Positions 1 to 64,000 of a stretch of 64,000 nt of DNA are shown here, piece by piece. The translations under genes were made by a program, and so were the position numbers. This DNA is from Aequorivita aquimaris. GTDB taxonomy: Bacteria; Bacteroidota; Bacteroidia; Flavobacteriales; Flavobacteriaceae. Position 1 is the first letter of the stretch. Each line of letters begins with the position of its first letter. The DNA lies in NCBI RefSeq assembly GCF_001573155.1, contig NZ_JRWG01000003.1, positions 1-64,000 of the forward strand, in the 5' to 3' direction. Below the pieces are notes generated by a model. It was given only the letters and a program-made list of their open reading frames with translations. It was not told the DNA's origin and did not search any database.

Positions 1-414
1 ATCGAGCTATCGGTTACTGATGGTGGTGCTACTGGAAGTGTATTCTGGGTAGTTACCTCTTCTACTGCGGTGGGTAACCCTACAGCTCAGTTTAATGCAG
101 GTTGGGGTATTCCAGATCCATTGATGGATGGTGTTTATATTTGGAGCGGTACTTGCGACTCGTTGGGTGTTAGCGATAATGCACTTGCTGGATTCTCTTA
201 CTATCCAAACCCAGCCACTGAGGTTCTATCTTTGAAATCTGCCAACACAATAGAATCTGTATCTCTGTTCAACCTATTGGGTCAGCAGGTTATCAGCACA
301 GAGATTGGTGCTACTACATCTGACATCAACCTTTCTAGTCTTACAGCGGGAACTTACATTATGAAAGTGACTGTTGATGGACAAACCGGAACTTACAAAG
401 TGTTGAAAAACTAG
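1..414 (+). CDS. C-terminal part of a secreted protein with type IX secretion sorting tail (partial)
   Basis: The gene enters the window from the left, in frame from base 1, so only its last 137 residues are visible. The final ~75 residues form a type A Por-secretion C-terminal domain: a YPNP motif, then LFNLLGQQV, an alternating beta pattern, the LTAGTYIMKV segment and a terminal KVLKN. In Bacteroidota this tail directs cargo through the type IX system across the outer membrane. The visible upstream part (about 60 residues) has no recognisable catalytic motif, so the protein's own function cannot be told. A strong terminator follows at once, so this is the last gene of its unit. Confidence 0.85.
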   Translation: MELSVTDGGATGSVFWVVTSSTAVGNPTAQFNAGWGIPDPLMDGVYIWSGTCDSLGVSDNALAGFSYYPNPATEVLSLKSANTIESVSLFNLLGQQVISTEIGATTSDINLSSLTAGTYIMKVTVDGQTGTYKVLKN

Positions 415-434
415 ATTTTCATAATTGATATGAA

Positions 435-465
435 AAGCCATCCACGAAAGTGGGTGGCTTTTTTT
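435..465 (+). terminator. Intrinsic terminator after the T9SS cargo gene
   Basis: An 11-bp stem (AAGCCATCCAC at 435-445 pairing with GTGGGTGGCTT at 450-460, one G.U pair), GAAA tetraloop and a T run. It ends the transcript of the gene at 1-414. Confidence 0.9.
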
Positions 466-484
466 ATTTGATTAACTTTGTGCG

Positions 485-1486
485 ATGCAAATATATTACT
501 CCTTTATAATTCCTGTGTTTAACCGTCCTCAAGAAGTAAGAGAGCTTTTGGAAAGTTTTATTAATTTGGATTTTGGAAATGAATTTGAAATAGTTTTAGT
601 AGAAGATGGCTCAACCGAAACTTCAGAAAGTATTATAGTGGATTTTTCAAATAAACTTTCTATTTCATACTATTATAAGAATAATTCTGGTCCGGGAGAT
701 TCTCGAAACTATGGAATGAAGCGCGCAAAAGGAAATTATTTTATAATTCTTGATTCCGATTGCCTGTTGCCTCCACATTATTTGACTGTTGTGGACACAT
801 TTTTAAACCAAAGTTATTATCATTGTTTTGGTGGTGCAGATGCTGCCCATGAAAGTTTTACCCCTTTACAAAAGGCTATTAACTATGCAATGACTTCTTT
901 TTTTACAACAGGAGGAATTAGAGGTAGCGTAAAAAGTGTCAATAATTTTGAGCCCCGAAGTTTCAATATGGGTATTTCAAAAGAAGCTTTTGAAAGAACA
1001 GGTGGTTATTCAAAAATCCATCCGGGAGAGGATCCTGATTTATCACAGCGTATCTTAAAGGCAGGCTATAGCACTACATTTATACCTGATGCCTTTGTTT
1101 ATCACAAACGTAGAATTTCTTGGGAAAAATTTTATTTACAAGTAAAAAAATTTGGATTGGTACGTCCTATATTAAATAGTTGGCACTCTTCGGCTGCTAA
1201 AATATCCTATTGGTTTCCCACGTTTTTTGTGATATTTGTATTCTTAACGTTATTGCTTTCATTTTTTGTAACCCCCTTATTTTTAATCCCTATTTTTTTA
1301 TATCTTATCCTCCTTTTTGTAGATTCTTCTTTAAAAAATAAAAGTATATATATAGGCATACTTTCAATAAAAGCCGTATTTGTTCAGTTTTTTGGTTACG
1401 GGATAGCGTTTGCTAAATCAACCTTCTTTATAAATTTTCTAAAGAAAGATCCGGAGAAACAATTTCCCTTTTTATTTTTTAAGTAA
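485..1486 (+). CDS. Family 2 (GT-A) glycosyltransferase with C-terminal membrane segments
   Basis: A 333-residue GT2 enzyme that should transfer a sugar from a nucleotide-sugar donor. The N-terminus shows the GT-A fold start FIIPVFNR (7-14), the acidic VEDGS (39-43) that contacts the nucleotide, and the metal-binding DSD at 90-92. A GEDPDLSQR segment near 180 fits the ED acceptor/base region. After about residue 235 come hydrophobic stretches (about 240-280 and 289-312), so the C-terminus is probably membrane-anchored. A TAACTTTG element lies at 473-480. The donor and acceptor are not evident. The next gene begins a few bases after its stop, so the two are probably cotranscribed. Confidence 0.85.
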   Translation: MQIYYSFIIPVFNRPQEVRELLESFINLDFGNEFEIVLVEDGSTETSESIIVDFSNKLSISYYYKNNSGPGDSRNYGMKRAKGNYFIILDSDCLLPPHYLTVVDTFLNQSYYHCFGGADAAHESFTPLQKAINYAMTSFFTTGGIRGSVKSVNNFEPRSFNMGISKEAFERTGGYSKIHPGEDPDLSQRILKAGYSTTFIPDAFVYHKRRISWEKFYLQVKKFGLVRPILNSWHSSAAKISYWFPTFFVIFVFLTLLLSFFVTPLFLIPIFLYLILLFVDSSLKNKSIYIGILSIKAVFVQFFGYGIAFAKSTFFINFLKKDPEKQFPFLFFK

Positions 1487-1494
1487 ATTTATTG

Positions 1495-2463
1495 ATGCCC
1501 AATAATAAAAACATGTCGAAAGGATTTTTAAAAAAACACAAAAATCTTAAAGTAAAGCGTTTTCTTTTCTTTTTATTGCTTGCAGCTATTTTTTGGGTAT
1601 TAACCAAGTTTAGCCGAGAATTTACCGCTACTATGGTCGCTAAAATTCAATATGAAAATGTTCCTGAAAATGCCGCATTATCTGAAGGGAATTTAAAGAG
1701 CATCACTTTTGACCTTACAGCAAATGGATTTGAAATATTATTTTACAAATTTAAAAAGCCAACTATCGACCTACAGATAAATAAATATTATGATAAGGAA
1801 AAAGATCACTTTATTATCACAAAGAGTGAATTAAACCGTATGGTCTCTTCAAACTTCAATAGAAACTTGGCTATAAAAAACCTTTCTGTTGAAGAATTAA
1901 AAGTTTTTTTGGATCCAATTGTTTTGAAAAAGGTTAAAGTAATTCCGAAACATAGTTTTACCTTCAAAGATGGTTTTAAACCTATTGACAGTATTAATGT
2001 ATCTCCAGATTCTGTTGTTATATCGGGTCCTTCCGGCAGTTTAAAAAATATTAGCACAATAGAAACAGAAGTAATTTCAATTGAAAACATTGAAAAAGAT
2101 ATTTCCACAACTGTAAAAATCATTAACAACAACAAAGAAATTGTTACTATAAAACCCAATAAAGTATCGGTGAGCCTAAAAGTCGCCGAATTTTCACAAG
2201 GAAAATTTACACTTCCTATTGAGGTAATTAATTTGCCTCCAGATTTAGATATAAAATTGGTTTCTCCCAATGTTACGGTTTCATACGATGTATCTGTGAA
2301 CGATTTTTCCGAGATTTCGAAAGATAGCTTTAGGGTAATATGTGATTATTCCAAAAGAAATAAAGAGGAAAACTTTATGCTTCCCATACTGGAAAAAATG
2401 CCTCCAAATATCCAGAATGTAGTTTTTGAACCAAAAAAGATTGATTTTCTGATTTTTAAATAA
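1495..2463 (+). CDS. YbbR/CdaR-like domain membrane protein
   Basis: About 322 residues with one N-terminal membrane segment (FLFFLLLAAIFWVLTKF) followed by an extracytoplasmic beta-rich region of the YbbR type, seen as repeats of the form 'V.....P.D..I....V..SP..V.V'. In Firmicutes YbbR (CdaR) modulates a diadenylate cyclase; in Bacteroidota the role is unknown and no cyclase is adjacent here. Start: ATG at 1495 is used; a second ATG at 1513 (MSKGFLKKHKN) is equally plausible, and a TTG at 1492 is unlikely. It lies just downstream of a glycosyltransferase and 31 bp upstream of coaE, a pairing commonly seen in this phylum. Confidence 0.75.
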   Translation: MPNNKNMSKGFLKKHKNLKVKRFLFFLLLAAIFWVLTKFSREFTATMVAKIQYENVPENAALSEGNLKSITFDLTANGFEILFYKFKKPTIDLQINKYYDKEKDHFIITKSELNRMVSSNFNRNLAIKNLSVEELKVFLDPIVLKKVKVIPKHSFTFKDGFKPIDSINVSPDSVVISGPSGSLKNISTIETEVISIENIEKDISTTVKIINNNKEIVTIKPNKVSVSLKVAEFSQGKFTLPIEVINLPPDLDIKLVSPNVTVSYDVSVNDFSEISKDSFRVICDYSKRNKEENFMLPILEKMPPNIQNVVFEPKKIDFLIFK

Positions 2464-2494
2464 TTTAGCTTTTGGCTGTTCAAAATAATAAGAA

Positions 2495-3082
2495 ATGAAA
2501 ATTGTGGGTCTTACAGGTGGAATAGGGAGTGGAAAAACTACAGTAGCAAAAATGTTTTCGAAGCTTGGTGTACCCGTATATATAGCCGATGTAGAGGCTA
2601 AAAAATTGACCAATTCGTCCAAGGTCATTCATCGTAAATTGATAAAATTACTTGGTGAGGAAGCATATTCTGGAGAAAGTCTAAATCGCGCTTTTGTTGC
2701 CGAAAAAATTTTTAATGACAGAGGCTTGTTAGATTCCGTAAATAAAATAATCCATCCCAAAGTTGCGGCACATTTTAAAAAATGGGCTTCAAAACAACAT
2801 ACTTCATATGTAATAAAAGAAGCTGCTATACTTTTTGAAAATGGCAGTTATAAAGAATGCGATACGGTCATCCTTGTAACTGCTCCAAAACCTATAAGAA
2901 TAGAGCGCATTTTGGCACGTGATAAAATTTCAAAAGCCGAAATAGAACAGCGAATGGACAATCAATGGAGCGATGAAGATAAAATACAATTAGCTGATAT
3001 TGTAATAAATAATATAGACCTTGAGGCCACAAAAAAGCGAGTTGAAGAAGTACATAAAACACTACTTTTTAAAGCTTCTTAA
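2495..3082 (+). CDS. coaE: Dephospho-CoA kinase
   Basis: Catalyses the last step of coenzyme A synthesis, ATP-dependent phosphorylation of the ribose 3'-hydroxyl of dephospho-CoA, in the cytoplasm. The 195-residue length is typical. Residues 8-15 form the P-loop GGIGSGKT, followed by the KLGVPVYIADVEAK segment that carries the catalytic Asp of the family, the ILFENG lid-region motif, and the RILARD motif near the C-terminus. ATG at 2495 gives the canonical MKIVGLTGGIG start. It follows the YbbR-like gene on the same strand. Confidence 0.93.
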   Translation: MKIVGLTGGIGSGKTTVAKMFSKLGVPVYIADVEAKKLTNSSKVIHRKLIKLLGEEAYSGESLNRAFVAEKIFNDRGLLDSVNKIIHPKVAAHFKKWASKQHTSYVIKEAAILFENGSYKECDTVILVTAPKPIRIERILARDKISKAEIEQRMDNQWSDEDKIQLADIVINNIDLEATKKRVEEVHKTLLFKAS

Positions 3083-3099
3083 ATCCATTCTCATCTTTT

Positions 3100-3151
3100 G
3101 TTAACATTTGGTTAAATGGACAAGTCACTAAATGTTAAAATCTTACTTTTG
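3100..3151 (+). promoter_or_regulatory. Promoter and candidate response-regulator site ahead of the histidine kinase
   Basis: A Bacteroidota -7 element TACTTTTG lies at 3144-3151. Upstream, GTTAACATTTG (3100-3110) is followed directly by GTTAAATGGAC (3111-3121), an 11-bp spaced direct repeat of GTTAA, the spacing typical of OmpR-family regulator sites. TTAACATTT (3101-3109) also forms an inverted repeat with AAATGTTAA (3130-3138). Autoregulation by the downstream regulator is an inference. Confidence 0.5.
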
Positions 3152-3155
3152 AGGT

Positions 3156-4715
3156 ATGAACAAAAAGCTATTCGTATTGCTTATAGCGCTCATGAGCCTC
3201 TCATTGTTGGGAATAGTTTTCGTTCAAGGATATTGGATATCAAATGCTTATAGTACAAAAGCAGAACAGTTTACAATCAACGCAAAGCAAGTGTTGATAT
3301 CTGTTGCAAAAGAAATCCAACTAAGAGAAAACGAAGCTTACTATCAGGTTTATAGTGCGTACGTAGACAGCATTCAAATTCCAGATAATCAGAGTTTTAC
3401 AGAACTGGCCTATAGGATTCAAAACAAAGCCACAAACGAAACTTATATATATACCGACGGAATTTTAGAACAGGATTATAAACTTTCTTCGGGGCTTTTT
3501 GATTCTGATGTGGATAGCGTTCAGTTCCGCAAACTCACCAGCAGAAAGACAAAAACTAAAATTTCTGAAGGATTGGATGGAATAACCATGACAGATACAC
3601 GCGTGGAGTCTTTTTCTAGAATGAAAGATTATGAACGAAAGCAGTTTGAGGATTTTGTTAGTAACGTAACGGCAATGGTGCCAATTTATAAAAGGGTAAA
3701 TGAAGAAGAGGTAAGGAACCTTATTGCTAAAGAGCTTAAAGAAAGAGGGTTAAAATCTAAATTTGAATTTGCTATTTACAGCAACAATCTAGAAACTAAA
3801 GTACGCTCCAAGGGTTTTAAATTTGACGACGAAAGTACCTATACAGTACCGCTTTTTGTAAATGAAAACAAAAACAACTATGAACTATATGTAAACTTTT
3901 CAGAAAAGGAAAAATTAGTTCTAAATAGTATTTTGGGGATGGCCATACTTTCGTTGGTGTTTACGGCAGTGATAATTTTGGCATATTCCAGTGCAATATC
4001 ACAGATTTACAAACAAAGGCAAATTTCACAAATAAAGAGTGATTTTATAAATAACATGACCCACGAGTTCAAAACTCCCATAGCAACCATTAATCTGGCG
4101 CTGGATTCACTTAAAAATCCTAAAGTTAAGGATAATAAGGAGTTTTTAGATCGTTACTTGGGGATGATAAGGGACGAAAACAGAAGAATGAATGCCCAAG
4201 TTGAGAATGTTCTTAGAATCTCTAAACTTGAAAAGAACGAGTTAGATCTTCCTAAGGAACGCTTGGATTTAAAGGATATAGTTGAAGAAGCCATATCTCA
4301 CGTAAGCCTTATTGTAGAAGATAGGGGAGGATATATTAATACCCATTACGGAGCTTTAAAATCAACTGTCTTGGCCAATGAATCACATTTAAGCAATGTA
4401 ATAGTAAATATTTTGGACAATGCAATTAAATATTCTGAAGAAGAGCCCAAAATTGACATCTATTCAGAAAATGTAAAAAATAGCATTATTCTCAAAATTC
4501 GCGACCAAGGCATGGGAATGAGCAAGCCTGTCCAGAAAAAAATATTTGAAAAATTTTACCGAGAACACACAGGTGATATACACAACGTTAAAGGGCACGG
4601 TCTTGGACTGGCCTATGTAAAACGCATCTTGGACGACCACGATGCCGAAATTTACGTAGAAAGCGAAAAAGGAAAAGGCAGCACTTTTATCATAAAACTA
4701 CACTTAATATCTTAA
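3156..4715 (+). CDS. Membrane sensor histidine kinase
   Basis: A 519-residue HisKA-type kinase. It has an N-terminal membrane segment (about 5-27), a roughly 225-residue extracytoplasmic sensor region without a recognised fold, a second membrane segment (about 257-280), the H-box with phospho-accepting His303 in MTHEFKTP, the N-box (N418 and N422 in VNILDNAIKY), the DQGMGM G1 box and a GHGLGLAYVK G2 box. It should autophosphorylate and pass the phosphate to the regulator encoded 4 bp downstream. Architecture and pairing resemble RprX of Bacteroides, but the signal is unknown. Confidence 0.9.
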   Translation: MNKKLFVLLIALMSLSLLGIVFVQGYWISNAYSTKAEQFTINAKQVLISVAKEIQLRENEAYYQVYSAYVDSIQIPDNQSFTELAYRIQNKATNETYIYTDGILEQDYKLSSGLFDSDVDSVQFRKLTSRKTKTKISEGLDGITMTDTRVESFSRMKDYERKQFEDFVSNVTAMVPIYKRVNEEEVRNLIAKELKERGLKSKFEFAIYSNNLETKVRSKGFKFDDESTYTVPLFVNENKNNYELYVNFSEKEKLVLNSILGMAILSLVFTAVIILAYSSAISQIYKQRQISQIKSDFINNMTHEFKTPIATINLALDSLKNPKVKDNKEFLDRYLGMIRDENRRMNAQVENVLRISKLEKNELDLPKERLDLKDIVEEAISHVSLIVEDRGGYINTHYGALKSTVLANESHLSNVIVNILDNAIKYSEEEPKIDIYSENVKNSIILKIRDQGMGMSKPVQKKIFEKFYREHTGDIHNVKGHGLGLAYVKRILDDHDAEIYVESEKGKGSTFIIKLHLIS

Positions 4716-4719
4716 AATT

Positions 4720-5436
4720 ATGGAAACAGAAAACAAAAAAATCCTTCTTGTTGAAGACGACCCCAACTTTGGGACTGTATTGAAAGATTACCTAGCCATG
4801 AACGATTATAACGTTACCCACGCTAAAAACGGGATGGAAGGTTTTGAGAAATTTAAAAAAGACGATTTCGATCTTTGCATACTAGATGTAATGATGCCTT
4901 ACAAAGACGGCTTTACACTAGCAAAGGAGATTCGTGAGAAAAACGAAGATGTGCCGATTATATTTCTTACTGCAAAAGCCATGAAAGAGGACGTGCTTAA
5001 AGGCTATAAAGTAGGAGCAGATGATTATTTAAATAAGCCCTTTGATAGCGAAGTGCTTTTGATGAAAATCAAAGCAATTATTCAAAGAAAAGCTACTGAT
5101 TCTATTGCAGACAGTAAGCAATTTGAATTTCAGGTGGGCAATTTCCACTTAAATTCCAAACTGCGTTTCTTGACCTATAACAAAGAAACCCCAATAAAAC
5201 TTTCCCCAAAGGAAAATGAATTGCTGCGCCTTTTGGCACTTCATAAAAATGATTTGATGCCACGTGAACTGGCATTGACAAAAATTTGGAGAGATGACAA
5301 TTATTTCACATCACGAAGTATGGACGTTTACATAGCCAAACTTCGGAAATATCTAAGTAAGGATGATGGTGTGGAAATAATCAATATTCATGGTGAAGGG
5401 TTCCGTTTGGTGGTGAAGAGCGAAGTGGACAATTAA
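4720..5436 (+). CDS. OmpR-family response regulator
   Basis: 238 residues: receiver domain with acidic pocket E12-D13-D14, phospho-acceptor D56 in ILDVMMP, conserved Lys in NKPF near 107, then a winged-helix DNA-binding domain (about 138-235) with the LSPKENELLRLL and SMDVYIAKLRKYL motifs. It is the partner of the kinase immediately upstream and ends at a bidirectional terminator. It is RprY-like in layout; targets are not visible, but the GTTAA direct repeat at 3100-3121 is a candidate site. Confidence 0.9.
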   Translation: METENKKILLVEDDPNFGTVLKDYLAMNDYNVTHAKNGMEGFEKFKKDDFDLCILDVMMPYKDGFTLAKEIREKNEDVPIIFLTAKAMKEDVLKGYKVGADDYLNKPFDSEVLLMKIKAIIQRKATDSIADSKQFEFQVGNFHLNSKLRFLTYNKETPIKLSPKENELLRLLALHKNDLMPRELALTKIWRDDNYFTSRSMDVYIAKLRKYLSKDDGVEIINIHGEGFRLVVKSEVDN

Positions 5437-5460
5437 TTGTAAATATTAAGAATAAGTGTA

Positions 5461-5489
5461 AAAAAAACGCCTTTATAGGGCGTTTTTTT
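5461..5489. terminator. Bidirectional terminator between the response regulator and miaA
   Basis: An 11-bp stem AAAAAAACGCC (5461-5471) / GGCGTTTTTTT (5479-5489) with loop TTTATAG; T runs exist on both strands. The miaA stop codon (5473-5475 on minus) falls in the loop. Confidence 0.85.
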
Positions 5490-6390
5490 CTTTTATATAG
5501 TCTATAATTTCGTTTGGTTGGGTATCATAATCAAACCAGTTGATAGCTTCGTTTTTTTTAAACCATGTATTCTGGCGTTTTGCAAACCTTCGGGTATTTT
5601 TTTTAATTTCTGAAATGGCTTCTTCCAAAGAAATTTTACCGTCAAAATATTCAAAAAGCTCTCGATAGCCCACTGTTTGCAGAGCATTTTTGTCTCTAAA
5701 AGAGAGTAGGGATTTAGCTTCATCTAGTAGTCCGTCTGCCATCATAATATCTACCCTAAGATTTATACGATTGTAAATTAGCTCCCGTTCTGCAGTTAAG
5801 CCAATAAAAATGGTATTGAAATCTCTTTCTGGATTTTCCTTTCTAAGAAAAGATGAATACGGCCTGCCGGTAGCTCTATGAATTTCCAAAGCGCGAACCA
5901 ATCGGTGTGGATTCTGAATATCAACCTTTTTAAAATATTCGGGATCTATATTTTTTAATTCCCTTTGAAGTGTTTCAATGCCTTTTTCAGCCAATTCAAA
6001 ATTTAACTGGTCTCTAATTTTCGAAGGCACCTCAGGAAAATTATCCAGACCTTTTATCACGGCATCTACATACAATCCCGAACCTCCAACCATTACAACC
6101 ACTGTGTTTTTTTCAAAAAGAATTTTTAATAAAGCAAGTGAATCCCTTTCAAAATCGCCAACGGAGTAATCCTCAAAAATACTTTTGTTCTGGATGAAAT
6201 GATGCGGAACGGCATCCAGCTCTTCTTTTGAAGGAACTGCAGTGCCTATACTCATTTCTTTAAAAAACTGACGTGAATCTGCCGAAATTATTTCAGTATT
6301 AAAAGCTCTTGCAAGTTTTATAGCTAAAGAAGTTTTGCCAATAGCCGTAGCACCCACTACACATATTAGCAATGGTTTTTTTGAAGACAT
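5473..6390 (-). CDS. miaA: tRNA dimethylallyltransferase
   Basis: Adds a dimethylallyl group to N6 of A37 in tRNAs reading codons that begin with U, the first step of ms2i6A formation. 305 residues, normal length. The P-loop is GATAIGKT (13-20; GPTASGKT is commoner), followed by ISADSRQ (35-41) with the conserved Asp38, the GGSGLY motif (VMVGGSGLYVDA), and the QNPHRLVRALEI helix. The ATG overlaps the stop of the upstream channel gene in a TAATG arrangement, so translation may be coupled. Confidence 0.95.
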   Translation of the reverse strand: MSSKKPLLICVVGATAIGKTSLAIKLARAFNTEIISADSRQFFKEMSIGTAVPSKEELDAVPHHFIQNKSIFEDYSVGDFERDSLALLKILFEKNTVVVMVGGSGLYVDAVIKGLDNFPEVPSKIRDQLNFELAEKGIETLQRELKNIDPEYFKKVDIQNPHRLVRALEIHRATGRPYSSFLRKENPERDFNTIFIGLTAERELIYNRINLRVDIMMADGLLDEAKSLLSFRDKNALQTVGYRELFEYFDGKISLEEAISEIKKNTRRFAKRQNTWFKKNEAINWFDYDTQPNEIIDYIKEKNAL

Positions 6391-7238
6391 TATGTTTCTA
6401 TGTGACTTTTAGGGTTTAATTCTTCCCCACATTTATGGCAATATTTTGCATCATCCCGATGTCTTTGCGCCCCACAATTTCTACAGGACTGTGTGTTTAC
6501 GTGTACATAGTCATTATCTTTACTCCTTGTGTATTCAGCGCTTACAATTCCTGTGGGAACGGCAATAATTCCATATCCCAAAATCATAATGACCGTTGCC
6601 AGCAATTGGCCTAAAGGAGTTACAGGGGCAATATCCCCAAAACCCACCGTAGTAAGAGTTACGATACACCAATACACACTTGTGGGAATGCTTTTAAAAC
6701 CGTTTTCGGGTCCTTCTATGATGTACATCAGTGTACCCGCAATTACTGCAATTACAAGCACTGCAAATAGAAACACCAGAATCTTTGCCCTACTGCTTAT
6801 TAATGCCCTGCGCAATTTTGTTGCTTCGCCAACATAACGGGCTAATTTCAAAATTCTGAAAACCCTTAACAGTCTTAACGCCCGTACGGACAATAAAAAG
6901 CTACTGCCCGCAAAAAGAAAGGATATATAAAGAGGAATGGTTGATAAAAAGTCGATGATCCCGTAAAAACTGAAAATGTAAGCTTTCGGTTTTTTTACTG
7001 TTATAATGCGTGCAATGTATTCAAAAGTGAAAAATATAGTGATGATCCACTCTCCAATGTAAAGTATCTCGTGGTATTTAGTGTCAATACCCTGCACACT
7101 TTCAAGCATAACCAGCACGATGCTCAGTAAAATAAGTATAAGTAGTATTACATCAAAGAGCTTACCCATGGGTGTATCGGCCTCATAAATGATTTCGTGA
7201 AGTCGGTAACGCCAGGATCTTTTATTGGTTGGTTTCAA
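6390..7238 (-). CDS. Voltage-gated-type potassium channel with C-terminal zinc ribbon
   Basis: 282 residues of a six-transmembrane Kv-like ion transporter. S1-S3 are hydrophobic; S4 carries regularly spaced arginines (VRALRLLRVFRILKLAR). The pore loop has the K+ selectivity signature TTVGFGD. After S6 there is a short cytoplasmic tail with a four-cysteine ribbon, C252-x2-C255 and C267-x2-C270, a zinc-ribbon pattern that is not part of the classical channel. It overlaps miaA by one base. Potassium selectivity is well supported by the filter; the job of the ribbon is unknown. Confidence 0.88.
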   Translation of the reverse strand: MKPTNKRSWRYRLHEIIYEADTPMGKLFDVILLILILLSIVLVMLESVQGIDTKYHEILYIGEWIITIFFTFEYIARIITVKKPKAYIFSFYGIIDFLSTIPLYISFLFAGSSFLLSVRALRLLRVFRILKLARYVGEATKLRRALISSRAKILVFLFAVLVIAVIAGTLMYIIEGPENGFKSIPTSVYWCIVTLTTVGFGDIAPVTPLGQLLATVIMILGYGIIAVPTGIVSAEYTRSKDNDYVHVNTQSCRNCGAQRHRDDAKYCHKCGEELNPKSHIET

Positions 7239-7294
7239 TATGAAATTTTTGAAGGACTAAAATAAGCAACTTTAGGTTAATTAACTGTATTAGG

Positions 7295-8656
7295 TTAAAG
7301 GTTTACGATTTTAAGTACTTTATTCCTACGTAAATAATTTTGGATAATGTGTTGCACATCGCGACTGCCTTGAGTAGGATTGATAATAGATTTTAAAATT
7401 TCAGGATTGTTTATTTGAAAATTTAAATTGTAAAAACCGTAGCCTTTATAGATTCCGTTTTCAATTAAGATAACTGAGCGTTCTTCAATTTCTCTTCCGC
7501 GGTCTATAATAATCATATTTTGATTTTCATAACTATTTTTTTCCAAAAAGGCTTGCACTCGATTATTGTACTCCTTCACAGGTTCCTTTCTTATGCACGC
7601 CCCGTAACATTCTTTTATGGAATGATTGAAACATTGTTTTTTTGTATCGTATAGCCCTGTAAGCTTTTGGCACAGTTGGTTTTCTTCAGTTATTTTAAAA
7701 AGTGTAGATTTTGCCTGTTGATAATTGCTAAAGGTGGTAATCGCTTTTTTCCTGCCGTCAGCATTTTCAATTTTTAGGTTTATATACCCATTTTCGTCCT
7801 CAAAAGAGGTAAGCTGATGTGTGAAGAGAGGTCGCCGGAGTGAGCGATTAAATAAAGGTTTGTTTTGTTTTATTTCTTCAAACTCTTTCAGTAGCGCTAT
7901 CAGTTCATTTCCCGTTTTTTCAAAAGTAACGGATTTTACTTCTAGTTGAATTTTTTTAGATTTTCGATTATCATTTGTAAAATGCTGCGTCAATCTTTTT
8001 TTTATATTTTTGCTTTTCCCTATATAAATTATTTTTCCTGCCTCGTTGTGCATATAATACACTCCCGTTTCCGCAGGAATATTTTCTATAATATCCAGCA
8101 GTTTTGGCGCCAATTGTTGTTTTGGCTCCTTACGAAGAGTTTCCGTTATTATTTCTTTTGAAGTGTCTTTAGCCAGCAACATCTTAAAAAGTGCTACGGT
8201 AGCTTTTGCATCACCTTGCGCACGGTGGCGGTCACTAAGTGGAATTCCCAAAGAGCGCACCAATTTTCCCAGACTGTACGATGGCATATCTGGGATTAAT
8301 TTTTTTGCTAGCTCAACAGTGCAAAGGGTTTCTCTTTCAAATTTATAACCCAAACGCTCAAATTCAGTAGTAAGGATTCTATTGTCGAAAAGTGCATTGT
8401 GGGCAACCATAATGCAACCATCGGTAATCTCGATGATTCGCTTTGCAATCTCATAAAATTTTGGAGCCTGCCGAAGCATTTCATTGTTTATCCCCGTAAG
8501 GTTAATTACAAAGGGTTGAATAGGTTTTTCAGGATTCACCAAACTTGAAAATTGATCTACAATTGTGTGACCGTCAAATTTGTAAATTGCAATTTCGGTA
8601 ATCCCTTCCTCATTGTATTTTCCACCCGTCGTCTCTATGTCTAAAATTGCGTACAT
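7295..8656 (-). CDS. DnaQ-like 3'-5' exonuclease fused to a UvrC-type GIY-YIG nuclease
   Basis: 453 residues in two parts. Residues 1-165 are a DEDDh exonuclease: ExoI D6-x-E8 in LDIETTG, ExoII with HNALFDNRIL and ExoIII HRAQGDA. A linker leads to a GIY-YIG domain from about 195 (TGVYYMHNE, then IIYIGKSKNIKKRLTQHF) and a UvrC-like middle region with four cysteines around 345-370. The family is annotated as exonuclease/GIY-YIG nuclease and resembles Cho/UvrC N-terminal half joined to a proofreading-type exonuclease, suggesting a role in excision repair. The exact substrate is not established from sequence. Single gene with its own gap on both sides. Confidence 0.87.
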   Translation of the reverse strand: MYAILDIETTGGKYNEEGITEIAIYKFDGHTIVDQFSSLVNPEKPIQPFVINLTGINNEMLRQAPKFYEIAKRIIEITDGCIMVAHNALFDNRILTTEFERLGYKFERETLCTVELAKKLIPDMPSYSLGKLVRSLGIPLSDRHRAQGDAKATVALFKMLLAKDTSKEIITETLRKEPKQQLAPKLLDIIENIPAETGVYYMHNEAGKIIYIGKSKNIKKRLTQHFTNDNRKSKKIQLEVKSVTFEKTGNELIALLKEFEEIKQNKPLFNRSLRRPLFTHQLTSFEDENGYINLKIENADGRKKAITTFSNYQQAKSTLFKITEENQLCQKLTGLYDTKKQCFNHSIKECYGACIRKEPVKEYNNRVQAFLEKNSYENQNMIIIDRGREIEERSVILIENGIYKGYGFYNLNFQINNPEILKSIINPTQGSRDVQHIIQNYLRRNKVLKIVNL

Positions 8657-8723
8657 CCGTTTATTGACTATTCTCTATTTTTATTTTTTATTGTAAAGAC
8701 TGCTTACCGCTACAGAAAACTGT

Positions 8724-9383
8724 TTACTCGTAATTCCGTTCCCCAAAAATCGCGCTGCCAACGCGCACCATATTGCTGCCGTGTTCGATTGCGATTTTGT
8801 AATCGCCGCTCATTCCCATACTGAGAATTTTAAATCTTGGATCTTGAATTTTGAATTTTTCAAAAACATCCTTCAATTTCTGAAATTCTTCTGAAATCTG
8901 CCTTTCATCATCGGTAAAGGTTGCCATTCCCATAAGACCAACAATCTTAATATTCTGAAGTTTTTTAAATGCCTCGGAAGCGAGGAGGGAAGCGGCATCA
9001 GCTTCATCCATTCCAAATTTACTTTCCTCTTCGGCAATTTTTATTTGAAGCAAGCAATTGATGGTCCGGTTATTCTTGAGGGCTTCTTTGTTGATTTCCT
9101 TTAAAAGCTTCAGACTGTCCACAGCATGTATCAAACTCACGAAAGGAGCCATATATTTTACCTTGTTGCGCTGCACGTGGCCAATCATGTGCCACTCCAC
9201 GTCCTCTGGCATTTTCTGCCATTTGGCTTCCATTTCCTGAATTTTATTTTCGCCAAAAACACGCTGACCTGCGTGGTAAGCCTCCATCAAATCGCTCACG
9301 GGTTTGGTTTTTGAAACCGCTACCAGTGTAACATCCTTCGGTAATGCTTTTTTGAAATTTTTTAAATTTTCTGAAATCGTCAT
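8724..9383 (-). CDS. yggS: YggS/PROSC-family pyridoxal phosphate homeostasis protein
   Basis: About 219 residues with the alanine-racemase N-terminal-like barrel that binds PLP through Lys25 in LVAVSKTKP. Other family marks are the FGENKIQEM segment, the WHMIGHVQRNK motif and the C-terminal LSMGMSGDYKIAIEHGSNMVRVGSAIFG phosphate-binding region (described, not quoted in full in other entries). These proteins buffer free PLP; no enzymatic reaction is known. The start is ATG at 9381-9383 (MTISENLKNF); a GTG two codons upstream is possible but less likely. A pyrimidine tract separates it from the DUF1015 gene upstream. Confidence 0.92.
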   Translation of the reverse strand: MTISENLKNFKKALPKDVTLVAVSKTKPVSDLMEAYHAGQRVFGENKIQEMEAKWQKMPEDVEWHMIGHVQRNKVKYMAPFVSLIHAVDSLKLLKEINKEALKNNRTINCLLQIKIAEEESKFGMDEADAASLLASEAFKKLQNIKIVGLMGMATFTDDERQISEEFQKLKDVFEKFKIQDPRFKILSMGMSGDYKIAIEHGSNMVRVGSAIFGERNYE

Positions 9384-9390
9384 AATCACT

Positions 9391-9436
9391 TCTCTTATTC
9401 CTTTCTCTTTTCTCTTTTCTCTTTTTTCTTTTTTCA
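9391..9436. repeat. Low-complexity pyrimidine tract (TTTTCTC repeats)
   Basis: About 45 bases of T and C with repeated CTCTTTTCTC units between yggS and the DUF1015 gene. A similar tract lies at 34150-34190, between the SRP RNA and the SDR gene. Confidence 0.7.
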
Positions 9437-10672
9437 GAATTCGTAAACCGTTACGCCACTTCTCAGTTTCGGTTCAATATAGGTGCTTTTGGGAGGCATC
9501 TTCAACCCTTCGTCGGCTATCTGCTTTAGTTCGTCCGAGGTAACGGCGACCAGCCCAAAACCCACAGCAAACGTCCCCGAATCAACCACGGTTTTTACGT
9601 ATGCCAAATCCTTTTTTCCGTGGGAATATTCTATGCGCTGGTCGTTCCGTAAATCCTCGATGCCGAGCAGGGGTTTTAAGACCGTAACGTATAAAATATG
9701 GGTGTCCAACGCATCGAGCGCATTTTTTATTTCATATTTTGTCTTGCGAAGGTACAAGGAATAAAACTCGCCATCAAGGTACATGCTGAAATGGTGCAGT
9801 TTCGAAGGCTTGTAATATTCCATCCCGCGGTTTTCTATTCTGAAATGTTCGTCGAGCTTTATTAAAAACTCTTCCTTTGTCATCCCGTTCAGATCCTTCA
9901 CCAAGCGGTTGAACTCATATATTTTTAAATCGCTTTCCGGAATGAGGTAGCTCATAAAATAGTTATAAGGTTCATCGCCGGTGTGGTTGGGATTTTCTTC
10001 CTTCAAATCTTTCGCCAATAGGTACGAAGAAGCAGAGCGGTGGTGGCCATCGGCAATATACAGCGCCGGCATTTCACTATAAATCTGCTGGATTTTTTTC
10101 AGCAAAACTTCGTCATCTACATTCCACAAATAGTGCGTGTCGCGATAGGTGGTGGTAAATTCATACTCGGCGCGGCTTTGCATTACCTCTTCAATTATGG
10201 CTTCCAATTCGTCATTATCCGGATAGGTAAGGAGCACCGCTTCTGCGTTGAAGCCCACGGTTTTTAGGTATTCCTTAAAAATAACCTCTCGAAATTCCAG
10301 CGTATCCTCGTGTTTTTTGATGACATCTTCGGCGTAATCCTGAACGCTCGCCGCGGCCACAATGCCGTTGAACTCAAGCCTGTCGCGGTTTACGATTTTA
10401 TAAATGTAGAATGACGGTTTTTCGTCCTGAATAAAAATTTCATCTTCCTTAAATTCCTGGTAGCGGTTGCGCACCAGGCCGTAGCGCTCTTCGCCCGAAA
10501 TTTCCTTTTGGTACTTATACCCCGGGTTCACGATATGCAGAAAAGAAAACGGGTTGTCCCGCAATCGCGACTCTACCTGCATGGCCGTATAACTGTCATA
10601 GGAGCGCGCCGCGAGCAGGCTCACTTTGTCTCGTGTAGGACGGACGGCTTTAAAGGGGATAATTTTGGCCAA
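9434..10672 (-). CDS. DUF1015 family protein
   Basis: 412 residues starting AKIIPFKAVRPTRDKV, the hallmark N-terminus of DUF1015. The family also shows the internal ADGHHRSASSYLLA segment (HH motif), here near residue 207, and a C-terminal LRSGVTVYEF. It is a conserved cytoplasmic protein of unknown biochemical role, often near serine-biosynthesis genes in Flavobacteria; those are not in this window. The start codon is TTG (10670-10672): an in-frame TAA lies four codons upstream and the next ATG would remove 31 conserved residues, so a TTG start is the best reading. Confidence 0.85.
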   Translation of the reverse strand: MAKIIPFKAVRPTRDKVSLLAARSYDSYTAMQVESRLRDNPFSFLHIVNPGYKYQKEISGEERYGLVRNRYQEFKEDEIFIQDEKPSFYIYKIVNRDRLEFNGIVAAASVQDYAEDVIKKHEDTLEFREVIFKEYLKTVGFNAEAVLLTYPDNDELEAIIEEVMQSRAEYEFTTTYRDTHYLWNVDDEVLLKKIQQIYSEMPALYIADGHHRSASSYLLAKDLKEENPNHTGDEPYNYFMSYLIPESDLKIYEFNRLVKDLNGMTKEEFLIKLDEHFRIENRGMEYYKPSKLHHFSMYLDGEFYSLYLRKTKYEIKNALDALDTHILYVTVLKPLLGIEDLRNDQRIEYSHGKKDLAYVKTVVDSGTFAVGFGLVAVTSDELKQIADEGLKMPPKSTYIEPKLRSGVTVYEF

Positions 10673-10680
10673 TGTTTTGG

Positions 10681-10801
10681 TTTATGAGTTTAACAGTTTA
10701 AGTGTTTGAAAGTCGATGAGTCGATGAGTTTAAAAGTTCAAAAGTTTAGGGGTTTTCTTTGTGGACTTTGTGCAAATCTTTGTGCGCTCCGTGGTTAAAA
10801 T
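10681..10801. repeat. Degenerate intergenic repeats (gtttaaaag and cTTTGTG types)
   Basis: The gap between two minus-strand genes holds imperfect units of 'gatgagtttaaaagtt' followed by repeated CTTTGTG words (CTTTGTGGACTTTGTGCAAATCTTTGTGCGCTCCGTGG in part). The first type recurs at 12838-12920, the second resembles the segments at 14341-14400 and 59951-60010. No coding signal was seen. Confidence 0.6.
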
Positions 10802-11692
10802 TTATTTCGAAAATTGCGAGGAAACATCCTCCGCCTTTCTGTTTTGGCTGTAATCATAAAAACCTTCGCCGCTTTTGGCTCCTAGTTTTCCTGCCATGAC
10901 CATATTTACCAATAATGGGCAAGGCGCGTATTTTGGATTTTTAAAGCCTTCGTACATCACCTTCAAAATAGAAAGACAAACGTCCAAACCAATAAAATCT
11001 GCCAATGCCAAGGGGCCCATCGGGTGGGCCATCCCAAGTTTCATTACGGTATCTATTTCCTTTACTCCAGCCACGCCGTTGTAGAGCGTTTCAATGGCTT
11101 CGTTTATCATCGGCATCAAAATGCGGTTGGCCACGAAACCTGGGTAATCATTTACTTCTACGGGGACTTTGTTTAGCTTTTTTGAAAGTTCTTCCACCGT
11201 TTTGAAAGTTTCCTCGCTCGTGCTGTAACCTTTTATTATTTCAACCAGTTTCATAATCGGCACCGGATTCATAAAGTGCATCCCGATAACCATTCCGGGA
11301 CGCGAGGTTACCGAGGCAATCTGCGTAATTGAAATGGAAGAAGTATTGCTCGCAAGTATCGTATCTTCCGGACAAAATTTATCCAAATCGCGGAAGATTT
11401 TCAGTTTCAAATCCACATTTTCAGTGGCTGCTTCCACAACAAGTCCCGCATATTCCACGCCTTCCTCAAGGCTGGTATAGGTGGTTATATTTTTCAGCGT
11501 TCGTTGCTTGTCTTCTTCAGAAATGGTTTCTTTAGCGACCATTCTGTCCAAATTTTTGGTTATGGTAGCAATACCTTTGTCTAGCGACGTTTGGTGAATA
11601 TCGATCAACTGTACTTTATAATCAAATTGCGCGAAGGTGTGGGCTATTCCGTTGCCCATTGTGCCTGCGCCTATTACTGCTATGTTTTTCAT
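10802..11692 (-). CDS. hbd: 3-hydroxybutyryl-CoA dehydrogenase
   Basis: 296 residues, the usual size for the short 3-hydroxyacyl-CoA dehydrogenases that oxidise or reduce the 3-hydroxyl of acyl-CoAs with NAD(P). The N-terminal Rossmann motif is GAGTMG (8-13), an acidic D at the end of beta 2 (LIDIH) points to NAD, SNTSSISITQIA and GMHFMNPVPIMKLVEII carry the catalytic His-Glu pair, and NDYPGFVANRILMPM begins the C-terminal dimer domain. It could serve fatty acid or butanoate metabolism; no acyl-CoA partner genes are adjacent, so the direction is open. A small palindrome lies 5 bases before its ATG. Confidence 0.92.
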   Translation of the reverse strand: MKNIAVIGAGTMGNGIAHTFAQFDYKVQLIDIHQTSLDKGIATITKNLDRMVAKETISEEDKQRTLKNITTYTSLEEGVEYAGLVVEAATENVDLKLKIFRDLDKFCPEDTILASNTSSISITQIASVTSRPGMVIGMHFMNPVPIMKLVEIIKGYSTSEETFKTVEELSKKLNKVPVEVNDYPGFVANRILMPMINEAIETLYNGVAGVKEIDTVMKLGMAHPMGPLALADFIGLDVCLSILKVMYEGFKNPKYAPCPLLVNMVMAGKLGAKSGEGFYDYSQNRKAEDVSSQFSK

Positions 11693-11696
11693 AATA

Positions 11697-11716
11697 ATGC
11701 CCGCGTAGGCGGGTAT
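11697..11716. repeat. Short palindromic repeat (copy 1)
   Basis: ATGCCCGC-GTAG-GCGGGTAT: 8-bp arms with one G.T pair. A near-identical hairpin occurs at 61256-61275. Both sit in the immediate upstream leader of a gene (here hbd). Confidence 0.7.
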
Positions 11717-11740
11717 CTTTTGAGGTTAAACTTAATTTTA

Positions 11741-11829
11741 CTATTGATGCTATTGATGCTATTGCCGCTATTGATACTTTGGTCGGTATTGTTTTTTGCT
11801 TCCGTCATCCGTCATCCAGCATCAGTCAT
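11741..11829. repeat. Tandem simple repeats: CTATTGATG x4 and CCGTCATC words
   Basis: Four 9-bp units of CTATTGATG (last two imperfect) cover 11741-11776. At 11801-11829 lie CCGTCATCCGTCATCCAGCA-type words, which on the minus strand read GGATGCTGGATGACGGATGA: the same word family as the repeat at 44736-44820. Confidence 0.7.
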
Positions 11830-11832
11830 TTT

Positions 11833-12801
11833 TTATATTTTCTTAAAATTTTCAATTATCAACATGGCAACCCGAAGCGCCTCAGTACCCTGTTTAAGTG
11901 AAACCTCCGGTGTTCTATCGGCTTTTATGGCTTCGTAAAAACTTTCCAGCTCGTCCAGGATTGCGTTGTTTGCCTCAATTTTTGGGTTTTCGAAATAGAT
12001 TTGTTTTTTTATTCCTTCCGCATTGGTCAACACCATCGCAAAATCGTCTATTTTCTTTGGGGCGTCCTTCATTTTTACCACTTCGCATTTCTTCTCCAGA
12101 AAATCTACCGAAATATAGGCGTCGCGCTGAAAGAAACGGGCCTTACGCATTTTTTTAAGCGAAATGCGGCTTGCGGTCAAATTTGCCACGCAACCATTTT
12201 CAAACTCAATGCGGGCATTTGCAATATCGGGCGTTTCGCTGATAACCGAAACGCCACTGGAGCTTACCGACTTCACCGAACTTTTTACAACGCTCAAGAT
12301 AGCATCGATGTCGTGTATCATCAAATCCAATACCACCGAAACATCGGTCCCGCGAGGGTTGAACTCCGCCAAACGGTGGGTTTCAATAAACATCGGGTTG
12401 TGGATTTTATCCTTAATGGCTTGAAAGGCAGGGTTAAAACGTTCCACTTGCCCTACTTGTCCGCGTACTTTCATCTCTTTCGCCAAATCACGAATCTGCT
12501 CAGCCTGTGCGACTGTTTCTGTAATGGGTTTCTCAATAAAAAGATGTTTTCCGGCCCGTATTACCTTTTCGGCACATTCAAAATGTGTGCTTGTCGGGGT
12601 CACCACAACCACCATATCGCAAGCATCTATAAGGCTTTCCATCGAGGGAAAGCTTTTGTAGCCGAATTCAGTTTCTATTTGTTTCGAGGCTTCCTTGCTG
12701 GCATCGAAGAATCCCACAAGGTCATATTTTGTGGATTGTTGCAGCAATTTCAAGTGTATTTTTCCCAGGTGACCCGCACCCAGAACTCCCGCTTTTAGCA
12801 T
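11833..12801 (-). CDS. Gfo/Idh/MocA-family oxidoreductase
   Basis: 322 residues. The N-terminal Rossmann fold begins with VLGAGHLGKIH (G8, G10, G13), followed by the family signature EKPIT (E90-K91-P92) whose lysine is catalytic, and a DLMIHDIDAIL segment carrying the conserved His near the substrate in the C-terminal alpha/beta domain. Such enzymes oxidise or reduce sugars, inositols or biliverdin-like substrates with NAD(P); the substrate here is not evident. It is the first gene of the minus-strand run and faces a repeat-rich gap. Confidence 0.88.
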   Translation of the reverse strand: MLKAGVLGAGHLGKIHLKLLQQSTKYDLVGFFDASKEASKQIETEFGYKSFPSMESLIDACDMVVVVTPTSTHFECAEKVIRAGKHLFIEKPITETVAQAEQIRDLAKEMKVRGQVGQVERFNPAFQAIKDKIHNPMFIETHRLAEFNPRGTDVSVVLDLMIHDIDAILSVVKSSVKSVSSSGVSVISETPDIANARIEFENGCVANLTASRISLKKMRKARFFQRDAYISVDFLEKKCEVVKMKDAPKKIDDFAMVLTNAEGIKKQIYFENPKIEANNAILDELESFYEAIKADRTPEVSLKQGTEALRVAMLIIENFKKI

Positions 12802-12837
12802 TGGCGTGTGTTTTTCACAAATGTACGGGTTTCGGGG

Positions 12838-12920
12838 GAAAGTTGAAAAGTTGAGGGGTTTAAAAGTTGAGGAGTTGATGGGTTTATAAGTTTAGGAGTT
12901 TATGAGTTTAAAAGTTCGAG
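12838..12920. repeat. Degenerate direct repeats of the gtttaaaagttgagga type
   Basis: Seven or so imperfect units built from 'agttgaggagttgatgggtttataagttt' words. Together with the element at 12925-13045 they fill the 372-base gap 12802-13173, in which no gene was seen. The same words occur at 10681-10750. Confidence 0.65.
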
Positions 12921-12924
12921 TTTG

Positions 12925-13045
12925 ACCCCAGAGCGTTAAAGGGAGTGTTTTGGCTTTCTTTGTGGTGGTTGACGTCAGAATTTTTGTTTTTGGGAAACAA
13001 GCCATTTCTCATAATTATATGATTAACTCCCTTTAAGGCTGGGGT
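12925..13045. mobile_element. Possible MITE-like element with inverted terminal repeats
   Basis: About 121 bp bounded by ACCCCAGAGCGTTAAAGGGAGT (12925-12946) and its near reverse complement ACTCCCTTTAAGGCTGGGGT (13026-13045). An inner pair TGGCTT (12951-12956) / AAGCCA (13000-13005) would extend the fold. It has no open reading frame. No second copy lies in this window, so mobility is an inference; it could also be a long hairpin at the end of a transcript. Confidence 0.45.
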
Positions 13046-13173
13046 ATTGGCTTTGCTATTTGCTTTCTGAAATATATTTGGAAATTGGTACTTGAAATTT
13101 GGTGCTTAATAGGCTAATTTGGTTACTTTGTAAAGTCTAATATCTCACGTCCAAAATCTCAAATCCAATAGCA

Positions 13174-13815
13174 GTGAAAGATACATTTACCCACCAAGGA
13201 ATGCGTAAAAAACTGGTTGAAACCCTTAAAAGAAAAGGGATAGCCGACAAAAATGTTTTACAGGCCATCGGCAAGATTCCACGGCATCTTTTTATGGACT
13301 CGGGCTTTGTGGACCACGCGTATGTTGACAAGGCTTTCCCGATTGCGGCAGACCAGACCATTTCGCAGCCATATACCGTGGCTCGCCAAACGGAACTCTT
13401 GCTAGTGAAGAAGGGCGACAAAATTTTGGAAATCGGAACTGGGAGCGGCTATCAAGCTGCAGTACTTTTGGAAATGGGAGCGATTCTATACACCATTGAA
13501 AGACAAAACGAACTTTTCAAGAAAACGAAACTCTTTCTTCCAAAACTTGGCTACAAACCCAAACGCATGATTTTTGGCGATGGTTATATCGGGCTGGAAG
13601 AGGAAGCTCCTTTTGACGGAATTATTGTAACTGCGGGAGCGCCTTATGTTCCAAATCCGTTGTTGGCACAGTTGAAAATTGGCGGAAGATTGGTAATTCC
13701 GGTTGGGGAAAATGTACAGATTATGACCGTATTTTTGCGTAAATCCGACACCGAATTTCAGAAAGAAGAGTACGGAGAATTTCGATTTGTACCACTTTTG
13801 GAAGACAAAAACTAA
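13174..13815 (+). CDS. pcm: Protein-L-isoaspartate O-methyltransferase
   Basis: Repairs spontaneously damaged proteins by methylating L-isoaspartyl residues with S-adenosylmethionine. 213 residues. The family's IPRHLFM and DQTISQPY (60-67) motifs are intact, and the AdoMet-binding motif I ILEIGTGSGYQAAVL spans about 84-98; the post-motif VTAGAPYVPNPLL segment is also present. The start is GTG at 13174: an in-frame stop at 13138 leaves no upstream ATG. Its last four bases overlap the end of the convergent acetyltransferase gene. Confidence 0.93.
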   Translation: MKDTFTHQGMRKKLVETLKRKGIADKNVLQAIGKIPRHLFMDSGFVDHAYVDKAFPIAADQTISQPYTVARQTELLLVKKGDKILEIGTGSGYQAAVLLEMGAILYTIERQNELFKKTKLFLPKLGYKPKRMIFGDGYIGLEEEAPFDGIIVTAGAPYVPNPLLAQLKIGGRLVIPVGENVQIMTVFLRKSDTEFQKEEYGEFRFVPLLEDKN

Positions 13816-14327
13816 CGGTTTAGGTAATATATTATATTATCTTGGTTATCAGCATCTTTTTTATCTTCTCTTGGAATAAATCCATGTAGTTTCAGCAGCT
13901 TTTTTGAAGGAATATTCCTATAATCCGTATAGGCTTCGATAGTTTCAAAACCTCTTTGATTGAAGCCGTAATCCAAAACAGCTTTTAGTGCTTCGCCCAT
14001 AATTCCCTTGCCTTGATATTCGGGGTCGAGGTCGTAACCCACCTCTGCGGTTTTTTTGTCTTCTGAAAAATTCCAAAGGCAAATGGAGCCAATCAAAACG
14101 TTTGATCCTTTGGTCGTAATTCCCCAGGCAATCGCTTTGTCGGATTTTAAATTGCCGTCCAGCAGTTGGATATGCGCAATTGCCGTTTCCCGCGTCTGCG
14201 GTGGCCGCTTTATGTATTTGTTGATATCTGTGTTTGAGCGTAAAAAATAGACCCTGTCCAGGTCTGCGGGAACTATTTTCCGAAGGTTTAAGCGTTCTGT
14301 TATTATGATTGGAAAAGGTATTGCCAT
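13812..14327 (-). CDS. GNAT-family N-acetyltransferase (RimJ/RimL type)
   Basis: 171 residues of an acetyl-CoA-dependent acyltransferase: ITERLNLRKIVPADLD at the start, TAEVGYDLDPEYQGKGIMGEAL covering the acetyl-CoA pyrophosphate-binding Q/R-x-x-G-x-G/A loop, and the IPSKKLLKLHGF segment of motif B. The RimJ/RimL-like subgroup often modifies N-terminal amines or small amines; the substrate cannot be told. It overlaps the convergent pcm gene by four bases and is followed upstream by a repeat element. Confidence 0.87.
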   Translation of the reverse strand: MAIPFPIIITERLNLRKIVPADLDRVYFLRSNTDINKYIKRPPQTRETAIAHIQLLDGNLKSDKAIAWGITTKGSNVLIGSICLWNFSEDKKTAEVGYDLDPEYQGKGIMGEALKAVLDYGFNQRGFETIEAYTDYRNIPSKKLLKLHGFIPREDKKDADNQDNIIYYLNR

Positions 14328-14340
14328 GGTTTTATGTTTT

Positions 14341-14400
14341 GCGCTCTCCGCGTCTTTGCGGTAAAATTAACACTGCAGAGCCGTAAAGGGCACGAAGATT
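14341..14400. repeat. Degenerate copy of the ctcTGCGnctTTGCGGT repeat
   Basis: CTCTCCGCGTCTTTGCGGTAAAA followed by CTGCAGAGCCGTAAAGGGCACGAAGA in part; clearly related to the better-formed hairpin at 59951-60010. It fills most of the 72-base gap upstream of the acetyltransferase. Confidence 0.6.
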
Positions 14401-15173
14401 TAGTTTTTCCTTAAAAATTTAATCAATTCCTCAAAAGATTCCTGCGCGGCTTCTTCATCGTACTTTAGGAGATAATGCTTTTTGCTGATGAAGGGAATGT
14501 AGCGGTAATATTTTCCCTTTTTCAGGCTTTCCACATCATAGCCGTGATACGCATCATCATAAACTTGAATGGTCACATTTTCGGCAACCATATGCTTCAA
14601 AATATCGTCAACTTTAACGATTTTATCCTTTCCGCCAGTCATTACCAGTACTGGAACTTTTGGTTTAAGTTGAATTTCATAACCATTTGCAGGATAAAAC
14701 ATTGCAATTGATTTTATATTGAGTTTTTTCAATTCATCTTCATCATTTGCAAGCGGAATTAAACCGAGGCCAGCCCGCGACCAGCCCACGATGCTTCCCT
14801 CTGAACTTGGGGCGATATCTCCATTCTGTTTTGCCCACTTTAGAGCCTCTTCCAGCGTCCAGAGAATTTGCGCGGGTTCTTCTTCGTCAACGTCTCTTTT
14901 GGAAGCTTTATAGGCAGCAACATTATCGACCAATAGAACCGAAATGCCTTCCGCGTTTAGCTTTTCAGCTACCTTGTAATAATGGGTTGTGTCCTTAAAA
15001 ATCCGCAGGCCGCCAGTCCCCGGTAGAAATACCACCCATTTGGAAGCGTCGTAATCCTTCGCTTTCTGAAAGTGGAAAAAGTCCGTCATTACTGCATCTT
15101 TCGGCACTTTTTGCATCGGAATACAACTAGTGAAAAGTGAAAAGATAACTAGTAGTTTTAAAATATTTTTCAT
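14400..15173 (-). CDS. Alpha/beta-hydrolase lipoprotein (dienelactone-hydrolase-like)
   Basis: 257 residues with a lipoprotein signal (MKNILKLLVIFSLFTSC, lipobox before Cys17). The mature part has an alpha/beta hydrolase fold: GTGGL oxyanion-type loop, nucleophile elbow G-W-S-R-A-G, an Asp in VMTGGKDKIV and a His in DDAYHGYD, which together make a plausible Ser-Asp-His triad. The order fits the dienelactone hydrolase group, but the substrate is unknown. It is 11 bp downstream of the DUF5686 gene on the same strand, so they may be one transcript. Confidence 0.75.
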   Translation of the reverse strand: MKNILKLLVIFSLFTSCIPMQKVPKDAVMTDFFHFQKAKDYDASKWVVFLPGTGGLRIFKDTTHYYKVAEKLNAEGISVLLVDNVAAYKASKRDVDEEEPAQILWTLEEALKWAKQNGDIAPSSEGSIVGWSRAGLGLIPLANDEDELKKLNIKSIAMFYPANGYEIQLKPKVPVLVMTGGKDKIVKVDDILKHMVAENVTIQVYDDAYHGYDVESLKKGKYYRYIPFISKKHYLLKYDEEAAQESFEELIKFLRKN

Positions 15174-15184
15174 AGTTTTTTCTA

Positions 15185-17665
15185 TTAAAGCCCCAAAAGA
15201 TCCAGAAATTTCAGCCCAAAAATAAAGGCGCCGTCGCTGCCGCCGTTGTAATAGGAGCGCACATAATCCACTCGCAACAGCCTGAATTTTCCAAAACCGA
15301 GGTTGTCAATACCTACGGAAATTTCGGAATAAGGTTTCCGTTCTTCGGTGCTCAAAAAGTGCGCGCCAGCTACTAAATTGAGATTCAATTGATTGATTCC
15401 CGGAATTTTCCCCAAAATCCATCCACGGAAATCGTGCTCCACATGGCCTTCAAAATAACTTTTGTTGGTGCTGAAATCGTAATAGGGCATCAGGTTAAAA
15501 ACATTTGTATAATTAGGCGAAGTGCCCACCCGTGTTTGGTTTCCGTTGAAATGTTTGTAATCCACAAAGGAAATCCCGTCGCCATTGGCAAAGGTTCCCC
15601 CTTTTAAATTGTAATAAAACTGTCCCTTGTTTCCCAACGTAATGGATTGGTTCAAACTGGCTTCAAATTGGGTATAATCGTACCGGGTCTCCGTAATTGC
15701 GGCCCCATTTTCCACGGAAATATTTAACTCCGGATATTTGTTGTCGCCAATGTTGAATTTCATATCAGGGTTTGAAAAATACTTTTGGGCGAAGTTGATG
15801 CGCGCCCGAACCTTACTTTTTACGATGTTGTGTTCCGCAATTGCGGCATTGTTAAAATCATTTGGCATCAAAGGATTGTTGCTGGTATAGCTCACATCGT
15901 CAAATGGAATGGTAACGTATTCGGTATTGTTGAAAAGCGGCTTTCTATTTTCATAAGCCACGGCGGAGTACAGGTGCAGTCCGTTAAAAATTTCCTGACT
16001 GTAAGCGATTCGCCCGAAATTAAGCTCGTACAGCTTCATATAGTTTCTTTCAAAGAAAAGTGTGGCAAACGTATTTATCAATGGCGAAATGGGCTCCGTA
16101 TCATTAAACTGGGCCACTGTGCTTCCGCCCGAAAGGGAGAAGCGCAATTTGTCCGTCCAATTAAAATTCCGAAGAATATTCGCCGTAAACCGAAGCCTGT
16201 CTTCTGCAATCCCGTAATCTGCCCGAACGGCCGCCGAAAGGGTGTTGGTCTGGTTGTCGTCGTACCATTTGTTGAATGTCAATCCAGCCTTGCTGTTCCA
16301 GCCCTGCACGGTGTTGAAGTTTATACTTCGCAACGGCCCTTCATAACCGACCGACCATTTTTCAAAGGAGTTTTTATAAGTATAACCGGTCAACGGACTC
16401 AAAAAACCAGGCTTGTTAGACTTTGCGTCCAGCGAATCCAAATAGGGCTTTGAGCGCCTTAAAACCTGTATGCTGTCTTTTTTGATGTAATCTCTCAACT
16501 CCTCATCGGTCAACGGCACGGGGCGGCTGCCTCGCCAAAACAGACTGTCCTTTTTGTTGGCCTCGGGTTTAAAGGAAAGCACTTCGTTGGTAAAGGATTT
16601 TTTGGTGAATTGGGGCTTAAAGTCATAATTGCTATAAACGGCTATAAACCGACCGTCGCCTTCCATTCCCAAAAAGCCAAAACCGAAATCGACGGACTGT
16701 GAAATTTTCACCCAAAAATCATAATCGCTATCGTATTTATAGTTCTGTTTCACCATTAAATTGCTCACAAAAGGCACTTGTATCGCCGCTCCCGTGGTAG
16801 AAAGTTCAACTCCGTAAAGCTGCCAGTCGTCTTCCACAATATATACATAACCCTGCCAAACCCTGTCATTGGGGCGTTTGGGGATTGCCTTTATTTTGTT
16901 GATGAGTTTTGGGCCTTCGTAAAAAACGCCATCCAATTTATAGTTGTAATAATTCAACGCATTATTTGCAATGGGCGAAACCAGTGCCGCGTTCAATTCA
17001 ATCGTATTTTCGTAAAAGGAGATGTTGGCGCTCTGTGCGCTGTTAAAGCTGAAACCGTTATCGTTGCCGCTCACTTTGCTGGCGATAATCTTTTCGGTGA
17101 ATTTATCCGGTTTTTGGTACGCTATTTCTGAAATGGTTTCCGAAAGGTAAATGATGCCCGTGCGGGTAGAATCCAACATTCCGTCAAAATCGCCGACTTC
17201 CTGGCCCATGATTTTTTCGGGCACGTTTTTTACTTTCCACAGTCCGCGCGAATAAAAATCGGCTGTGTATTCGCTCAACTTCTCCAGATTTTCCTTCCGT
17301 TGGGCAATGGTTTTTCGGATAATGCGGTACGCTGGGTCTTCGGAAGTGTTGACCACCACTTCATCAAGGCTGGTGGTTTCTTCTTCCAGGGAAATATTCA
17401 GGATAAAAGGAAAAGTACTGGGAGCAATCGTTTTGGTTAAGGTTTTATAGCCCAAGAACTGAAAAATAACCTTGTATTCGCCCGGTCGGGAAACGTTGAG
17501 CGAGTAGTTGCCGTCGTCATTTGTGGTGGTGCCTATATAGCTATTTTGAAGGTAAATATTTACGTAGGGCAGGGGCTCGCCTTTGGTATCGGTTACTTTT
17601 CCAACAATTTGGGCCTGGAGTAGATAAGTGGAAAAAAGTAAGAGGGCAAAAAGTAATTTTTTCAT
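15185..17665 (-). CDS. DUF5686 outer-membrane protein with N-terminal carboxypeptidase-regulatory domain
   Basis: 826 residues with a Sec signal peptide (MKKLLFALLLFSTYLLQAQ). Residues 20-105 are a CarboxypepD_reg-like beta sandwich (IVGKVTDTKGEPLPYVNIYLQ, ending in SLDEVVV). The rest matches the DUF5686 pattern: FYSRG, EDDWQLYGVEL and a long C-terminal region of alternating aromatic/polar residues ending in a beta strand and aromatic-rich terminus (FGLKFLDLLGL), as expected for an outer-membrane barrel. The function is unknown; the regulatory domain is shared with TonB-dependent receptors, but no plug or barrel of that family is evident. Confidence 0.85.
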   Translation of the reverse strand: MKKLLFALLLFSTYLLQAQIVGKVTDTKGEPLPYVNIYLQNSYIGTTTNDDGNYSLNVSRPGEYKVIFQFLGYKTLTKTIAPSTFPFILNISLEEETTSLDEVVVNTSEDPAYRIIRKTIAQRKENLEKLSEYTADFYSRGLWKVKNVPEKIMGQEVGDFDGMLDSTRTGIIYLSETISEIAYQKPDKFTEKIIASKVSGNDNGFSFNSAQSANISFYENTIELNAALVSPIANNALNYYNYKLDGVFYEGPKLINKIKAIPKRPNDRVWQGYVYIVEDDWQLYGVELSTTGAAIQVPFVSNLMVKQNYKYDSDYDFWVKISQSVDFGFGFLGMEGDGRFIAVYSNYDFKPQFTKKSFTNEVLSFKPEANKKDSLFWRGSRPVPLTDEELRDYIKKDSIQVLRRSKPYLDSLDAKSNKPGFLSPLTGYTYKNSFEKWSVGYEGPLRSINFNTVQGWNSKAGLTFNKWYDDNQTNTLSAAVRADYGIAEDRLRFTANILRNFNWTDKLRFSLSGGSTVAQFNDTEPISPLINTFATLFFERNYMKLYELNFGRIAYSQEIFNGLHLYSAVAYENRKPLFNNTEYVTIPFDDVSYTSNNPLMPNDFNNAAIAEHNIVKSKVRARINFAQKYFSNPDMKFNIGDNKYPELNISVENGAAITETRYDYTQFEASLNQSITLGNKGQFYYNLKGGTFANGDGISFVDYKHFNGNQTRVGTSPNYTNVFNLMPYYDFSTNKSYFEGHVEHDFRGWILGKIPGINQLNLNLVAGAHFLSTEERKPYSEISVGIDNLGFGKFRLLRVDYVRSYYNGGSDGAFIFGLKFLDLLGL

Positions 17666-17742
17666 AAAGGAAAGAAGGACTGCTTTTGGTTATTTACCAA
17701 CCAAAATACCAAAACCTTATCTGCCAGTAAAATTTTTATGAA

Positions 17743-18207
17743 TTAATTATTAAAAGCCTTTTTGATACGGCTAAGCTGCTTTTTAGTGTCGCGTTCCTTG
17801 ATGGTTTCGCGTTTGTCGTACTCCTTTTTACCTTTTGCAAGCGCTATGTCCATTTTTGCCAAGCCTTTGCTATTGGTAAAAAGTACAAGCGGGATTATGG
17901 TAAGTCCGCTGTTTCTTACTTCCTTTTCAAGTTTTTTTAGCTCGCTGCGGTTTAAAAGAAGTTTGCGCTCGCTTTTTGGGGAATGATTGTAGTGCGTGGC
18001 GTGGCTGTATTCCTGCACGGTCATATTAATCACGAAGAGCTCTCCATTGCTAAATTCACAAAAACTTTCAGCTATGGACGCCTTGCCTTCACGAATGGCC
18101 TTAATTTCAGTGCCCCGCAAGACGATGCCGGCGGTGTAGGTATCGAGAATTTCATACTCAAACCTAGCCTTTCGGTTTTTTATTTTTACATTTTTCTGAA
18201 TTGCCAT
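17743..18207 (-). CDS. smpB: SsrA-binding protein SmpB
   Basis: Binds tmRNA and brings it to stalled ribosomes in trans-translation. 154 residues, normal length. Typical features are KNRKARFEYEILDTYTAGI at the start of the OB fold, RGTEIKAIREGKASI, the KKLEKEV and KGLAKMDIALAKGKKEYDKRETIKERD stretch (read in pieces) and a basic C-terminal tail. The tmRNA gene itself is not in this window. Five copies of a 7-bp repeat lie 57-91 bp upstream of its start. Confidence 0.95.
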   Translation of the reverse strand: MAIQKNVKIKNRKARFEYEILDTYTAGIVLRGTEIKAIREGKASIAESFCEFSNGELFVINMTVQEYSHATHYNHSPKSERKLLLNRSELKKLEKEVRNSGLTIIPLVLFTNSKGLAKMDIALAKGKKEYDKRETIKERDTKKQLSRIKKAFNN

Positions 18208-18263
18208 AGCTGCAAAAATAGATTGAATAATGCAGAATTAATAATGAATAAACAATATTGTGT

Positions 18264-18298
18264 AAAGAATAAAGAATAAAGAATAAAGAATAAAGAAT
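18264..18298. repeat. Microsatellite: AAAGAAT x5
   Basis: Five perfect tandem copies of the 7-base unit AAAGAAT, between the end of the histidine phosphatase gene and smpB, i.e. in the upstream region of smpB. Confidence 0.9.
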
Positions 18299-18309
18299 AG
18301 TGTCGCTCA

Positions 18310-18849
18310 CTACTCAACGATAATCGTTTCAACCTTTTTATCGGGACCATCTATCGTTACCTTAAAAAGCGTGGAATTATCACTATCGTCCATTTCCTTA
18401 AATTTTTCTTCGCCGAGAAGCTGGTTCACCAACTGCGGGGTGGTGTTGCTATGGCCGGCGATGAGCACGGTCTTTCCGTTGGTTTCCTTTAAAAATTCCT
18501 CGGAATAGATTGTGTTCGGGTCATAGCGCTTTGGCGAAATCTGCTTCTGCTGTGCTATGAACGAAATGGTCTGCTTGGTACGGATATATTTGGTAATGTA
18601 GATTTCATCGAGCTTGATGGGTTCAAAATAGGTGGCCCAACGCTTGGCGCGCATCATCCCGTCAATATTCAGGGCAGGGTCGGGGTCTTTTGGGTCGGTA
18701 CGTACTTTTTCGGCGTGGCGGATTAAATAATAAGTTGCGCTATACTCGGGGGCAGCAGATTCATTGCCGCTCTCAGATTCTTTTTCCTTTTGTTGACCGC
18801 AAAAGGTGAAAAGTGGCAATAGTGTTAATAGGATGACGAAATGTTTCAT
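18310..18849 (-). CDS. Histidine phosphatase (SixA/PGM-like) lipoprotein
   Basis: 179 residues from the chosen ATG. A lipoprotein signal (MKHFVILLTLLPLFTFC) precedes a histidine-phosphatase domain: YYLIRHAEK carries the phospho-accepting His in the RHxxK variant, ALNIDGMMRAKRWA follows, and GHSNTTPQLV gives the second catalytic His. The RHAEK form and small size suit the SixA-like branch, which removes phosphate from small molecules or phosphohistidine; the substrate is unknown. An upstream ATG at 18868-18870 would add seven residues but gives a poorer signal peptide. Confidence 0.82.
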   Translation of the reverse strand: MKHFVILLTLLPLFTFCGQQKEKESESGNESAAPEYSATYYLIRHAEKVRTDPKDPDPALNIDGMMRAKRWATYFEPIKLDEIYITKYIRTKQTISFIAQQKQISPKRYDPNTIYSEEFLKETNGKTVLIAGHSNTTPQLVNQLLGEEKFKEMDDSDNSTLFKVTIDGPDKKVETIIVE

Positions 18850-19005
18850 AAAAATTTTTTTAAATAACATTTTTTAAGACTCATTGGCAAAGTTATAACT
18901 AAAACGGGTGAATCTTTAATATTTCATTATTATAAATAGGGGGGCGTCTGTTGTAATTTTATAAAACGAAAAAGAAAAATTAATTTAACTTAAAACAAAA
19001 AAGCT

Positions 19006-19191
19006 ATGAACGAAGATCAGTTTAAAGGAAAATGGAACCAAGTAAAAGGTAAATTCAAACAAGAATATGCAGACCTTACCGATGATGATTTAATGTATGC
19101 CGAAGGAAAATCGGACGAATTGCTTGGTCGCCTTCAAGAAAAGACAGGTGAATCTAAAGAAAAATTGAAAGAGAAGATTGACAAGTGGTAA
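19006..19191 (+). CDS. CsbD-family stress-response protein
   Basis: 61 residues covering the whole CsbD-like domain: EDQFKGKWNQVKGKFKQEYADLTDDDLMYAEGK in pieces, then DELLGRLQEKTGESKE. It is a small, highly charged helical protein made under general stress in other bacteria; no molecular activity is known. It stands alone between a minus-strand gene and a strong terminator. The 45 bases upstream include a run of seven G in an otherwise AT-rich region. Confidence 0.9.
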   Translation: MNEDQFKGKWNQVKGKFKQEYADLTDDDLMYAEGKSDELLGRLQEKTGESKEKLKEKIDKW

Positions 19192-19229
19192 TTTTCACCT
19201 AAACACTATTACCGCTTTATTTGAAGCCG

Positions 19230-19277
19230 GACCCCCTTAAAATTTCAAGTTATTGAGATTTTAAGGGGTCTTTTTTT
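19230..19277 (+). terminator. Intrinsic terminator after csbD
   Basis: GACCCCCTTAAAAT (19230-19243) pairs with ATTTTAAGGGGTC (19258-19270), one bulged C, followed by T7. Confidence 0.92.
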
Positions 19278-19400
19278 GGTTTCCAATTTTTGAAAAAAAT
19301 TCCGTTTCAGTCTTTCTCTTTTTTTATTACATTTAGGACTCTCCCCGGTTGCGGCTCCTGCCGCTTATAGTATATTGTATAACTTTTTTATTGATTACTT

Positions 19401-19892
19401 ATGGCAAACATAAGCTACAACCAGATCCACGAAACGCTGGACGAGGCCACCTTGGCGCTTATACTTCAAAAAATTCAGGAAATAAGAGAGCTGCTGCCCA
19501 AAGGCACTCTCATTGATGCGGAACGCAAACGCTACCGCGCGCTAGACGTGCGCAACCTGGCCTTTGTGGAAGATGTGGTGCGGCTCAAGAACGGCATTGG
19601 CGCGGGCATCTTGCCCCCAGTACTGCTCAACGATAACACAGATACAGACCTAAAACTATTTAAACAACTGCAAACCCTGCGCAGCCACATAGATGGGCTA
19701 AACTATCTGCTGAAAGATGTGGAGCGCATCGTAGGGCACGAGGCCTACGGCACGGGGCTAGCGCACTATGGAATGTACAAGGTTACTGCAAAGGCGGGCG
19801 TTGCCAACGCACAAAGCGCGATGGATGAGTTGGCGTGGCGGTTTGAGAAGCAGGGAAAAAGGGAGAAAAAGAAGGGTGGGCCAAAAGAATAA
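19401..19892 (+). CDS. Unknown 163-residue helical protein in a GC-rich islet
   Basis: No family was recognised. The sequence is predicted helical with heptad-like spacing of Leu/Ile (LALILQKIQEIRELL at 17-31) and ends with a basic, Lys-rich tail (KREKKKGGPKE). There is no signal peptide or membrane segment. By eye the G+C of its lines is about 55%, against roughly 40% for its neighbours, and it uses codons such as GCG, CGC and CTG unlike the surrounding genes. Its stop overlaps the start of the next frame in TAATG. It sits beside the 21-bp repeat array and an HTH gene. It may be a recent acquisition; function unknown. Confidence 0.65.
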   Translation: MANISYNQIHETLDEATLALILQKIQEIRELLPKGTLIDAERKRYRALDVRNLAFVEDVVRLKNGIGAGILPPVLLNDNTDTDLKLFKQLQTLRSHIDGLNYLLKDVERIVGHEAYGTGLAHYGMYKVTAKAGVANAQSAMDELAWRFEKQGKREKKKGGPKE

Positions 19893-20122
19893 TGAATTTT
19901 GTTAGCCTAAAACATACAGCTGTTACAAATTGCCTAACACCCGTAAGGTTAAAACATACAGCTGTTAGAAACAACCTAAAACAAGTAAGTATAAAACATA
20001 CACTTGTTAGAAAACACCTAACATATGTAAGGTTAAAACATACTTCTGTTAGAAAACACCTTACACGTGTTAGGCTAAAACATACAGCTGTTGGATTTTA
20101 TTTTACAAAAAGCACTAATTAA
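19892..20122 (+). CDS. Possible heptad-repeat basic peptide read through the 21-bp array
   Basis: A 76-codon frame coupled to the previous stop by TAATG. Nine consecutive 7-residue units from residue 5, alternating RLKHTAV-like and RKHLTYV-like, each ending in Val, then a short tail. The peptide is very basic (many Lys, Arg, His). Because the period is 21 bp, a repeated DNA element would keep this frame open by itself, so the frame may be only a by-product of the array. The TAATG junction and the uninterrupted frame argue for coding; the dyad symmetry of the units argues for a DNA site. Undecided. Confidence 0.3.
   Translation: MNFVSLKHTAVTNCLTPVRLKHTAVRNNLKQVSIKHTLVRKHLTYVRLKHTSVRKHLTRVRLKHTAVGFYFTKSTN
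19904..20092. repeat. Tandem array of nine 21-bp units with dyad-symmetric cores
   Basis: Units start at 19904, 19925, 19946, 19967, 19988, 20009, 20030, 20051 and 20072. Position 10 (C), 13 (A), 19 (G) and 20 (T) are constant in all nine. Most units contain the core ACA-NN-TGT flanked as T/A-ACA-NN-TGT-T/A-AG, an imperfect palindrome; units alternate in two types, giving a 42-bp super-period. The spacing equals two helical turns, so sites would lie on one face of DNA. There are no spacers, so it is not CRISPR. Confidence 0.9.
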
Positions 20123-20140
20123 CTATAAAGACTACTAAAA

Positions 20141-20491
20141 ATGAAAACACAGAAGAAATTAATACCTCCACATTTAGGGAATTTACTGAAGATCTATTAT
20201 AAAAAAAACCGCATTAACAAATCTGGACTTGCGCGGGCCATGAACCGGAGCAGGGCGACCGTTCAAGATTATGAGGAGCGCAAGAGTTTGCAGTGCAATG
20301 TGCTTTGGGATATATGTGTGGCAGTAGAGCACAATTTTTTTGCAGACCTGGCCGCGCAATTGCCGCAAACCTACACCACAAACGTGCCCGAAGACACCAC
20401 CCAGGCACAACGCATTGCACAACTGGAGGAGGAAAATAAGATACTAAAAACAAAGGTAGATACGCTACTGGCGGTGGTGGGGAAGGGATAA
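20141..20491 (+). CDS. Small HTH protein with C-terminal coiled coil
   Basis: 116 residues. Residues 10-70 look like an XRE-type helix-turn-helix of the kind common in Bacteroidota: HLGNLLKIYYKKNRINKSGLARAMNRSR, ATVQDYEERKSL and a following LWDICVAVEHNFFADLA segment. From about 90 there is a leucine-zipper-like coiled coil (IAQLEEENKILKTKVDTLL), suggesting a dimer. It starts 18 bp after the frame that spans the repeat array, so it is the natural candidate for a protein that binds the array. That link is an inference from position only. Confidence 0.75.
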   Translation: MKTQKKLIPPHLGNLLKIYYKKNRINKSGLARAMNRSRATVQDYEERKSLQCNVLWDICVAVEHNFFADLAAQLPQTYTTNVPEDTTQAQRIAQLEEENKILKTKVDTLLAVVGKG

Positions 20492-20548
20492 ATTAATATA
20501 TTAGCAGAAACATGGAAAATTTACTTCATGTTGATATATAATAGTTGT

Positions 20549-21058
20549 ATGCCATTAGAGAGAACCGTGAAATACTTAATAATACTGACTTCAATTTTAC
20601 TCTTTAGTTGCTCAAATAGTGCGACTGATACGATTACGCTAATTCCTGATGGTTATACTGGACCGGTAAAAATTAGCCTTTGTGACGGAAAAGGAAAAGA
20701 AGAAAAATTGGAAAATGGAAAACGGATTTATGAAATTGACACTAACGGACTTTTGATTACAAAGTTTAAGGCGGAGTTCGGTTGGCAGTTTAACAAATAT
20801 TATTACGTTAAAGACAATAACAGACAAGAAATCCGATTTTTAAATTTCTATGATAAAGACGTGAAATTTGATAAAGATTCGGTTTATGTTTTTGGAGAAC
20901 AACACTCTGGAACTGGAAGCAAAACGGACAGTACAGGAACATATCAAACCTGTCCAATTATCACATTTTATGTAGGGAAATACAAGAATGTAGAAAAGAA
21001 AATGCACGATTTGACTATGTTCTCATTCAAGACAACAGAACTGATAAATGAAAAATAA
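20549..21058 (+). CDS. Unrecognised lipoprotein, islet cargo
   Basis: About 169 residues from ATG 20549, with a lipoprotein signal (VKYLIILTSILLFSC); GTG 20567 is another possible start, and an ATG at 20528 adds an unlikely extension. The mature part begins with a predicted beta region containing IPDGYTGPVKI, a phrase seen in small secreted proteins of unknown function, and has no catalytic motif that I can see. It is followed by paired inverted repeats and then the end of clpB, and it looks like an accessory gene together with the preceding islet. Confidence 0.65.
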   Translation: MPLERTVKYLIILTSILLFSCSNSATDTITLIPDGYTGPVKISLCDGKGKEEKLENGKRIYEIDTNGLLITKFKAEFGWQFNKYYYVKDNNRQEIRFLNFYDKDVKFDKDSVYVFGEQHSGTGSKTDSTGTYQTCPIITFYVGKYKNVEKKMHDLTMFSFKTTELINEK

Positions 21059-21166
21059 AAAACGGCATACAAAAATAGTAACCGTTGCACAACCCCTTAA
21101 TTTTTTAAGTCCGAACCAATATAAGCCGTTTTAAGCCCCCCGATACCGCACGTTTGCAACGTGTGG
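21059..21166. repeat. Inverted repeats between the islet lipoprotein and clpB
   Basis: AAAACGGC (21059-21066) is the reverse complement of GCCGTTTT (21125-21132). A separate hairpin follows: CCGCACGTT (21146-21154), loop TGC, AACGTGTGG (21158-21166) with one G.T pair. They may fold the end of the lipoprotein transcript or mark the edge of the inserted block. Confidence 0.5.
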
Positions 21167-21171
21167 TCTTC

Positions 21172-21209
21172 CAAAAAAACAAAACCCCTAGGCAAACGCC
21201 CAGGGGTTT
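21172..21209 (-). terminator. Intrinsic terminator of clpB
   Basis: On the minus strand a 12-bp stem (21182-21193 with 21198-21209, one mismatch) precedes a T7 run (21174-21180). Confidence 0.85.
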
Positions 21210-21231
21210 ATAGTTTTAATCTATTTATTGC

Positions 21232-23838
21232 TTACTTTTCATCAATAACGGCATCCTGGTTTCTAAAAACCAGTCCGTCATCAAAGCTATCCAGCAAGAT
21301 AACACTCTCGGTAGTAATTTTTCCGGCAAGTATTTCTTTACTAAGCTGGTTAAGCACTTCGCGCTGTATCACCCTTTTTACCGGCCTTGCGCCAAACTGC
21401 GGATCAAAACCTTTTTGTGATAAATAGGCAATGGCCTCAGGAGTTGCATCCAGCACAATGTTTTGTTTTAATAACATTTTGGAAACGCCTTTCAATTGCA
21501 GGCCAACAATTTTCTGGATGTCCGTTTTTGAAAGTGGCGTAAACATAATAATGTCGTCAATACGGTTTAAGAACTCTGGGCGCACGGTTTGTTTCAGTAA
21601 GGCAAGTACTTCTACCTTGGCACCTTCCATTGCAGTCTCAGGATCTTTCACGCTCTCAAAACGCTCTTGGATTATCTGGCTTCCCATATTGCTGGTCATA
21701 ATGATAATCGTGTTCTTGAAATCTGCCAAGCGCCCTTTGTTGTCGGTCAAACGCCCTTCATCCAAAACCTGCAATAGAATATTGAAAGTATCCGGATGGG
21801 CTTTTTCAATCTCGTCCAGCAATACCACGCTATACGGTTTGCGGCGTACGGCTTCTGTTAGCTGCCCGCCTTCATCATAACCCACATATCCGGGAGGGGC
21901 ACCCACCAAACGGCTCACACTGTGGCGCTCTTGGTATTCGCTCATATCGATACGGGTCATTGCGTTTTCATCGTCAAACAGATATTCCGCTAGGGCTTTT
22001 GCAAGCTCAGTTTTACCTACACCCGTAGTTCCTAGGAAAAGGAAACTACCTATTGGTTTCTTTTCATCCTGTAATCCTGCTCGGCTACGGCGTATGGCAT
22101 CACTCACTGCCTGAATGGCTTCGTCCTGGCCCACTACGCGTTTGTGCAAGTGGTCTTCCAACGTTAAAAGTTTTTCACGGTCGCTCTGCAACATTTTGGT
22201 TACCGGGATACCGGTCCATTTTGCAACTACTTCGGCAATATCCTCACGGGTTACTTCTTCTTTAATCATAGAAGAACCATCTTGATTTTCGGCAAGCTGG
22301 GTTTCAAGTTTGTTAAGCTCTTCCTGTGCTTCCTTGATTTTACCGTAACGCAATTCGGCTACCTTTCCAAAATCGCCCTCACGTTCAGCACGTTCAGCCT
22401 CCAGTTTGTATTCCTCAATTTGGGTTTTAAGGTTTTGTACATTGTCCACCACCTCTTTTTCACTTTGCCATTTTGCGTTGAGTTCGTTGCGTTCTTCTTT
22501 TAAATTTGCCAATTCTGAGTGAAGCGATTTCAGTTTGGTTTCATCTTTTTCACGCTTTATGGCTTCAATTTCAATTTCAAGCTGCATAATCTTTCTGTCC
22601 AAAACGTCCAGTTCCTCTGGTTTGGAATTAATTTCCATCCTAAGTTTACTGGCTGCTTCGTCCATAAGGTCAATGGCCTTATCGGGAAGAAAACGGTTTG
22701 TGATGTATCGTTCTGAAAGTTCTACAGCCGCAATAATTGCTTCGTCCTTAATGCGCACTTTGTGGTGGGTTTCATATTTTTCCTTAATTCCACGAAGAAT
22801 TGAAATAGCGCTCTCGGTATCAGGTTCATCAACCATCACCTTTTGGAAACGACGTTCCAGTGCTTTGTCCTTTTCGAAATATTTTTGGTATTCATCCAAA
22901 GTAGTAGCTCCAATGGCTCGCAGCTCACCACGCGCAAGAGCGGGTTTCAAAATGTTTGCTGCGTCCATTGCGCCTTGACCGCCACCAGCACCCACTAGGG
23001 TGTGGATTTCATCAATAAAAAGAACGATGTCTCCCTCACTGGAAGTTACTTCTTTGATTACGGCTTTTAAACGCTCTTCAAATTCCCCTTTGTATTTGGC
23101 TCCTGCAATAAGCGCACCCATATCCAGAGAATAGATTTCCTTCGACTTGAGGTTTTCAGGAACATCTCCGTCCACAATTCGGTGGGCAAGCCCTTCTGCG
23201 ATTGCGGTTTTACCAGTACCGGGTTCCCCAACAAGCATGGGGTTGTTTTTGGTCCTTCTTGAGAGTATTTGAAGAATTCTTCGTATCTCCTCATCACGGC
23301 CAATTACAGGGTCCAGCTTGCCGTCGCGGGCAAGTTGGTTAAGGTTTTTGGCGTACTTATTCAAAGAGTTGTAAGTTTCCTCGGCACTTTGTGAGGTTAC
23401 TTTTTCACCTCCGCGTAATTCATCAATCGCGGTTTTCATTCCTTTTTCGGTTACGCCTTGGTCTTTCAGGCTCTGTGCAATGCTGCTTTTTGAGTTTAGA
23501 ATCGCCAATAAAAGATGTTCTATGGAAACATATTCATCGCCCATTTTCTTGGCAATGTTGCTGGCTTCAAGAACCGTTTTGTTTGCTTCACGCGAAAGCA
23601 TAATATCGCCTCCAGAAACTTTCGGGAAGCTTTCAAGTTGCTTGTCCAAGATTTGTTTTAGGGTAACGAGGTTTACGTTAAGCTTCTTTAAGATGAAAGG
23701 CAAGACGTTTTCATCTACCTCAAAAATTGCTTTGAGGATGTGTTCGTTTTCAATCTGTTGGTTGCCAAAACCCTGCGCAATCTGTTGCGCTTGCTGTATG
23801 GCCTCCTGGCTTTTTATTGTAAAGTTGTTAAAGTTCAT
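21232..23838 (-). CDS. clpB: ATP-dependent disaggregase ClpB
   Basis: Hexameric AAA+ chaperone that threads aggregated proteins through its pore with DnaK. 868 residues, full length. It shows the N-terminal double Clp_N repeat (1-145), AAA domain 1 with Walker A GEPGTGKT (about 205) and Walker [10 protein letters not shown], the ClpB-specific coiled-coil middle domain (about 405-525), AAA domain 2 with Walker A GTTGVGKT (about 605) and the pore segment GYVGYDEGG, plus the C-terminal ClpB_D2-small domain. No heat-shock inverted repeat was found in the upstream 190 bases. It is monocistronic. Confidence 0.97.
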
Positions 23839-24008
23839 ATATAAAAAAGTTTGTTATTTATTGTTTGTGGTTTAGTGTTTTCAAATACAAAGCCACACTA
23901 AAATTAAGACATAATGTCCGTAAAAACAACTAGTTTAACAGACATTCTGACTGATTTAAAGTTGTGCTTTTTATAATTTCTTTTAGATAATATCATGGCT
24001 ATAACTTG

Positions 24009-24016
24009 TAGTTTTG
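24009..24016 (+). promoter_or_regulatory. -7 promoter element for ytxJ
   Basis: TAGTTTTG matches the Bacteroidota -7 consensus TAnnTTTG, 15 bases before the ATG. No clear -33 TTTG partner. Confidence 0.45.
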
Positions 24017-24031
24017 TAAAAAAAGAAAACC

Positions 24032-24424
24032 ATGGGATTATTAGATATATTTAAAACACCGAGAGACATTGCAAAAGAAGAGATAGTAGAAGTGCCTTGG
24101 CATGTTTTGGCCAAAATGGACCAATTGGATGAAATAGTTGAGGAATCCAAAAGCAAGCCTGTTGCTATTTTTAAGCATTCTACTCGTTGCGGAATTAGCC
24201 GAGGGGTTTTAAAATTGTTTGAGAAAAACTACAATCTTACTGACAATCAGCTAAAACTTTATTTCTTGGATTTATTGCAAAACCGTGATATATCAAACGA
24301 AATAGCGGCTCGTTTTAAAGTGCAGCATGAAAGTCCGCAAATTATTGTTATTAAAAATGGGGCAGTGGTACACCATGATTCGCATCATTCTATTGAGGCT
24401 TCGCACTTGGAGCGATATATTTAA
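24032..24424 (+). CDS. ytxJ: Bacillithiol-system redox protein YtxJ
   Basis: 130 residues of the thioredoxin-like YtxJ family, which is proposed to act as a monothiol bacilliredoxin removing bacillithiol from proteins. The active site is the single-Cys motif STRCGISRG (Cys at about 53), with the cis-Pro region ESPQIIVIKNG and the HDSHHSIE segment. No second Cys is present, in keeping with a monothiol mechanism. It stands alone, divergent from clpB, and its stop is 3 bases from the end of the convergent lipoprotein gene. Its presence implies that this organism makes bacillithiol. Confidence 0.88.
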   Translation: MGLLDIFKTPRDIAKEEIVEVPWHVLAKMDQLDEIVEESKSKPVAIFKHSTRCGISRGVLKLFEKNYNLTDNQLKLYFLDLLQNRDISNEIAARFKVQHESPQIIVIKNGAVVHHDSHHSIEASHLERYI

Positions 24425-24427
24425 GAT

Positions 24428-25609
24428 TTAAAAGGTATTGTCCCTTAAAATTTCTTTAAACCGTTCTTTTATATTTGTTCCGGCATCAAAGACCATTTGT
24501 TCGTTGTTCGGAAAAGGTATAAAGTAATTGTTCAGCAGTCTTCGGTCCTCGGGGGTCAGGGCGCGTTCATCGCCTCGATATTTTGCAAAGACATTTTCAA
24601 AAACAAATTCCGAGGAAATTGGAAAACTGTTTAATTGCCGCCTTCTGTTCAAATCCATGTAAACCACGGTGCCGCCCACAAATACACTTTTTTGCTGGGT
24701 GGTGATGGTAATCTGGGCTGAAACATTAATATACTTATCAATTTTGATTGGGTTGCCCAGACTGTCGCGCACAATATTCCCCTTGCGGTCACGACCATAT
24801 TCATACCCATCCTTAATGCGCTGTGTTCGGGTATATTGCCTATCTGAAATTCGTTCAGGTGAAATTTGAATGGTTTGAAAATTTAAATCAATTCCCAAAT
24901 CATAATTAATTCCGTTTTCTCGTTGGCCGTGATATTCAGTCCAAAAATCATCCAATCCATAGGTGTTGAAATCAAGCAAATCCCGCTCCAACCGAAAAGG
25001 AATAAACTGGCCCGTATGATTGTTTAAAGTAACGAATACGAAATCGGTTCCCCGGAAATGTGCATCTTCCTTAAGTTGGTGCACGTCTCGGTAATTGGGT
25101 TGCACTTCCTCCAGTTCGCATAAAACATTAAAAGCACTTCGGTAATCTTTTTTTGTGTTGCGCTGCATGTAAGCAATAGCTTCTTGATATAAAGACTTTA
25201 TATATGCATCTTTGGCACCTAGTAAATCATTGGTATAATCTGAAAATACAAAGTTTGCCTTTCTGCCCATCTCATTACTGTAGAGTGGAAGGAGGGGACG
25301 AATTAAATCTTGGCGGGCCTGCAGATCGAGATAAGTATAGTAAATTTCTTTGGCGCCAGCAAAACTATTTTCCTTTTTCAGAAAATTAATATGTCGAGTG
25401 TCATCTTCCTTTGCCTTTAAATAGGCTTCTTCCAAAAGACGAATGTGGGCATCGTATTCTTTCGCGTCTTTATCTTTTTGAAGTTTTTTTACGGCAAGTT
25501 CAATGGCTTGATTATAATTTCCTTGAGCAACGAATTTTTGGGTACGCTTCACGCTATTGCAAGAAGCGCTGAAAAGAGCCGTAAATAGAATAATGTAAAA
25601 AGCCTTCAT
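24428..25609 (-). CDS. Lipoprotein with N-terminal TPR-like helices, function unknown
   Basis: 393 residues with a lipoprotein signal (MKAFYIILFTALFSASC). Residues 20-185 are helical with repeated A-E-x-Y/L patterns that resemble TPR units (QGNYNQAIELAVKKL; DYRSAFNVLCELEEVQPNYRDV). The second half is beta-rich (LNNHTGQFIPFRLERDLL, VSAQITITTQQKSVFVGG). I recognise no enzyme motif. Conserved envelope lipoproteins of this layout occur in Flavobacteria. It lies 52 bp downstream of fahA on the same strand. Confidence 0.7.
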   Translation of the reverse strand: MKAFYIILFTALFSASCNSVKRTQKFVAQGNYNQAIELAVKKLQKDKDAKEYDAHIRLLEEAYLKAKEDDTRHINFLKKENSFAGAKEIYYTYLDLQARQDLIRPLLPLYSNEMGRKANFVFSDYTNDLLGAKDAYIKSLYQEAIAYMQRNTKKDYRSAFNVLCELEEVQPNYRDVHQLKEDAHFRGTDFVFVTLNNHTGQFIPFRLERDLLDFNTYGLDDFWTEYHGQRENGINYDLGIDLNFQTIQISPERISDRQYTRTQRIKDGYEYGRDRKGNIVRDSLGNPIKIDKYINVSAQITITTQQKSVFVGGTVVYMDLNRRRQLNSFPISSEFVFENVFAKYRGDERALTPEDRRLLNNYFIPFPNNEQMVFDAGTNIKERFKEILRDNTF

Positions 25610-25660
25610 ACCGAAATTGATTTGGTTATGAAGGCTAAATTACAATAGTAGTGCCAAATA

Positions 25661-26941
25661 TTATTGTTTGATGGCAGGTAAAAGCTTTGTTCTACATTCC
25701 CCAAAACCAATCCGCACTTTTTCATTTTTACAGAAACCTTTTAAGATAACGGTATCATTATCGTTTATAAATTTACGTTCTGACCCATCGGAAAGTTTAA
25801 TAGGCTTTTCCCCGCGCCAAGTAAGTTCTAGCATAGAGCCATAACTATCCGGAGTGGGCCCCGAAATTGTTCCGCTTCCCATCATATCGCCACTGTTCAC
25901 GTTACAACCGTTAATGGTGTGATGTGCCAACTGCTGGCTCATATTCCAATACATATATTTAAAGTTTGATGTAGAAACTTTTGTTTCAGTTCCTTTTTCA
26001 GGAGCAATATATACTTCAAGGTTTATGTCGTAGCTTTTCTTTCCTTTATACTGAAGATAGGGTAGTTGCTCCATTTCGGGTTTCGGGCCTTCAACTTTGA
26101 AAGGTTGCAGTGCGTCCAAGGTTACAATCCAAGGCGAAATGGACGAAGCAAAATTCTTCGCTAGGAATGGTCCGAGCGGCACATATTCCCACTTTTGAAT
26201 ATCTCGTGCACTCCAATCGTTGAAAAGTACTAATCCGAAGATATATTCTTCTGCCTCATCAACAGGAATTGGCTCTCCCAATGCATTTGCATCGGTAGTT
26301 ATGAATGCCATTTCCAATTCAAAGTCTACCAATTTGGAAGGGCCAAACACAGGCTCCGTTGCACCTTCTGGCATAGTTTGTCCCCAAGGTCTGCGGGCGT
26401 TGATGCCGCTTGGTATTATGGAAGAGCTTCTTCCGTGGTAACCCACGGGTATGTGAAGCCAGTTTGGCATCAACGCGTTCTCTTTTCCGCGGAACATAGT
26501 TCCTACATTCGTGGCGTGTTCCTTGCTGGAATAAAAATCAGTATAGTCACCCACTTGCACGGGTAGTTGCATTTCTACTTCATCCATCGTGAAAAGGATG
26601 TGCTGTCTATGATCTTTGTTATCGCGAAGTTTAGGATTTTCCGCATCAAAAATATCAGCGATTCTATTTCGAACCAAGCGCCACGTTTTTCTTCCATCGC
26701 TAATAAAATCATTTAAGGTGTCTTGCAGAAAGATATCATCGGTAAGGTCAATTCCTTTAAAATATCCAAGCTGGTGCAGGGCGCCAAGGTCTATGGCATA
26801 ATCGCCTATACGGGTTCCTATGGTGATAATATCGTCGCGCGTTAAAAATACGCCGAATGGTATGTTTTGTATGGGAAAATCAGTGTCTGGCGCGGTGTCC
26901 AGCCAGGTTTTGCGTGTGGGGTCGTTTGCGGTTATTGGCAT
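25661..26941 (-). CDS. fahA: Fumarylacetoacetase
   Basis: Last enzyme of tyrosine and phenylalanine breakdown: splits fumarylacetoacetate into fumarate and acetoacetate. 426 residues, usual length. The small N-terminal SH3-like domain (FPIQNIPFGVF) is followed by the FAH fold with the HATNVGTMFRGKENALMPNW stretch carrying the catalytic His and metal-site residues, then VDFELEMAF and GLVLFNDWSARDIQKWEYVPLGPF in sections, and the NSGDMMGSGTISGP motif. The other tyrosine-pathway genes are not in the window. Confidence 0.95.
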   Translation of the reverse strand: MPITANDPTRKTWLDTAPDTDFPIQNIPFGVFLTRDDIITIGTRIGDYAIDLGALHQLGYFKGIDLTDDIFLQDTLNDFISDGRKTWRLVRNRIADIFDAENPKLRDNKDHRQHILFTMDEVEMQLPVQVGDYTDFYSSKEHATNVGTMFRGKENALMPNWLHIPVGYHGRSSSIIPSGINARRPWGQTMPEGATEPVFGPSKLVDFELEMAFITTDANALGEPIPVDEAEEYIFGLVLFNDWSARDIQKWEYVPLGPFLAKNFASSISPWIVTLDALQPFKVEGPKPEMEQLPYLQYKGKKSYDINLEVYIAPEKGTETKVSTSNFKYMYWNMSQQLAHHTINGCNVNSGDMMGSGTISGPTPDSYGSMLELTWRGEKPIKLSDGSERKFINDNDTVILKGFCKNEKVRIGFGECRTKLLPAIKQ

Positions 26942-27105
26942 TTTTTATATTCTTTTGTAGTTGTAAATAAAACTAGTTAAAAAAAATCAATTTATTAAAA
27001 ATCAATAAATTAATTCACTTTTCCTTTTTCGTTACAACCTATGTTTTGTTAGTAAAATTCTTCATCAAATATATATATTTCATTATAGTTACCGAATGGA
27101 TTTGC

Positions 27106-27113
27106 TATTTTTG
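27106..27113 (+). promoter_or_regulatory. Possible -7 promoter element for glyA
   Basis: TATTTTTG, matching TAnnTTTG, 108 bases upstream of the ATG, which would leave a leader of about 100 nt without an obvious riboswitch fold. Confidence 0.3.
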
Positions 27114-27220
27114 ATTTTAATTAACTTTTGTGTGGATTTATGCCTTAGGACTAGCGCTCCAAAGCTATAATCGAAAAAATTGAACTCTAAATACAATCTT
27201 CAAAACAATAAAATTTTACT

Positions 27221-28495
27221 ATGCAACGTGACGAACAGATTTTTGAATTGATAGAAGCCGAAAAGCAACGCCAATTGAACGGTCTGGAGCTAATTGCTTC
27301 AGAGAACTTTGTGAGCGACCAAGTTATGGAAGCCGCAGGTTCCGTTTTAACTAATAAATATGCCGAAGGCTATCCCAGCAAACGCTATTACGGTGGTTGC
27401 GAAGTGGTGGACGAGGTTGAACAAATAGCTATTGATCGCGCCAAAGCTTTGTTTGGAGCCGAATATGCAAACGTACAACCCCATAGTGGATCGCAGGCAA
27501 ACACCGCTGTTTTCGCTGCGTGTTTAAATCCTGGTGATAAATATTTAGGTTTTGACCTTTCCCACGGCGGGCACTTAACGCACGGTTCTCCCGTAAATTT
27601 TTCGGGAAGACTTTACAATCCTGTTTTTTATGGGGTTGATAAGGAAACGGGAAGAATTGATTATGATAAGGTTGAGAAAATAGCCGTTGCCGAAAAACCG
27701 AAAATGATCATTGCTGGTGCCTCGGCCTATTCAAGGGAAATAGATTACAAGCGTTTCCGTGAAATTGCCGATAAAGTTGGCGCTATTTTGTTTGCAGATA
27801 TTGCACACCCTGCAGGATTGATTGCAAAGGGAATTATTGGCGACCCGCTTCCGCACTGCCACGTAGTAACAACTACCACCCACAAAACCCTTCGAGGCCC
27901 GCGTGGCGGAATGATTTTGATGGGCAAGGATTTTGACAATCCCTTTGGTCAAAAGCTGAAAAATGGCAACCTAAAAAAAATGAGCAGTCTGCTGGACAGC
28001 GCTATCTTCCCCGGAAACCAGGGCGGGCCGTTGGAACATATAATTGCCGCAAAAGCGATTGCCTTTGGCGAGGCTTTAACGGACGATTTCCTTCATTATA
28101 TGGTGCAGGTGAAGAAGAACGCTGCGGTAATGGCGCAAAAATTTGTAGAAAAAGGGTATGATATTATTTCTGGCGGAACCGATAATCATATGATGCTTAT
28201 TGATCTTCGCAATAAAAATATTTCAGGAAAGGAAGCCGAAGAGGCCTTGGGCAAAGCAGATATTACGGTTAATAAAAACATGGTTCCATTTGATGATAAG
28301 TCTCCTTTTGTAACCAGCGGAATTCGTATTGGGACAGCAGCGGTAACCACCCGCGGTTTGGTTGAAAAGGATATGGAAAAAATTGTCGATTTAATTGATG
28401 AAGTAATTATGAATCATTCAGATGAAGCCAGATTAGAAGGTATTGCTGAAAAAGTAAATGAAATGATGGCTGGGTTGCCACTTTTTAAAAACTAA
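27221..28495 (+). CDS. glyA: Serine hydroxymethyltransferase
   Basis: PLP enzyme interconverting serine and glycine with transfer of a one-carbon unit to tetrahydrofolate. 424 residues, full length. It has the N-terminal [10 protein letters not shown], the [11 protein letters not shown] segment and the PLP-lysine motif [15 protein letters not shown]. The C-terminal domain has [11 protein letters not shown] and [16 protein letters not shown]. First gene of a plus-strand run with a GNAT gene 2 bp after its stop. Confidence 0.97.
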
Positions 28496-28497
28496 AA

Positions 28498-28992
28498 ATG
28501 ATTTATACCGAACGACTTAAATTAAGGGAGTACACTTTAAAAGATGCTCCCTTTATTTTTAAACTGATGAACAGCGAAGGCTGGCTTAAAAACATTGGCG
28601 ACAGAAACATCAAATCTCTTGAAGACGCCGAAACTTATATGCAGAAGAATTATTTGAGCAGTTATGAAGAGCATGGCTTTGGTCCTTATTTGGTTTCATT
28701 GATAGAAAACGGTACACCAATTGGCTCCGCTGGACTATATAAGCGTGATACTCTTGAGCACCCAGATATAGGTTTCGCTTTTTTACCTGAACACGGCAGG
28801 AAAGGTTATGCTTTTGAAGCTGCGCAAGCCGTTATGCAGTTTGCTTCAGAAACATTAAAACTGAAAACGATAGTTGGTATAACTATTCCGGAAAATATTT
28901 CTTCAATAAAACTATTAAAAAAGCTCGGTCTTTCGGAAGTGGGAAACTATACCTACGAAGATGGAGAGGAACTTTTATTATTTTCAAATTAA
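28498..28992 (+). CDS. GNAT-family N-acetyltransferase
   Basis: 164 residues of the RimJ/RimL-like acetyltransferase group: YTERLKLREYTLKDAPFIFKLM at the start, HPDIGFAFLPEHGRKGYAFEAAQ carrying the acetyl-CoA-binding loop, and ISSIKLLKKLGLSEVG at motif B. The substrate is unknown. It begins two bases after glyA and is followed by the deaminase gene, so it is within the glyA operon. Confidence 0.87.
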   Translation: MIYTERLKLREYTLKDAPFIFKLMNSEGWLKNIGDRNIKSLEDAETYMQKNYLSSYEEHGFGPYLVSLIENGTPIGSAGLYKRDTLEHPDIGFAFLPEHGRKGYAFEAAQAVMQFASETLKLKTIVGITIPENISSIKLLKKLGLSEVGNYTYEDGEELLLFSN

Positions 28993-28996
28993 AAAA

Positions 28997-29476
28997 ATGA
29001 TTACAGAAAAAGACAAACAATTTATAAAACGTGCCATCGAACTTTCTGAAAAAGGATTGGATAGTAATGCCGGAGGCCCTTTTGGAGCAGTGATTGTAAA
29101 AAATGGAGAAATTATAGCTGAAGGTTTTAACCAGGTTACTTCAAGCAACGATCCTACGGCTCATGCTGAGGTTGTGGCTATCCGGAAAGCATGTGAAAAA
29201 TTAGACTCTTTCCAACTCGAGGATTGTATTATTTATACTTCCTGCGAGCCTTGCCCAATGTGCTTGGGTGCCATTTATTGGGCGCGACCAAAAGCGGTTT
29301 ACTACGCCTGTACTAAAGAGGATGCAGCGGAAATAGGCTTTGACGATGATTTTATTTATGATGAAATTGATAAAAATATTGAAAACCGAAACATACAATT
29401 CATCAATCTGGAAAGGGAAGAGGGCCGAAAAGTTTTTAAAAAGTGGGAAGCCAAGGAGGGAAGAATTGATTACTAA
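28997..29476 (+). CDS. guaD: Guanine deaminase-type nucleobase deaminase
   Basis: 159 residues of the cytidine-deaminase superfamily. Zinc ligands are His56 in HAEV and Cys86/Cys89 in the PCPMC motif, with Glu58 as proton shuttle. The YYACTKEDAAEIGFDDDFIYDEID segment is that of Bacillus-type guanine deaminase rather than tRNA-adenosine deaminase TadA, which points to guanine to xanthine conversion. Start: ATG 28997 (MITEKDKQFIKRAI); an upstream ATG at 28961 lies inside the previous gene and is rejected. Gene order puts it in the glyA run. Confidence 0.82.
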   Translation: MITEKDKQFIKRAIELSEKGLDSNAGGPFGAVIVKNGEIIAEGFNQVTSSNDPTAHAEVVAIRKACEKLDSFQLEDCIIYTSCEPCPMCLGAIYWARPKAVYYACTKEDAAEIGFDDDFIYDEIDKNIENRNIQFINLEREEGRKVFKKWEAKEGRIDY

Positions 29477-29492
29477 TTTACTTTTTCTCAAA

Positions 29493-29990
29493 ATGAAGAA
29501 TTTGAAACGAATCATCTTCCTTGGAATTGCAGCGATAGCTTTTGCCTGTGGCAAGGATGAACCGTCCAAGGCTACAATTACAGGGCTTTGGAAACTGGAA
29601 AGTATGAAGGTGCGCGACACCACAACCAATACCTGGAGCGATTACAAAGGCGGAATGGACGGTTATTTGTTGTATGATAAAAATAAACATGTAGCACTTC
29701 ATCTATATGAAAAAGGTTACGAAAAAGCAGGAATTGAATTCCCTAATTTCAACGATTCCATTTCTTTGGAAGCCTTGAAACATATCACCAAATCCTACTA
29801 CTATATGGGTAATTACAAAGTTTCTGAAGCGGATAGTATTGTTTCGCACTTCAAACTTTCACACTCCAACCCTTCTGAATTTGGATTGACTGCCGAACGA
29901 AGGTTTTATTTCAGCGGTGATACGTTGGTAATGCAACCCGTGGAACGCAAAAACTCTAAACTTAAATTGAAATGGTTACAAGTAAAATGA
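29493..29990 (+). CDS. Lipocalin-like lipoprotein
   Basis: 165 residues from ATG 29493. A lipoprotein signal (MKNLKRIIFLGIAAIAFAC) is followed by TGLWKLESMKVRD, the G-x-W start of a lipocalin-like beta barrel, and a regular beta pattern to the end. Family members of this type are annotated as lipocalin-like/DUF4488-like; the ligand is unknown. It closes the glyA run before a strong terminator. A similar but distinct lipocalin-like lipoprotein lies at 59501-59938. Confidence 0.75.
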   Translation: MKNLKRIIFLGIAAIAFACGKDEPSKATITGLWKLESMKVRDTTTNTWSDYKGGMDGYLLYDKNKHVALHLYEKGYEKAGIEFPNFNDSISLEALKHITKSYYYMGNYKVSEADSIVSHFKLSHSNPSEFGLTAERRFYFSGDTLVMQPVERKNSKLKLKWLQVK

Positions 29991-30009
29991 TTGTTTTCAA
30001 AGATTGATA

Positions 30010-30041
30010 TAAAAAACCCGTCTTATTTGGACGGGTTTTTT
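30010..30041. terminator. Bidirectional terminator
   Basis: AAAAAACCCGTC (30011-30022) pairs with GACGGGTTTTTT (30030-30041); T runs on both strands. It ends the glyA run and the convergent 509-residue gene. Confidence 0.92.
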
Positions 30042-30044
30042 ATA

Positions 30045-31574
30045 TTAATCTTCGGGGAAGACCGTGGTCTCATATGCACCGGCATCAGGCGGATTGCTTC
30101 TGGAAGTTCCATTTAAATCTGTTAATGGAAGTACGCCTGGTTTCCCGATATTTTCTGCTCCCGAGGTTCCAGTTTCAATATTGAAATTGTTCATTTCAGT
30201 ATTTTGGAAAACAGGATCTAAATTAAATTTTGTTGCAGTATATAAGGCACTGTTGTTAAAATCATATAACGGATCATTATCAAATTCCCCAGTAGGGTCT
30301 TCAAAACGCAGCAAACAATTTTCAAAATTGAAATTGAAAGCGCCCCCTGTAACTTGGAAAAGCGAAAGCTCACGACGTTCGTTACCGTAAATAATACAGT
30401 TTTTAAAGTCTGCTTTTATCAAATCGAAAACAAGAATTTCGGTGGAAGTTTCCAAGCTGTTGTCCAATGAAACGGCAGGGAAGGAACGGAAACCGTTGGT
30501 CCAATAATTGGCAAAAGTGCAGTGTCTAAATTCATAGCTACCGCCCAATTGTATAGCCAAAGAGGATTGGCCACTATTGTTTATTACCATATTTTCACCG
30601 TCAATACTTCCCGTTCTGGAAAGCAAACCAACGTTGGTGCTGTTGTAAATCTGAACATTTTTTAACGTAACCGGGCAGTCTTCCATTAAAATTCCAACGG
30701 TACTGTTTTTAATTGTTGTATAATTAAATTCATTGTCCACACTTCCAGAGGTTAGCCAAATAGTAAGCCATTGTCCCGGAACATCGGCAAATGCAGGTTC
30801 CAGCCTATCACCCTCAAAAATCACCTCGTTTTCCATTTCCTCACGATCTAAACTTGGTAAACCTAGTGATTTCATCGATGCGTTTTGTGCTACGATTATT
30901 CCACTTCCATCGTGAAAATGAACACGGGCACCAGCTTCTACCGTAAGTGTTTTATTTCCTGGAACGGCAGCATAACCGTATATTACATACGGCTTTTCAT
31001 TTGTAAAAGTAAGTTCATCATCTTCGAGAAAGAATCCTTTTACAAGTATATCCTCTCCGTTTTCGTCTTGTCCTAAGTTTAATGTTTCAGTGGTTCCGTC
31101 AGCATATTTTTCAGGGAAAAGAAAAACAGCATCCTTTATGAGCGTTACCAATTCTACTTTTTGTTCGTTACCGCCACTATCAAAAAGAAGTTGGTCTGTA
31201 TAAAGAAAATTCTTTGGATCCGTTGGCAGATTATTGATGTCGAATGTGGTTTCAATAAAAATAAAGATACTGTCCTTAGCCAAAACCTGTATGTTCTCAA
31301 AAACTTTTCCGGGCATTCCATCAACGTTCAACCGATAGTTGGAAGCTTCTCCCTGAGCCAACCGTAGGGTAGGAATATTAATATCCTCGTCGCTTCGATT
31401 ATAAACCTTTAAATTATAGGTGCTGCTCCCAATATTGGTGAAAATAGTATCAAGATAAACCGTGTCTTTGGAAAATTCTAAGTTTCCAGTGCTGGCAACG
31501 GTTTCAAAATCGTTGCGGCAAGAACTCCATAATACTAGGCAACACAAAATTGCCAAACCGTATAAATACCTCAT
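30045..31574 (-). CDS. Lipoprotein with predicted right-handed beta-helix
   Basis: 509 residues with a lipoprotein signal (MRYLYGLAILCCLVLWSSC). An N-terminal immunoglobulin-like region (FSKDTVYLDTIFTNIGSSTYNLKVYN) is followed by a parallel beta-helix (from about 210) recognisable by repeated short strands and turns such as NKTLTVEAGARVHFHDGSGI, TTIKNSTVGIL and VTLKNVQIYNSTNVGLL. The C-terminus (GTSGAENIGKP, NPPDAGAYE) is the closing motif of polysaccharide-binding or -cleaving beta-helix proteins. No lyase active site is obvious. Surface anchored. Confidence 0.75.
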   Translation of the reverse strand: MRYLYGLAILCCLVLWSSCRNDFETVASTGNLEFSKDTVYLDTIFTNIGSSTYNLKVYNRSDEDINIPTLRLAQGEASNYRLNVDGMPGKVFENIQVLAKDSIFIFIETTFDINNLPTDPKNFLYTDQLLFDSGGNEQKVELVTLIKDAVFLFPEKYADGTTETLNLGQDENGEDILVKGFFLEDDELTFTNEKPYVIYGYAAVPGNKTLTVEAGARVHFHDGSGIIVAQNASMKSLGLPSLDREEMENEVIFEGDRLEPAFADVPGQWLTIWLTSGSVDNEFNYTTIKNSTVGILMEDCPVTLKNVQIYNSTNVGLLSRTGSIDGENMVINNSGQSSLAIQLGGSYEFRHCTFANYWTNGFRSFPAVSLDNSLETSTEILVFDLIKADFKNCIIYGNERRELSLFQVTGGAFNFNFENCLLRFEDPTGEFDNDPLYDFNNSALYTATKFNLDPVFQNTEMNNFNIETGTSGAENIGKPGVLPLTDLNGTSRSNPPDAGAYETTVFPED

Positions 31575-31697
31575 TCAAATATAATTTTGGTAAAAATATA
31601 ACTTTTTATGAAGCTAATTATTGTAATACAAAGAACTTTTCAAAAGCCAATTATATTGGGTAATCTGAGCAATTCGGCCAAATGCAATTGCTAACCA

Positions 31698-32783
31698 CTA
31701 CTTATTATTGCGTTTTGCTTTTCGCAATACCCTTTTTTGTAAAATCTTTATTTTGCGGAACTTCACGGTATTTTTATAGGCTTGTTTTGCTTTTTCATAC
31801 CAATCCGGATCTTTGTACGGCACGTAATCTTCAGAACTTTCCCAAGAAATACCACCCACAACTACTTCACCCAGAAAAAAATCCCCCGCTTTCAGAGATA
31901 CATCAATATTATTTGAGACATTTAATACCGTAATTTCCTTAGTTTCAAAACCTACATAACTAAACACCAATACATCGCCCGGTTTGGTTTCAATACTATA
32001 ATTGCCGTCAAAATCTGTCTGTGTTCCTTTGGAAGTCCCCTTAATAATTACATTTGCTCCCGGAAGCGGCAAGGCTGTATCGTCAGACACCACTCCGTTT
32101 GTAACGAATGAAACTGATTGTGTTTTTTCCTCTTTTGGCTGCACGGCAATTCTCCCTAATACCGAAATGGTAACAGAAGCTTCTGAAATTAAATAAATAT
32201 CGTGTCGCACTGATTTATTTGATATTTGAATATGCTGTTCTATAAAATTCTCTTTTTGAAAAGTTAATTTTTCCCGATCTAAAGTTACAATGCTGTACTC
32301 TCCATTTTTATTGGTCCATTCCCGGGCTCCGGTTTCGTTGGATAAAATTGCAACGTTTTTTAATGGATTCCCATTTTCGTCCCTGATAGTTCCAGTGGTA
32401 ACAATTTGTATTCTGTCTAAACTATTGCTGAAACGACCAATTCCTAAAGAAACCATTGGTTTTTCTGAAAGTGAATTATTTTCAGACCTTGGGTTGTTTG
32501 AAAAGAGCGTCAACGGAAGTAACATCGAAGCTGCTAGCGGAGCAAAACTTTGTCCGCTTTTACGCTCCTTTTTTACTTCACGGTTTAGTTGTGATTTTTT
32601 TACCCTGCCACAGGCATTTTTACCTTTAGTAAGGATTTTAACCAATTCTTCATCTGTTTTTGAAGTAAGATCGATAACTTCTTTGGTGCAAACACTGCAA
32701 AATTTTCCTTTTTCAGTTGCGGTCATTTTAGCCCAATCTTCGTGGCAAGGCTCTGGAATTCGGATGGTGACGGATTTTTTCAT
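31698..32783 (-). CDS. CarboxypepD-regulatory-domain membrane protein with N-terminal Cys motif
   Basis: 361 residues. The N-terminus (1-65) has no signal peptide but a conserved Cys/His set: C13-H14, F-C29-x2-C32 and C58. A hydrophobic segment (SFAPLAASMLLPLTLF, about 80-95) follows, then two CarboxypepD_reg-like beta sandwiches (about 130-200 and 225-300; the second has TNGVVSDDTALPLPGANVIIKG and DVLVFSYVGFETKEI), and a basic tail. The order suggests a cytoplasmic metal-binding N-terminus, one membrane crossing and an extracytoplasmic pair of domains. Function unknown. Confidence 0.78.
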   Translation of the reverse strand: MKKSVTIRIPEPCHEDWAKMTATEKGKFCSVCTKEVIDLTSKTDEELVKILTKGKNACGRVKKSQLNREVKKERKSGQSFAPLAASMLLPLTLFSNNPRSENNSLSEKPMVSLGIGRFSNSLDRIQIVTTGTIRDENGNPLKNVAILSNETGAREWTNKNGEYSIVTLDREKLTFQKENFIEQHIQISNKSVRHDIYLISEASVTISVLGRIAVQPKEEKTQSVSFVTNGVVSDDTALPLPGANVIIKGTSKGTQTDFDGNYSIETKPGDVLVFSYVGFETKEITVLNVSNNIDVSLKAGDFFLGEVVVGGISWESSEDYVPYKDPDWYEKAKQAYKNTVKFRKIKILQKRVLRKAKRNNK

Positions 32784-32826
32784 AGTTGATGGTTTAATGA
32801 TTCAAAGGAACCACACATAAAACCAT

Positions 32827-32853
32827 AAAAAAACCGCTTTTGAGTAAAGCGGT
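32827..32853 (-). terminator. Intrinsic terminator after the glutaminyl cyclase gene
   Basis: ACCGCTTT (32833-32840) / AAAGCGGT (32846-32853), with T6 following on the minus strand. It separates the cyclase from the regulatory-domain gene downstream. Confidence 0.88.
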
Positions 32854-32883
32854 CATTTCAATGAGGGAAATAATTCAATGAGC

Positions 32884-33930
32884 TTATTTTTGAATTATTT
32901 CAATCTTAAAAAGTTTATCCCAATTTTTCCCAGTAATGTAAAGTATGTTGGGTTCTCCCTTGTATGCTATGCCGTTTAGCACGTCCAGTTTAGGGTGTTG
33001 CGTAACTTTATCCTTTAAATCGGTTAGGTCAATCACGCCTTCCACCGCGCCGTTTGAAGGATCTATTATGGCGATTGAACCTTGTTGATACACATTTGCA
33101 TATATTTTTCCTTCCACCCATTCCAGTTCGTTCACACTGTTTATTTTGCTTGTGTTTGTAAAAATTTCAATATAATCCATTTCTGCAAGTGTATTTGAGT
33201 TGAGGGTCCAGATTCTATCGGTACCGTCGCTTTTATAGATATTTTTTTCGGCATCGTGACAAAGCCCCCAGCCTTCCTTACTTTCCCCGTACACAAAGGT
33301 TCCGGTTTGCTCCATTGATTTCAGATTATAAATAAAACCAGTGTTTTCGCGCCAGGTAAGTTGATATATCTTATTGTTTAGTATGGTGAGCCCTTCGCCA
33401 AAATATTGATCGGGAAGACTTACTTTTTGAAGAACTTCTCCGGTTCTGTAATCAGTTTTTCGCAAAGATGATTCCTTATACTGGCCTGTGCTTTCGTATA
33501 AGGTATCATTTTCAAACTCAAGTCCTTGGGTATAGGCATTAATATCGTGTGGATACGTTTCCAGTACTTTATAAGTATAAAGTTTTGGTTTTATGGAAGA
33601 AAGTATGGTGACTTTCGTAGAAGCTTCATATGTTTCATCATCACTGTATATTTGAGCCCTTAGGGTTTTCTCGCCAAGCTTTTTCCCCGAAAGGGATAAC
33701 GTGTTATCTGTTATCGATACACGATCCTTGTTCAAAAAATAGACAACCGAATCAGTTTCAATATTCTTTTTGTTGTTGAGAGAAATAGTAAGCACATCTT
33801 CTGTGGTATAAGTTTTCTTTTGGTTCTTAATTTCCAGAGAAAAAGCATCTTTTTTATCTTCAGAATTGCCTCCGCAGCTGCCCATCAAAAGCACTAAAAG
33901 GGTAGGAACTAAAATGTTATGGGTTTTCAT
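32884..33930 (-). CDS. Glutaminyl-peptide cyclotransferase (beta-propeller type)
   Basis: 348 residues with a lipoprotein signal (MKTHNILVPTLLVLLMGSC). After a roughly 120-residue N-terminal beta domain comes the bacterial/plant-type glutaminyl cyclase five-bladed propeller: HDINAYTQGLEF, LYESTGQYKESSLR, YFGEGLTILNNKIYQLTWRENTGF, INSVNELEWVEGKIYANVYQ and HPKLDVLNGIAYK. These enzymes turn N-terminal glutamine into pyroglutamate on exported proteins, which fits the envelope location. Monocistronic, divergent from the SRP RNA. Confidence 0.88.
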   Translation of the reverse strand: MKTHNILVPTLLVLLMGSCGGNSEDKKDAFSLEIKNQKKTYTTEDVLTISLNNKKNIETDSVVYFLNKDRVSITDNTLSLSGKKLGEKTLRAQIYSDDETYEASTKVTILSSIKPKLYTYKVLETYPHDINAYTQGLEFENDTLYESTGQYKESSLRKTDYRTGEVLQKVSLPDQYFGEGLTILNNKIYQLTWRENTGFIYNLKSMEQTGTFVYGESKEGWGLCHDAEKNIYKSDGTDRIWTLNSNTLAEMDYIEIFTNTSKINSVNELEWVEGKIYANVYQQGSIAIIDPSNGAVEGVIDLTDLKDKVTQHPKLDVLNGIAYKGEPNILYITGKNWDKLFKIEIIQK

Positions 33931-33984
33931 CGTGAACTATAATTTTTCCGCAAGGTATTTATTAAAATTGAAATGTAAAAATAC

Positions 33985-34014
33985 TTGCCAAAACCTCAAA
34001 AAGCCTTATCTTTG
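33985..34014 (+). promoter_or_regulatory. Promoter of the SRP RNA gene
   Basis: -33 TTG at 33985-33987 and -7 TATCTTTG at 34007-34014 with 19-bp spacing. The transcript would start near 34019, the mapped 5' end of the RNA fold. Confidence 0.75.
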
Positions 34015-34018
34015 TAGC

Positions 34019-34112
34019 GGCAAGTCCTACACAACCAGCTCCTGTTGAATCCCCCAGGGCGGGAACGCAGCAAGGGTATACGGTCGTAGCGGTGTGATGT
34101 AGGTAGCTTGCC
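34019..34112 (+). ncRNA. ffs: Small signal recognition particle RNA (4.5S type)
   Basis: The conserved SRP Alu-less RNA: GGCAAG (34019-34024) closes with CTTGCC (34107-34112). Between them are the typical stem halves TCCTACAC and GTGATGTAGG, the CTGTTGAAT strand and the GGGCGGGAACGCAGCAAGGG apical part with the GGAA-type tetraloop flanked by the asymmetric internal loop that binds Ffh. A T-rich stretch (34114-34118) follows. It guides membrane protein insertion with Ffh/FtsY, not found in this window. Confidence 0.93.
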
Positions 34113-34211
34113 ATTTTTTATGCGCTAAACTTTCGTTGAAGCTTCAAAATTTTCTCTCTTTTCTTTTTTCTCTTTTCTTTTTTCTCGTCCTTTGCTTTTT
34201 AACAACCTTTT

Positions 34212-35018
34212 ATGCCAAAAATAGTACTCATTACAGGCGGTTCGTCGGGAATCGGTAAAGCCATAGGCGAATATCTTTCTGAACGTGGCTACCAGGTTTT
34301 TGGAACCAGCCGAAATCCCGAAAAAATTACAAATTCAAGCTTCCCGCTCCTAAAAATGGATGTGAATGACACAATTTCTGTTGAAAGCGTTATTTCTGAA
34401 ATAATCAATAAAACCGAAAAAATAGACGTTGTTATAAACAATGCTGGGGTAGGCATAACAGGCCCAATTGAAGAAACGCCCGAAAGCGAAATAAAAAAGG
34501 CTTTCGACACCAATTTTCACGGCCCTATAAATGTTATAAAAGCCGTGTTGCCACAAATGCGCAAACAGGGTTTTGGACATATATTGAATGTGACTTCCAT
34601 CGCTGCGTACATGGGACTTCCGTACCGCGGTATTTACTCTGCAAGTAAAGCAGCACTTGAAATTACCATTGAAGCCCTGCGTATGGAAACATTGCAGTTT
34701 GGCATTAAAATGACCAATATTGCTCCTGGCGATTTTGCTACCAATATTGCCGCTGGGCGTTATCACGCTCCCGAATTAAAAGATTCTCCTTATAAAAAAG
34801 ACTACGGGAATACGTTAAAATTGATGAATGAACACGTAGATAATGGCAACGACCCGTTGGAAATGGCAAAAGTGGTGCACAAAATTATTGAGACTGAAAA
34901 TCCTCGAGTTCATTATAAAGTGGGCTCTTCCTTGCAAAAATTTTCAATTGTACTGAAACGTGTATTGCCCGACAGAGTTTATGAACGAATGCTGCTAAAG
35001 CATTATGGATTGAAGTGA
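34212..35018 (+). CDS. Short-chain dehydrogenase/reductase
   Basis: 268 residues, classical SDR. Cofactor motif TGGSSGIG (8-15), NNAGVG at about 77-82, catalytic Ser in NVTSIAAYMG, and the Y142-x3-K146 pair in YSASK. Arg at the end of beta 2 (GTSRNPEK) points to NADP. A C-terminal extension (KRVLPDRVYERMLLKHYGL) resembles the long-tailed group of retinol/ketosteroid-like SDRs. Substrate unknown. The stop codon overlaps a possible small membrane peptide frame. Confidence 0.9.
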   Translation: MPKIVLITGGSSGIGKAIGEYLSERGYQVFGTSRNPEKITNSSFPLLKMDVNDTISVESVISEIINKTEKIDVVINNAGVGITGPIEETPESEIKKAFDTNFHGPINVIKAVLPQMRKQGFGHILNVTSIAAYMGLPYRGIYSASKAALEITIEALRMETLQFGIKMTNIAPGDFATNIAAGRYHAPELKDSPYKKDYGNTLKLMNEHVDNGNDPLEMAKVVHKIIETENPRVHYKVGSSLQKFSIVLKRVLPDRVYERMLLKHYGLK

Positions 35019-35191
35019 TAATTACGTGGAGACTTTTTACAGATTTTGGCGTTTTTTTATTTTGGATAATTTTTCGTTTTTGCAAATCCGAATTGAATGA
35101 AGAGCAGTCAGAAAAAGATTTTGCTACGAATATTTTCATTTCAATAGTTATTTTACTTACCTTCATTCAGCTAAAATTGAATTTGATATAG
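35015..35191 (+). CDS. Possible 58-residue two-span membrane peptide
   Basis: GTG at 35015 overlaps the stop of the SDR gene (GTGA), a common coupling arrangement. The peptide starts IITWRLFTDFG and has two hydrophobic stretches (FGVFLFWIIF, about 11-20; and NIFISIVILLTFIQL, about 39-53) separated by an acidic loop (ELNEEQSEKD). It is too short for homology by eye. Without it the 253 bases before the aldolase would be empty. It could be chance. Confidence 0.4.
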   Translation: MIITWRLFTDFGVFLFWIIFRFCKSELNEEQSEKDFATNIFISIVILLTFIQLKLNLI

Positions 35192-35271
35192 CTTTTCAAT
35201 TTTGTCCGCATATTCAACCAATTCGAAATTTTCTTCACTATTTTTACAATAATTAATTTGAAACCATTTCT

Positions 35272-35925
35272 ATGAAATTCTTTATCGATACCGCAAACCT
35301 AGACCAAATACGCGAAGCCCAAGACCTGGGCGTGCTTGATGGCGTTACCACCAATCCATCGTTGATGGCAAAGGAAGGCATCACTGGCCGCAACAACATC
35401 TTAAAACATTATGTGGACATCTGTAATATTGTGGACGGCGACGTTTCGGCAGAAGTTATTGCTACAGACTTTGAAGGGATGGTAAAAGAAGGCGAGGAGC
35501 TTGCTGAACTTCACCCGCAGATCGTGGTAAAAGTGCCAATGATAAAGGAGGGGGTAAAAGCAATTAAATATTTTACCGACCACGGTATCCGTACCAATTG
35601 TACCCTCGTTTTTTCCGCAGGGCAAGCTTTGTTGGCTGCCAAAGCCGGAGCAACATACGTTTCCCCTTTTATCGGGAGATTGGACGATATTTCAACCGAT
35701 GGCTTGGAACTTATTGCGGACATCCGTTTGATTTATGACAACTACGGTTTCGAGACGCAAATTCTTGCAGCCTCCGTGCGCCACACCATGCACGTTATCA
35801 ATTGTGCAAAAATTGGTGCCGATGTTATGACAGGGCCGCTTTCATCCATTGAAGGTCTGCTTAAACATCCGTTGACAGATAGTGGTTTAAAACAATTTTT
35901 GGAAGATTACAAAAAGGGGAATTAA
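35272..35925 (+). CDS. fsa: Fructose-6-phosphate aldolase / transaldolase-like protein
   Basis: 217 residues, the short transaldolase family (TalC/Fsa). Schiff-base Lys87 lies in [22 protein letters not shown] and VTTNPSL at the N-terminus and [22 protein letters not shown] at the C-terminus are family marks. It either cleaves fructose-6-phosphate to dihydroxyacetone and glyceraldehyde-3-phosphate or acts as a transaldolase; sequence alone does not settle this, since the two activities are separated by a single residue in some members. Stands alone. Confidence 0.9.
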
Positions 35926-35984
35926 TTTTTGTTTCGGCGCTCCGTCGCACGACAAGTTTTGATCATTGATTGAAGGTGAAAATA

Positions 35985-37379
35985 TTATCTATTCAAAAAA
36001 CCTAAAAGCAACTCTTCAAAATTTGTATTGAATAGGTTGGTTTTTCCTTCAAGGATTATCCCATCCTTATCAAGGACTATTGCACTGTTTTTATACCTTA
36101 GAAGAAGTTTCTTTTCAGCATCGCTCAAATTCTCTATCTGAAATTCCTGCAAGGGATTGTAACCCGATTTTGAAATAGTTTGTCGCCATTTTTTGAAGTG
36201 GGTATCAGTGTTAATTCCCAAAAAGTCATACTCGGGGTACTTTGATTTCAGTTCGGCAGCGCGGCTGTGAATGTTTTTGTAGTGGGCGGTTGATTGCCCA
36301 GACCAGAAATATATGACGGTAGGTGCTTTAATAATGCTTAACAAGTCTTTTACAACATTTTCGGTATTGACCAAAGCCACATTGGGTACTGTGTTTCCGG
36401 GAGTAAGTTTTACAGTAATCTCAAGCATTTTGGAAACTTCTGCAATATGTTTGTTATTAGTGTTCATTTTTGAGAATTCCTCAAAAAACTTTCTTTCTTC
36501 CTTGGCATCATTTGCATTTAATAAATACCAAAGGGCGTTATTTCGCAATAAGCTATTTTTAAGCGTATCTGAAGTCACTAAACTATCAATCAATTGGATT
36601 TTCCGATGATTAAAGTCGTATGAACTGCGATCTACCATTGCTACGTTATCATATTCTGAGTAAATAACATTCTCAAAATACCGATTCATAAAGCGATAAT
36701 AGGGGTAATAAAACCTGAGTTCATCACGTTCAAAATCTACATCATTTCTGTAATCAAAAAAGTGCTGGTCAAATTTTTCTGGATTGTTTCGGTTGGCGGC
36801 AGTGTATTTTTCCTTTTTTATAAAATAATCATAGTTAATGTTTGCCAAAGCTGCGTTTTTGAAACCTTCGGCAACCTCATATCTATTTATAAAATCTTGA
36901 TATTCCTGAAGCTTAAGTTGCTTCAATGAATCTATTTTATGGGTAAATTCTTCTGAAGAAAGCGTATACCAATTTGGTAAATTATTATTTTCAGTCTCAT
37001 TTTTTAAATAGAGATACATTAGCAGATTGTTCTGCTCACCACCTCTTCCTGAATAGGCCAGAGATTCGTCAAAATCCATGGTGTTAATGTGCATTAATAA
37101 ACTATCGCCAGGTTCAATATAGAAAACCTGGGTTTCACTATGCATAAAGTTATAGAGCCCAGCTTTTATTTTGTCTGTTTTGTATAAAAAGAAGTTGTTT
37201 GAATCAAGCTTTACTGTATCCAGAATTTCGTTTCCACTAGAAAAAATAATAAAATCCAATGTAGGGTTTACTATTTGTCCGCTTATCCAGGTAGTTTGTA
37301 CGGCATTTTCTTCCGTGTCTTTACAGGATAGCAATAAAGTAAGTAATAGAAGAGGGAGTATTTTTTTAAACAATCGCAC
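35985..37379 (-). CDS. Thioredoxin-fold lipoprotein lacking the CxxC active site
   Basis: 464 residues with a lipoprotein signal (MRLFKKILPLLLLTLLLSC). The N-terminal 100 residues look like the DUF4369 beta domain that precedes TlpA-type thioredoxins in Bacteroidota (ISGQIVNPTLDFIIFSSG), then a long helical middle. The C-terminal ~150 residues have a thioredoxin fold start (PGNTVPNVALVNTENVVKDLL, APTVIYFW), but the active-site position reads WSGQST instead of WCxxC (about 357-362), so no redox cysteines are present there. A redox-inactive scaffold is likely. Confidence 0.78.
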   Translation of the reverse strand: MRLFKKILPLLLLTLLLSCKDTEENAVQTTWISGQIVNPTLDFIIFSSGNEILDTVKLDSNNFFLYKTDKIKAGLYNFMHSETQVFYIEPGDSLLMHINTMDFDESLAYSGRGGEQNNLLMYLYLKNETENNNLPNWYTLSSEEFTHKIDSLKQLKLQEYQDFINRYEVAEGFKNAALANINYDYFIKKEKYTAANRNNPEKFDQHFFDYRNDVDFERDELRFYYPYYRFMNRYFENVIYSEYDNVAMVDRSSYDFNHRKIQLIDSLVTSDTLKNSLLRNNALWYLLNANDAKEERKFFEEFSKMNTNNKHIAEVSKMLEITVKLTPGNTVPNVALVNTENVVKDLLSIIKAPTVIYFWSGQSTAHYKNIHSRAAELKSKYPEYDFLGINTDTHFKKWRQTISKSGYNPLQEFQIENLSDAEKKLLLRYKNSAIVLDKDGIILEGKTNLFNTNFEELLLGFLNR

Positions 37380-37490
37380 GCACTTAAGGATTAAAAAACA
37401 AATGTAGCCGACCCCTATAATGCAATTTGTTAAATGGTAGTTAAAAGGTTTTTTAAAACGTTAATGTTTTCAGCGTTACACTTAATTGGC

Positions 37491-37498
37491 TACTTTTG
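37491..37498 (+). promoter_or_regulatory. -7 promoter element for the ABC-F gene
   Basis: TACTTTTG, fitting TAnnTTTG, 18 bases before the ATG. Confidence 0.5.
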
Positions 37499-37510
37499 CG
37501 CAAAATTTAA

Positions 37511-39142
<1,632 letters not shown>

Positions 39143-39208
39143 GATTGTAATCGAAATTTCATAAAAAAGTCAGGTTTTGACTGAAAAAATCAAATAGATC
39201 CAGTCTAT

Positions 39209-39631
39209 TTAATTTAATAAATGATACTGTTTTTCAACAGTTTTCGTGTAACAAAGACCGTCTTCAATAGTAAAGCCATTTATCAAAAATACAGTTGCAC
39301 TGATTGGCCAAAATATAATGCTGAGAATTTTTAATAGGGTTAGATAAATTCGATTTTTTAATTTTAATTGTTTACCACTAACAGAAATCGTTCTGATTTT
39401 CAATACTTCTTTACCAATAGTAACTGAATTTCCAAAAACTTCGCATAAAATAAAATACATCAAATAGAACAAAAAGAATAGACTTAACCCCCAAGTTATG
39501 TGGTGGTTAAATAGTATATATTCACCCAGCTCCCAATCAAATTTAAAAAAGTTTGATGCTACACTTGCGATAACACCGATTATCGTCAAGTCCAGCAATA
39601 AAGCGAGTATTCTATTGCTTTTAGTGCTCAT
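39209..39631 (-). CDS. RDD-family membrane protein
   Basis: 140 residues with the R...D...D pattern of the family (NRILALLLDLTIIGVIAS; then GKEVLKIRTIS). Three to four hydrophobic stretches span the membrane: about 8-24, 45-64, and 103-121. RDD proteins are small helical membrane proteins, in a few cases sodium/proton antiporters, mostly unknown. Followed 26 bp upstream by the DUF2007 gene on the same strand. Confidence 0.75.
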   Translation of the reverse strand: MSTKSNRILALLLDLTIIGVIASVASNFFKFDWELGEYILFNHHITWGLSLFFLFYLMYFILCEVFGNSVTIGKEVLKIRTISVSGKQLKLKNRIYLTLLKILSIIFWPISATVFLINGFTIEDGLCYTKTVEKQYHLLN

Positions 39632-39657
39632 TGTTACATTGTATTTTTAAGGGTTTA

Positions 39658-39900
39658 CTATTCCTCAATTTCCTTCAAATAGGCATCCACAATTGGTTGG
39701 GCAATGGCAAGTTCATCTTTGCGAACAAATACACGAACTTGATCGTCATATTTACTTCCCGAACCAAACATGACTCCACTTTGTTCATCGTCCCGAAGTA
39801 TTGGGGTGATGTTTACGTCCTCCAATCTTCCTACTAATCCTGTTGCTATTATATCGGAGCCTGTATATATGCGAACGGTTTCTTCTTTGTTTTCTGACAT
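39658..39900 (-). CDS. DUF2007-like (putative signal-transducing) protein
   Basis: 80 residues: VRIYTGSDIIATGLVGRLEDVNITPILRDD matches the DUF2007 ACT/PII-like fold, with EIEE at the C-terminus; acidic overall and without membrane segments. The family is annotated as a putative signal-transducing protein, mostly from fold similarity. It is in a minus-strand run with the RDD protein and an unknown two-span protein. Confidence 0.75.
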   Translation of the reverse strand: MSENKEETVRIYTGSDIIATGLVGRLEDVNITPILRDDEQSGVMFGSGSKYDDQVRVFVRKDELAIAQPIVDAYLKEIEE

Positions 39901-39956
39901 GATTTTAAATTATTTGTTATTAAATAATAAGTTAATTTTTTTACTCAATTCTGAAA

Positions 39957-40673
39957 TCAAGCATTGTAATATTTACTTTTCCAAATGGCGCCGTTGAAAT
40001 TTTTTCCTTTTGAAAAGCCATAAAAAATTACCATTCCGCCCACACCCTTGAAAATGAAAAGAAATAAAAAGAGATATTCCGCAAAAGTTGCGTTCGGGGT
40101 GAACCATTGCATCGGCATTAAAAGAGTTATGAAAAGACTCAGTAAAGCTACGGTAAACACCAGATTTTCAAAATTTTTATAGGGCCACATCAATAATTTT
40201 CTAAATGGGTGCAGATCGTTTCCCCATTTGTGGATTAAGTAAAAATAATCGTTCCCCATAGGTGCAAATAGCAACGGATCATCAGCATTCTCAAGTTTAA
40301 GAAGTTTTGCGGGAGCAACAATCTTAAAATTTTTCAAGGCAATGCCGTGTTTGTTTTCAAGATTTCTAATTTCTGAAATTGCCTCTTCGGGAAAATCGCC
40401 CTTAAAAAAGTGTGATCCCAAAAAGCGTAAACGATAATTTATGCAAAGATTCTTAATGTCATCTATGTGAAAAATGTGTGAACTTTCCAGCAAATCAAAA
40501 TTAAAATGATTTCCAATTTCTACAGATTCTTTCTCTAGTGTTGCTAGTATTGCTTCGCGCTGTTTTTCATTTTCAGAAAAAATTCGGTTTACTTCATCCA
40601 TAACAGACTGCTCATCAATTCGTTTTGAACGATATTTCAACAGCTGCTTTTCAATATTGGTCCGAGAAAACAT
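39957..40673 (-). CDS. Unknown protein with two C-terminal membrane segments
   Basis: About 238 residues from ATG 40671-40673 (MFSRTNIEKQLLKYRSK); a TTG three codons upstream is unlikely. Residues 1-150 are cytoplasmic and helical; two hydrophobic segments follow near 180-200 (LVFTVALLSLFITLLMP) and 210-230 (EYLFLFLFIFKGVGGMVIFYGF), ending in a short tail. No family was recognised. A perfect palindrome lies 23 bases upstream of the start. The gene is 56 bp upstream of the DUF2007 gene. Confidence 0.7.
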   Translation of the reverse strand: MFSRTNIEKQLLKYRSKRIDEQSVMDEVNRIFSENEKQREAILATLEKESVEIGNHFNFDLLESSHIFHIDDIKNLCINYRLRFLGSHFFKGDFPEEAISEIRNLENKHGIALKNFKIVAPAKLLKLENADDPLLFAPMGNDYFYLIHKWGNDLHPFRKLLMWPYKNFENLVFTVALLSLFITLLMPMQWFTPNATFAEYLFLFLFIFKGVGGMVIFYGFSKGKNFNGAIWKSKYYNA

Positions 40674-40695
40674 AAGTTGCAATTTTTAGAAAAAT

Positions 40696-40714
40696 AAATG
40701 TACACAGTACATTT
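40696..40714. promoter_or_regulatory. Operator-like perfect palindrome
   Basis: AAATGTAC-ACA-GTACATTT: 8-bp arms, 3-base spacer, no mismatches. It sits 23 bases upstream of the minus-strand gene at 39957-40673, in the region where its promoter should be. Reads as a homodimer binding site. Confidence 0.55.
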
Positions 40715-40910
40715 GTGCAAAACAAGAATTTAACAAAGTTTGAGTGAAATTTTAAATATTGCAAACGCTTTTTCATTCATAGATAATTTGGCTTCGTATT
40801 TGTTATATTTACAATCTAATTTTTTAGGAAATGTTCCGAACTGATTTGAAAATTTTCAGAAATAACCTTTCGGGCATTTCGTTTTTCACTTTATTAAATT
40901 TCTTACACAG

Positions 40911-41489
40911 ATGAAAATCAAACATACCTTCCTCTTAATTTTTGCAATTTGTTTTACGGCCACTGTTTCCGCACAGAAATACAAGTCAACTAAAAATGCA
41001 GAGGTTACCAAAATGTTGGGAGATAGCGAGTTTACTTCAAGTAAAACTTTTTATGAAAATATTGAAGAAGCTCCGGATTTTATGATTTTAGCTAAAATCT
41101 TAAAAAATGAACCCCTGCGTAAAAAACTGGAAAATCAAGAGATGGTTACCATTTTTGCGGTAGCGGATGAGGCGTTTTTAAACTTACCGAAGAAAAGCAG
41201 GGACTCAATTTTAGGGAATACCACTTTAGTAAACTCAATGATAAAGTACCTAACCGTGCCCGGAAGACTTGATAGCAATAGCCTTAAAACTGCAGTGGAA
41301 AAAAATGGCGGTAAGGCATACTTGACGACCATTGAGGGGCACAGATTAGAAATTATGGAAAATGCGGGACAATTAATGCTAATTGATGAGCATAAAAATA
41401 TTGCCAGAGTTATAGCTCCAGACTATTATCATAAAAATGGCTTTTTTCATATTATTGATGGATTAATTTTTCCACCTTCGGAAGAATAG
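40911..41489 (+). CDS. Fasciclin (FAS1) domain protein
   Basis: 192 residues with a Sec signal peptide (MKIKHTFLLIFAICFTATVSAQ) and one FAS1 domain (about 50-190), recognisable from NEPLRKKLENQEMVTIFAVADEAF, the LVNSMIKYLTVPGR region, and IARVIAPDYYHKNGFFHIIDGLI at the end, matching the H2 segment. FAS1 proteins mediate adhesion at the surface. It is a tandem homologue of the next gene, also 192 residues, with a strong terminator between them; the two are less alike than recent duplicates. Confidence 0.85.
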   Translation: MKIKHTFLLIFAICFTATVSAQKYKSTKNAEVTKMLGDSEFTSSKTFYENIEEAPDFMILAKILKNEPLRKKLENQEMVTIFAVADEAFLNLPKKSRDSILGNTTLVNSMIKYLTVPGRLDSNSLKTAVEKNGGKAYLTTIEGHRLEIMENAGQLMLIDEHKNIARVIAPDYYHKNGFFHIIDGLIFPPSEE

Positions 41490-41513
41490 TTTTATAAAAG
41501 TTAAATAAACCCT

Positions 41514-41551
41514 AAAGTCCGGAAACTGCAAAACCGCAGTTTCCGGACTTT
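41514..41551 (+). terminator. Long hairpin between the two fasciclin genes
   Basis: A perfect 16-bp stem AAAGTCCGGAAACTGC (41514-41529) / GCAGTTTCCGGACTTT (41536-41551), loop AAAACC; the T run after it is short. Works as terminator or as an mRNA stabiliser. Confidence 0.8.
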
Positions 41552-41591
41552 CGTTTATATACACATAAACTTAAAACTAAAAAACATTATT

Positions 41592-42170
41592 ATGAAATCA
41601 AGATTTATCACAGCAGCATTATTTTCAATGGCCCTTGTGGCTGGAACTTCATCAAGTTTTGCTCAAGACAAAATGATGAAAGACGAAAAAACAGTTATGG
41701 TTGGCGGAGCAGCAATGTATCCCGGCAAAAACATTATTGAAAACGCAGTAAATTCAAAAGACCACACAACACTTGTAGCAGCAGTAAAAGCTGCAGATTT
41801 GGTGGAAACACTTCAAGGTGATGGCCCATTTACGGTTTTTGCACCAACAAACGAGGCTTTTGAAAAACTACCAAAAGGAACAGTGGAAACTTTACTGAAA
41901 ACTGAAAACAAAAAAACATTGCAAACCGTCCTAACCTATCACGTTCTTGCAGGCAGACATAGTGCAACTGATATTATGGATGACATAAAAAAAGGTAACG
42001 GAAAAGCAACTTACAAAACCGTGAGCGGTGGAACTTTGACCGCGATGATGAAAGGTAAAAAAGTGATGCTAATGGACGAAAAAGGAGAGATGGCCTCTGT
42101 GACAATTGCAGATGTAAATCAATCAAATGGAGTGATTCACGTAGTTGATAGTGTTGTTTTACCAAAGTAA
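41592..42170 (+). CDS. Fasciclin (FAS1) domain protein
   Basis: 192 residues with a Sec signal peptide (MKSRFITAALFSMALVAGTSSSFAQ) and a well-conserved FAS1 domain: GDGPFTVFAPTNEAFEKLP (H1), LLKTENKKTLQTVLTYHVLAG, and VTIADVNQSNGVIHVVDSVVLPK (H2), which is the canonical bacterial pattern. Likely a secreted or surface adhesion or stress protein. The divergent relative upstream lacks the TNxAF motif in canonical form. Confidence 0.92.
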   Translation: MKSRFITAALFSMALVAGTSSSFAQDKMMKDEKTVMVGGAAMYPGKNIIENAVNSKDHTTLVAAVKAADLVETLQGDGPFTVFAPTNEAFEKLPKGTVETLLKTENKKTLQTVLTYHVLAGRHSATDIMDDIKKGNGKATYKTVSGGTLTAMMKGKKVMLMDEKGEMASVTIADVNQSNGVIHVVDSVVLPK

Positions 42171-42200
42171 TTTTGTCCCAATTCCCAATCAATTAATATG

Positions 42201-42235
42201 AAAACAGCGACCTTTTAAAGTCGCTGTTTTTTTTT
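42201..42235. terminator. Bidirectional terminator between fasciclin and pheT
   Basis: AAAACAGCGAC (42201-42211) / GTCGCTGTTTT (42220-42230), T run to 42235. The pheT stop codon lies at its end. Confidence 0.9.
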
Positions 42236-44660
42236 ATCGAAGTGTTGCTCCAAATTCGTTTTCAAATTTTTGTTGGAGTTTACCCATTATTCTGTCTATC
42301 TGTTTATCGGTCAAAGTTCTTTCTTCGTCTTGAATAGTAAAACTAAGCGCATAGCTTTTTTTGCCTTCGGGAAGATTTTTGCCTTTATAAACATCAAAAA
42401 GTGTAACAGCTTTTAGAAATTTCTTTTCGGTGCTAAAAGCCGCATTTTGCAGTTCGCCAAAACGCACTGAATTATCAAGCAACAAAGCAAAATCACGTTG
42501 CGCTGCTTGGAATTTTGCAATGGGTTTCAACTTAAAATTTTTAGTTGAAATTTGTTTCAGAACCGCATCCCAGTTGAAATCTGCGAAAAATATTTCGGCA
42601 TCAACATCAAATTCTTTGGTGACTTTTTGTTTTACAATACCAAATTCAACAATTGTTTCTTTGTTCCTTTTTAGGGAAATTCCTTCAGAGAAAATATCGT
42701 TTTCAGTTGAATCTTCAGTATAACCTTCAAGCCCTAAGCGTTCCATTAAAGCTGCAACAGTTCCTTTTCCGAAGAAGAAGTTACTTTTTATATCTGGGGA
42801 TGCCCAATTTCCTTCCGTTTTCAATCCTGTGATGAAAAGAGAAAGATGTTTGGTTTCTGTTCTTCCACCCGGAAAATTGTGATAGGTCTTTCCGAACTCA
42901 AACAATTTTAAATCGCTGTTTTTTCGGTTGCTGTTATATTCTATAGCTTCCAAACCCGAAAACAACATGGACTGGCGCATCACAGAAAGATCTTGGCTCA
43001 AGGGATTGAGCATAGTTATGTTATAGTTTTCTTTGATGGTTTCACTCAGTTCGTTGTATTTTGGCGTGGTTAGGGAGTTGTTTAACATTTCGTTAAAGCC
43101 AAGCCCCGTCAACTGTAACGCAATTTTATTCTGAACGTCATAATCTTCGCCCGGCAAAATCGTGGAAATTGAAGCGTTCAGTTTTTGAGTAAACTCTATG
43201 TTGTTGTAACCATAAACACGAAGTATTTCCTCAATAACATCAACATCACGGGTAACGTCGTTTCGGTATGCGGGAATGGTCATCCCGATGCCGGTTTCGG
43301 TAACGTTGTTCACCTTCATTTCAAGCGAAGTAAGAATTTCCTTTATGGTTTCCTTCGGAATTTCCTCGCCGATCAATTTGTTCGCCTTTTCAAAATTCAG
43401 AAAAACTTGGTGGTCCTCAATTTTCTTTGGATAAATATCAACCAAATCACTAGTAATCTGGCCTCCTGCAACTTTAATGATTAAAATGGCGGCATAGCGA
43501 AGCGCATAATCTGTAATGTTTGGATCAATGCCTCTTTCAAAACGGAAGGAAGCATCTGTGCTCAAACTGTGGCGTTTTGCAGTTTTACGGATGCTTACAG
43601 GATTAAAGTAGGCACTTTCCAAGAAAATACTTGTTGTGCTTTCTGTGACGCCACTATTAATTCCTCCAAAGACTCCTGCGATGCACAAAGGTTTTTCAGC
43701 ATCACAAATCATTAAGTCTTCTTTGTGCAGTTCACGCTCAATGCCGTCAAGCGTAATGAATTTTGTTCCTGCAGGCAATGTTTTCACATTCACAATATTT
43801 CCAGCAATTTTTGACGCGTCAAAAGCATGCAAAGGTTGTCCAAGTTCGTGAAGCACATAGTTGGTAACATCCACAATATTATTTATTGGGGTAAGCCCGA
43901 TAGCTTTCAATCTATTTTGAACCCAGGCAGGGGAAGGCCCAACTTTTAGGTTGCTTATGGTGATTCCGCAATAACGTGGTGCCAGAGCAGTGTCTTTTAC
44001 ATTTACGTCAATCTTTAGGGTGCGATTATCAATTCTGAAACTGCTGGTTGATGGTGTATTTAGTTTTGTAGAAATACCTTGATGGAGCAGTCCAGCTTTT
44101 AAATCGCGCGCAACGCCCCAATGGCTCATGGCATCGGCACGGTTTGGGGTCAGGCCAATTTCAAAAACTTTGTCGTTTTCAACCTCCAAAACTTTAGCTA
44201 AAGGGGTTCCGGGCTTTAATTTAGCATCCAAAACCATGATTCCGTCGTGCGATTTTCCGAGGCCGAGTTCATCTTCGGCGCAGATCATTCCTTCGCTAAC
44301 TTCGCCGCGTATTTTGCCTTTTTTTATCTGCCAAGGCTTTTCCTCAGCATCGTAAAGTGTGGTGCCAACGGTAGCAACGGGTACTTTTTGACCTGCTGCA
44401 ACATTGGGTGCGCCACAAACTATTTGTATGGGTTCGCCCGTGCCAACGTCAACTTTGGTTACTTTTAGTCGGTCAGCGTTTGTGTGTTGGGTGCATTCTA
44501 AAACGTGTCCAACCACAACGCCTTCCAAGCCGCCTTTTACGGAAGAGAAATCTTCTATTCCTTCTACTTCAAGTCCGAGATCGGTCAATAATTCGCCAGT
44601 TTTTTCGGCGTCCCAAGGGAGGTTGATGAATTGTTTTAGCCAGTTGTATGAAATTGTCAT
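42234..44660 (-). CDS. pheT: Phenylalanyl-tRNA synthetase beta subunit
   Basis: Large subunit of the alpha2-beta2 enzyme charging tRNA-Phe; carries tRNA binding and editing. 808 residues. The N-terminal tRNA-binding (EMAP-like) OB domain spans about 40-155 (VVVGHVLECTQHTNADRLKVTKVDVG), followed by B3/B4 editing domain (about 215-390), B5 (about 405-475), the catalytic-like core (475-690) and the anticodon-binding FDX-ACB domain at the C-terminus. The pheS gene is not adjacent, so the two subunit genes are apart in this genome, as is common in Bacteroidota. Confidence 0.96.
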   Translation of the reverse strand: MTISYNWLKQFINLPWDAEKTGELLTDLGLEVEGIEDFSSVKGGLEGVVVGHVLECTQHTNADRLKVTKVDVGTGEPIQIVCGAPNVAAGQKVPVATVGTTLYDAEEKPWQIKKGKIRGEVSEGMICAEDELGLGKSHDGIMVLDAKLKPGTPLAKVLEVENDKVFEIGLTPNRADAMSHWGVARDLKAGLLHQGISTKLNTPSTSSFRIDNRTLKIDVNVKDTALAPRYCGITISNLKVGPSPAWVQNRLKAIGLTPINNIVDVTNYVLHELGQPLHAFDASKIAGNIVNVKTLPAGTKFITLDGIERELHKEDLMICDAEKPLCIAGVFGGINSGVTESTTSIFLESAYFNPVSIRKTAKRHSLSTDASFRFERGIDPNITDYALRYAAILIIKVAGGQITSDLVDIYPKKIEDHQVFLNFEKANKLIGEEIPKETIKEILTSLEMKVNNVTETGIGMTIPAYRNDVTRDVDVIEEILRVYGYNNIEFTQKLNASISTILPGEDYDVQNKIALQLTGLGFNEMLNNSLTTPKYNELSETIKENYNITMLNPLSQDLSVMRQSMLFSGLEAIEYNSNRKNSDLKLFEFGKTYHNFPGGRTETKHLSLFITGLKTEGNWASPDIKSNFFFGKGTVAALMERLGLEGYTEDSTENDIFSEGISLKRNKETIVEFGIVKQKVTKEFDVDAEIFFADFNWDAVLKQISTKNFKLKPIAKFQAAQRDFALLLDNSVRFGELQNAAFSTEKKFLKAVTLFDVYKGKNLPEGKKSYALSFTIQDEERTLTDKQIDRIMGKLQQKFENEFGATLR

Positions 44661-44683
44661 AGGTGTAAGTTCTTAACAGAGGG

Positions 44684-44691
44684 CAAAGATA
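44684..44691 (-). promoter_or_regulatory. -7 promoter element for pheT
   Basis: Reads TATCTTTG on the minus strand, matching TAnnTTTG, 24 bases upstream of the pheT ATG. No clear -33 partner because the upstream DNA is repetitive. Confidence 0.45.
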
Positions 44692-44735
44692 GTATTTACG
44701 ATTTTAGATTTACGATTTTGGATTTGAGAATTTTT

Positions 44736-44820
44736 GATGGATGATGGATGCTGGGTGCTGGGTGCTGGGTGACGGGTGACGGATGCTGGGTGCTGGGTGC
44801 GGAGTGTTGTATGAGGGATG
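44736..44820. repeat. Degenerate tandem repeat of GGATGCTGGGTG words
   Basis: About 85 bases of the pheT-MFS gap consist of GATGGATGATGGATGCTGGGTGCTGGGTGACGGGTGACGGATG-type words (6-7 base units). The reverse complement of the same words occurs at 11801-11829. Confidence 0.75.
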
Positions 44821-44865
44821 GCTTTGAAAATTTAATTAGCGGTTTTTCGGGAGTGTAGGAAATTT

Positions 44866-46038
44866 TTAGTTAGTTGTTGCAGAAAAATTTCCGACAAAAT
44901 ACAGGATAACCAAAACCGTAGCGATAGCTGTAACGATGAAGGCTACGCTCGCCCCAAAATAAAACCATAGTAGTCCAGCCATTACGCTTGCTGCCATCGC
45001 GATGATGCTTTGAAAGGCGGTGTAAGTGCCCACGGCGGTGGCAGTGTTTTCGTCTTTGGAAATGTTCGTGATCCACGCCTTGGAAATACCTTCGGTTGCT
45101 GCGGCATAAATTCCGTAGCCGAAGAAGAGAGCGATTATTGCGTATAAATTTGTAGTTAAACCCATTCCGAAGTAAACTAAGCTGAATATGATTAATCCAA
45201 AAATGAACATTTTTTTCAAACCAATTTTATCTGCAAAACTTCCCAAGGGGTATGCGGTGAGAGCATAAATTAAATTGTAAAAAATATAAATTCCGATCAC
45301 CCAGGTGTCGTCCAGTCCTGCTTCTTTCGCTTTTAATAACAAAAAAACATCACTGCTGTTGAAAAGGGCGAAAAAAAGTAAGCCAATCACTACTTTTCGG
45401 TATTCCGCAGGGCTTTGTTTCCAATAGTTGATGAAGGAGAAGAAACTTATTTTTTTCTTTTCAGAAGAAATTTCTACTTTTTTATCTTTCAAAAGAAAGG
45501 AAGCAATTACAGCCAGCACACCCGGAATAAAGGCGATGTAAAAAAGGTTTATGTAATCTTCGGGATAAAAGTATAAATAGCCCAAGGCAAGGGCAGGACC
45601 GAGTACGGCTCCGAAAGTATCCATAGAGCGGTGAAAGCCGAAAACCTTCCCTTTGTTTGCCTTTGTTGTCTCCGCTGAAAGCATGGCGTCTCGGGCGCCG
45701 GTACGGATTCCCTTTCCCAATCGGTCTGTAGTTCTAACAAAAAATATCCACAGCGGATAGACGAAGAAAGCCATCATCGGTTTTGAAATGGCGCTTAAAG
45801 AATAACCGAGTTGCACGAAAGGGGCTCGTTTCGCTTTGCTGTCGCTTAATTGCCCAAAATAGCCTTTGCTGAGTCCCGCCACGGCTTCTACCAAACCTTC
45901 CAAAACACCAATCAATAAAATTGAAAAGCCGATACTTTTTAAATAGATAGGCATTATTGGGTAAAGCATTTCGCTGGCCATGTCTGTAAACAGGCTGACT
46001 AGCGAGAGGATCCAGACAGTGTGGGTGATTGGTTTCAA
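44866..46038 (-). CDS. MFS transporter
   Basis: 390 residues with about 11-12 hydrophobic helices. The family signature between TM2 and TM3 reads GYFGQLSDSKAKRAPF, and TM8-9 region has GSFADKIGLKK as its mirrored copy, typical of the major facilitator fold. The DRLGKGIRTGARDAML segment belongs to a subgroup of MFS exporters annotated only as MFS transporter in Bacteroidota. Substrate unknown. Stands alone between two minus-strand genes. Confidence 0.88.
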   Translation of the reverse strand: MKPITHTVWILSLVSLFTDMASEMLYPIMPIYLKSIGFSILLIGVLEGLVEAVAGLSKGYFGQLSDSKAKRAPFVQLGYSLSAISKPMMAFFVYPLWIFFVRTTDRLGKGIRTGARDAMLSAETTKANKGKVFGFHRSMDTFGAVLGPALALGYLYFYPEDYINLFYIAFIPGVLAVIASFLLKDKKVEISSEKKKISFFSFINYWKQSPAEYRKVVIGLLFFALFNSSDVFLLLKAKEAGLDDTWVIGIYIFYNLIYALTAYPLGSFADKIGLKKMFIFGLIIFSLVYFGMGLTTNLYAIIALFFGYGIYAAATEGISKAWITNISKDENTATAVGTYTAFQSIIAMAASVMAGLLWFYFGASVAFIVTAIATVLVILYFVGNFSATTN

Positions 46039-46073
46039 GGGCTTGGATAAAATACCTTGAAAGATACTTCAAT

Positions 46074-48509
46074 TTATTTTTTTACCACTTTTTTAGTTTC
46101 TGTTTGTCCGACTTCATCTTTAATTTTCACGAAATAAATTCCTTGGCTTAAAGCTGAAATATCTACCTGATTGTTCTTTTCTGAAACAAAGAGCAATTGG
46201 CCAAGATTGTTATAAACGGTTATTTCGGAAAGCGGTGTAGCGGATTTAATGTTTAAAAAACCGTTTGTTGGGTTTGGATAGATGCTTAAATGGTTTTTTG
46301 TGTTTTCTTCGATGCCGAGCGGGCCGCGGTTTTCGAACCAGATTATTTCGTCTAAGGAATATGACGATGCTAGTACGTCCATTTTTCCGTCGCCGTTAAA
46401 ATCATCTGCAAATACACAAGTTGTATTGTCAACGTGGGAGGAGACTATTTGTTCTGAACCAAAATTCCCACTACCAAGATTTTCATGCCAAAAGACCGTA
46501 TTGCTAGAAAAAGAAGCTGTAAGTACATCCATATCTCCATCTGCATCTAAATCTTTAGCATAGACTTCATAGGCGCCCTCTGTATTATTATTTATAACTC
46601 TCAATGGGCCAAAAGTACCTTGGTTATCTAAATTTTCAAACCAAATTACGGAATGGTCGCCGAATGAGGAAGCAAGGACGTCCTGATCGCCGTCATTATC
46701 CATATCTTTTATATCCACGGATAATGAACCACTTATTTCTGTTGAAATTGTTTGTTGTGCTCCAAAGTTACCTCCCCCGTTATTTTTATGCCAAAATAGG
46801 ACATCATTACACCAGTCTGCTGCAACTAAATCTAAAAGTCCATCACTGTCAATATCTGCAGCTCTAACAGATTCTATACACATGCCTGTGGTATTAATAA
46901 CTTGGGTTGGGCTAAAATTTCCTTGGCTATCAACGTTTTCATACCATAAGAGCCCAAAATCACCACCTGAAACAATATCAATATCACCATCATTATCTAC
47001 ATCCATAGGATAGGTTACGTAAGGAGATGAAATAAGCGGACTAAAAATATGAGCTGTGAAAGAGGTGCCCTGCCCATCCATATTTTCAAACCACGCTACT
47101 GTGTTATTATAATATGATTGAGAAACTACATCCATGTCTCCATCACCATCAATGTCTGCAGCGTCAATAGAGATTGGATAATTCAATTGTAAAGAAATGG
47201 TTTTTGGTGAAGAAAAGTTTCCTATACCATCCATATTTTCTAGCCAAGATATTTTGTCATCACCATTGGATGCACAAATTACATCCTTATCGCCATCACC
47301 ATCCATATCAATAGACATAACTGTATATGGTCTGTTGGTACCGTTAATTTCCACCACAACATTTTGAGTACCAAAATTTCCTTGTCCATCAGTATTTATG
47401 TAATATGCTATTTTGTCATCTGTAGCAGAGGCGGAAATTAAATCTAAATCGCCATCGCTATCCAAATCTGCCAAGTTGATTTCCCTAAGATATTCTGTTT
47501 GGTTTGTTATTTGTTGTTTTGGTCCGAAATTACCAAGGCCATCCAGATTTTTGTACCAATAAATTATTCCTTGGGCATCGGATCCTGATATTACGTCTAA
47601 ATAGCCATCATTATCAACATCTGCAGAAGTGACCAAAAATTGACCTTGTACATCAGCACTTACAAAACGCTGTGGACCAAAATTGCCCTGTCCGTTTAAA
47701 TTTTCATACCAAACTAATTTTTGGTCGAATAATAGGGAAGTGGCAAGAACGTCTTTATCTCCATCGCCATCAATATCTGCCGCCGAAACCCCTCTTGGAC
47801 GTTGCACATTTGTTGAGATAACTTGTATTGAGCCAAAATCTCCTTGACCATTGATATTCTTGAACCAAGAAACATTATCATTTGTATAGTCTGAGACCAA
47901 AATATCCATATCGCCATCGCTATCAAGATCTTCCACATAAATATTATTATAGCTAGCTGAATTGTTTGCGATAATGTGCTCAACAGAAAAAGTACCTTGC
48001 CCATCCATATTTTCAAACCATGCAATTGAATTGGTTGAGCTAGAATTTGCAGTTATATCCAAATCGCCGTCGCCGTCCATATCTGCTGCTTGAATTTCTC
48101 TGGCTTGTGTATCTGGAGCGCTAACAGTTTGCGGAGTTCCAAAATTTCCTTGACCGTCTACGTTTTCATACCAAAAGATACCATAATAGGTAGCATTAAC
48201 TAAATCTATATCACCATCATTATCAATATCTATAGCAATTACTTGGTTGGTTCTAATTGCGTTTTCTGTAATTATTTGTTGTGCTCCGAAACTTCCATTT
48301 GTATTTTTATACCAAGCTAATTTAGAGTCGTTTATGGAAGAAGATATCATATCCATATCGCCATCACCATCAAGGTCGGCGGCACAGACTGATGTCGGAT
48401 TGTTTGTTCCGCCTGTATCGTCCACAGTAATATGCGCTTCAAAATCTATTTGGGCGTTAATTGAAAAAGATAAGAATAGTGTTGAAAGGAATAGTAATTT
48501 TGTTTTCAT
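46074..48509 (-). CDS. Secreted FG-GAP/VCBS repeat protein with T9SS sorting tail
   Basis: 811 residues with a signal peptide (MKTKLLFLSTLFLSFSINAQ). I count 14 consecutive repeats of about 50 residues, each with an integrin-like calcium loop D-x-D-x-D-G-D-x-D (e.g. AADIDGDGDMDV) followed by SxxxNxxxWFEN, forming a beta propeller surface. The last 75 residues are a type A Por-secretion tail (YPNP near 740, then YNNLGQLLF and GIYFVKI). It should be exported through the type IX system and anchored or released at the surface, probably for adhesion. No enzymatic domain is seen. Confidence 0.93.
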   Translation of the reverse strand: MKTKLLFLSTLFLSFSINAQIDFEAHITVDDTGGTNNPTSVCAADLDGDGDMDMISSSINDSKLAWYKNTNGSFGAQQIITENAIRTNQVIAIDIDNDGDIDLVNATYYGIFWYENVDGQGNFGTPQTVSAPDTQAREIQAADMDGDGDLDITANSSSTNSIAWFENMDGQGTFSVEHIIANNSASYNNIYVEDLDSDGDMDILVSDYTNDNVSWFKNINGQGDFGSIQVISTNVQRPRGVSAADIDGDGDKDVLATSLLFDQKLVWYENLNGQGNFGPQRFVSADVQGQFLVTSADVDNDGYLDVISGSDAQGIIYWYKNLDGLGNFGPKQQITNQTEYLREINLADLDSDGDLDLISASATDDKIAYYINTDGQGNFGTQNVVVEINGTNRPYTVMSIDMDGDGDKDVICASNGDDKISWLENMDGIGNFSSPKTISLQLNYPISIDAADIDGDGDMDVVSQSYYNNTVAWFENMDGQGTSFTAHIFSPLISSPYVTYPMDVDNDGDIDIVSGGDFGLLWYENVDSQGNFSPTQVINTTGMCIESVRAADIDSDGLLDLVAADWCNDVLFWHKNNGGGNFGAQQTISTEISGSLSVDIKDMDNDGDQDVLASSFGDHSVIWFENLDNQGTFGPLRVINNNTEGAYEVYAKDLDADGDMDVLTASFSSNTVFWHENLGSGNFGSEQIVSSHVDNTTCVFADDFNGDGKMDVLASSYSLDEIIWFENRGPLGIEENTKNHLSIYPNPTNGFLNIKSATPLSEITVYNNLGQLLFVSEKNNQVDISALSQGIYFVKIKDEVGQTETKKVVKK

Positions 48510-48569
48510 TTGAATTTTTTAACAGTGCGCAAAGTAGCTTTTTCCTACAATATATTCAAATGATAAAAA

Positions 48570-49802
48570 TCATTTCTTCAAATTCCGAAAGCGCTGTAAA
48601 AGTGTAGGGTGTGAATAATGCGCAAACACATATAGCGGGTGCGGAGTGAGGTTGCTCAGGCTGTTTTTAGAAAGCTTTTTTAAACCTGAAATCAGCGGTA
48701 GTGCTGCGAAAGTATTCTTTGCGTAATTATCTGCTTGGTATTCAAACCTTCGGCTTAAATAATTCATCAATAAGCCTGTAATGCCCGAAATTGGGCTATA
48801 AAGCACCCCGAACGCTACCAAGCCTATGTGGAAGGAAGGTTGCGAAACATTTAATGCTTCGGAAAGCAGCGGATTTCCAATAAAAAGCGATAACAGCCAA
48901 AGCGTAAAACCTGTGGTAACGACAGCTGCGAAAAGGTTGATGATAATATGGTTCCGTTTGTAATGGCCTACCTCGTGGGCAAGGACGGCCACTATTTCTT
49001 CTTCGTTTAAATCTTTTATAAGGGTATCATACAACGTGACGCGCTTTTCACTGCCAAAACCAGAGAAATACGCGTTTGCCTTTGTACTGCGCTTGCTGCC
49101 GTCTATCACGAAGATTTTATCTAGGGTGAACCCTACTTTTAATGCATAGGTTTCTATTTGGGAACGAAGCGAACCTTCTTCCAACGGGGTTTGTTTGTTG
49201 AAAAGCGGAACAATCAATCTCGCGTAAAACAGGTTCATTAATATGGTGAAAACAGTGATTATTCCCCAAGCGTAGAGCCAAAAGTTTTTACCCGTGCTTT
49301 GGTAAAACCATATAATTGCGCTTAAAAGAATTCCTCCAATAACGGCGCCCATAGCCCATCCTTTCAGTTTGTCAAGAAAAAAAGTTTTACGTGTAGTTTT
49401 ATTAAAATCGTACTTCTCTTCAATTACAAAAGTGCTGTAATAGCTGAAGGGCGTGCTCAGGATGTCGCTTGCAATCATTATGGTTCCGAAGAAAACTAAG
49501 GCGATTATAATTTCATTGCTTGATACGGAACGCGCAAAACTATCTACAAAGGCAAAGCCATCAAAAAAGAAGAATAGGAGGGTAGCGATGAGCGAAATTG
49601 CTGAAGTAAGTATTCCAAATTTGTAACGTTCCTTTTTGTAGCGTTGCGATTTCTTGTATTCTTCCTCATCAAAAACATCCTGCAGTTCTGCGGGAAGTGG
49701 GTCGTTGAAGTGTTTTGCATTGAGGAAATCTAATATTTGGTCAATAACAAAGCTGATAACTAGGATTGCTATTATTATGTAAAAAAGAGTTTCTGGTTTC
49801 AA
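48570..49802 (-). CDS. M48-family membrane metalloprotease (Ste24/CAAX protease type)
   Basis: 410 residues with seven or so membrane spans. The zinc site is HEVGH in VAVLAHEVGHYKRNH (about residues 275-290), with the third Glu ligand in the FEYQADNYAKN segment (about 355). Length and topology match the Ste24-like integral metalloproteases that cleave prenylated or membrane substrates; in bacteria they act in membrane protein quality control. Substrate unknown. Lies 48 bp downstream of the TrmH-type gene on the same strand. Confidence 0.9.
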   Translation of the reverse strand: MKPETLFYIIIAILVISFVIDQILDFLNAKHFNDPLPAELQDVFDEEEYKKSQRYKKERYKFGILTSAISLIATLLFFFFDGFAFVDSFARSVSSNEIIIALVFFGTIMIASDILSTPFSYYSTFVIEEKYDFNKTTRKTFFLDKLKGWAMGAVIGGILLSAIIWFYQSTGKNFWLYAWGIITVFTILMNLFYARLIVPLFNKQTPLEEGSLRSQIETYALKVGFTLDKIFVIDGSKRSTKANAYFSGFGSEKRVTLYDTLIKDLNEEEIVAVLAHEVGHYKRNHIIINLFAAVVTTGFTLWLLSLFIGNPLLSEALNVSQPSFHIGLVAFGVLYSPISGITGLLMNYLSRRFEYQADNYAKNTFAALPLISGLKKLSKNSLSNLTPHPLYVFAHYSHPTLLQRFRNLKK

Positions 49803-49849
49803 GTTTCAGGTTTCAAATTACTACTGCAAACTGCGACTGCGACTGAATA

Positions 49850-50653
49850 CTAAAATCCACGCTGGCGCTTTGCCTCAAATATAAGGATTCCCGCGGCTAC
49901 GGAAACGTTCATGCTGTCTATTTCGCCCTGCATCGGGATAATGATGTTTTGGGTGCTGTTTTGTAACCATTCCTCGGAAAGACCTGTGGCTTCAGTGCCT
50001 ACAACTATTGCGGTTGGTTTTTTAAAATCTAGAGTGTCGTAATTTACAGACGCCTGCAAAGCAGCACAATAAATGTTAATTTTGGATTCCTTTAAAAACG
50101 ATATGATTTCTGAAGTGCTTCCAGTGGCAATCCTGTTTGTAAACAAACAACCCACGCTGTTGCGGATGATGTTGGGGTTGAACATATCGGTTTTCGGGTT
50201 GGCGATGATTACGGCATCAACTTTTGCCGCATCTGCCGTTCGAAGGAGAGCACCAATATTTCCGGGTTTTTCGGGGGCTTCGGCTACTAAAATTAAAGGG
50301 TTTTTGGTTGCAAGTTGAAGATCGGCAAGTTCTAAGGTTTTGGAATATGCTATAGCCAAAACGCCCTCGGTGGAACTTCTGTAGGCTAGCTTTTCATATA
50401 CTTCAGAAGAAATCTCAATAAACTCAGTTTCGTTATCGCCAGTTTCTTTCAGAATATAAATTTCTTCTTCGGAAACTATTTCGGAACAAAAAAGCACCGT
50501 TTTCAAAAGATAGCCGCCTTTTATTGCCAATGAAATTTCGCGCAGTCCTTCAATTACAAAAAGTTGTGTTTTGCGGCGTTCGCGCGACTTCTCTTGCAAT
50601 AAAACAATCTGTTTTATCAACGGATTTTGAAAACTTGTGATGTTTTTGTACAT
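49850..50653 (-). CDS. TrmH-family (SPOUT) RNA 2'-O-methyltransferase
   Basis: 267 residues. N-terminal substrate-binding SpoU_sub domain (SFQNPLIKQIVLLQEKSRERRKTQLFVIEG) and a C-terminal SPOUT knot with EKPGNIGALLRTAD (motif 1), NIRNSVG, VGTEATGL (motif 2) and IPMQGEIDSMNVSVAAGILIFE (motif 3). Methylates ribose of rRNA or tRNA with AdoMet; the exact nucleotide is not shown by sequence. A TATCTTTG element at 50731-50738 is a plausible promoter. Confidence 0.92.
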   Translation of the reverse strand: MYKNITSFQNPLIKQIVLLQEKSRERRKTQLFVIEGLREISLAIKGGYLLKTVLFCSEIVSEEEIYILKETGDNETEFIEISSEVYEKLAYRSSTEGVLAIAYSKTLELADLQLATKNPLILVAEAPEKPGNIGALLRTADAAKVDAVIIANPKTDMFNPNIIRNSVGCLFTNRIATGSTSEIISFLKESKINIYCAALQASVNYDTLDFKKPTAIVVGTEATGLSEEWLQNSTQNIIIPMQGEIDSMNVSVAAGILIFEAKRQRGF

Positions 50654-50730
50654 ATTATGTTTGAAAAATGTCTCGCGAAGGTAGTAGTCGCAATTTATTT
50701 TTACTGCTAACTGCTACTTAAAACTTTTTC

Positions 50731-50738
50731 CAAAGATA
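50731..50738 (-). promoter_or_regulatory. -7 promoter element upstream of the TrmH-type gene
   Basis: Reads TATCTTTG on the minus strand, placing a transcript start near 50725 and a leader of about 70 nt. It is at the very end of the upstream outer-membrane protein gene. Confidence 0.4.
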
Positions 50739-50740
50739 CG

Positions 50741-51391
50741 CTACTGAAATTTATATCCAGTACCCAAATTGATGCGAAGACCAAAACCAATATTAAAATA
50801 GTTTACACCTCCAAAAGTGTCTTCTAGCTCTGATGGAACTTCAATATTCATAAAATCATGGCGCAATTCTGAGGCTACATAAATTGAAACATAGTTTGCC
50901 AATTTATAGCTTACCTCCGGTCTTAGCCATAGCGCGGTGGCATTGTCTTCAAAACTATCGCCCAAGCCTTTGTTGAAATAGCCCGAATAGCCAACCCCTA
51001 AACCAATGGAGAGGTCAAACCGTTCCAATTGTTTTTCATAGCCAATTACACCTCCCAATACTAAATTGGACATTTCATCGTAATTGCCTACAAGGTTTCG
51101 ATTGGTAACATCAGCAAAAAAGAAACTCATGGCTGGGCCAACATAAAAATCTCCCAAAACATTTAGTTTAAGTTGTGCTTGTGCGCCCATTTTTAAATCC
51201 ATTCCATCGTTTACAAAGTTTTCTCCAAAAGCAATGGGCAGATAGGCGCCTACAGTAATGCTACCTACTTTGGTTCCAAGATTAGTTTGTTTTTGGGCTG
51301 TTTCATTTTCTATTTCCGTTTCCGTTTGTTGTGCAAAAGTAGCTGCCGTAAAAAGCAGGGAAATGAAAAGTATTCTAATATTCAAAAACAT
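50741..51391 (-). CDS. Outer-membrane beta-barrel protein
   Basis: 216 residues with a signal peptide (MFLNIRILFISLLFTAATFAQ). The mature chain alternates hydrophobic/polar residues in strands (LGTKVGSITVGAYLPIAFGENF, LVLGGVIGYEKQLERFDLSIGLGVGY) and ends with FNIGFGLRINLG, as in 8-strand porin-like barrels. It belongs to the small OmpW/OmpA-like 'outer membrane beta-barrel' group of unknown role. The upstream lipoprotein gene overlaps its start by 17 bases, so the two are cotranscribed. Confidence 0.75.
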   Translation of the reverse strand: MFLNIRILFISLLFTAATFAQQTETEIENETAQKQTNLGTKVGSITVGAYLPIAFGENFVNDGMDLKMGAQAQLKLNVLGDFYVGPAMSFFFADVTNRNLVGNYDEMSNLVLGGVIGYEKQLERFDLSIGLGVGYSGYFNKGLGDSFEDNATALWLRPEVSYKLANYVSIYVASELRHDFMNIEVPSELEDTFGGVNYFNIGFGLRINLGTGYKFQ

Positions 51392-52049
51392 ACGTAGTAG
51401 GGGGATTTGTTACTGGAATTTCGATAGTTTGTGTGCTTCCGCCATTTACTTTGTACTCAAAAATAGCAACGGAGCCTAAAATACTTTCACCACCTATTGT
51501 TCGGTTTTGTGAATTAACTTCCAAAAAGTCTTGAGTGGACTGGTCAAATTCACAAATGTCGTTGTTAAATTCTAAGGGAAGATGACAAACTTTTGAAGTG
51601 TATGAAAGTGTGTACTCCACAGTATTATTATCACCTGGAAGGTTTTTTAATAATAGTGAAAAAGAGCCTAAACCACTAAGAGTTACGGTTCCCAAATCTA
51701 ACAACAACTGCTTGTTGGCGTCTTCAGAAGAATATACTTTACTTGCATAATCGGGGTTTTCGTTTTCGAAATAGAAATTGGACTCAATATTTACCAAAAC
51801 ATACAGTGGATCAATACTTGCGTTAAGCGATGTAAGCTCAAAGTTTCCATTTGCATCTGTGCTGGTTTTAGCAAGAATGCGGTTTACGGCTTCGGTTTTT
51901 ATGGAAATATTGGATAATGCATTTCCGTTTTGATCAACTATTTTTCCTTTAACCAAGAGTCTTTCGTTATTGGTAATTTCAAGTTTTTCACAGCTTGAAA
52001 ATGATAGTATGACAGTAAAGAGAATTATTTTGTATAAATAGGATTTCAT
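51375..52049 (-). CDS. Lipoprotein with CarboxypepD-regulatory-like domain
   Basis: 224 residues with a lipoprotein signal (MKSYLYKIILFTVILSFSSC). Residues 30-125 are a CarboxypepD_reg-like sandwich (LLVKGKIVDQNGNALSNISIKTE, AKTSTDANGNFELTSLNA). The C-terminal 80 residues are beta-rich without recognised domain. It overlaps the following outer-membrane barrel gene by 17 bases, suggesting a common job at the outer membrane. Confidence 0.78.
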   Translation of the reverse strand: MKSYLYKIILFTVILSFSSCEKLEITNNERLLVKGKIVDQNGNALSNISIKTEAVNRILAKTSTDANGNFELTSLNASIDPLYVLVNIESNFYFENENPDYASKVYSSEDANKQLLLDLGTVTLSGLGSFSLLLKNLPGDNNTVEYTLSYTSKVCHLPLEFNNDICEFDQSTQDFLEVNSQNRTIGGESILGSVAIFEYKVNGGSTQTIEIPVTNPPTTYVFEY

Positions 52050-52142
52050 TTTTTTTTAAGGTATTAATAAAGCAAGATTACTGAAAAAAGATAATGTGGT
52101 CAAGTATGAAATGCTAAATTCATAAAAATCATAAACCTTTCT

Positions 52143-52176
52143 AAAAAGCTTTCCCCAACACGGGAAGCTTTTTTAT
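52143..52176 (+). terminator. Orphan intrinsic terminator in a divergent gap
   Basis: AAAAAGCTTTCCC (52143-52155, one bulged T) pairs with GGGAAGCTTTTT (52162-52173) and T6 follows. It lies upstream of the gene at 52203 and no plus-strand gene precedes it. Confidence 0.7.
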
Positions 52177-52202
52177 TTTTAAACAACTAAAAACCAATCA
52201 AT

Positions 52203-53048
52203 ATGAAAAAGCTGATTTTTTTTGCTGCACTTATAATGTCTCTTTCTGCCTGTAGGGACGATAAAAAAACTACCGAAGAAGATCCACGGGTTGAGGGCAC
52301 CGAATTTGATTCAACGGGAGTTGAAGCCCCAGATGGTGATCCAAAGAACGCACAAACAAACATCGAAAAAACATATCCTGCAACATTGCAAACTGTATTT
52401 ACCGCCCACGGTGGGTTGGATCATTGGAAAAAGATGAATAACCTGTGTTTTGAAATGAAGGGAAAAAACGGTTTGGAAACACATACCGTTTCATTACCAG
52501 ACCGTAAAACCAAAATAGAAACTAAAGATTGGTCTATTGGGAAAGACGGAAAGGGCGTTTGGTTGTTAAAACACGATTTGGGTTATGAAGGCAATCCGGT
52601 ATTTTACCACAATTTAATGTTCTATTTCTATGCAATGCCTTTTATTATTTCAGACCCGGGAATAAATTATGAAGCTGTAGCCCCCACCGAACTTGATGGC
52701 AAATTGTATAACGGTTTAAAAGTTTCCTATGACAAGGGCGTGGGCGATTCGCCTGAGGATGAGTACATCCTATATTTTGAGCCAGATACCAATAAAATGG
52801 TTTGGTTGGCGTATACTGTAACCTTTAAAGACCAAAAGAAAAGCGATGATTGGCATTATATAAAATACGACAAATGGCAAGATGTAAATGGTTTGCTATT
52901 ACCTGAAAAGCTTACGTGGTGGAACGTGGAAAACGGGAAACCCAAAGGGGAAAAGATGGATATAAAATTTGATAAAGTTACTGCAACTGAAACCATGCTT
53001 GACACTGAAGTTTTTGCAAAACCTGCAGAGGCGGAATATGTTCAATAA
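52203..53048 (+). CDS. DUF6503-like lipoprotein
   Basis: 281 residues, lipoprotein signal (MKKLIFFAALIMSLSAC), acidic linker, then a conserved beta-rich domain of the DUF6503 type seen from HGGLDHWKKMNNLCFEMKGK, LKHDLGYEGNPVFYHNLMFY and DWHYIKYDKWQDVNGLLLPEKLTWW. It recalls outer-membrane-lipoprotein-sorting (LolA-like) folds but no function is established. It is preceded by an orphan terminator and stands alone. Confidence 0.72.
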   Translation: MKKLIFFAALIMSLSACRDDKKTTEEDPRVEGTEFDSTGVEAPDGDPKNAQTNIEKTYPATLQTVFTAHGGLDHWKKMNNLCFEMKGKNGLETHTVSLPDRKTKIETKDWSIGKDGKGVWLLKHDLGYEGNPVFYHNLMFYFYAMPFIISDPGINYEAVAPTELDGKLYNGLKVSYDKGVGDSPEDEYILYFEPDTNKMVWLAYTVTFKDQKKSDDWHYIKYDKWQDVNGLLLPEKLTWWNVENGKPKGEKMDIKFDKVTATETMLDTEVFAKPAEAEYVQ

Positions 53049-53065
53049 CCAGTTAAAGTTGGGAG

Positions 53066-54133
53066 CTAAAGTTTTTTACCTTCATAATAATTTACCACAA
53101 GCGCAACCATATAGTCGTAGCTCATAATGCCGCGGCTTTGGTTGTTTGCTTTTAGGAAGTTGTCCCAAAAAAGCTTTGAGAATGTTTCAAACGGATTTTG
53201 ATAGCTTTCCCAAAAATCACGCATTTCTTTATAACTTTTCAAGATACCTGGATTTATTTGCGTTAAAAGCTCTTCATACTTAGCTTCATCGCGTCGTGCC
53301 ACTTCATTTATCAAATACCGAAGTGTAAAAATATAGCCCGCATATTGCATATATGGGTCATCATTATGCAGAGTGGAAAGCGTGGCTATAAAATTGGCTT
53401 CATTTTCTGCAGCATAGCCTATTTGGTGGGCTTCTTCGTGACAGGCCACTACCGGAAATTTATAGGTTTTCATCAGGTTGTTAACCTGCGCTTCACCCGA
53501 AAATGGATTTAGGTAACCACTATAGCCCATATAGGTAAGCCCCAAACTCCAACCACTTTTTTTGATACTTCGTGGCGAAAAAGCCAACTGCGGAAACTCT
53601 TCTTCTAAATTTTTATAACCGTTCAAGGTTTTCTTGAACATTTCCTTTTGGGTGAAGGGTAATTCAACTTTCACGCTATCAGCAAAACCTAGTTCGCGAT
53701 GCATGGCGTTGCTTTTTTCTATAAAACGATTGGTGGTTTCCAATAATTGTTCTGTGGTATAATCGCTTTCAAGCTGCAGGGATTTGTGCAGTGGAAGTCT
53801 ATAGTAGTTAAATCCCCATAGCACGTGGAACATAAAATAAACCACTGAAACTGCTCCCAGTATTTCTACAGCGAAACCTACTTGGTCGTTTTTAAGACGT
53901 TTCACATTTCTATAAAGCCACCGAATGGCTACAATGGCAATTAGCAGATAAAACAAATCGCCCACTGAAAAAGGAATCCATCCAAAAATGTAACGCGAAA
54001 TTTTTGAAATCCATGGATATATCCCGAGACTGTAATATTTCTCAACAAATTCTGGGAAAAACTTTAAAACCTGAAGTGCTATTATCTGCACAAACAGGAA
54101 AATGGTGAGGAAAGCTGAAGTCCGTTTTACCAT
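53066..54133 (-). CDS. DUF3810 membrane protein with HEEAH metal-type motif
   Basis: 355 residues. Three N-terminal membrane segments (about 5-25, 52-72, 88-110) followed by an extracytoplasmic domain. The DUF3810 core shows VACHEEAHQIGYAAENEANF, where HE-x-x-H plus the downstream Glu gives a gluzincin-like zinc site. Family members are uncharacterised; a membrane metallopeptidase role is an inference from the motif. Convergent with the DUF6503 gene and divergent from pepD. Confidence 0.82.
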   Translation of the reverse strand: MVKRTSAFLTIFLFVQIIALQVLKFFPEFVEKYYSLGIYPWISKISRYIFGWIPFSVGDLFYLLIAIVAIRWLYRNVKRLKNDQVGFAVEILGAVSVVYFMFHVLWGFNYYRLPLHKSLQLESDYTTEQLLETTNRFIEKSNAMHRELGFADSVKVELPFTQKEMFKKTLNGYKNLEEEFPQLAFSPRSIKKSGWSLGLTYMGYSGYLNPFSGEAQVNNLMKTYKFPVVACHEEAHQIGYAAENEANFIATLSTLHNDDPYMQYAGYIFTLRYLINEVARRDEAKYEELLTQINPGILKSYKEMRDFWESYQNPFETFSKLFWDNFLKANNQSRGIMSYDYMVALVVNYYEGKKL

Positions 54134-54341
54134 AATCCAAACATACGAAGGAAATCTTTTACCACATAATTTTTATAGCGAATGAAAAAAGGTAATTTTG
54201 TGGTAGAAACGGTAGCCACTAATTCACTAATGTTTTTATGGTAATTATATTTTAAAATTCTTTTAAATAATTCTTCACTAAGAAACATAATTATTCGTGC
54301 ATTCGTGGCGGATTTTTTTTTCATAACAAAAAATATAAACA

Positions 54342-55793
54342 ATGAATGAAGAGATAAGAAACTTAAACCCCAAAGCCCTTTGGAACAAATTTGCCGATTT
54401 GAACGCCGTACCTCGCCCTTCAAAAAAAGAGGAACGTGTTATTGCGTTTATGAAAGATTTCGGAAAAAGCCTCGGTTTGGAAACTCTTGAAGATGAAGTG
54501 GGCAACGTGATAATCCGCAAACCGGCGACCAAGGGAATGGAAGACCGCAAAACCGTGGTCCTGCAAAGCCACTTGGATATGGTTCACCAAAAAAACAACG
54601 ATACCGATTTCAATTTTGACACTCAGGGAATCGAGATGTATGTGGATGGTGATTGGGTTCGCGCAAAAGGCACAACCCTTGGAGCAGACAACGGTTTGGG
54701 CGTTGCAACGATAATGGCGATTTTGGAAAGCAACGAAATTGAACATCCGGCAATTGAGGCTCTTTTTACTATTGATGAAGAAACCGGGATGACCGGAGCA
54801 AAAGGTTTAAAAGGTGGGTTGCTGAAAGGCGATATTCTCCTAAATCTCGATACCGAAGAAGATGACGAAATAGGCGTAGGCTGTGCCGGTGGGGTGGATG
54901 TAACCGCCACGGGCACTTACAGCCAGACCGAAGCTCCCAAAAACGGAGCCACGTATCACATTAAGGTTAAGGGATTACAAGGCGGCCACAGCGGGATGGA
55001 CATCATCAAAGGGTTGGGCAACGCCAACAAACTGATGAACCGTTTGCTATTTGCCACAAAAGAATTTATGCAATTGGCAAAACTTGAAGGAGGAAGTCTG
55101 CGAAATGCCATTCCGCGGGAGAGCGTGGCTACAGTAGTGGTTTCATCGGAAGAAAAATTTCTTTTGGCTTTTGATGAAATTCGTTCCGAAATAAATTCAG
55201 AATACAAATCGTTGGAGCCCAATCTTTCCATCATAGCCGAATTGAACGAGGAAAATTTTGCAAAGGTAATGACCGATGAAGCGCAGCGAAACTTCTTCAA
55301 TGCCATGAACGCCGCACATAATGGCGTGTACCGAATGAGTCCGGATATTGAGGATTTGGTGGAAACCTCAAACAATATAGCAAAAGTTATGGTTGCTGAT
55401 GGAAACATTAAAATAGAATGTTTAACACGCAGCTCTGTGGAATCTTCAAAAGATGTTTTGGCAAACGCTCTGACTTCAACTTTTGAACTTGCTGGGTATA
55501 AAGTAAAACTTGCTGGCGATTACCCCGGGTGGGCACCCAATATGGACAGCCCGATTTTAAAGGTCTTGGACAGCCTATATCAAAAAATGAATGGTGAAAA
55601 GGCGAATGTAGCCGCCTGCCACGCTGGATTGGAGTGCGGAATATTAGGCCAGAATTATCCGGAGATGGATATGATTTCATTTGGGCCAACAATTAAAGGG
55701 GCACACTCTCCCGATGAGCGCGCGAGTATTTCTTCAGCTCAAAAGTACTGGGAGTTTGTACTTGAAATCTTGAAAAATATTCCGAAGAAATAG
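54342..55793 (+). CDS. pepD: Aminoacyl-histidine dipeptidase
   Basis: 483 residues of the M20 peptidase family (PepD), which hydrolyses Xaa-His dipeptides with two zinc ions. Metal ligands are seen at LQSHLDMV (His), GADNGLGVA (Asp bridging), TIDEETGMTGA (Glu-Glu), NLDTEE (Asp) and a C-terminal SFGPTIKGAHSPDERAS (His). Dimerisation lid domain lies in the middle (about 205-370). Own terminator follows. The 208 bases upstream include short unpromising frames on the minus strand, rejected. Confidence 0.95.
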   Translation: MNEEIRNLNPKALWNKFADLNAVPRPSKKEERVIAFMKDFGKSLGLETLEDEVGNVIIRKPATKGMEDRKTVVLQSHLDMVHQKNNDTDFNFDTQGIEMYVDGDWVRAKGTTLGADNGLGVATIMAILESNEIEHPAIEALFTIDEETGMTGAKGLKGGLLKGDILLNLDTEEDDEIGVGCAGGVDVTATGTYSQTEAPKNGATYHIKVKGLQGGHSGMDIIKGLGNANKLMNRLLFATKEFMQLAKLEGGSLRNAIPRESVATVVVSSEEKFLLAFDEIRSEINSEYKSLEPNLSIIAELNEENFAKVMTDEAQRNFFNAMNAAHNGVYRMSPDIEDLVETSNNIAKVMVADGNIKIECLTRSSVESSKDVLANALTSTFELAGYKVKLAGDYPGWAPNMDSPILKVLDSLYQKMNGEKANVAACHAGLECGILGQNYPEMDMISFGPTIKGAHSPDERASISSAQKYWEFVLEILKNIPKK

Positions 55794-55814
55794 TATAAAC
55801 GCATTTTATTGAAT

Positions 55815-55850
55815 AAAAAAAAGGAACCGAATTTCGGTTCCTTTTTTTTG
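55815..55850. terminator. Bidirectional terminator pepD / PPIase
   Basis: A-run, GGAACCGAA (55823-55831) / TTCGGTTCC (55833-55841), T8; works for both convergent genes. Confidence 0.92.
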
Positions 55851-55868
55851 TTTAAAACCTGACGGCTC

Positions 55869-56975
55869 TTATTCCATTATTTCAACAATTTGAAGCTCGA
55901 AAATTAATTCAGAGTCGGGAGGAATTACGCCTGGAATTCCTCTTTTTCCGTAAGCCAAATGGGCAGGGATAAAAATGGTCACTTTGTCACCAACTTTCAT
56001 ATTCAAAAGACCTTCGCGGAAGCCTGGAATCAACTTCGCCTCTGTGCTATAATCCGTGGGCACTGGTACGTACTGTTGTGCAGCTTTGCGCATTTCGTCA
56101 ACCATTTCAAATTTTTCGGCGTTCTCAAGAATGTTTGAGTCAAACATATGTCCGTCGGCAAGATATCCTGCATAGTTCATCAATATTTTATCTCCTTCCT
56201 TTGGCTGTGGCCCTTCACCTTTTTCGTTGAAATAAATTTTAAGCCCTGAAGGAAGCGAGTCTGCTTTAGCTCTTATAGCATTAAGTTCTTCAGCTTGTTT
56301 TTCAGCTACTTTATTGATGCGCTCTTCTTTTTCTTTTTTCTCTTTTTCAAGCTTTGCCATTTCTTCAGTGAAATAAGGAACTTTTACATTGCCCTTATTG
56401 AGAATGTTCACTGTTTCTATAATTACCGGCTCCTTTGGTTTATCACCGGGCTTTTCTGTTTCCATGTTTCCAATGGAATCAACTACTTCCTGACCGATTA
56501 CTATTTCACCAAAAATTGTGTGACGTCCATTAAGCCAAGGTGTTTCTTTTAAAGTAACGAAAAACTGGCTTCCGTTAGTGTCTGGTCCTGAGTTTGCCAT
56601 TGCCAAAAGGCCTTTTTTGGAAAACTGAATAGAATCAGTAGGCTCATCTGGAAATGCATAACCAGGATTGCCCGTACCGTCGCCTTTGGGGTCGCCACCC
56701 TGTATCATAAAATCCTTAATAACTCGGTGAAAGGTAAGACCGTCGTAAAAACGCTTTCCTTTGTAAAGTGAGTCGACCATTCCATTGGTACCTTCTGCCA
56801 AAGCCACAAAGTTAGAAACGGTAAGGGGTGCTGTTTCATTTTTAAGTTTGGCGACAAAAGTTCCTTTGTTTGTAATAAATTCAGCATAAACTCCATCTTT
56901 TAGCTCTGGATATTTTTCCTGACAGGAAGCAAATGCAAGGGTTAGAAATAAAAATAAAAATGTTAGTTTTTTCAT
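55869..56975 (-). CDS. Cyclophilin-FKBP fusion peptidyl-prolyl isomerase lipoprotein
   Basis: 368 residues with a lipoprotein signal (MKKLTFLFLFLTLAFASC). Residues 30-195 are a bacterial cyclophilin: FITNKGTFVAKL, FHRVIKDFMIQGGDP, GSQFFVTLKETPWLNGRHTIFG. A Glu/Lys-rich coiled coil (about 205-240) joins it to an FKBP domain (245-368) with GEGPQPKEGDKILMNYAGYLADGHMFDS and HLAYGKRGIPGVIPPDSELIFEL. Both domains keep their active-site residues. It should help fold exported envelope proteins; placed after nrnA and gldI in one operon. Confidence 0.9.
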   Translation of the reverse strand: MKKLTFLFLFLTLAFASCQEKYPELKDGVYAEFITNKGTFVAKLKNETAPLTVSNFVALAEGTNGMVDSLYKGKRFYDGLTFHRVIKDFMIQGGDPKGDGTGNPGYAFPDEPTDSIQFSKKGLLAMANSGPDTNGSQFFVTLKETPWLNGRHTIFGEIVIGQEVVDSIGNMETEKPGDKPKEPVIIETVNILNKGNVKVPYFTEEMAKLEKEKKEKEERINKVAEKQAEELNAIRAKADSLPSGLKIYFNEKGEGPQPKEGDKILMNYAGYLADGHMFDSNILENAEKFEMVDEMRKAAQQYVPVPTDYSTEAKLIPGFREGLLNMKVGDKVTIFIPAHLAYGKRGIPGVIPPDSELIFELQIVEIME

Positions 56976-56991
56976 CTTTTAAAAATTAATT

Positions 56992-57540
56992 TTAGTTTGA
57001 TTGTTCAATTGAATGTAGGGTAATTGTGCTCTGCACTGGAATATTGGTGCCGAGTTTTTCTTCGATTCCATAATAGCCGAAAGCCTTATAGGAAGGAAAA
57101 AGAAAGGTTACCGTCTCGCCTTCCTTCATGAGTTTTATGCCTTCACGAACCCCAGAAATTAAATCTTGGTTGCTTTGGTCAACTTTGTATTGTTGCAGGC
57201 CGTTTTCTTTTTCTGAAAGAATAAGGTTGCCGTTAAGGTCTTTAATATCATAAGTGAATTTTACAATATCACCCATATCTGGCATTTCGGTACTTGTGGT
57301 ATCGCGTCTATTGTAGTAGTACCAAAAACCATTCTCGGAAGAAATATAGTTATTGGTGGAGTCTTTGGCCATTAGTTTTTCAATAAAACTTTTCTCCTCG
57401 TCGTAGATTTTTTTATTGCGCTCAGCAGATTCTTTAATGAAAGTACCCGAGTGGCTTTGCTCTGGTCGTCTGGCCTCAGGACTTTTACAGCCAATAAGAA
57501 ATGCAAAAAAGAGTATACTATAAAACAGCTTATAAAGCAT
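56992..57540 (-). CDS. gldI: Gliding-motility FKBP-type lipoprotein GldI
   Basis: 182 residues from ATG 57538-57540, with a lipoprotein signal (MLYKLFYSILFFAFLIGC). The C-terminal FKBP domain (about 80-180: GDIVKFTYDIKDLNGNLILS, LISGVREGIKLMKEGETVTFLFPSYKAFGYYG) matches GldI, required for gliding and type IX function in Flavobacterium. Longer upstream frame into the nrnA gene lacks a signal peptide and is rejected. It overlaps the end of nrnA by 11 bases, a typical GldI context. Confidence 0.9.
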   Translation of the reverse strand: MLYKLFYSILFFAFLIGCKSPEARRPEQSHSGTFIKESAERNKKIYDEEKSFIEKLMAKDSTNNYISSENGFWYYYNRRDTTSTEMPDMGDIVKFTYDIKDLNGNLILSEKENGLQQYKVDQSNQDLISGVREGIKLMKEGETVTFLFPSYKAFGYYGIEEKLGTNIPVQSTITLHSIEQSN

Positions 57541-58555
57541 CTGTAAGTTTATTTTTATAACGGGGCAAGATACTAATAAATTCAGATATTGTTTTGTTAA
57601 GGTCCTGTGAACTTTTTCCGCCCGCAGCATTAATATGACCACCGCCGTTGTAATGGTTGCGGGCAAAATCATTCACAGAGAAATCTCCCTTGCTTCTAAA
57701 GGAAATCTTTACAAGGTTTTCCTGCTTGTTTTCAATAAAAATTACAGCGAAAACAACTCCTTTTACGGAAAGTGCATAGTTTACGAAACCTTCTGTATCG
57801 CCTTTTTTAAAGTTGTGGTCATCCAGTTCATTTTGAGTGAGGGTAATATAGGCTGTGTGCATTTCTGGTAAAATCACCAGATTATTTAAAGCCACGCCCA
57901 AAAGTTTCATCCGTTCGGGGCTGTTAGTGTCATAAACATTTTGGTTTATAATAGCACTTTCTGCTCCTGCTTCAATCAATCTTGCAGCTACCCTGTGCGT
58001 GGTTGGGCTGGTGGAGGAGAAGCGGAAGGAACCAGTATCGGTCATAATTCCCGTGTACAGATTTACGGCAATTTCTTTTGAAAGCTTTTCTGTTTGGCCC
58101 AATGCATCCATAAAATGATAAACCATTTCGGAAGTGGAACTCATTTTAACATCACTATAAGTTGCAACAGCATAATCAGCAGGCTGTTGATGATGGTCTA
58201 TCATCACAAATTTTGCTGTTGCGTTTTCCAAAACAGCTTGTAATTCGCCACCCACTCTGTCTAAACTATTAAAGTCCAAAGTGAAAATTAAATCGGCATT
58301 GTCAAATATTTCGCTAGTTTTCTGAACTTCTTTCTCATAAATAATGATTTCATCACAACCTGGCAGCCATTTTAAAAAATCGGGGAAGTCGTTTGGCATA
58401 ATTACCGTGGTAGTGTGCCCCAAGATTTTCAGAAAAAAAGAAAGTCCCAAACACGAGCCCACCGCGTCGCCATCTGGGTTTTTGTGTCCCACAATTACAA
58501 CTTTTTGCGGGGAAGCCAAGAGTTTTTGAACTGCTTCAGTAGTGTCTTTATTCAT
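57530..58555 (-). CDS. nrnA: Bifunctional oligoribonuclease/PAP phosphatase (DHH family)
   Basis: 341 residues, DHH-DHHA1 phosphoesterase that hydrolyses short oligoribonucleotides and 3'-phosphoadenosine-5'-phosphate with two metal ions. Motif I HKNPDGDAVGS (24-34), LTLDF motif with Asp, DHH motif IDHHQQP near 120, and DHHA1 with GGHINAAGG near the end (309-317). The normal size is about 320-340. First gene of an operon with gldI and a PPIase; ndk lies divergently upstream. Confidence 0.93.
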   Translation of the reverse strand: MNKDTTEAVQKLLASPQKVVIVGHKNPDGDAVGSCLGLSFFLKILGHTTTVIMPNDFPDFLKWLPGCDEIIIYEKEVQKTSEIFDNADLIFTLDFNSLDRVGGELQAVLENATAKFVMIDHHQQPADYAVATYSDVKMSSTSEMVYHFMDALGQTEKLSKEIAVNLYTGIMTDTGSFRFSSTSPTTHRVAARLIEAGAESAIINQNVYDTNSPERMKLLGVALNNLVILPEMHTAYITLTQNELDDHNFKKGDTEGFVNYALSVKGVVFAVIFIENKQENLVKISFRSKGDFSVNDFARNHYNGGGHINAAGGKSSQDLNKTISEFISILPRYKNKLTDAL

Positions 58556-58654
58556 AGTTGGCGAAGATACAATAAATACAATTTATGAGTGAAATGCTTC
58601 GGGCAAGATATTTCTATCGAAACCTTAAGAAATCATTAAACATTCAGTAAATAG

Positions 58655-58684
58655 TTGCTTTTCATTTTCAAATAGTTATTTTTG
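58655..58684 (+). promoter_or_regulatory. Promoter of ndk
   Basis: -33 TTG at 58655-58657 and -7 TATTTTTG at 58677-58684, spaced 19 bp, matching the Bacteroidota consensus; start about 20 bases before the ATG. Confidence 0.7.
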
Positions 58685-58703
58685 CCGAAATTTTAAAAAC
58701 ACA

Positions 58704-59123
58704 ATGAGAACAGACAGAACATTTACAATGTTAAAGCCAGATGCGGTTGAAAAAGGACACATAGGCGCCATACTTGAAAAAATCAATGCTTCCGGTTTTA
58801 GAATCGTAGCGATGAAACTTACCCACATGACTACACAAGATGCGCAAGCATTTTACGCAGTGCACAGTGAGCGTCCATTTTATGGCGAATTGGTAGAATA
58901 TATGACTCGCGGACCAATCGTTGCGGCAATTCTTGAAAAGGAAAACGCTGTTGAGGATTTCCGTACCTTGATTGGTGCTACCAACCCAGCCGATGCTGCC
59001 GAGGGTACCATCCGTAAATTATATGCAGCTTCTATTGGTGAAAACGCAGTTCACGGAAGTGATAGCGATGAAAACGCAGCTATTGAAGGTGCTTTCCATT
59101 TTGCGGGTCGCGAAATGTTCTAA
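58704..59123 (+). CDS. ndk: Nucleoside diphosphate kinase
   Basis: Transfers the gamma phosphate from ATP to NDPs through a phosphohistidine. 139 residues, standard. [16 protein letters not shown] at the start, Lys11, and catalytic His117 in NAVHGSDS, with [17 protein letters not shown] in the middle, are intact. A strong terminator follows. It is opposite nrnA and convergent with DUF721. Confidence 0.97.
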
Positions 59124-59146
59124 GCATTTACAACATATTTTAACTG

Positions 59147-59179
59147 AAAACGCCTTCCAGTTTGGAAGGCGTTTTTTTT
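59147..59179. terminator. Bidirectional terminator after ndk
   Basis: AAAACGCCTTCC (59147-59158) / GGAAGGCGTTTT (59164-59175), loop AGTTT, T run. Confidence 0.93.
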
Positions 59180-59188
59180 ATGAATTTA

Positions 59189-59485
59189 TTAGCGAAGAAT
59201 CAATTTCTTAATCACTTTCTTCCCCATTTCTTCATTCAAAAGTTTAATGATTTTTTCCTTTCCGTAACTCAATTCTTCCCGCAAAACCGAAGACGATAGT
59301 TGCACATAAAGTGTATCGTGATCCAATTTTATATCAGTAGTGTATTTTGAAATGGCAGTGCCCATAACCGAATTCCACGCTTCCTTGGCGTTCACTTTGT
59401 CCAAACCTTTCTCCAATCGATTAGCACCGATAAACTCTTTTAAAGCATCGCCAATTGATATATTTTCTGCGTGTCTTTTTGCCAT
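59189..59485 (-). CDS. DUF721 (DciA-like) protein
   Basis: 98 residues of DUF721: IGDALKEFIGANRLEKGLDKVNAKEAWNSVMG and LYVQLSSSVLREELSYGKEKIIKLLNEEMG. The family includes DciA, which loads the replicative helicase in many bacteria. It lies in the recF run, 15 bp downstream of the lipoprotein, a location frequent in Bacteroidota. The DciA function is inferred by family only. Confidence 0.8.
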   Translation of the reverse strand: MAKRHAENISIGDALKEFIGANRLEKGLDKVNAKEAWNSVMGTAISKYTTDIKLDHDTLYVQLSSSVLREELSYGKEKIIKLLNEEMGKKVIKKLILR

Positions 59486-59500
59486 TTCAGTTGTCGGTTA

Positions 59501-59938
59501 CTAATTGTTGGTTGATGGTTTTTCAAATTCAAACTTTTTGAATTTTGAATAGGTGTAAATTTTATTGTCCCGGTTAATAACAGTTAATGTGCTGTCTTTT
59601 GCCAAAACAACGGTTTCTTTCCATTCGTTAAAAGGGGTTTTGTAATACATCCGCAGACTGTCTTCCTCAATTTTTAAAGTGAAATTTTCTGAAACTCCAT
59701 TGGTTCGAAATGTACCGTCAAACCTAGGCGAAACCTTTGTGCGTGCGCCACTGTCGCCTTTCACTTCAATATGATCAATAACCGTATTTATATTAAACTC
59801 CCTCTTTTCGCCATCGGGCATTTTTACGGTCTTTATTTCCCAATAACCGCTGAGGTTTTGTTTTTGCGCCTCGGGATCGGGCTTTTCGCAGGAAGCTATA
59901 GATAAGATAACTATTAAGAATGCAAGTTTATAATTCAT
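59501..59938 (-). CDS. Lipocalin-like lipoprotein in the recF run
   Basis: 145 residues from ATG 59936-59938, with a lipoprotein signal (MNYKLAFLIVILSIASC). LSGYWEIKTVKMPDGEKREFN is a lipocalin-type G-x-W start, followed by an all-beta barrel pattern (DGTFRTNGVSENFTLKIEEDSLRMYY). A frame extension upstream reads through a palindromic repeat and is not taken as coding. Ligand unknown. Confidence 0.72.
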   Translation of the reverse strand: MNYKLAFLIVILSIASCEKPDPEAQKQNLSGYWEIKTVKMPDGEKREFNINTVIDHIEVKGDSGARTKVSPRFDGTFRTNGVSENFTLKIEEDSLRMYYKTPFNEWKETVVLAKDSTLTVINRDNKIYTYSKFKKFEFEKPSTNN

Positions 59939-59950
59939 TTTGTTAGATTC

Positions 59951-60010
59951 TTTGCGACCTCTGCGCCTTTGCGGTGGAAAGTTTACCGCAGAGGCGCAGA
60001 GCACACAGAG
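59951..60010. repeat. Palindromic intergenic repeat, CTCTGCGCCTTTGCGGT type
   Basis: CTCTGCGCCTTTGCGGT (59959-59975) and ACCGCAGAGGCGCAGAG (59985-60001) form 17-bp arms with one mismatch and a 9-base loop. Related degenerate words are at 14341-14400 and 10751-10795. Confidence 0.75.
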
Positions 60011-60053
60011 TTTTTTTTAAGACAATTAATATTTAATACGTAACACTTAACTC

Positions 60054-61133
60054 CTAAAGCGGAAACATTTTATATGTCTGATGCACCTTCTTAATCACTT
60101 CTTCCGTCCGGTCAGCGTGGGTATCGCTAATGAAAAGTTGCCCAAAATTTTCATTGTCAACCAGCGTAATCAAATGCTCCACGCGGGTTTCGTCCAATTT
60201 GTCAAAAATATCATCCAACAGCAAAATTGGGTTTGTTTTTGAATGGTTTTTTATGAAATCGAACTGCGCCAATTTTAAAGCGATAAGATACGATTTTTGT
60301 TGCCCTTGCGAGCCAAATTTCTTTATTGGGTGCCCATCAATCTCAAAAACGAGATCGTCTTTGTGTATCCCGAAGTTGGTGTATTGCGTTATTTTGTCTT
60401 TTGTAATATTTTTTTGAAGTAGCGTCAACAAATCATTTTCCTGCAATTGGCTTTCGTAAATTAAGTTGATACTTTCCTCACCACTGCTGATGGATTTGTA
60501 TCTTTTTAAAAATATGGGCAAAAATTCTTCCAAAAAAGCAGTGCGTTTCCCAAAAATAGAAGTTCCGTAATTGTGAAGCTGTTCGTTGTAAATATCAATC
60601 GTGTCCTGACTGAACGTATTGTTTGCCGCAAAATATTTCAAAAGCGAATTGCGCTGCGCCAAAACTTTGTTGTATTTTATTAAGGTATTCAAATAATCCG
60701 AATCGCGTTGGGAAATCACGCCGTCAACAAACTTTCGGCGCGTGTCGCTTCCTTCAATTATCAAATCCCTGTCAGCCGGTGAAATGATGACCAACGGCAG
60801 AAATCCTATGTGCTCACTGAATTTATCGTAGGTTTTTCCGTTTCGTTTTATAATTTTTTTTTGCCCTTTTTTTGCACTTACCACAATTTTTTCGGGTGCT
60901 TCCTTTCTTTCGTAAAACCCTTCCACCACAAAAAAATCCTCGCCGTGTTTTATGTTTTGGGTAGTTATGGGGTTAAAATAACTTTTTCCGAAGGAAAGAT
61001 GGTAGATTGCATCCAGCACATTGGTCTTTCCCACGCCGTTATTTCCCACAAAACAATTTATTTTTGGATCAAATTCGAAGTTTTCAGCTTCAAAATTTTT
61101 ATAGTTGAGTAAAGAGAGTTTTTGTAAAATCAT
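60054..61133 (-). CDS. recF: DNA replication and repair protein RecF
   Basis: SMC-like ABC ATPase that helps RecA loading at ssDNA gaps. 359 residues, full length. Walker A GNNGVGKT (30-37), signature [18 protein letters not shown] (about 268), Walker [14 protein letters not shown], and D-loop/H-loop [17 protein letters not shown]. It begins the minus-strand run recF, lipocalin-like lipoprotein, DUF721, facing the TPR/ribH/mutL run on the other side. Confidence 0.96.
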
Positions 61134-61243
61134 AAAAATGAGCGGGTTGTGCTTCTGGATTATTTAGCGAATGGAAGAATAACCGTTCTGCAAATTATTA
61201 AAAAATAAGAAATATTTATCCTTTCAAATTCCATTAAAAATTT

Positions 61244-61251
61244 TATTTTTG
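61244..61251 (+). promoter_or_regulatory. -7 promoter element for the TPR/ribH/mutL run
   Basis: TATTTTTG at 61244-61251; the palindromic repeat that follows would be part of the leader RNA. Confidence 0.5.
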
Positions 61252-61255
61252 CGCC

Positions 61256-61275
61256 ATTCCCGCGAAGGCGGGAAT
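61256..61275. repeat. Short palindromic repeat (copy 2)
   Basis: ATTCCCGC-GAAG-GCGGGAAT, perfect 8-bp arms, 22 bases upstream of the TPR gene. Related to 11697-11716. Confidence 0.75.
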
Positions 61276-61297
61276 CTTAATAAATAGAAGTAACACT

Positions 61298-62065
61298 ATG
61301 GCAACGTACAAGAAACGCGGAGGCAAACCAACTACAAAAGCTGAAAAAGAAACGCAGCTTGAAGAAAACAGCACAACGGCAGAAGTATTTAACACGCTTG
61401 ACGAAGGCGCATCAAAAACGGAAGCTTGGGTTGAAAAGAACCAAAAAGGAATTTTGGGCTTTATCATTGTTGTGGCAGTTTTGGTTTTGGGATATTTTGC
61501 TTACGACCAATATATTAAAACTCCAAAGGAAGCTGAGGCGATGAACGAGATGTTCCAAGCGCAGAGCTACTGGGAACAAGCATTGACGGCGCCTGCAAAG
61601 GATTCGTTATACAATCTTTCCCTTCAAGGTGGAGAGGGCAAGTATGGTTTCTTGGAAATCATCGAAAATTACAGTGGAACAAACGCTGCCAATCTTGCAC
61701 ATTACTACGCAGGGATGGCATATTTGAATACCAACAAATACCAGCAAGCCATCGAACATTTGGATAAATTCAGCAGCGATGATGATATTTTGGCACCATT
61801 GGCAAAGGGCGCTATTGGCGATGCTTTCGTACAATTGGGTCAAAATGAGGATGCCTTGAAATATTATGAGGAAGCTGCCAAAATGCGTACGAACGACTTT
61901 ACAACCCCACGTTTTCTTTTGAAAGCAGGTATCGCAGCAATGGCTTTGAACCAAAATGATAAAGCCCTGGCTCATTTCAAAAAAATAGCAGACGAGTATC
62001 CAAAATCAACCGAAGCTACTAAGGCTGAAATCTACACCGGCCGCGCGGAAGCAATGAACAAATAA
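61298..62065 (+). CDS. Membrane-anchored TPR protein (YfgM/DUF2133-like)
   Basis: 255 residues. A cytoplasmic, polar N-terminus (1-50) and one membrane helix (GILGFIIVVAVLVLGYFAYDQYI, about 50-72) precede a TPR domain with units such as ANLAHYYAGMAYLNTNKYQQAIEHL, APLAKGAIGDAFVQLGQNEDALKYY and TPRFLLKAGIAAMALNQNDKALAHF. The layout is like YfgM of the Sec/chaperone network, but the branch is specific to this phylum. It abuts ribH (0 bp gap), making an operon. Confidence 0.85.
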   Translation: MATYKKRGGKPTTKAEKETQLEENSTTAEVFNTLDEGASKTEAWVEKNQKGILGFIIVVAVLVLGYFAYDQYIKTPKEAEAMNEMFQAQSYWEQALTAPAKDSLYNLSLQGGEGKYGFLEIIENYSGTNAANLAHYYAGMAYLNTNKYQQAIEHLDKFSSDDDILAPLAKGAIGDAFVQLGQNEDALKYYEEAAKMRTNDFTTPRFLLKAGIAAMALNQNDKALAHFKKIADEYPKSTEATKAEIYTGRAEAMNK

Positions 62066-62563
62066 ATGGCTACAGCAAATACAAATTTATCGGCTTACGA
62101 TAAAACAACAATCCCAAACGCGAAGGACTTTCGGTTTGGGATTGTTGTTTCAGAATGGAACCACGATATTACCGAAGGCATGTTCCAAGGTGCATTTGAT
62201 GCACTAAAAGATTGTGGTGCTATCAATGAAAATATTGTCCGTTGGAATGTTCCCGGCAGTTTTGAACTTATCTATGGCTGCAAGCGAATGGCCGAGAGTT
62301 ATGATATGCTAGATGCCGTAATTGCCATTGGAAGCGTGATACAAGGCGAAACAAAACACTTCGATTATGTATGCGAGGCCGTAGCCCAGGGCATAAAGGA
62401 CTTAAACGTTCGTGGCAATATTCCCGTAATTTTCTGCGTGCTTACCGATAACACCATGCAACAGGCTATCGACCGAAGCGGTGGCAAACACGGCAACAAA
62501 GGCACTGAAGCCGCAATTGCTGCAATTAAAATGGCGCAGCTTCGGAAGGAATCTAAATTTTAG
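62066..62563 (+). CDS. ribH: 6,7-dimethyl-8-ribityllumazine synthase
   Basis: Next-to-last step of riboflavin synthesis, condensing 5-amino-6-ribitylamino-uracil with dihydroxybutanone phosphate. 165 residues. FGIVVSEWNHDITEGMFQGA binds the pyrimidine, VPGSFELIYGCKRM and GSVIQGETKHFDYVCEAVAQGI (catalytic His in KHFDYV) are intact, as is PVIFCVLTDNTMQQAIDRSGGKHGNKG. ATG follows the previous stop directly. Linked here with a TPR membrane protein, not with other rib genes. Confidence 0.96.
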   Translation: MATANTNLSAYDKTTIPNAKDFRFGIVVSEWNHDITEGMFQGAFDALKDCGAINENIVRWNVPGSFELIYGCKRMAESYDMLDAVIAIGSVIQGETKHFDYVCEAVAQGIKDLNVRGNIPVIFCVLTDNTMQQAIDRSGGKHGNKGTEAAIAAIKMAQLRKESKF

Positions 62564-62705
62564 TTTCAAACCACCACTCACTGTCAATTGTCACTGAGCA
62601 CCCCCTACTATCTATTGGTACGGTAATTGTTCAAAAAACAATTAAATTCTGAATTCATAATTCTGAATTCCTAATTGAATTAAGTAACTTTGAAGCACGA
62701 CAATT

Positions 62706-62990
62706 ATGGGACTAATAGGCAAGAGAAAAAATAAAAAGTACAGCTACAAACCGCGTCATTATGAATTTGACGGAGAGGGCAGCCCGTTTACCATGGGGCA
62801 TAAGTTTGATGAATTTCGGACTACGGTTGGCGATAACAAAGGCTTAAAGGGAAAATTTAAAACCGCGTGGGCCGATTTGCGGCAATCTTCCGACAGAAAC
62901 GCAAACCGAAGGCTGATTGTAATCATTGCCATTCTCGTCCTACTTTTCCTATTTATTATTGAATTCGATTTATCTATTTTCTACGCATAA
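62706..62990 (+). CDS. Conserved small membrane protein between ribH and mutL
   Basis: 94 residues. A basic N-terminus (KRKNKKYSYKPRHYEFDGEGSPFTMGHKFDEFR) and a single C-terminal hydrophobic helix (LIVIIAILVLLFLFIIEFDL, 70-90) give a tail-anchored look. Position between ribH and mutL is repeated in related genomes as far as I recall, but no family is recognised. An AT-rich hairpin (TAATTGTT, 62624-62631, with AACAATTA, 62637-62644) and a TAACTTTG element (62685-62692) lie upstream. The gene stops six bases before mutL begins. Confidence 0.75.
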   Translation: MGLIGKRKNKKYSYKPRHYEFDGEGSPFTMGHKFDEFRTTVGDNKGLKGKFKTAWADLRQSSDRNANRRLIVIIAILVLLFLFIIEFDLSIFYA

Positions 62991-62996
62991 ATTTTA

Positions 62997-64000
62997 ATGG
63001 CAGACATTATTCAGTTATTACCGGACCACGTTGCAAACCAGATTGCAGCCGGCGAAGTTGTGCAACGCCCCGCCTCGGTAGTGAAGGAATTGTTGGAAAA
63101 CGCCATTGACGCAAAGGCAACTTCAATCACCCTGGTAATTAAAGATGCGGGAAAAACCCTCGTCCAAGTTACCGACAACGGCATCGGGATGAGCGTTACC
63201 GACGCCCGGCTCAGTTTTGAGCGCCACGCCACTTCAAAAATCAAATCGGCCGAAGATCTTTTTAATCTTCATACAAAAGGTTTCCGGGGTGAGGCTTTGG
63301 CATCTATCGCCGCAATTGCGCACGTTGAGCTTAAAACCAAAACTGAAAATTCCGAAATAGGAACGCATCTCACCATTGAAGGCAGCAAAGTAATTTCGCA
63401 GGACCCGGCGGTGGTTCCAAAGGGCACGACCATTTCAGTAAAAAATCTTTTCTACAACATTCCCGCCCGAAGAAATTTTCTAAAAAGCAATCCTGTGGAA
63501 ACCCGTCATATAATTGATGAATTCCATCGCGTGGCCTTGGCGCATCCAAACGTCGCGTTTCAAATGCTTCACAACGGGAGCGATGTTTTCAATCTTCCAT
63601 CGACAAATTCGCGGCAACGTATCGTAAATATCTTTGGAAGCAAAACCAATGAAAAACTGGTTCCCGTTCACGAAGAAACCGAAATCCTAAAAATTGAAGG
63701 TTTTGTTTTAAAACCGGAATTCGGAAAAAAGAGTAGGGGCGAGCAGTTCTTTTTTGTAAACGACCGCTTTATAAAAAGTCCGTATCTGCACCACGCGGTT
63801 TCATCGGCCTTTGAAGGTTTGATGAAAAATGACGTGCATCCGGGCTACTTTCTTTTTTTGGAAGTTGATCCGCATTCCATTGACATCAACATACATCCCA
63901 CAAAAACCGAGATAAAGTTTGACGATGAGCATTCCATCTATGCCATGCTCCGCGCCACGGTAAAGCACAGTTTGGGGCAGTTCAATATTGCGCCCGTGCT
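62997..64000 (+). CDS. mutL: DNA mismatch repair protein MutL (5' part)
   Basis: The gene starts with ATG 62997 and runs past the end of the window; 334 codons are visible of a protein usually over 600 residues. The N-terminal GHKL ATPase is intact: [41 protein letters not shown] (ATP lid), and the transducer domain with [17 protein letters not shown] and [13 protein letters not shown]. MutL couples MutS recognition to strand incision; the C-terminal endonuclease domain is out of view. Confidence 0.95.

What the first reader, a model, noticed from the sequence alone, without database searches (positions are those of the whole stretch)
19904..20092. Nine tandem 21-bp units with dyad-symmetric cores beside an HTH gene
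Every unit repeats at exactly 21 bp (two helical turns). C10, A13, G19 and T20 are constant in all nine; most units carry ACA-NN-TGT with T/A-flanks, an imperfect palindrome, and units alternate in two types (42-bp super-period). This suggests an array of dimer sites on one face of the helix, like iterons, or a multivalent operator. The adjacent small HTH protein with a zipper-like coiled coil (20141-20491) is the obvious candidate binder. An open heptad-repeat frame also runs through the array; coding and DNA-site hypotheses are both open. I do not know this arrangement from described systems.
Basis: partly seen in the sequence, partly recalled or inferred. Interest (0 to 1): 0.78.

Follow-up and report, generated by a model that had tools for sequence, protein, structure and literature searches.

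The report
Regulator-matched repeat array heading integron cassettes
Nine evenly spaced DNA repeats sit in front of a small regulator gene that probably binds them; in related bacteria the same gene-repeat-gene set recurs with different repeat sequence but nearly fixed spacing, and often stands at the head of captured gene cassettes.

Summary
In detail: nine 21-bp units at 19904-20092 with dyad-type cores, in two alternating types. It is one case of a family. In Aequorivita and relatives a module recurs: gene A (helical, no known family), an array of about 10 units, gene B (Cro/C1-type HTH plus long C-terminal helix). Unit sequence differs between most modules; spacing hardly does (600 of 607 steps are 21 or 22 bp). 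Unit similarity tracks B's helix 2-3 (Mantel r 0.42; 0.27 without near-duplicates) and hardly B's C-terminus (0.14; 0.06, not significant), so B probably binds its own array. The peptide reading is contradicted. Arrays also occur with B but no A, and with A but no B. New context: behind B at least 20 of 52 loci show an attI-like end and a gene cassette with inverse R'/R'' cores; the window holds one such cassette (about 20549-21058). In this genome an integron-type integrase gene is followed by a site closely similar to those behind two other B genes; the window's site resembles the one behind a congener's integrase. Best reading: a private multivalent operator for B, part of a regulated integron platform with the integrase in trans. 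Binding is inferred; control of cassettes is hypothesis.

The parts
19280..21250 (.). variable block (A, array, B, one cassette) between the csbD terminator and clpB; absent in G012, G022, G005 and G008
   Evidence: in these four genomes sequence matching window ~19279 is followed about 100 bp later by sequence matching ~21254
19401..19892 (+). gene A, 163 aa, helical; no family above cut-off in Pfam or NCBIfam, none in PADLOC or PHROGs, no convincing PDB match; homologues across the phylum
19904..20092 (.). array of nine 21-bp dyad-type units, two alternating types
19892..20122 (+). ORF through the array; judged not a gene
20141..20491 (+). gene B, 116 aa, Cro/C1-type HTH (recognition region about residues 36-48) and long C-terminal helix
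20492..20546 (+). attI-like stretch behind B, ending at GTT (core GTTGTATGCC at 20544-20553); left boundary not defined
   Evidence: a stretch 82% identical over 50 bp follows the integrase gene of G024
20549..21058 (+). cassette gene, DUF6843; the mechanical ORF starts at 20528 inside the att stretch, the first in-frame ATG past the core is 20549 (direct reading)
21064..21130 (+). 5' part of an attC-like end; GGCATACAA (21064-21072) is the inverse complement of TTGTATGCC at the cassette start; further end unclear
   Evidence: not found by the attC model

Best explanation
The array is a private, multivalent operator for B. B dimers (Cro/C1 HTH at one end, zipper-like helix at the other) bind the roughly palindromic units, which lie two helical turns apart on one face of the DNA just upstream of B, so that about ten dimers can load side by side and control B's own promoter region. 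Most modules have their own unit sequence matched by their own recognition helix, while B's C-terminus is better kept. In Aequorivita and some relatives this module is the head of an integron-type platform: B is followed by an attI-like site into which gene cassettes are inserted, and an integrase is encoded elsewhere next to a similar site. Shown by computation: array, period, module, covariation, att and cassette anatomy, integrase beside a similar site. Inferred: that B binds, that binding regulates B, that transcription from the array or from the -7-like box behind B reaches the cassettes, and that the integrase acts in trans. The role of A is unknown.
For: Module: 50 of 62 distinct B loci inspected have an array in front of B (the 12 without are listed under Tried and rejected); 66 of the 67 regions then modelled (50 B-linked, 17 A-only, picked after inspection) score above every one of 603 shuffles. 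488 of 607 steps are 21 bp and 112 are 22, with 17-26 allowed (orthologues included). Covariation: unit similarity against helix 2-3 identity r=0.418 (46 arrays), 0.269 (40 without near-duplicates), 0.228 (36), none of 2000 permutations as high in each. Helix 2-3 keeps partial r=0.477 (27 modules) and 0.342 (23) after correcting for A and the B C-terminus. Within one genome 39 of 42 pairs have unlike units (Z<=4); median identity there is 0.40 for helix 2-3 and 0.56 for the C-terminus. Position: the array ends a median 36 bp before the B match start; a terminator-like hairpin lies behind A in 16 of 20 A+B modules. Integron: exact 8-nt inverse R'/R'' in 20 of 52 loci against 1, 0 and 3 of 52 in controls, 9-nt in 13 against 1, 0 and 1; TAnnTTTG within 60 bp behind B in 29 of 52 against 0.044 expected per locus. 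attC consensus: 10 of 13 pairs with two-sided changes. 11 attC-model hits in this genome, a lower bound (150 of 1673 candidates scored). Integrase G000:C10 followed by a site closely similar to those behind B on C14 and C2.
Against: No binding or expression data. Dyad symmetry is below p 0.05 in only 35 of 67 arrays; asymmetric units exist (L060, L091, L058). In the full set the B C-terminus also correlates weakly (0.136, p 0.002). A identity covaries with the units (partial r 0.338 and 0.242), so shared descent or A itself explains part. Arrays exist behind A without a linked B (17 of 22 loci). Two good B relatives have no clear array (L114, L119). The window's own module lacks the hairpin behind A and the exact TAnnTTTG box, and its attC-like end is not found by the attC model. 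No 10-nt R'/R'' match was found (0 of 52; 0-1 in controls). Arrays also fold as RNA, on both strands.
Confidence: 0.7

Rival explanations
1. The array is a structural DNA element (anchor, insulator or partition-like site) primarily tied to A; B was added later and adapted to it.
For: A is followed by an array in 17 of 22 loci without a linked B across the phylum, against 0 of 21 scored upstream controls; unit sequence is free while the period is kept; A covaries with units.
Against: No NTPase or DNA-binding family found in A; array and B persist where A is lost or truncated (L005, L022, L011); helix 2-3 covaries independently of A.
Confidence: 0.2
2. The array works as RNA: a leader of short hairpins in the B transcript.
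For: Sense-strand folding below z -2 in 29 of 50 B arrays against dinucleotide shuffles and 27 of 50 against unit-column shuffles.
Against: Antisense folds as well (32 and 24 of 50), as expected of DNA dyads; in the window changes in one half-site are not matched in the other (direct reading); helix-unit covariation.
Confidence: 0.08
3. The array encodes a heptad-repeat peptide.
For: An open frame of 76 codons runs through it; 6 of 50 B-linked arrays have an open sense frame.
Against: 44 of 50 B-linked arrays lack an open sense frame; 8 arrays run mainly at 22 bp; most changed codons are nonsynonymous.
Confidence: 0.02
4. Neutral tandem duplication without function.
For: Unit sequence turns over between modules.
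Against: Period held at 21-22 bp in 600 of 607 steps, similar position in front of B, covariation with the HTH, recurrence across the phylum.
Confidence: 0.03

Closest known systems
Autoregulators of the Cro/C1 family with repeated operators (HipB, restriction controller C proteins; the operator facts are recalled)
   Same: Cro/C1 fold (HipB and C.Esp1396I among the Foldseek matches); palindromic sites upstream of the regulator gene
   Different: about 10 sites at two-turn spacing instead of a few; no toxin or methylase partner recognised; diverging matched pairs; integron-type site behind
Treponema-type integrons, intI transcribed towards attI (PMC3607928, passages seen)
   Same: integrase gene reads towards the att site and the cassettes
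   Different: integrase below the IntI cut-off, with one profile stretch unmatched; further attI-like sites lie behind A-array-B without a local integrase
CALIN, clusters of attC lacking an integrase (PMC9024848 and PMC8618304, passages seen)
   Same: cassettes without a neighbouring integrase
   Different: here an attI-like site and a regulator module stand at the head
Replication iterons and partition arrays (recalled)
   Same: tandem sites in helical phase next to a DNA-binding gene
   Different: no Rep, origin or NTPase seen; several unlike copies per genome
TAACTGA heptamer repeats (PMC4679880, passages seen)
   Same: intergenic direct repeats, reported also from Aequorivita sublithincola
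   Different: 7-bp unit; these arrays show no excess at lag 7

Membership tests
Integron (platform behind B) | gene cassettes with inverse R'/R'' cores and a foldable attC | tested here: met
   20 of 52 loci with an exact 8-nt inverse against 1, 0 and 3 of 52 in controls; 10 of 13 consensus pairs with two-sided changes, up to 5 of 14 sequences breaking a pair; the window's own attC-like end is incomplete
Integron (platform behind B) | attI-like site at the head of the cassettes | tested here: met
   closely similar sites behind the integrase on C10 and behind B on C14 and C2; the window's site is of another type, similar to that behind the G024 integrase
Integron (platform behind B) | adjacent canonical IntI | tested here: not met
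   0 of 28 genomes above the TIGR02249 cut-off, and hits below it occur in all 14 control genomes; an integron-type tyrosine recombinase exists elsewhere, 219 bits against 265 for the G024 copy
Integron (platform behind B) | recombination of cassettes at the site | not testable with these tools
   only different first cassettes between loci were seen
Multivalent operator of its neighbouring HTH protein | site sequence covaries with the recognition helix | tested here: met
Multivalent operator of its neighbouring HTH protein | binding and regulation | not testable with these tools
   needs footprinting and expression data
Replication iteron | Rep gene or replicon context | tested here: not met
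   no Rep seen in the loci read; no B relative in 72,556 plasmid or 50,697 phage records
Type II toxin-antitoxin | paired toxin next to the antitoxin-like HTH | tested here: inconclusive
   A has no toxin family above cut-off; usually a hairpin and the array intervene; no assay possible
Coding repeat (peptide) | frame conserved among copies | tested here: not met
   6 of 50 arrays have an open sense frame

The most novel reading that the evidence does not exclude
A phylum-wide DNA module in which sequence is free but spacing is fixed: A marks an array that nucleates a protein filament, and in flavobacteria a co-diversifying B makes each array a private address. Several such addresses per genome act as regulated docking platforms for integron cassettes, fed by an integrase in trans, so that different sets of captured genes come under different, non-cross-talking regulators.
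Probability: 0.3. Interest if true: 0.92.

Novelty: new variant of a known kind. Interest (0 to 1): 0.8.

Why it matters
It gives a natural set of matched HTH-array pairs (46 compared here) for testing how recognition helices and sites co-diversify. It also points to an integron-type system in which cassettes sit behind a dedicated regulator and operator array, away from the integrase. Integrons are listed for Bacteroidota as a phylum (PMC8618304, passage), but IntegronFinder 2.0 speaks of only In0 elements earlier and one complete integron, in Salinibacter, for Bacteroidetes proper (PMC9024848, passage). A regulated platform would bear on an open question of integron biology, how cassette expression is controlled. 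The A-array association without B is unexplained and directly testable.

Tried and rejected
Peptide reading: rejected. A 7-bp or 10/11-bp direct sub-period: no excess. Mobile-element origin: no relative of B or A in viral contigs, none of B in plasmids or phages. Defence or phage families: none for A; B only weak hits. Known fold for A: no convincing one. RNA element: folding does not discriminate. I first took CCGTTGCACAACCCC behind the cassette for the end of the cassette block; it recurs behind many cassettes, twice in one locus, so it is more likely part of an attC subtype. An R'/R'' hit beside the G001 integrase (L253) lies where the antisense of B runs and was not counted. One control region that scored 80 (L031) overlaps a real array by its coordinates; among the other 77 the highest is 20.5, which the weakest arrays (L083 21, L126 22, L157a 22; L113 10 is below) hardly pass or miss.

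Rows left out. Of 62 distinct B loci inspected (L118 repeats L019) 50 went into. Left out: L017 and L027 (decayed B), L114 and L119 (B relatives without a clear array), L120-L125 (distant HTH, no clear array), L097 and L098 (weak matches, no array). From the covariation test L018 (frame), L019, L028 (truncated B) and L128 (near-copy of L127) were left out: 46 of 50; 27 of 28 A-B pairs. The 17 A-only arrays were picked after inspection; one search counts without picking 22 of the 25 A loci without linked B held (L133 at a contig end and the fragments L149 and L150 not scored; L141 and L142 are near-copies): 17 above 21, L132 and L138 at 17 and 19, three at 1 or less; L137 has an array further downstream, not counted. 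The hairpin behind A was found in only 7 of 16 A-only loci. Integrase loci: 27 of the 30 held were examined; no separate control was run for their R'/R'' matches.

Literature: eight searches listed no report of these arrays or of an Aequorivita integron; the library holds open-licence PMC papers only. Passages seen: PMC4679880, PMC9024848, PMC8618304, PMC3607928; word look-ups without a hit in PMC8352920 and PMC10963911; the others only as listings with the start of the abstract.

Full report
What is there. The window is the start of contig C3 of its genome; the genus is Aequorivita, inferred from contigs of congeners that reappear with titles (G010:C4 and NVXN01000005.1, both 182,843 bases). 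The nine units at 19904-20092 are 21-mers with five constant positions and imperfect dyads. Left of them is gene A (163 aa), right of them gene B (116 aa). AlphaFold2 gives B a Cro/C1-type HTH and a C-terminal helix 86-113 (best Foldseek matches ClgR and HipB, E about 6e-3). A is all-helical without a convincing PDB match.

It is a family. A and B homologues recur as A-array-B, with up to five B matches per genome in the first search. In the genus 20 of 28 genomes match the B profile, some only with fragments; in the family 3 of 397 sampled genomes, two of them of this genus; in the phylum sample 14 of 395, the six weakest without a clear array. A matches in 21 of 296 phylum genomes. Most modules have their own unit sequence. 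Of 62 distinct B loci inspected 50 have an array. A model of spaced units scores 66 of 67 chosen regions above all 603 shuffles (the exception is L113). Of 607 steps 488 are 21 bp, 112 are 22, 5 are 20 and 2 are 23, although 17-26 were allowed. Dyad symmetry is significant (p<0.05) in 35 of 67: common but not universal.

Who reads it. Unit profiles of 46 arrays were compared pairwise with B identity by region. Helix 2-3 (residues 27-51) gives r=0.418, and 0.269 and 0.228 in sets without near-duplicates; none of 2000 permutations was as high in any of the three. The C-terminus (63-110) gives 0.136 in the full set (p=0.002) and 0.060 and 0.061 (p 0.12 and 0.14) in the reduced sets. Residues 10-26 and helix 4 correlate too (0.257, 0.275 in the full set) but keep little once helix 2-3 is accounted for (0.038, 0.171). 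As a control for linkage, A, which borders the array on the other side, was added: helix 2-3 keeps partial r 0.477 (27 modules) and 0.342 (23); A keeps 0.338 and 0.242; the B C-terminus keeps none. So B's recognition region tracks the units beyond shared descent, while part of the signal is descent or a link to A. Example across genera: L005 (Aequorivita) and L101 (Halomarinibacterium) have 0.59 identity in residues 23-51 and very similar units (Z 9.2). Inside one genome 39 of 42 pairs have unlike units; in G017 three modules have C-termini 88-90% identical and helix 2-3 only 16-40% identical.

Where it acts. In 16 of 20 A+B modules a terminator-like hairpin stands behind A (0 of 20 in a control stretch inside A), and the array ends a median 36 bp (quartiles 29-55) before the start of the B match, which can lie some codons inside B. 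That is the position of an operator for B. The four modules without the hairpin belong to the type found beside clpB, the window's among them. Modules with A lost or truncated keep array and B (L005, L022, L011). Conversely 17 of 22 scored A loci without a linked B have an array behind A, while none of 21 scored upstream control regions has one. This second association is not explained by B.

The integron context. Behind B many loci share a stretch that stops at GTT(A/G), after which they continue with different genes. The start of the following unit and its 3' end carry inverse complementary cores: exact 8-nt matches in 20 of 52 loci, against 1, 0 and 3 of 52 for direct, reversed and complementary controls; 9-nt matches in 13 against 1, 0 and 1; 10-nt in none against 1, 0 and 1. 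Many loci were held only 1.5 kb deep. Fourteen such ends align into a stem in which 10 of 13 pairs are changed on both sides and kept in at least one sequence. A model from them, built without any sequence of this genome, finds 11 sites in it. A Bacteroidota-type -7 box (TAnnTTTG; motif recalled) lies within 60 bp behind B in 29 of 52 loci against 0.044 expected per locus; the window has TATATTAG instead. The integrases nearest to these sites resemble integron integrases below the cut-off and leave profile positions about 182-238 unmatched (that this stretch is IntI-specific is recalled). Of 27 integrase loci examined, 14 have an exact 8-9 nt R'/R'' pair directly downstream, in the direction of the cassettes, the orientation known from Treponema (PMC3607928). 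In this genome the integrase on C10 is followed by a site that shares GCACATGTGCGGGATAGCAGCAATA and the CGTATATANACATGT end with the sites behind B on C14 and C2. The site behind the window's B is of another type and resembles the one behind the G024 integrase (82% over 50 bp). Halomarinibacterium G298 has B-linked cassettes, but its best integrase match (1.5e-36) showed no such pair.

The window. The block 19280-21250 is absent in four congeners at the same site. It holds A, array, B, attI-like stretch with core at 20544, one cassette gene (DUF6843) and the first part of an attC-like end at 21064. In G017 and G010 the orthologous A-array-B is followed by another B end, another att stretch and other genes, so B's 3' end and the att stretch appear to move together.

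Not everywhere. Eight B loci with arrays showed no att core and cassette downstream (L113, L126, L115, L117, L087, L094, L095, L083). The array-B pair is therefore broader than its integron use.

Verdict. Observation confirmed; DNA-site reading supported, peptide reading contradicted. Most likely a private multivalent operator of B, which in these bacteria often heads an integron-type platform. Binding, regulation and recombination are untested.

Noticed in passing
G000:C10:81752-82549 (L245) and relatives in L234-L259: Tyrosine integrase of integron type, transcribed towards an att core and cassette in 14 of 27 loci examined; below the IntI cut-off where scanned.
   Followed up: partly
L169 (G004:C1:38500-53000): Cassette block with three copies of a partial B C-terminus plus att stretch, each followed by other genes.
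   Followed up: partly
L160 (G000:C15:1500-4700); L161-L163: In L160 an A start (34 aa) lies beside a B end plus att stretch, as if the middle with the array had been deleted; L161-L163 carry similar B ends and att stretches.
   Followed up: no
G000:C4:3784-10435: Five attC-model hits within 7 kb: a cassette cluster without a B match in these searches.
   Followed up: no
window 9390-9432, 18240-18299, 34150-34200, 44735-44820: Tandem repeats with period 7 or multiples of 7; heptamer repeats of another sequence are reported from Aequorivita sublithincola (PMC4679880).
   Followed up: no
upstream of A in several modules, e.g. L050, L056, L060: Shared leader with CAGGAAAAACCCTG-like and GGGGGATTTCCCCC-like inverted repeats before TTGAC; function unknown.
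   Followed up: no
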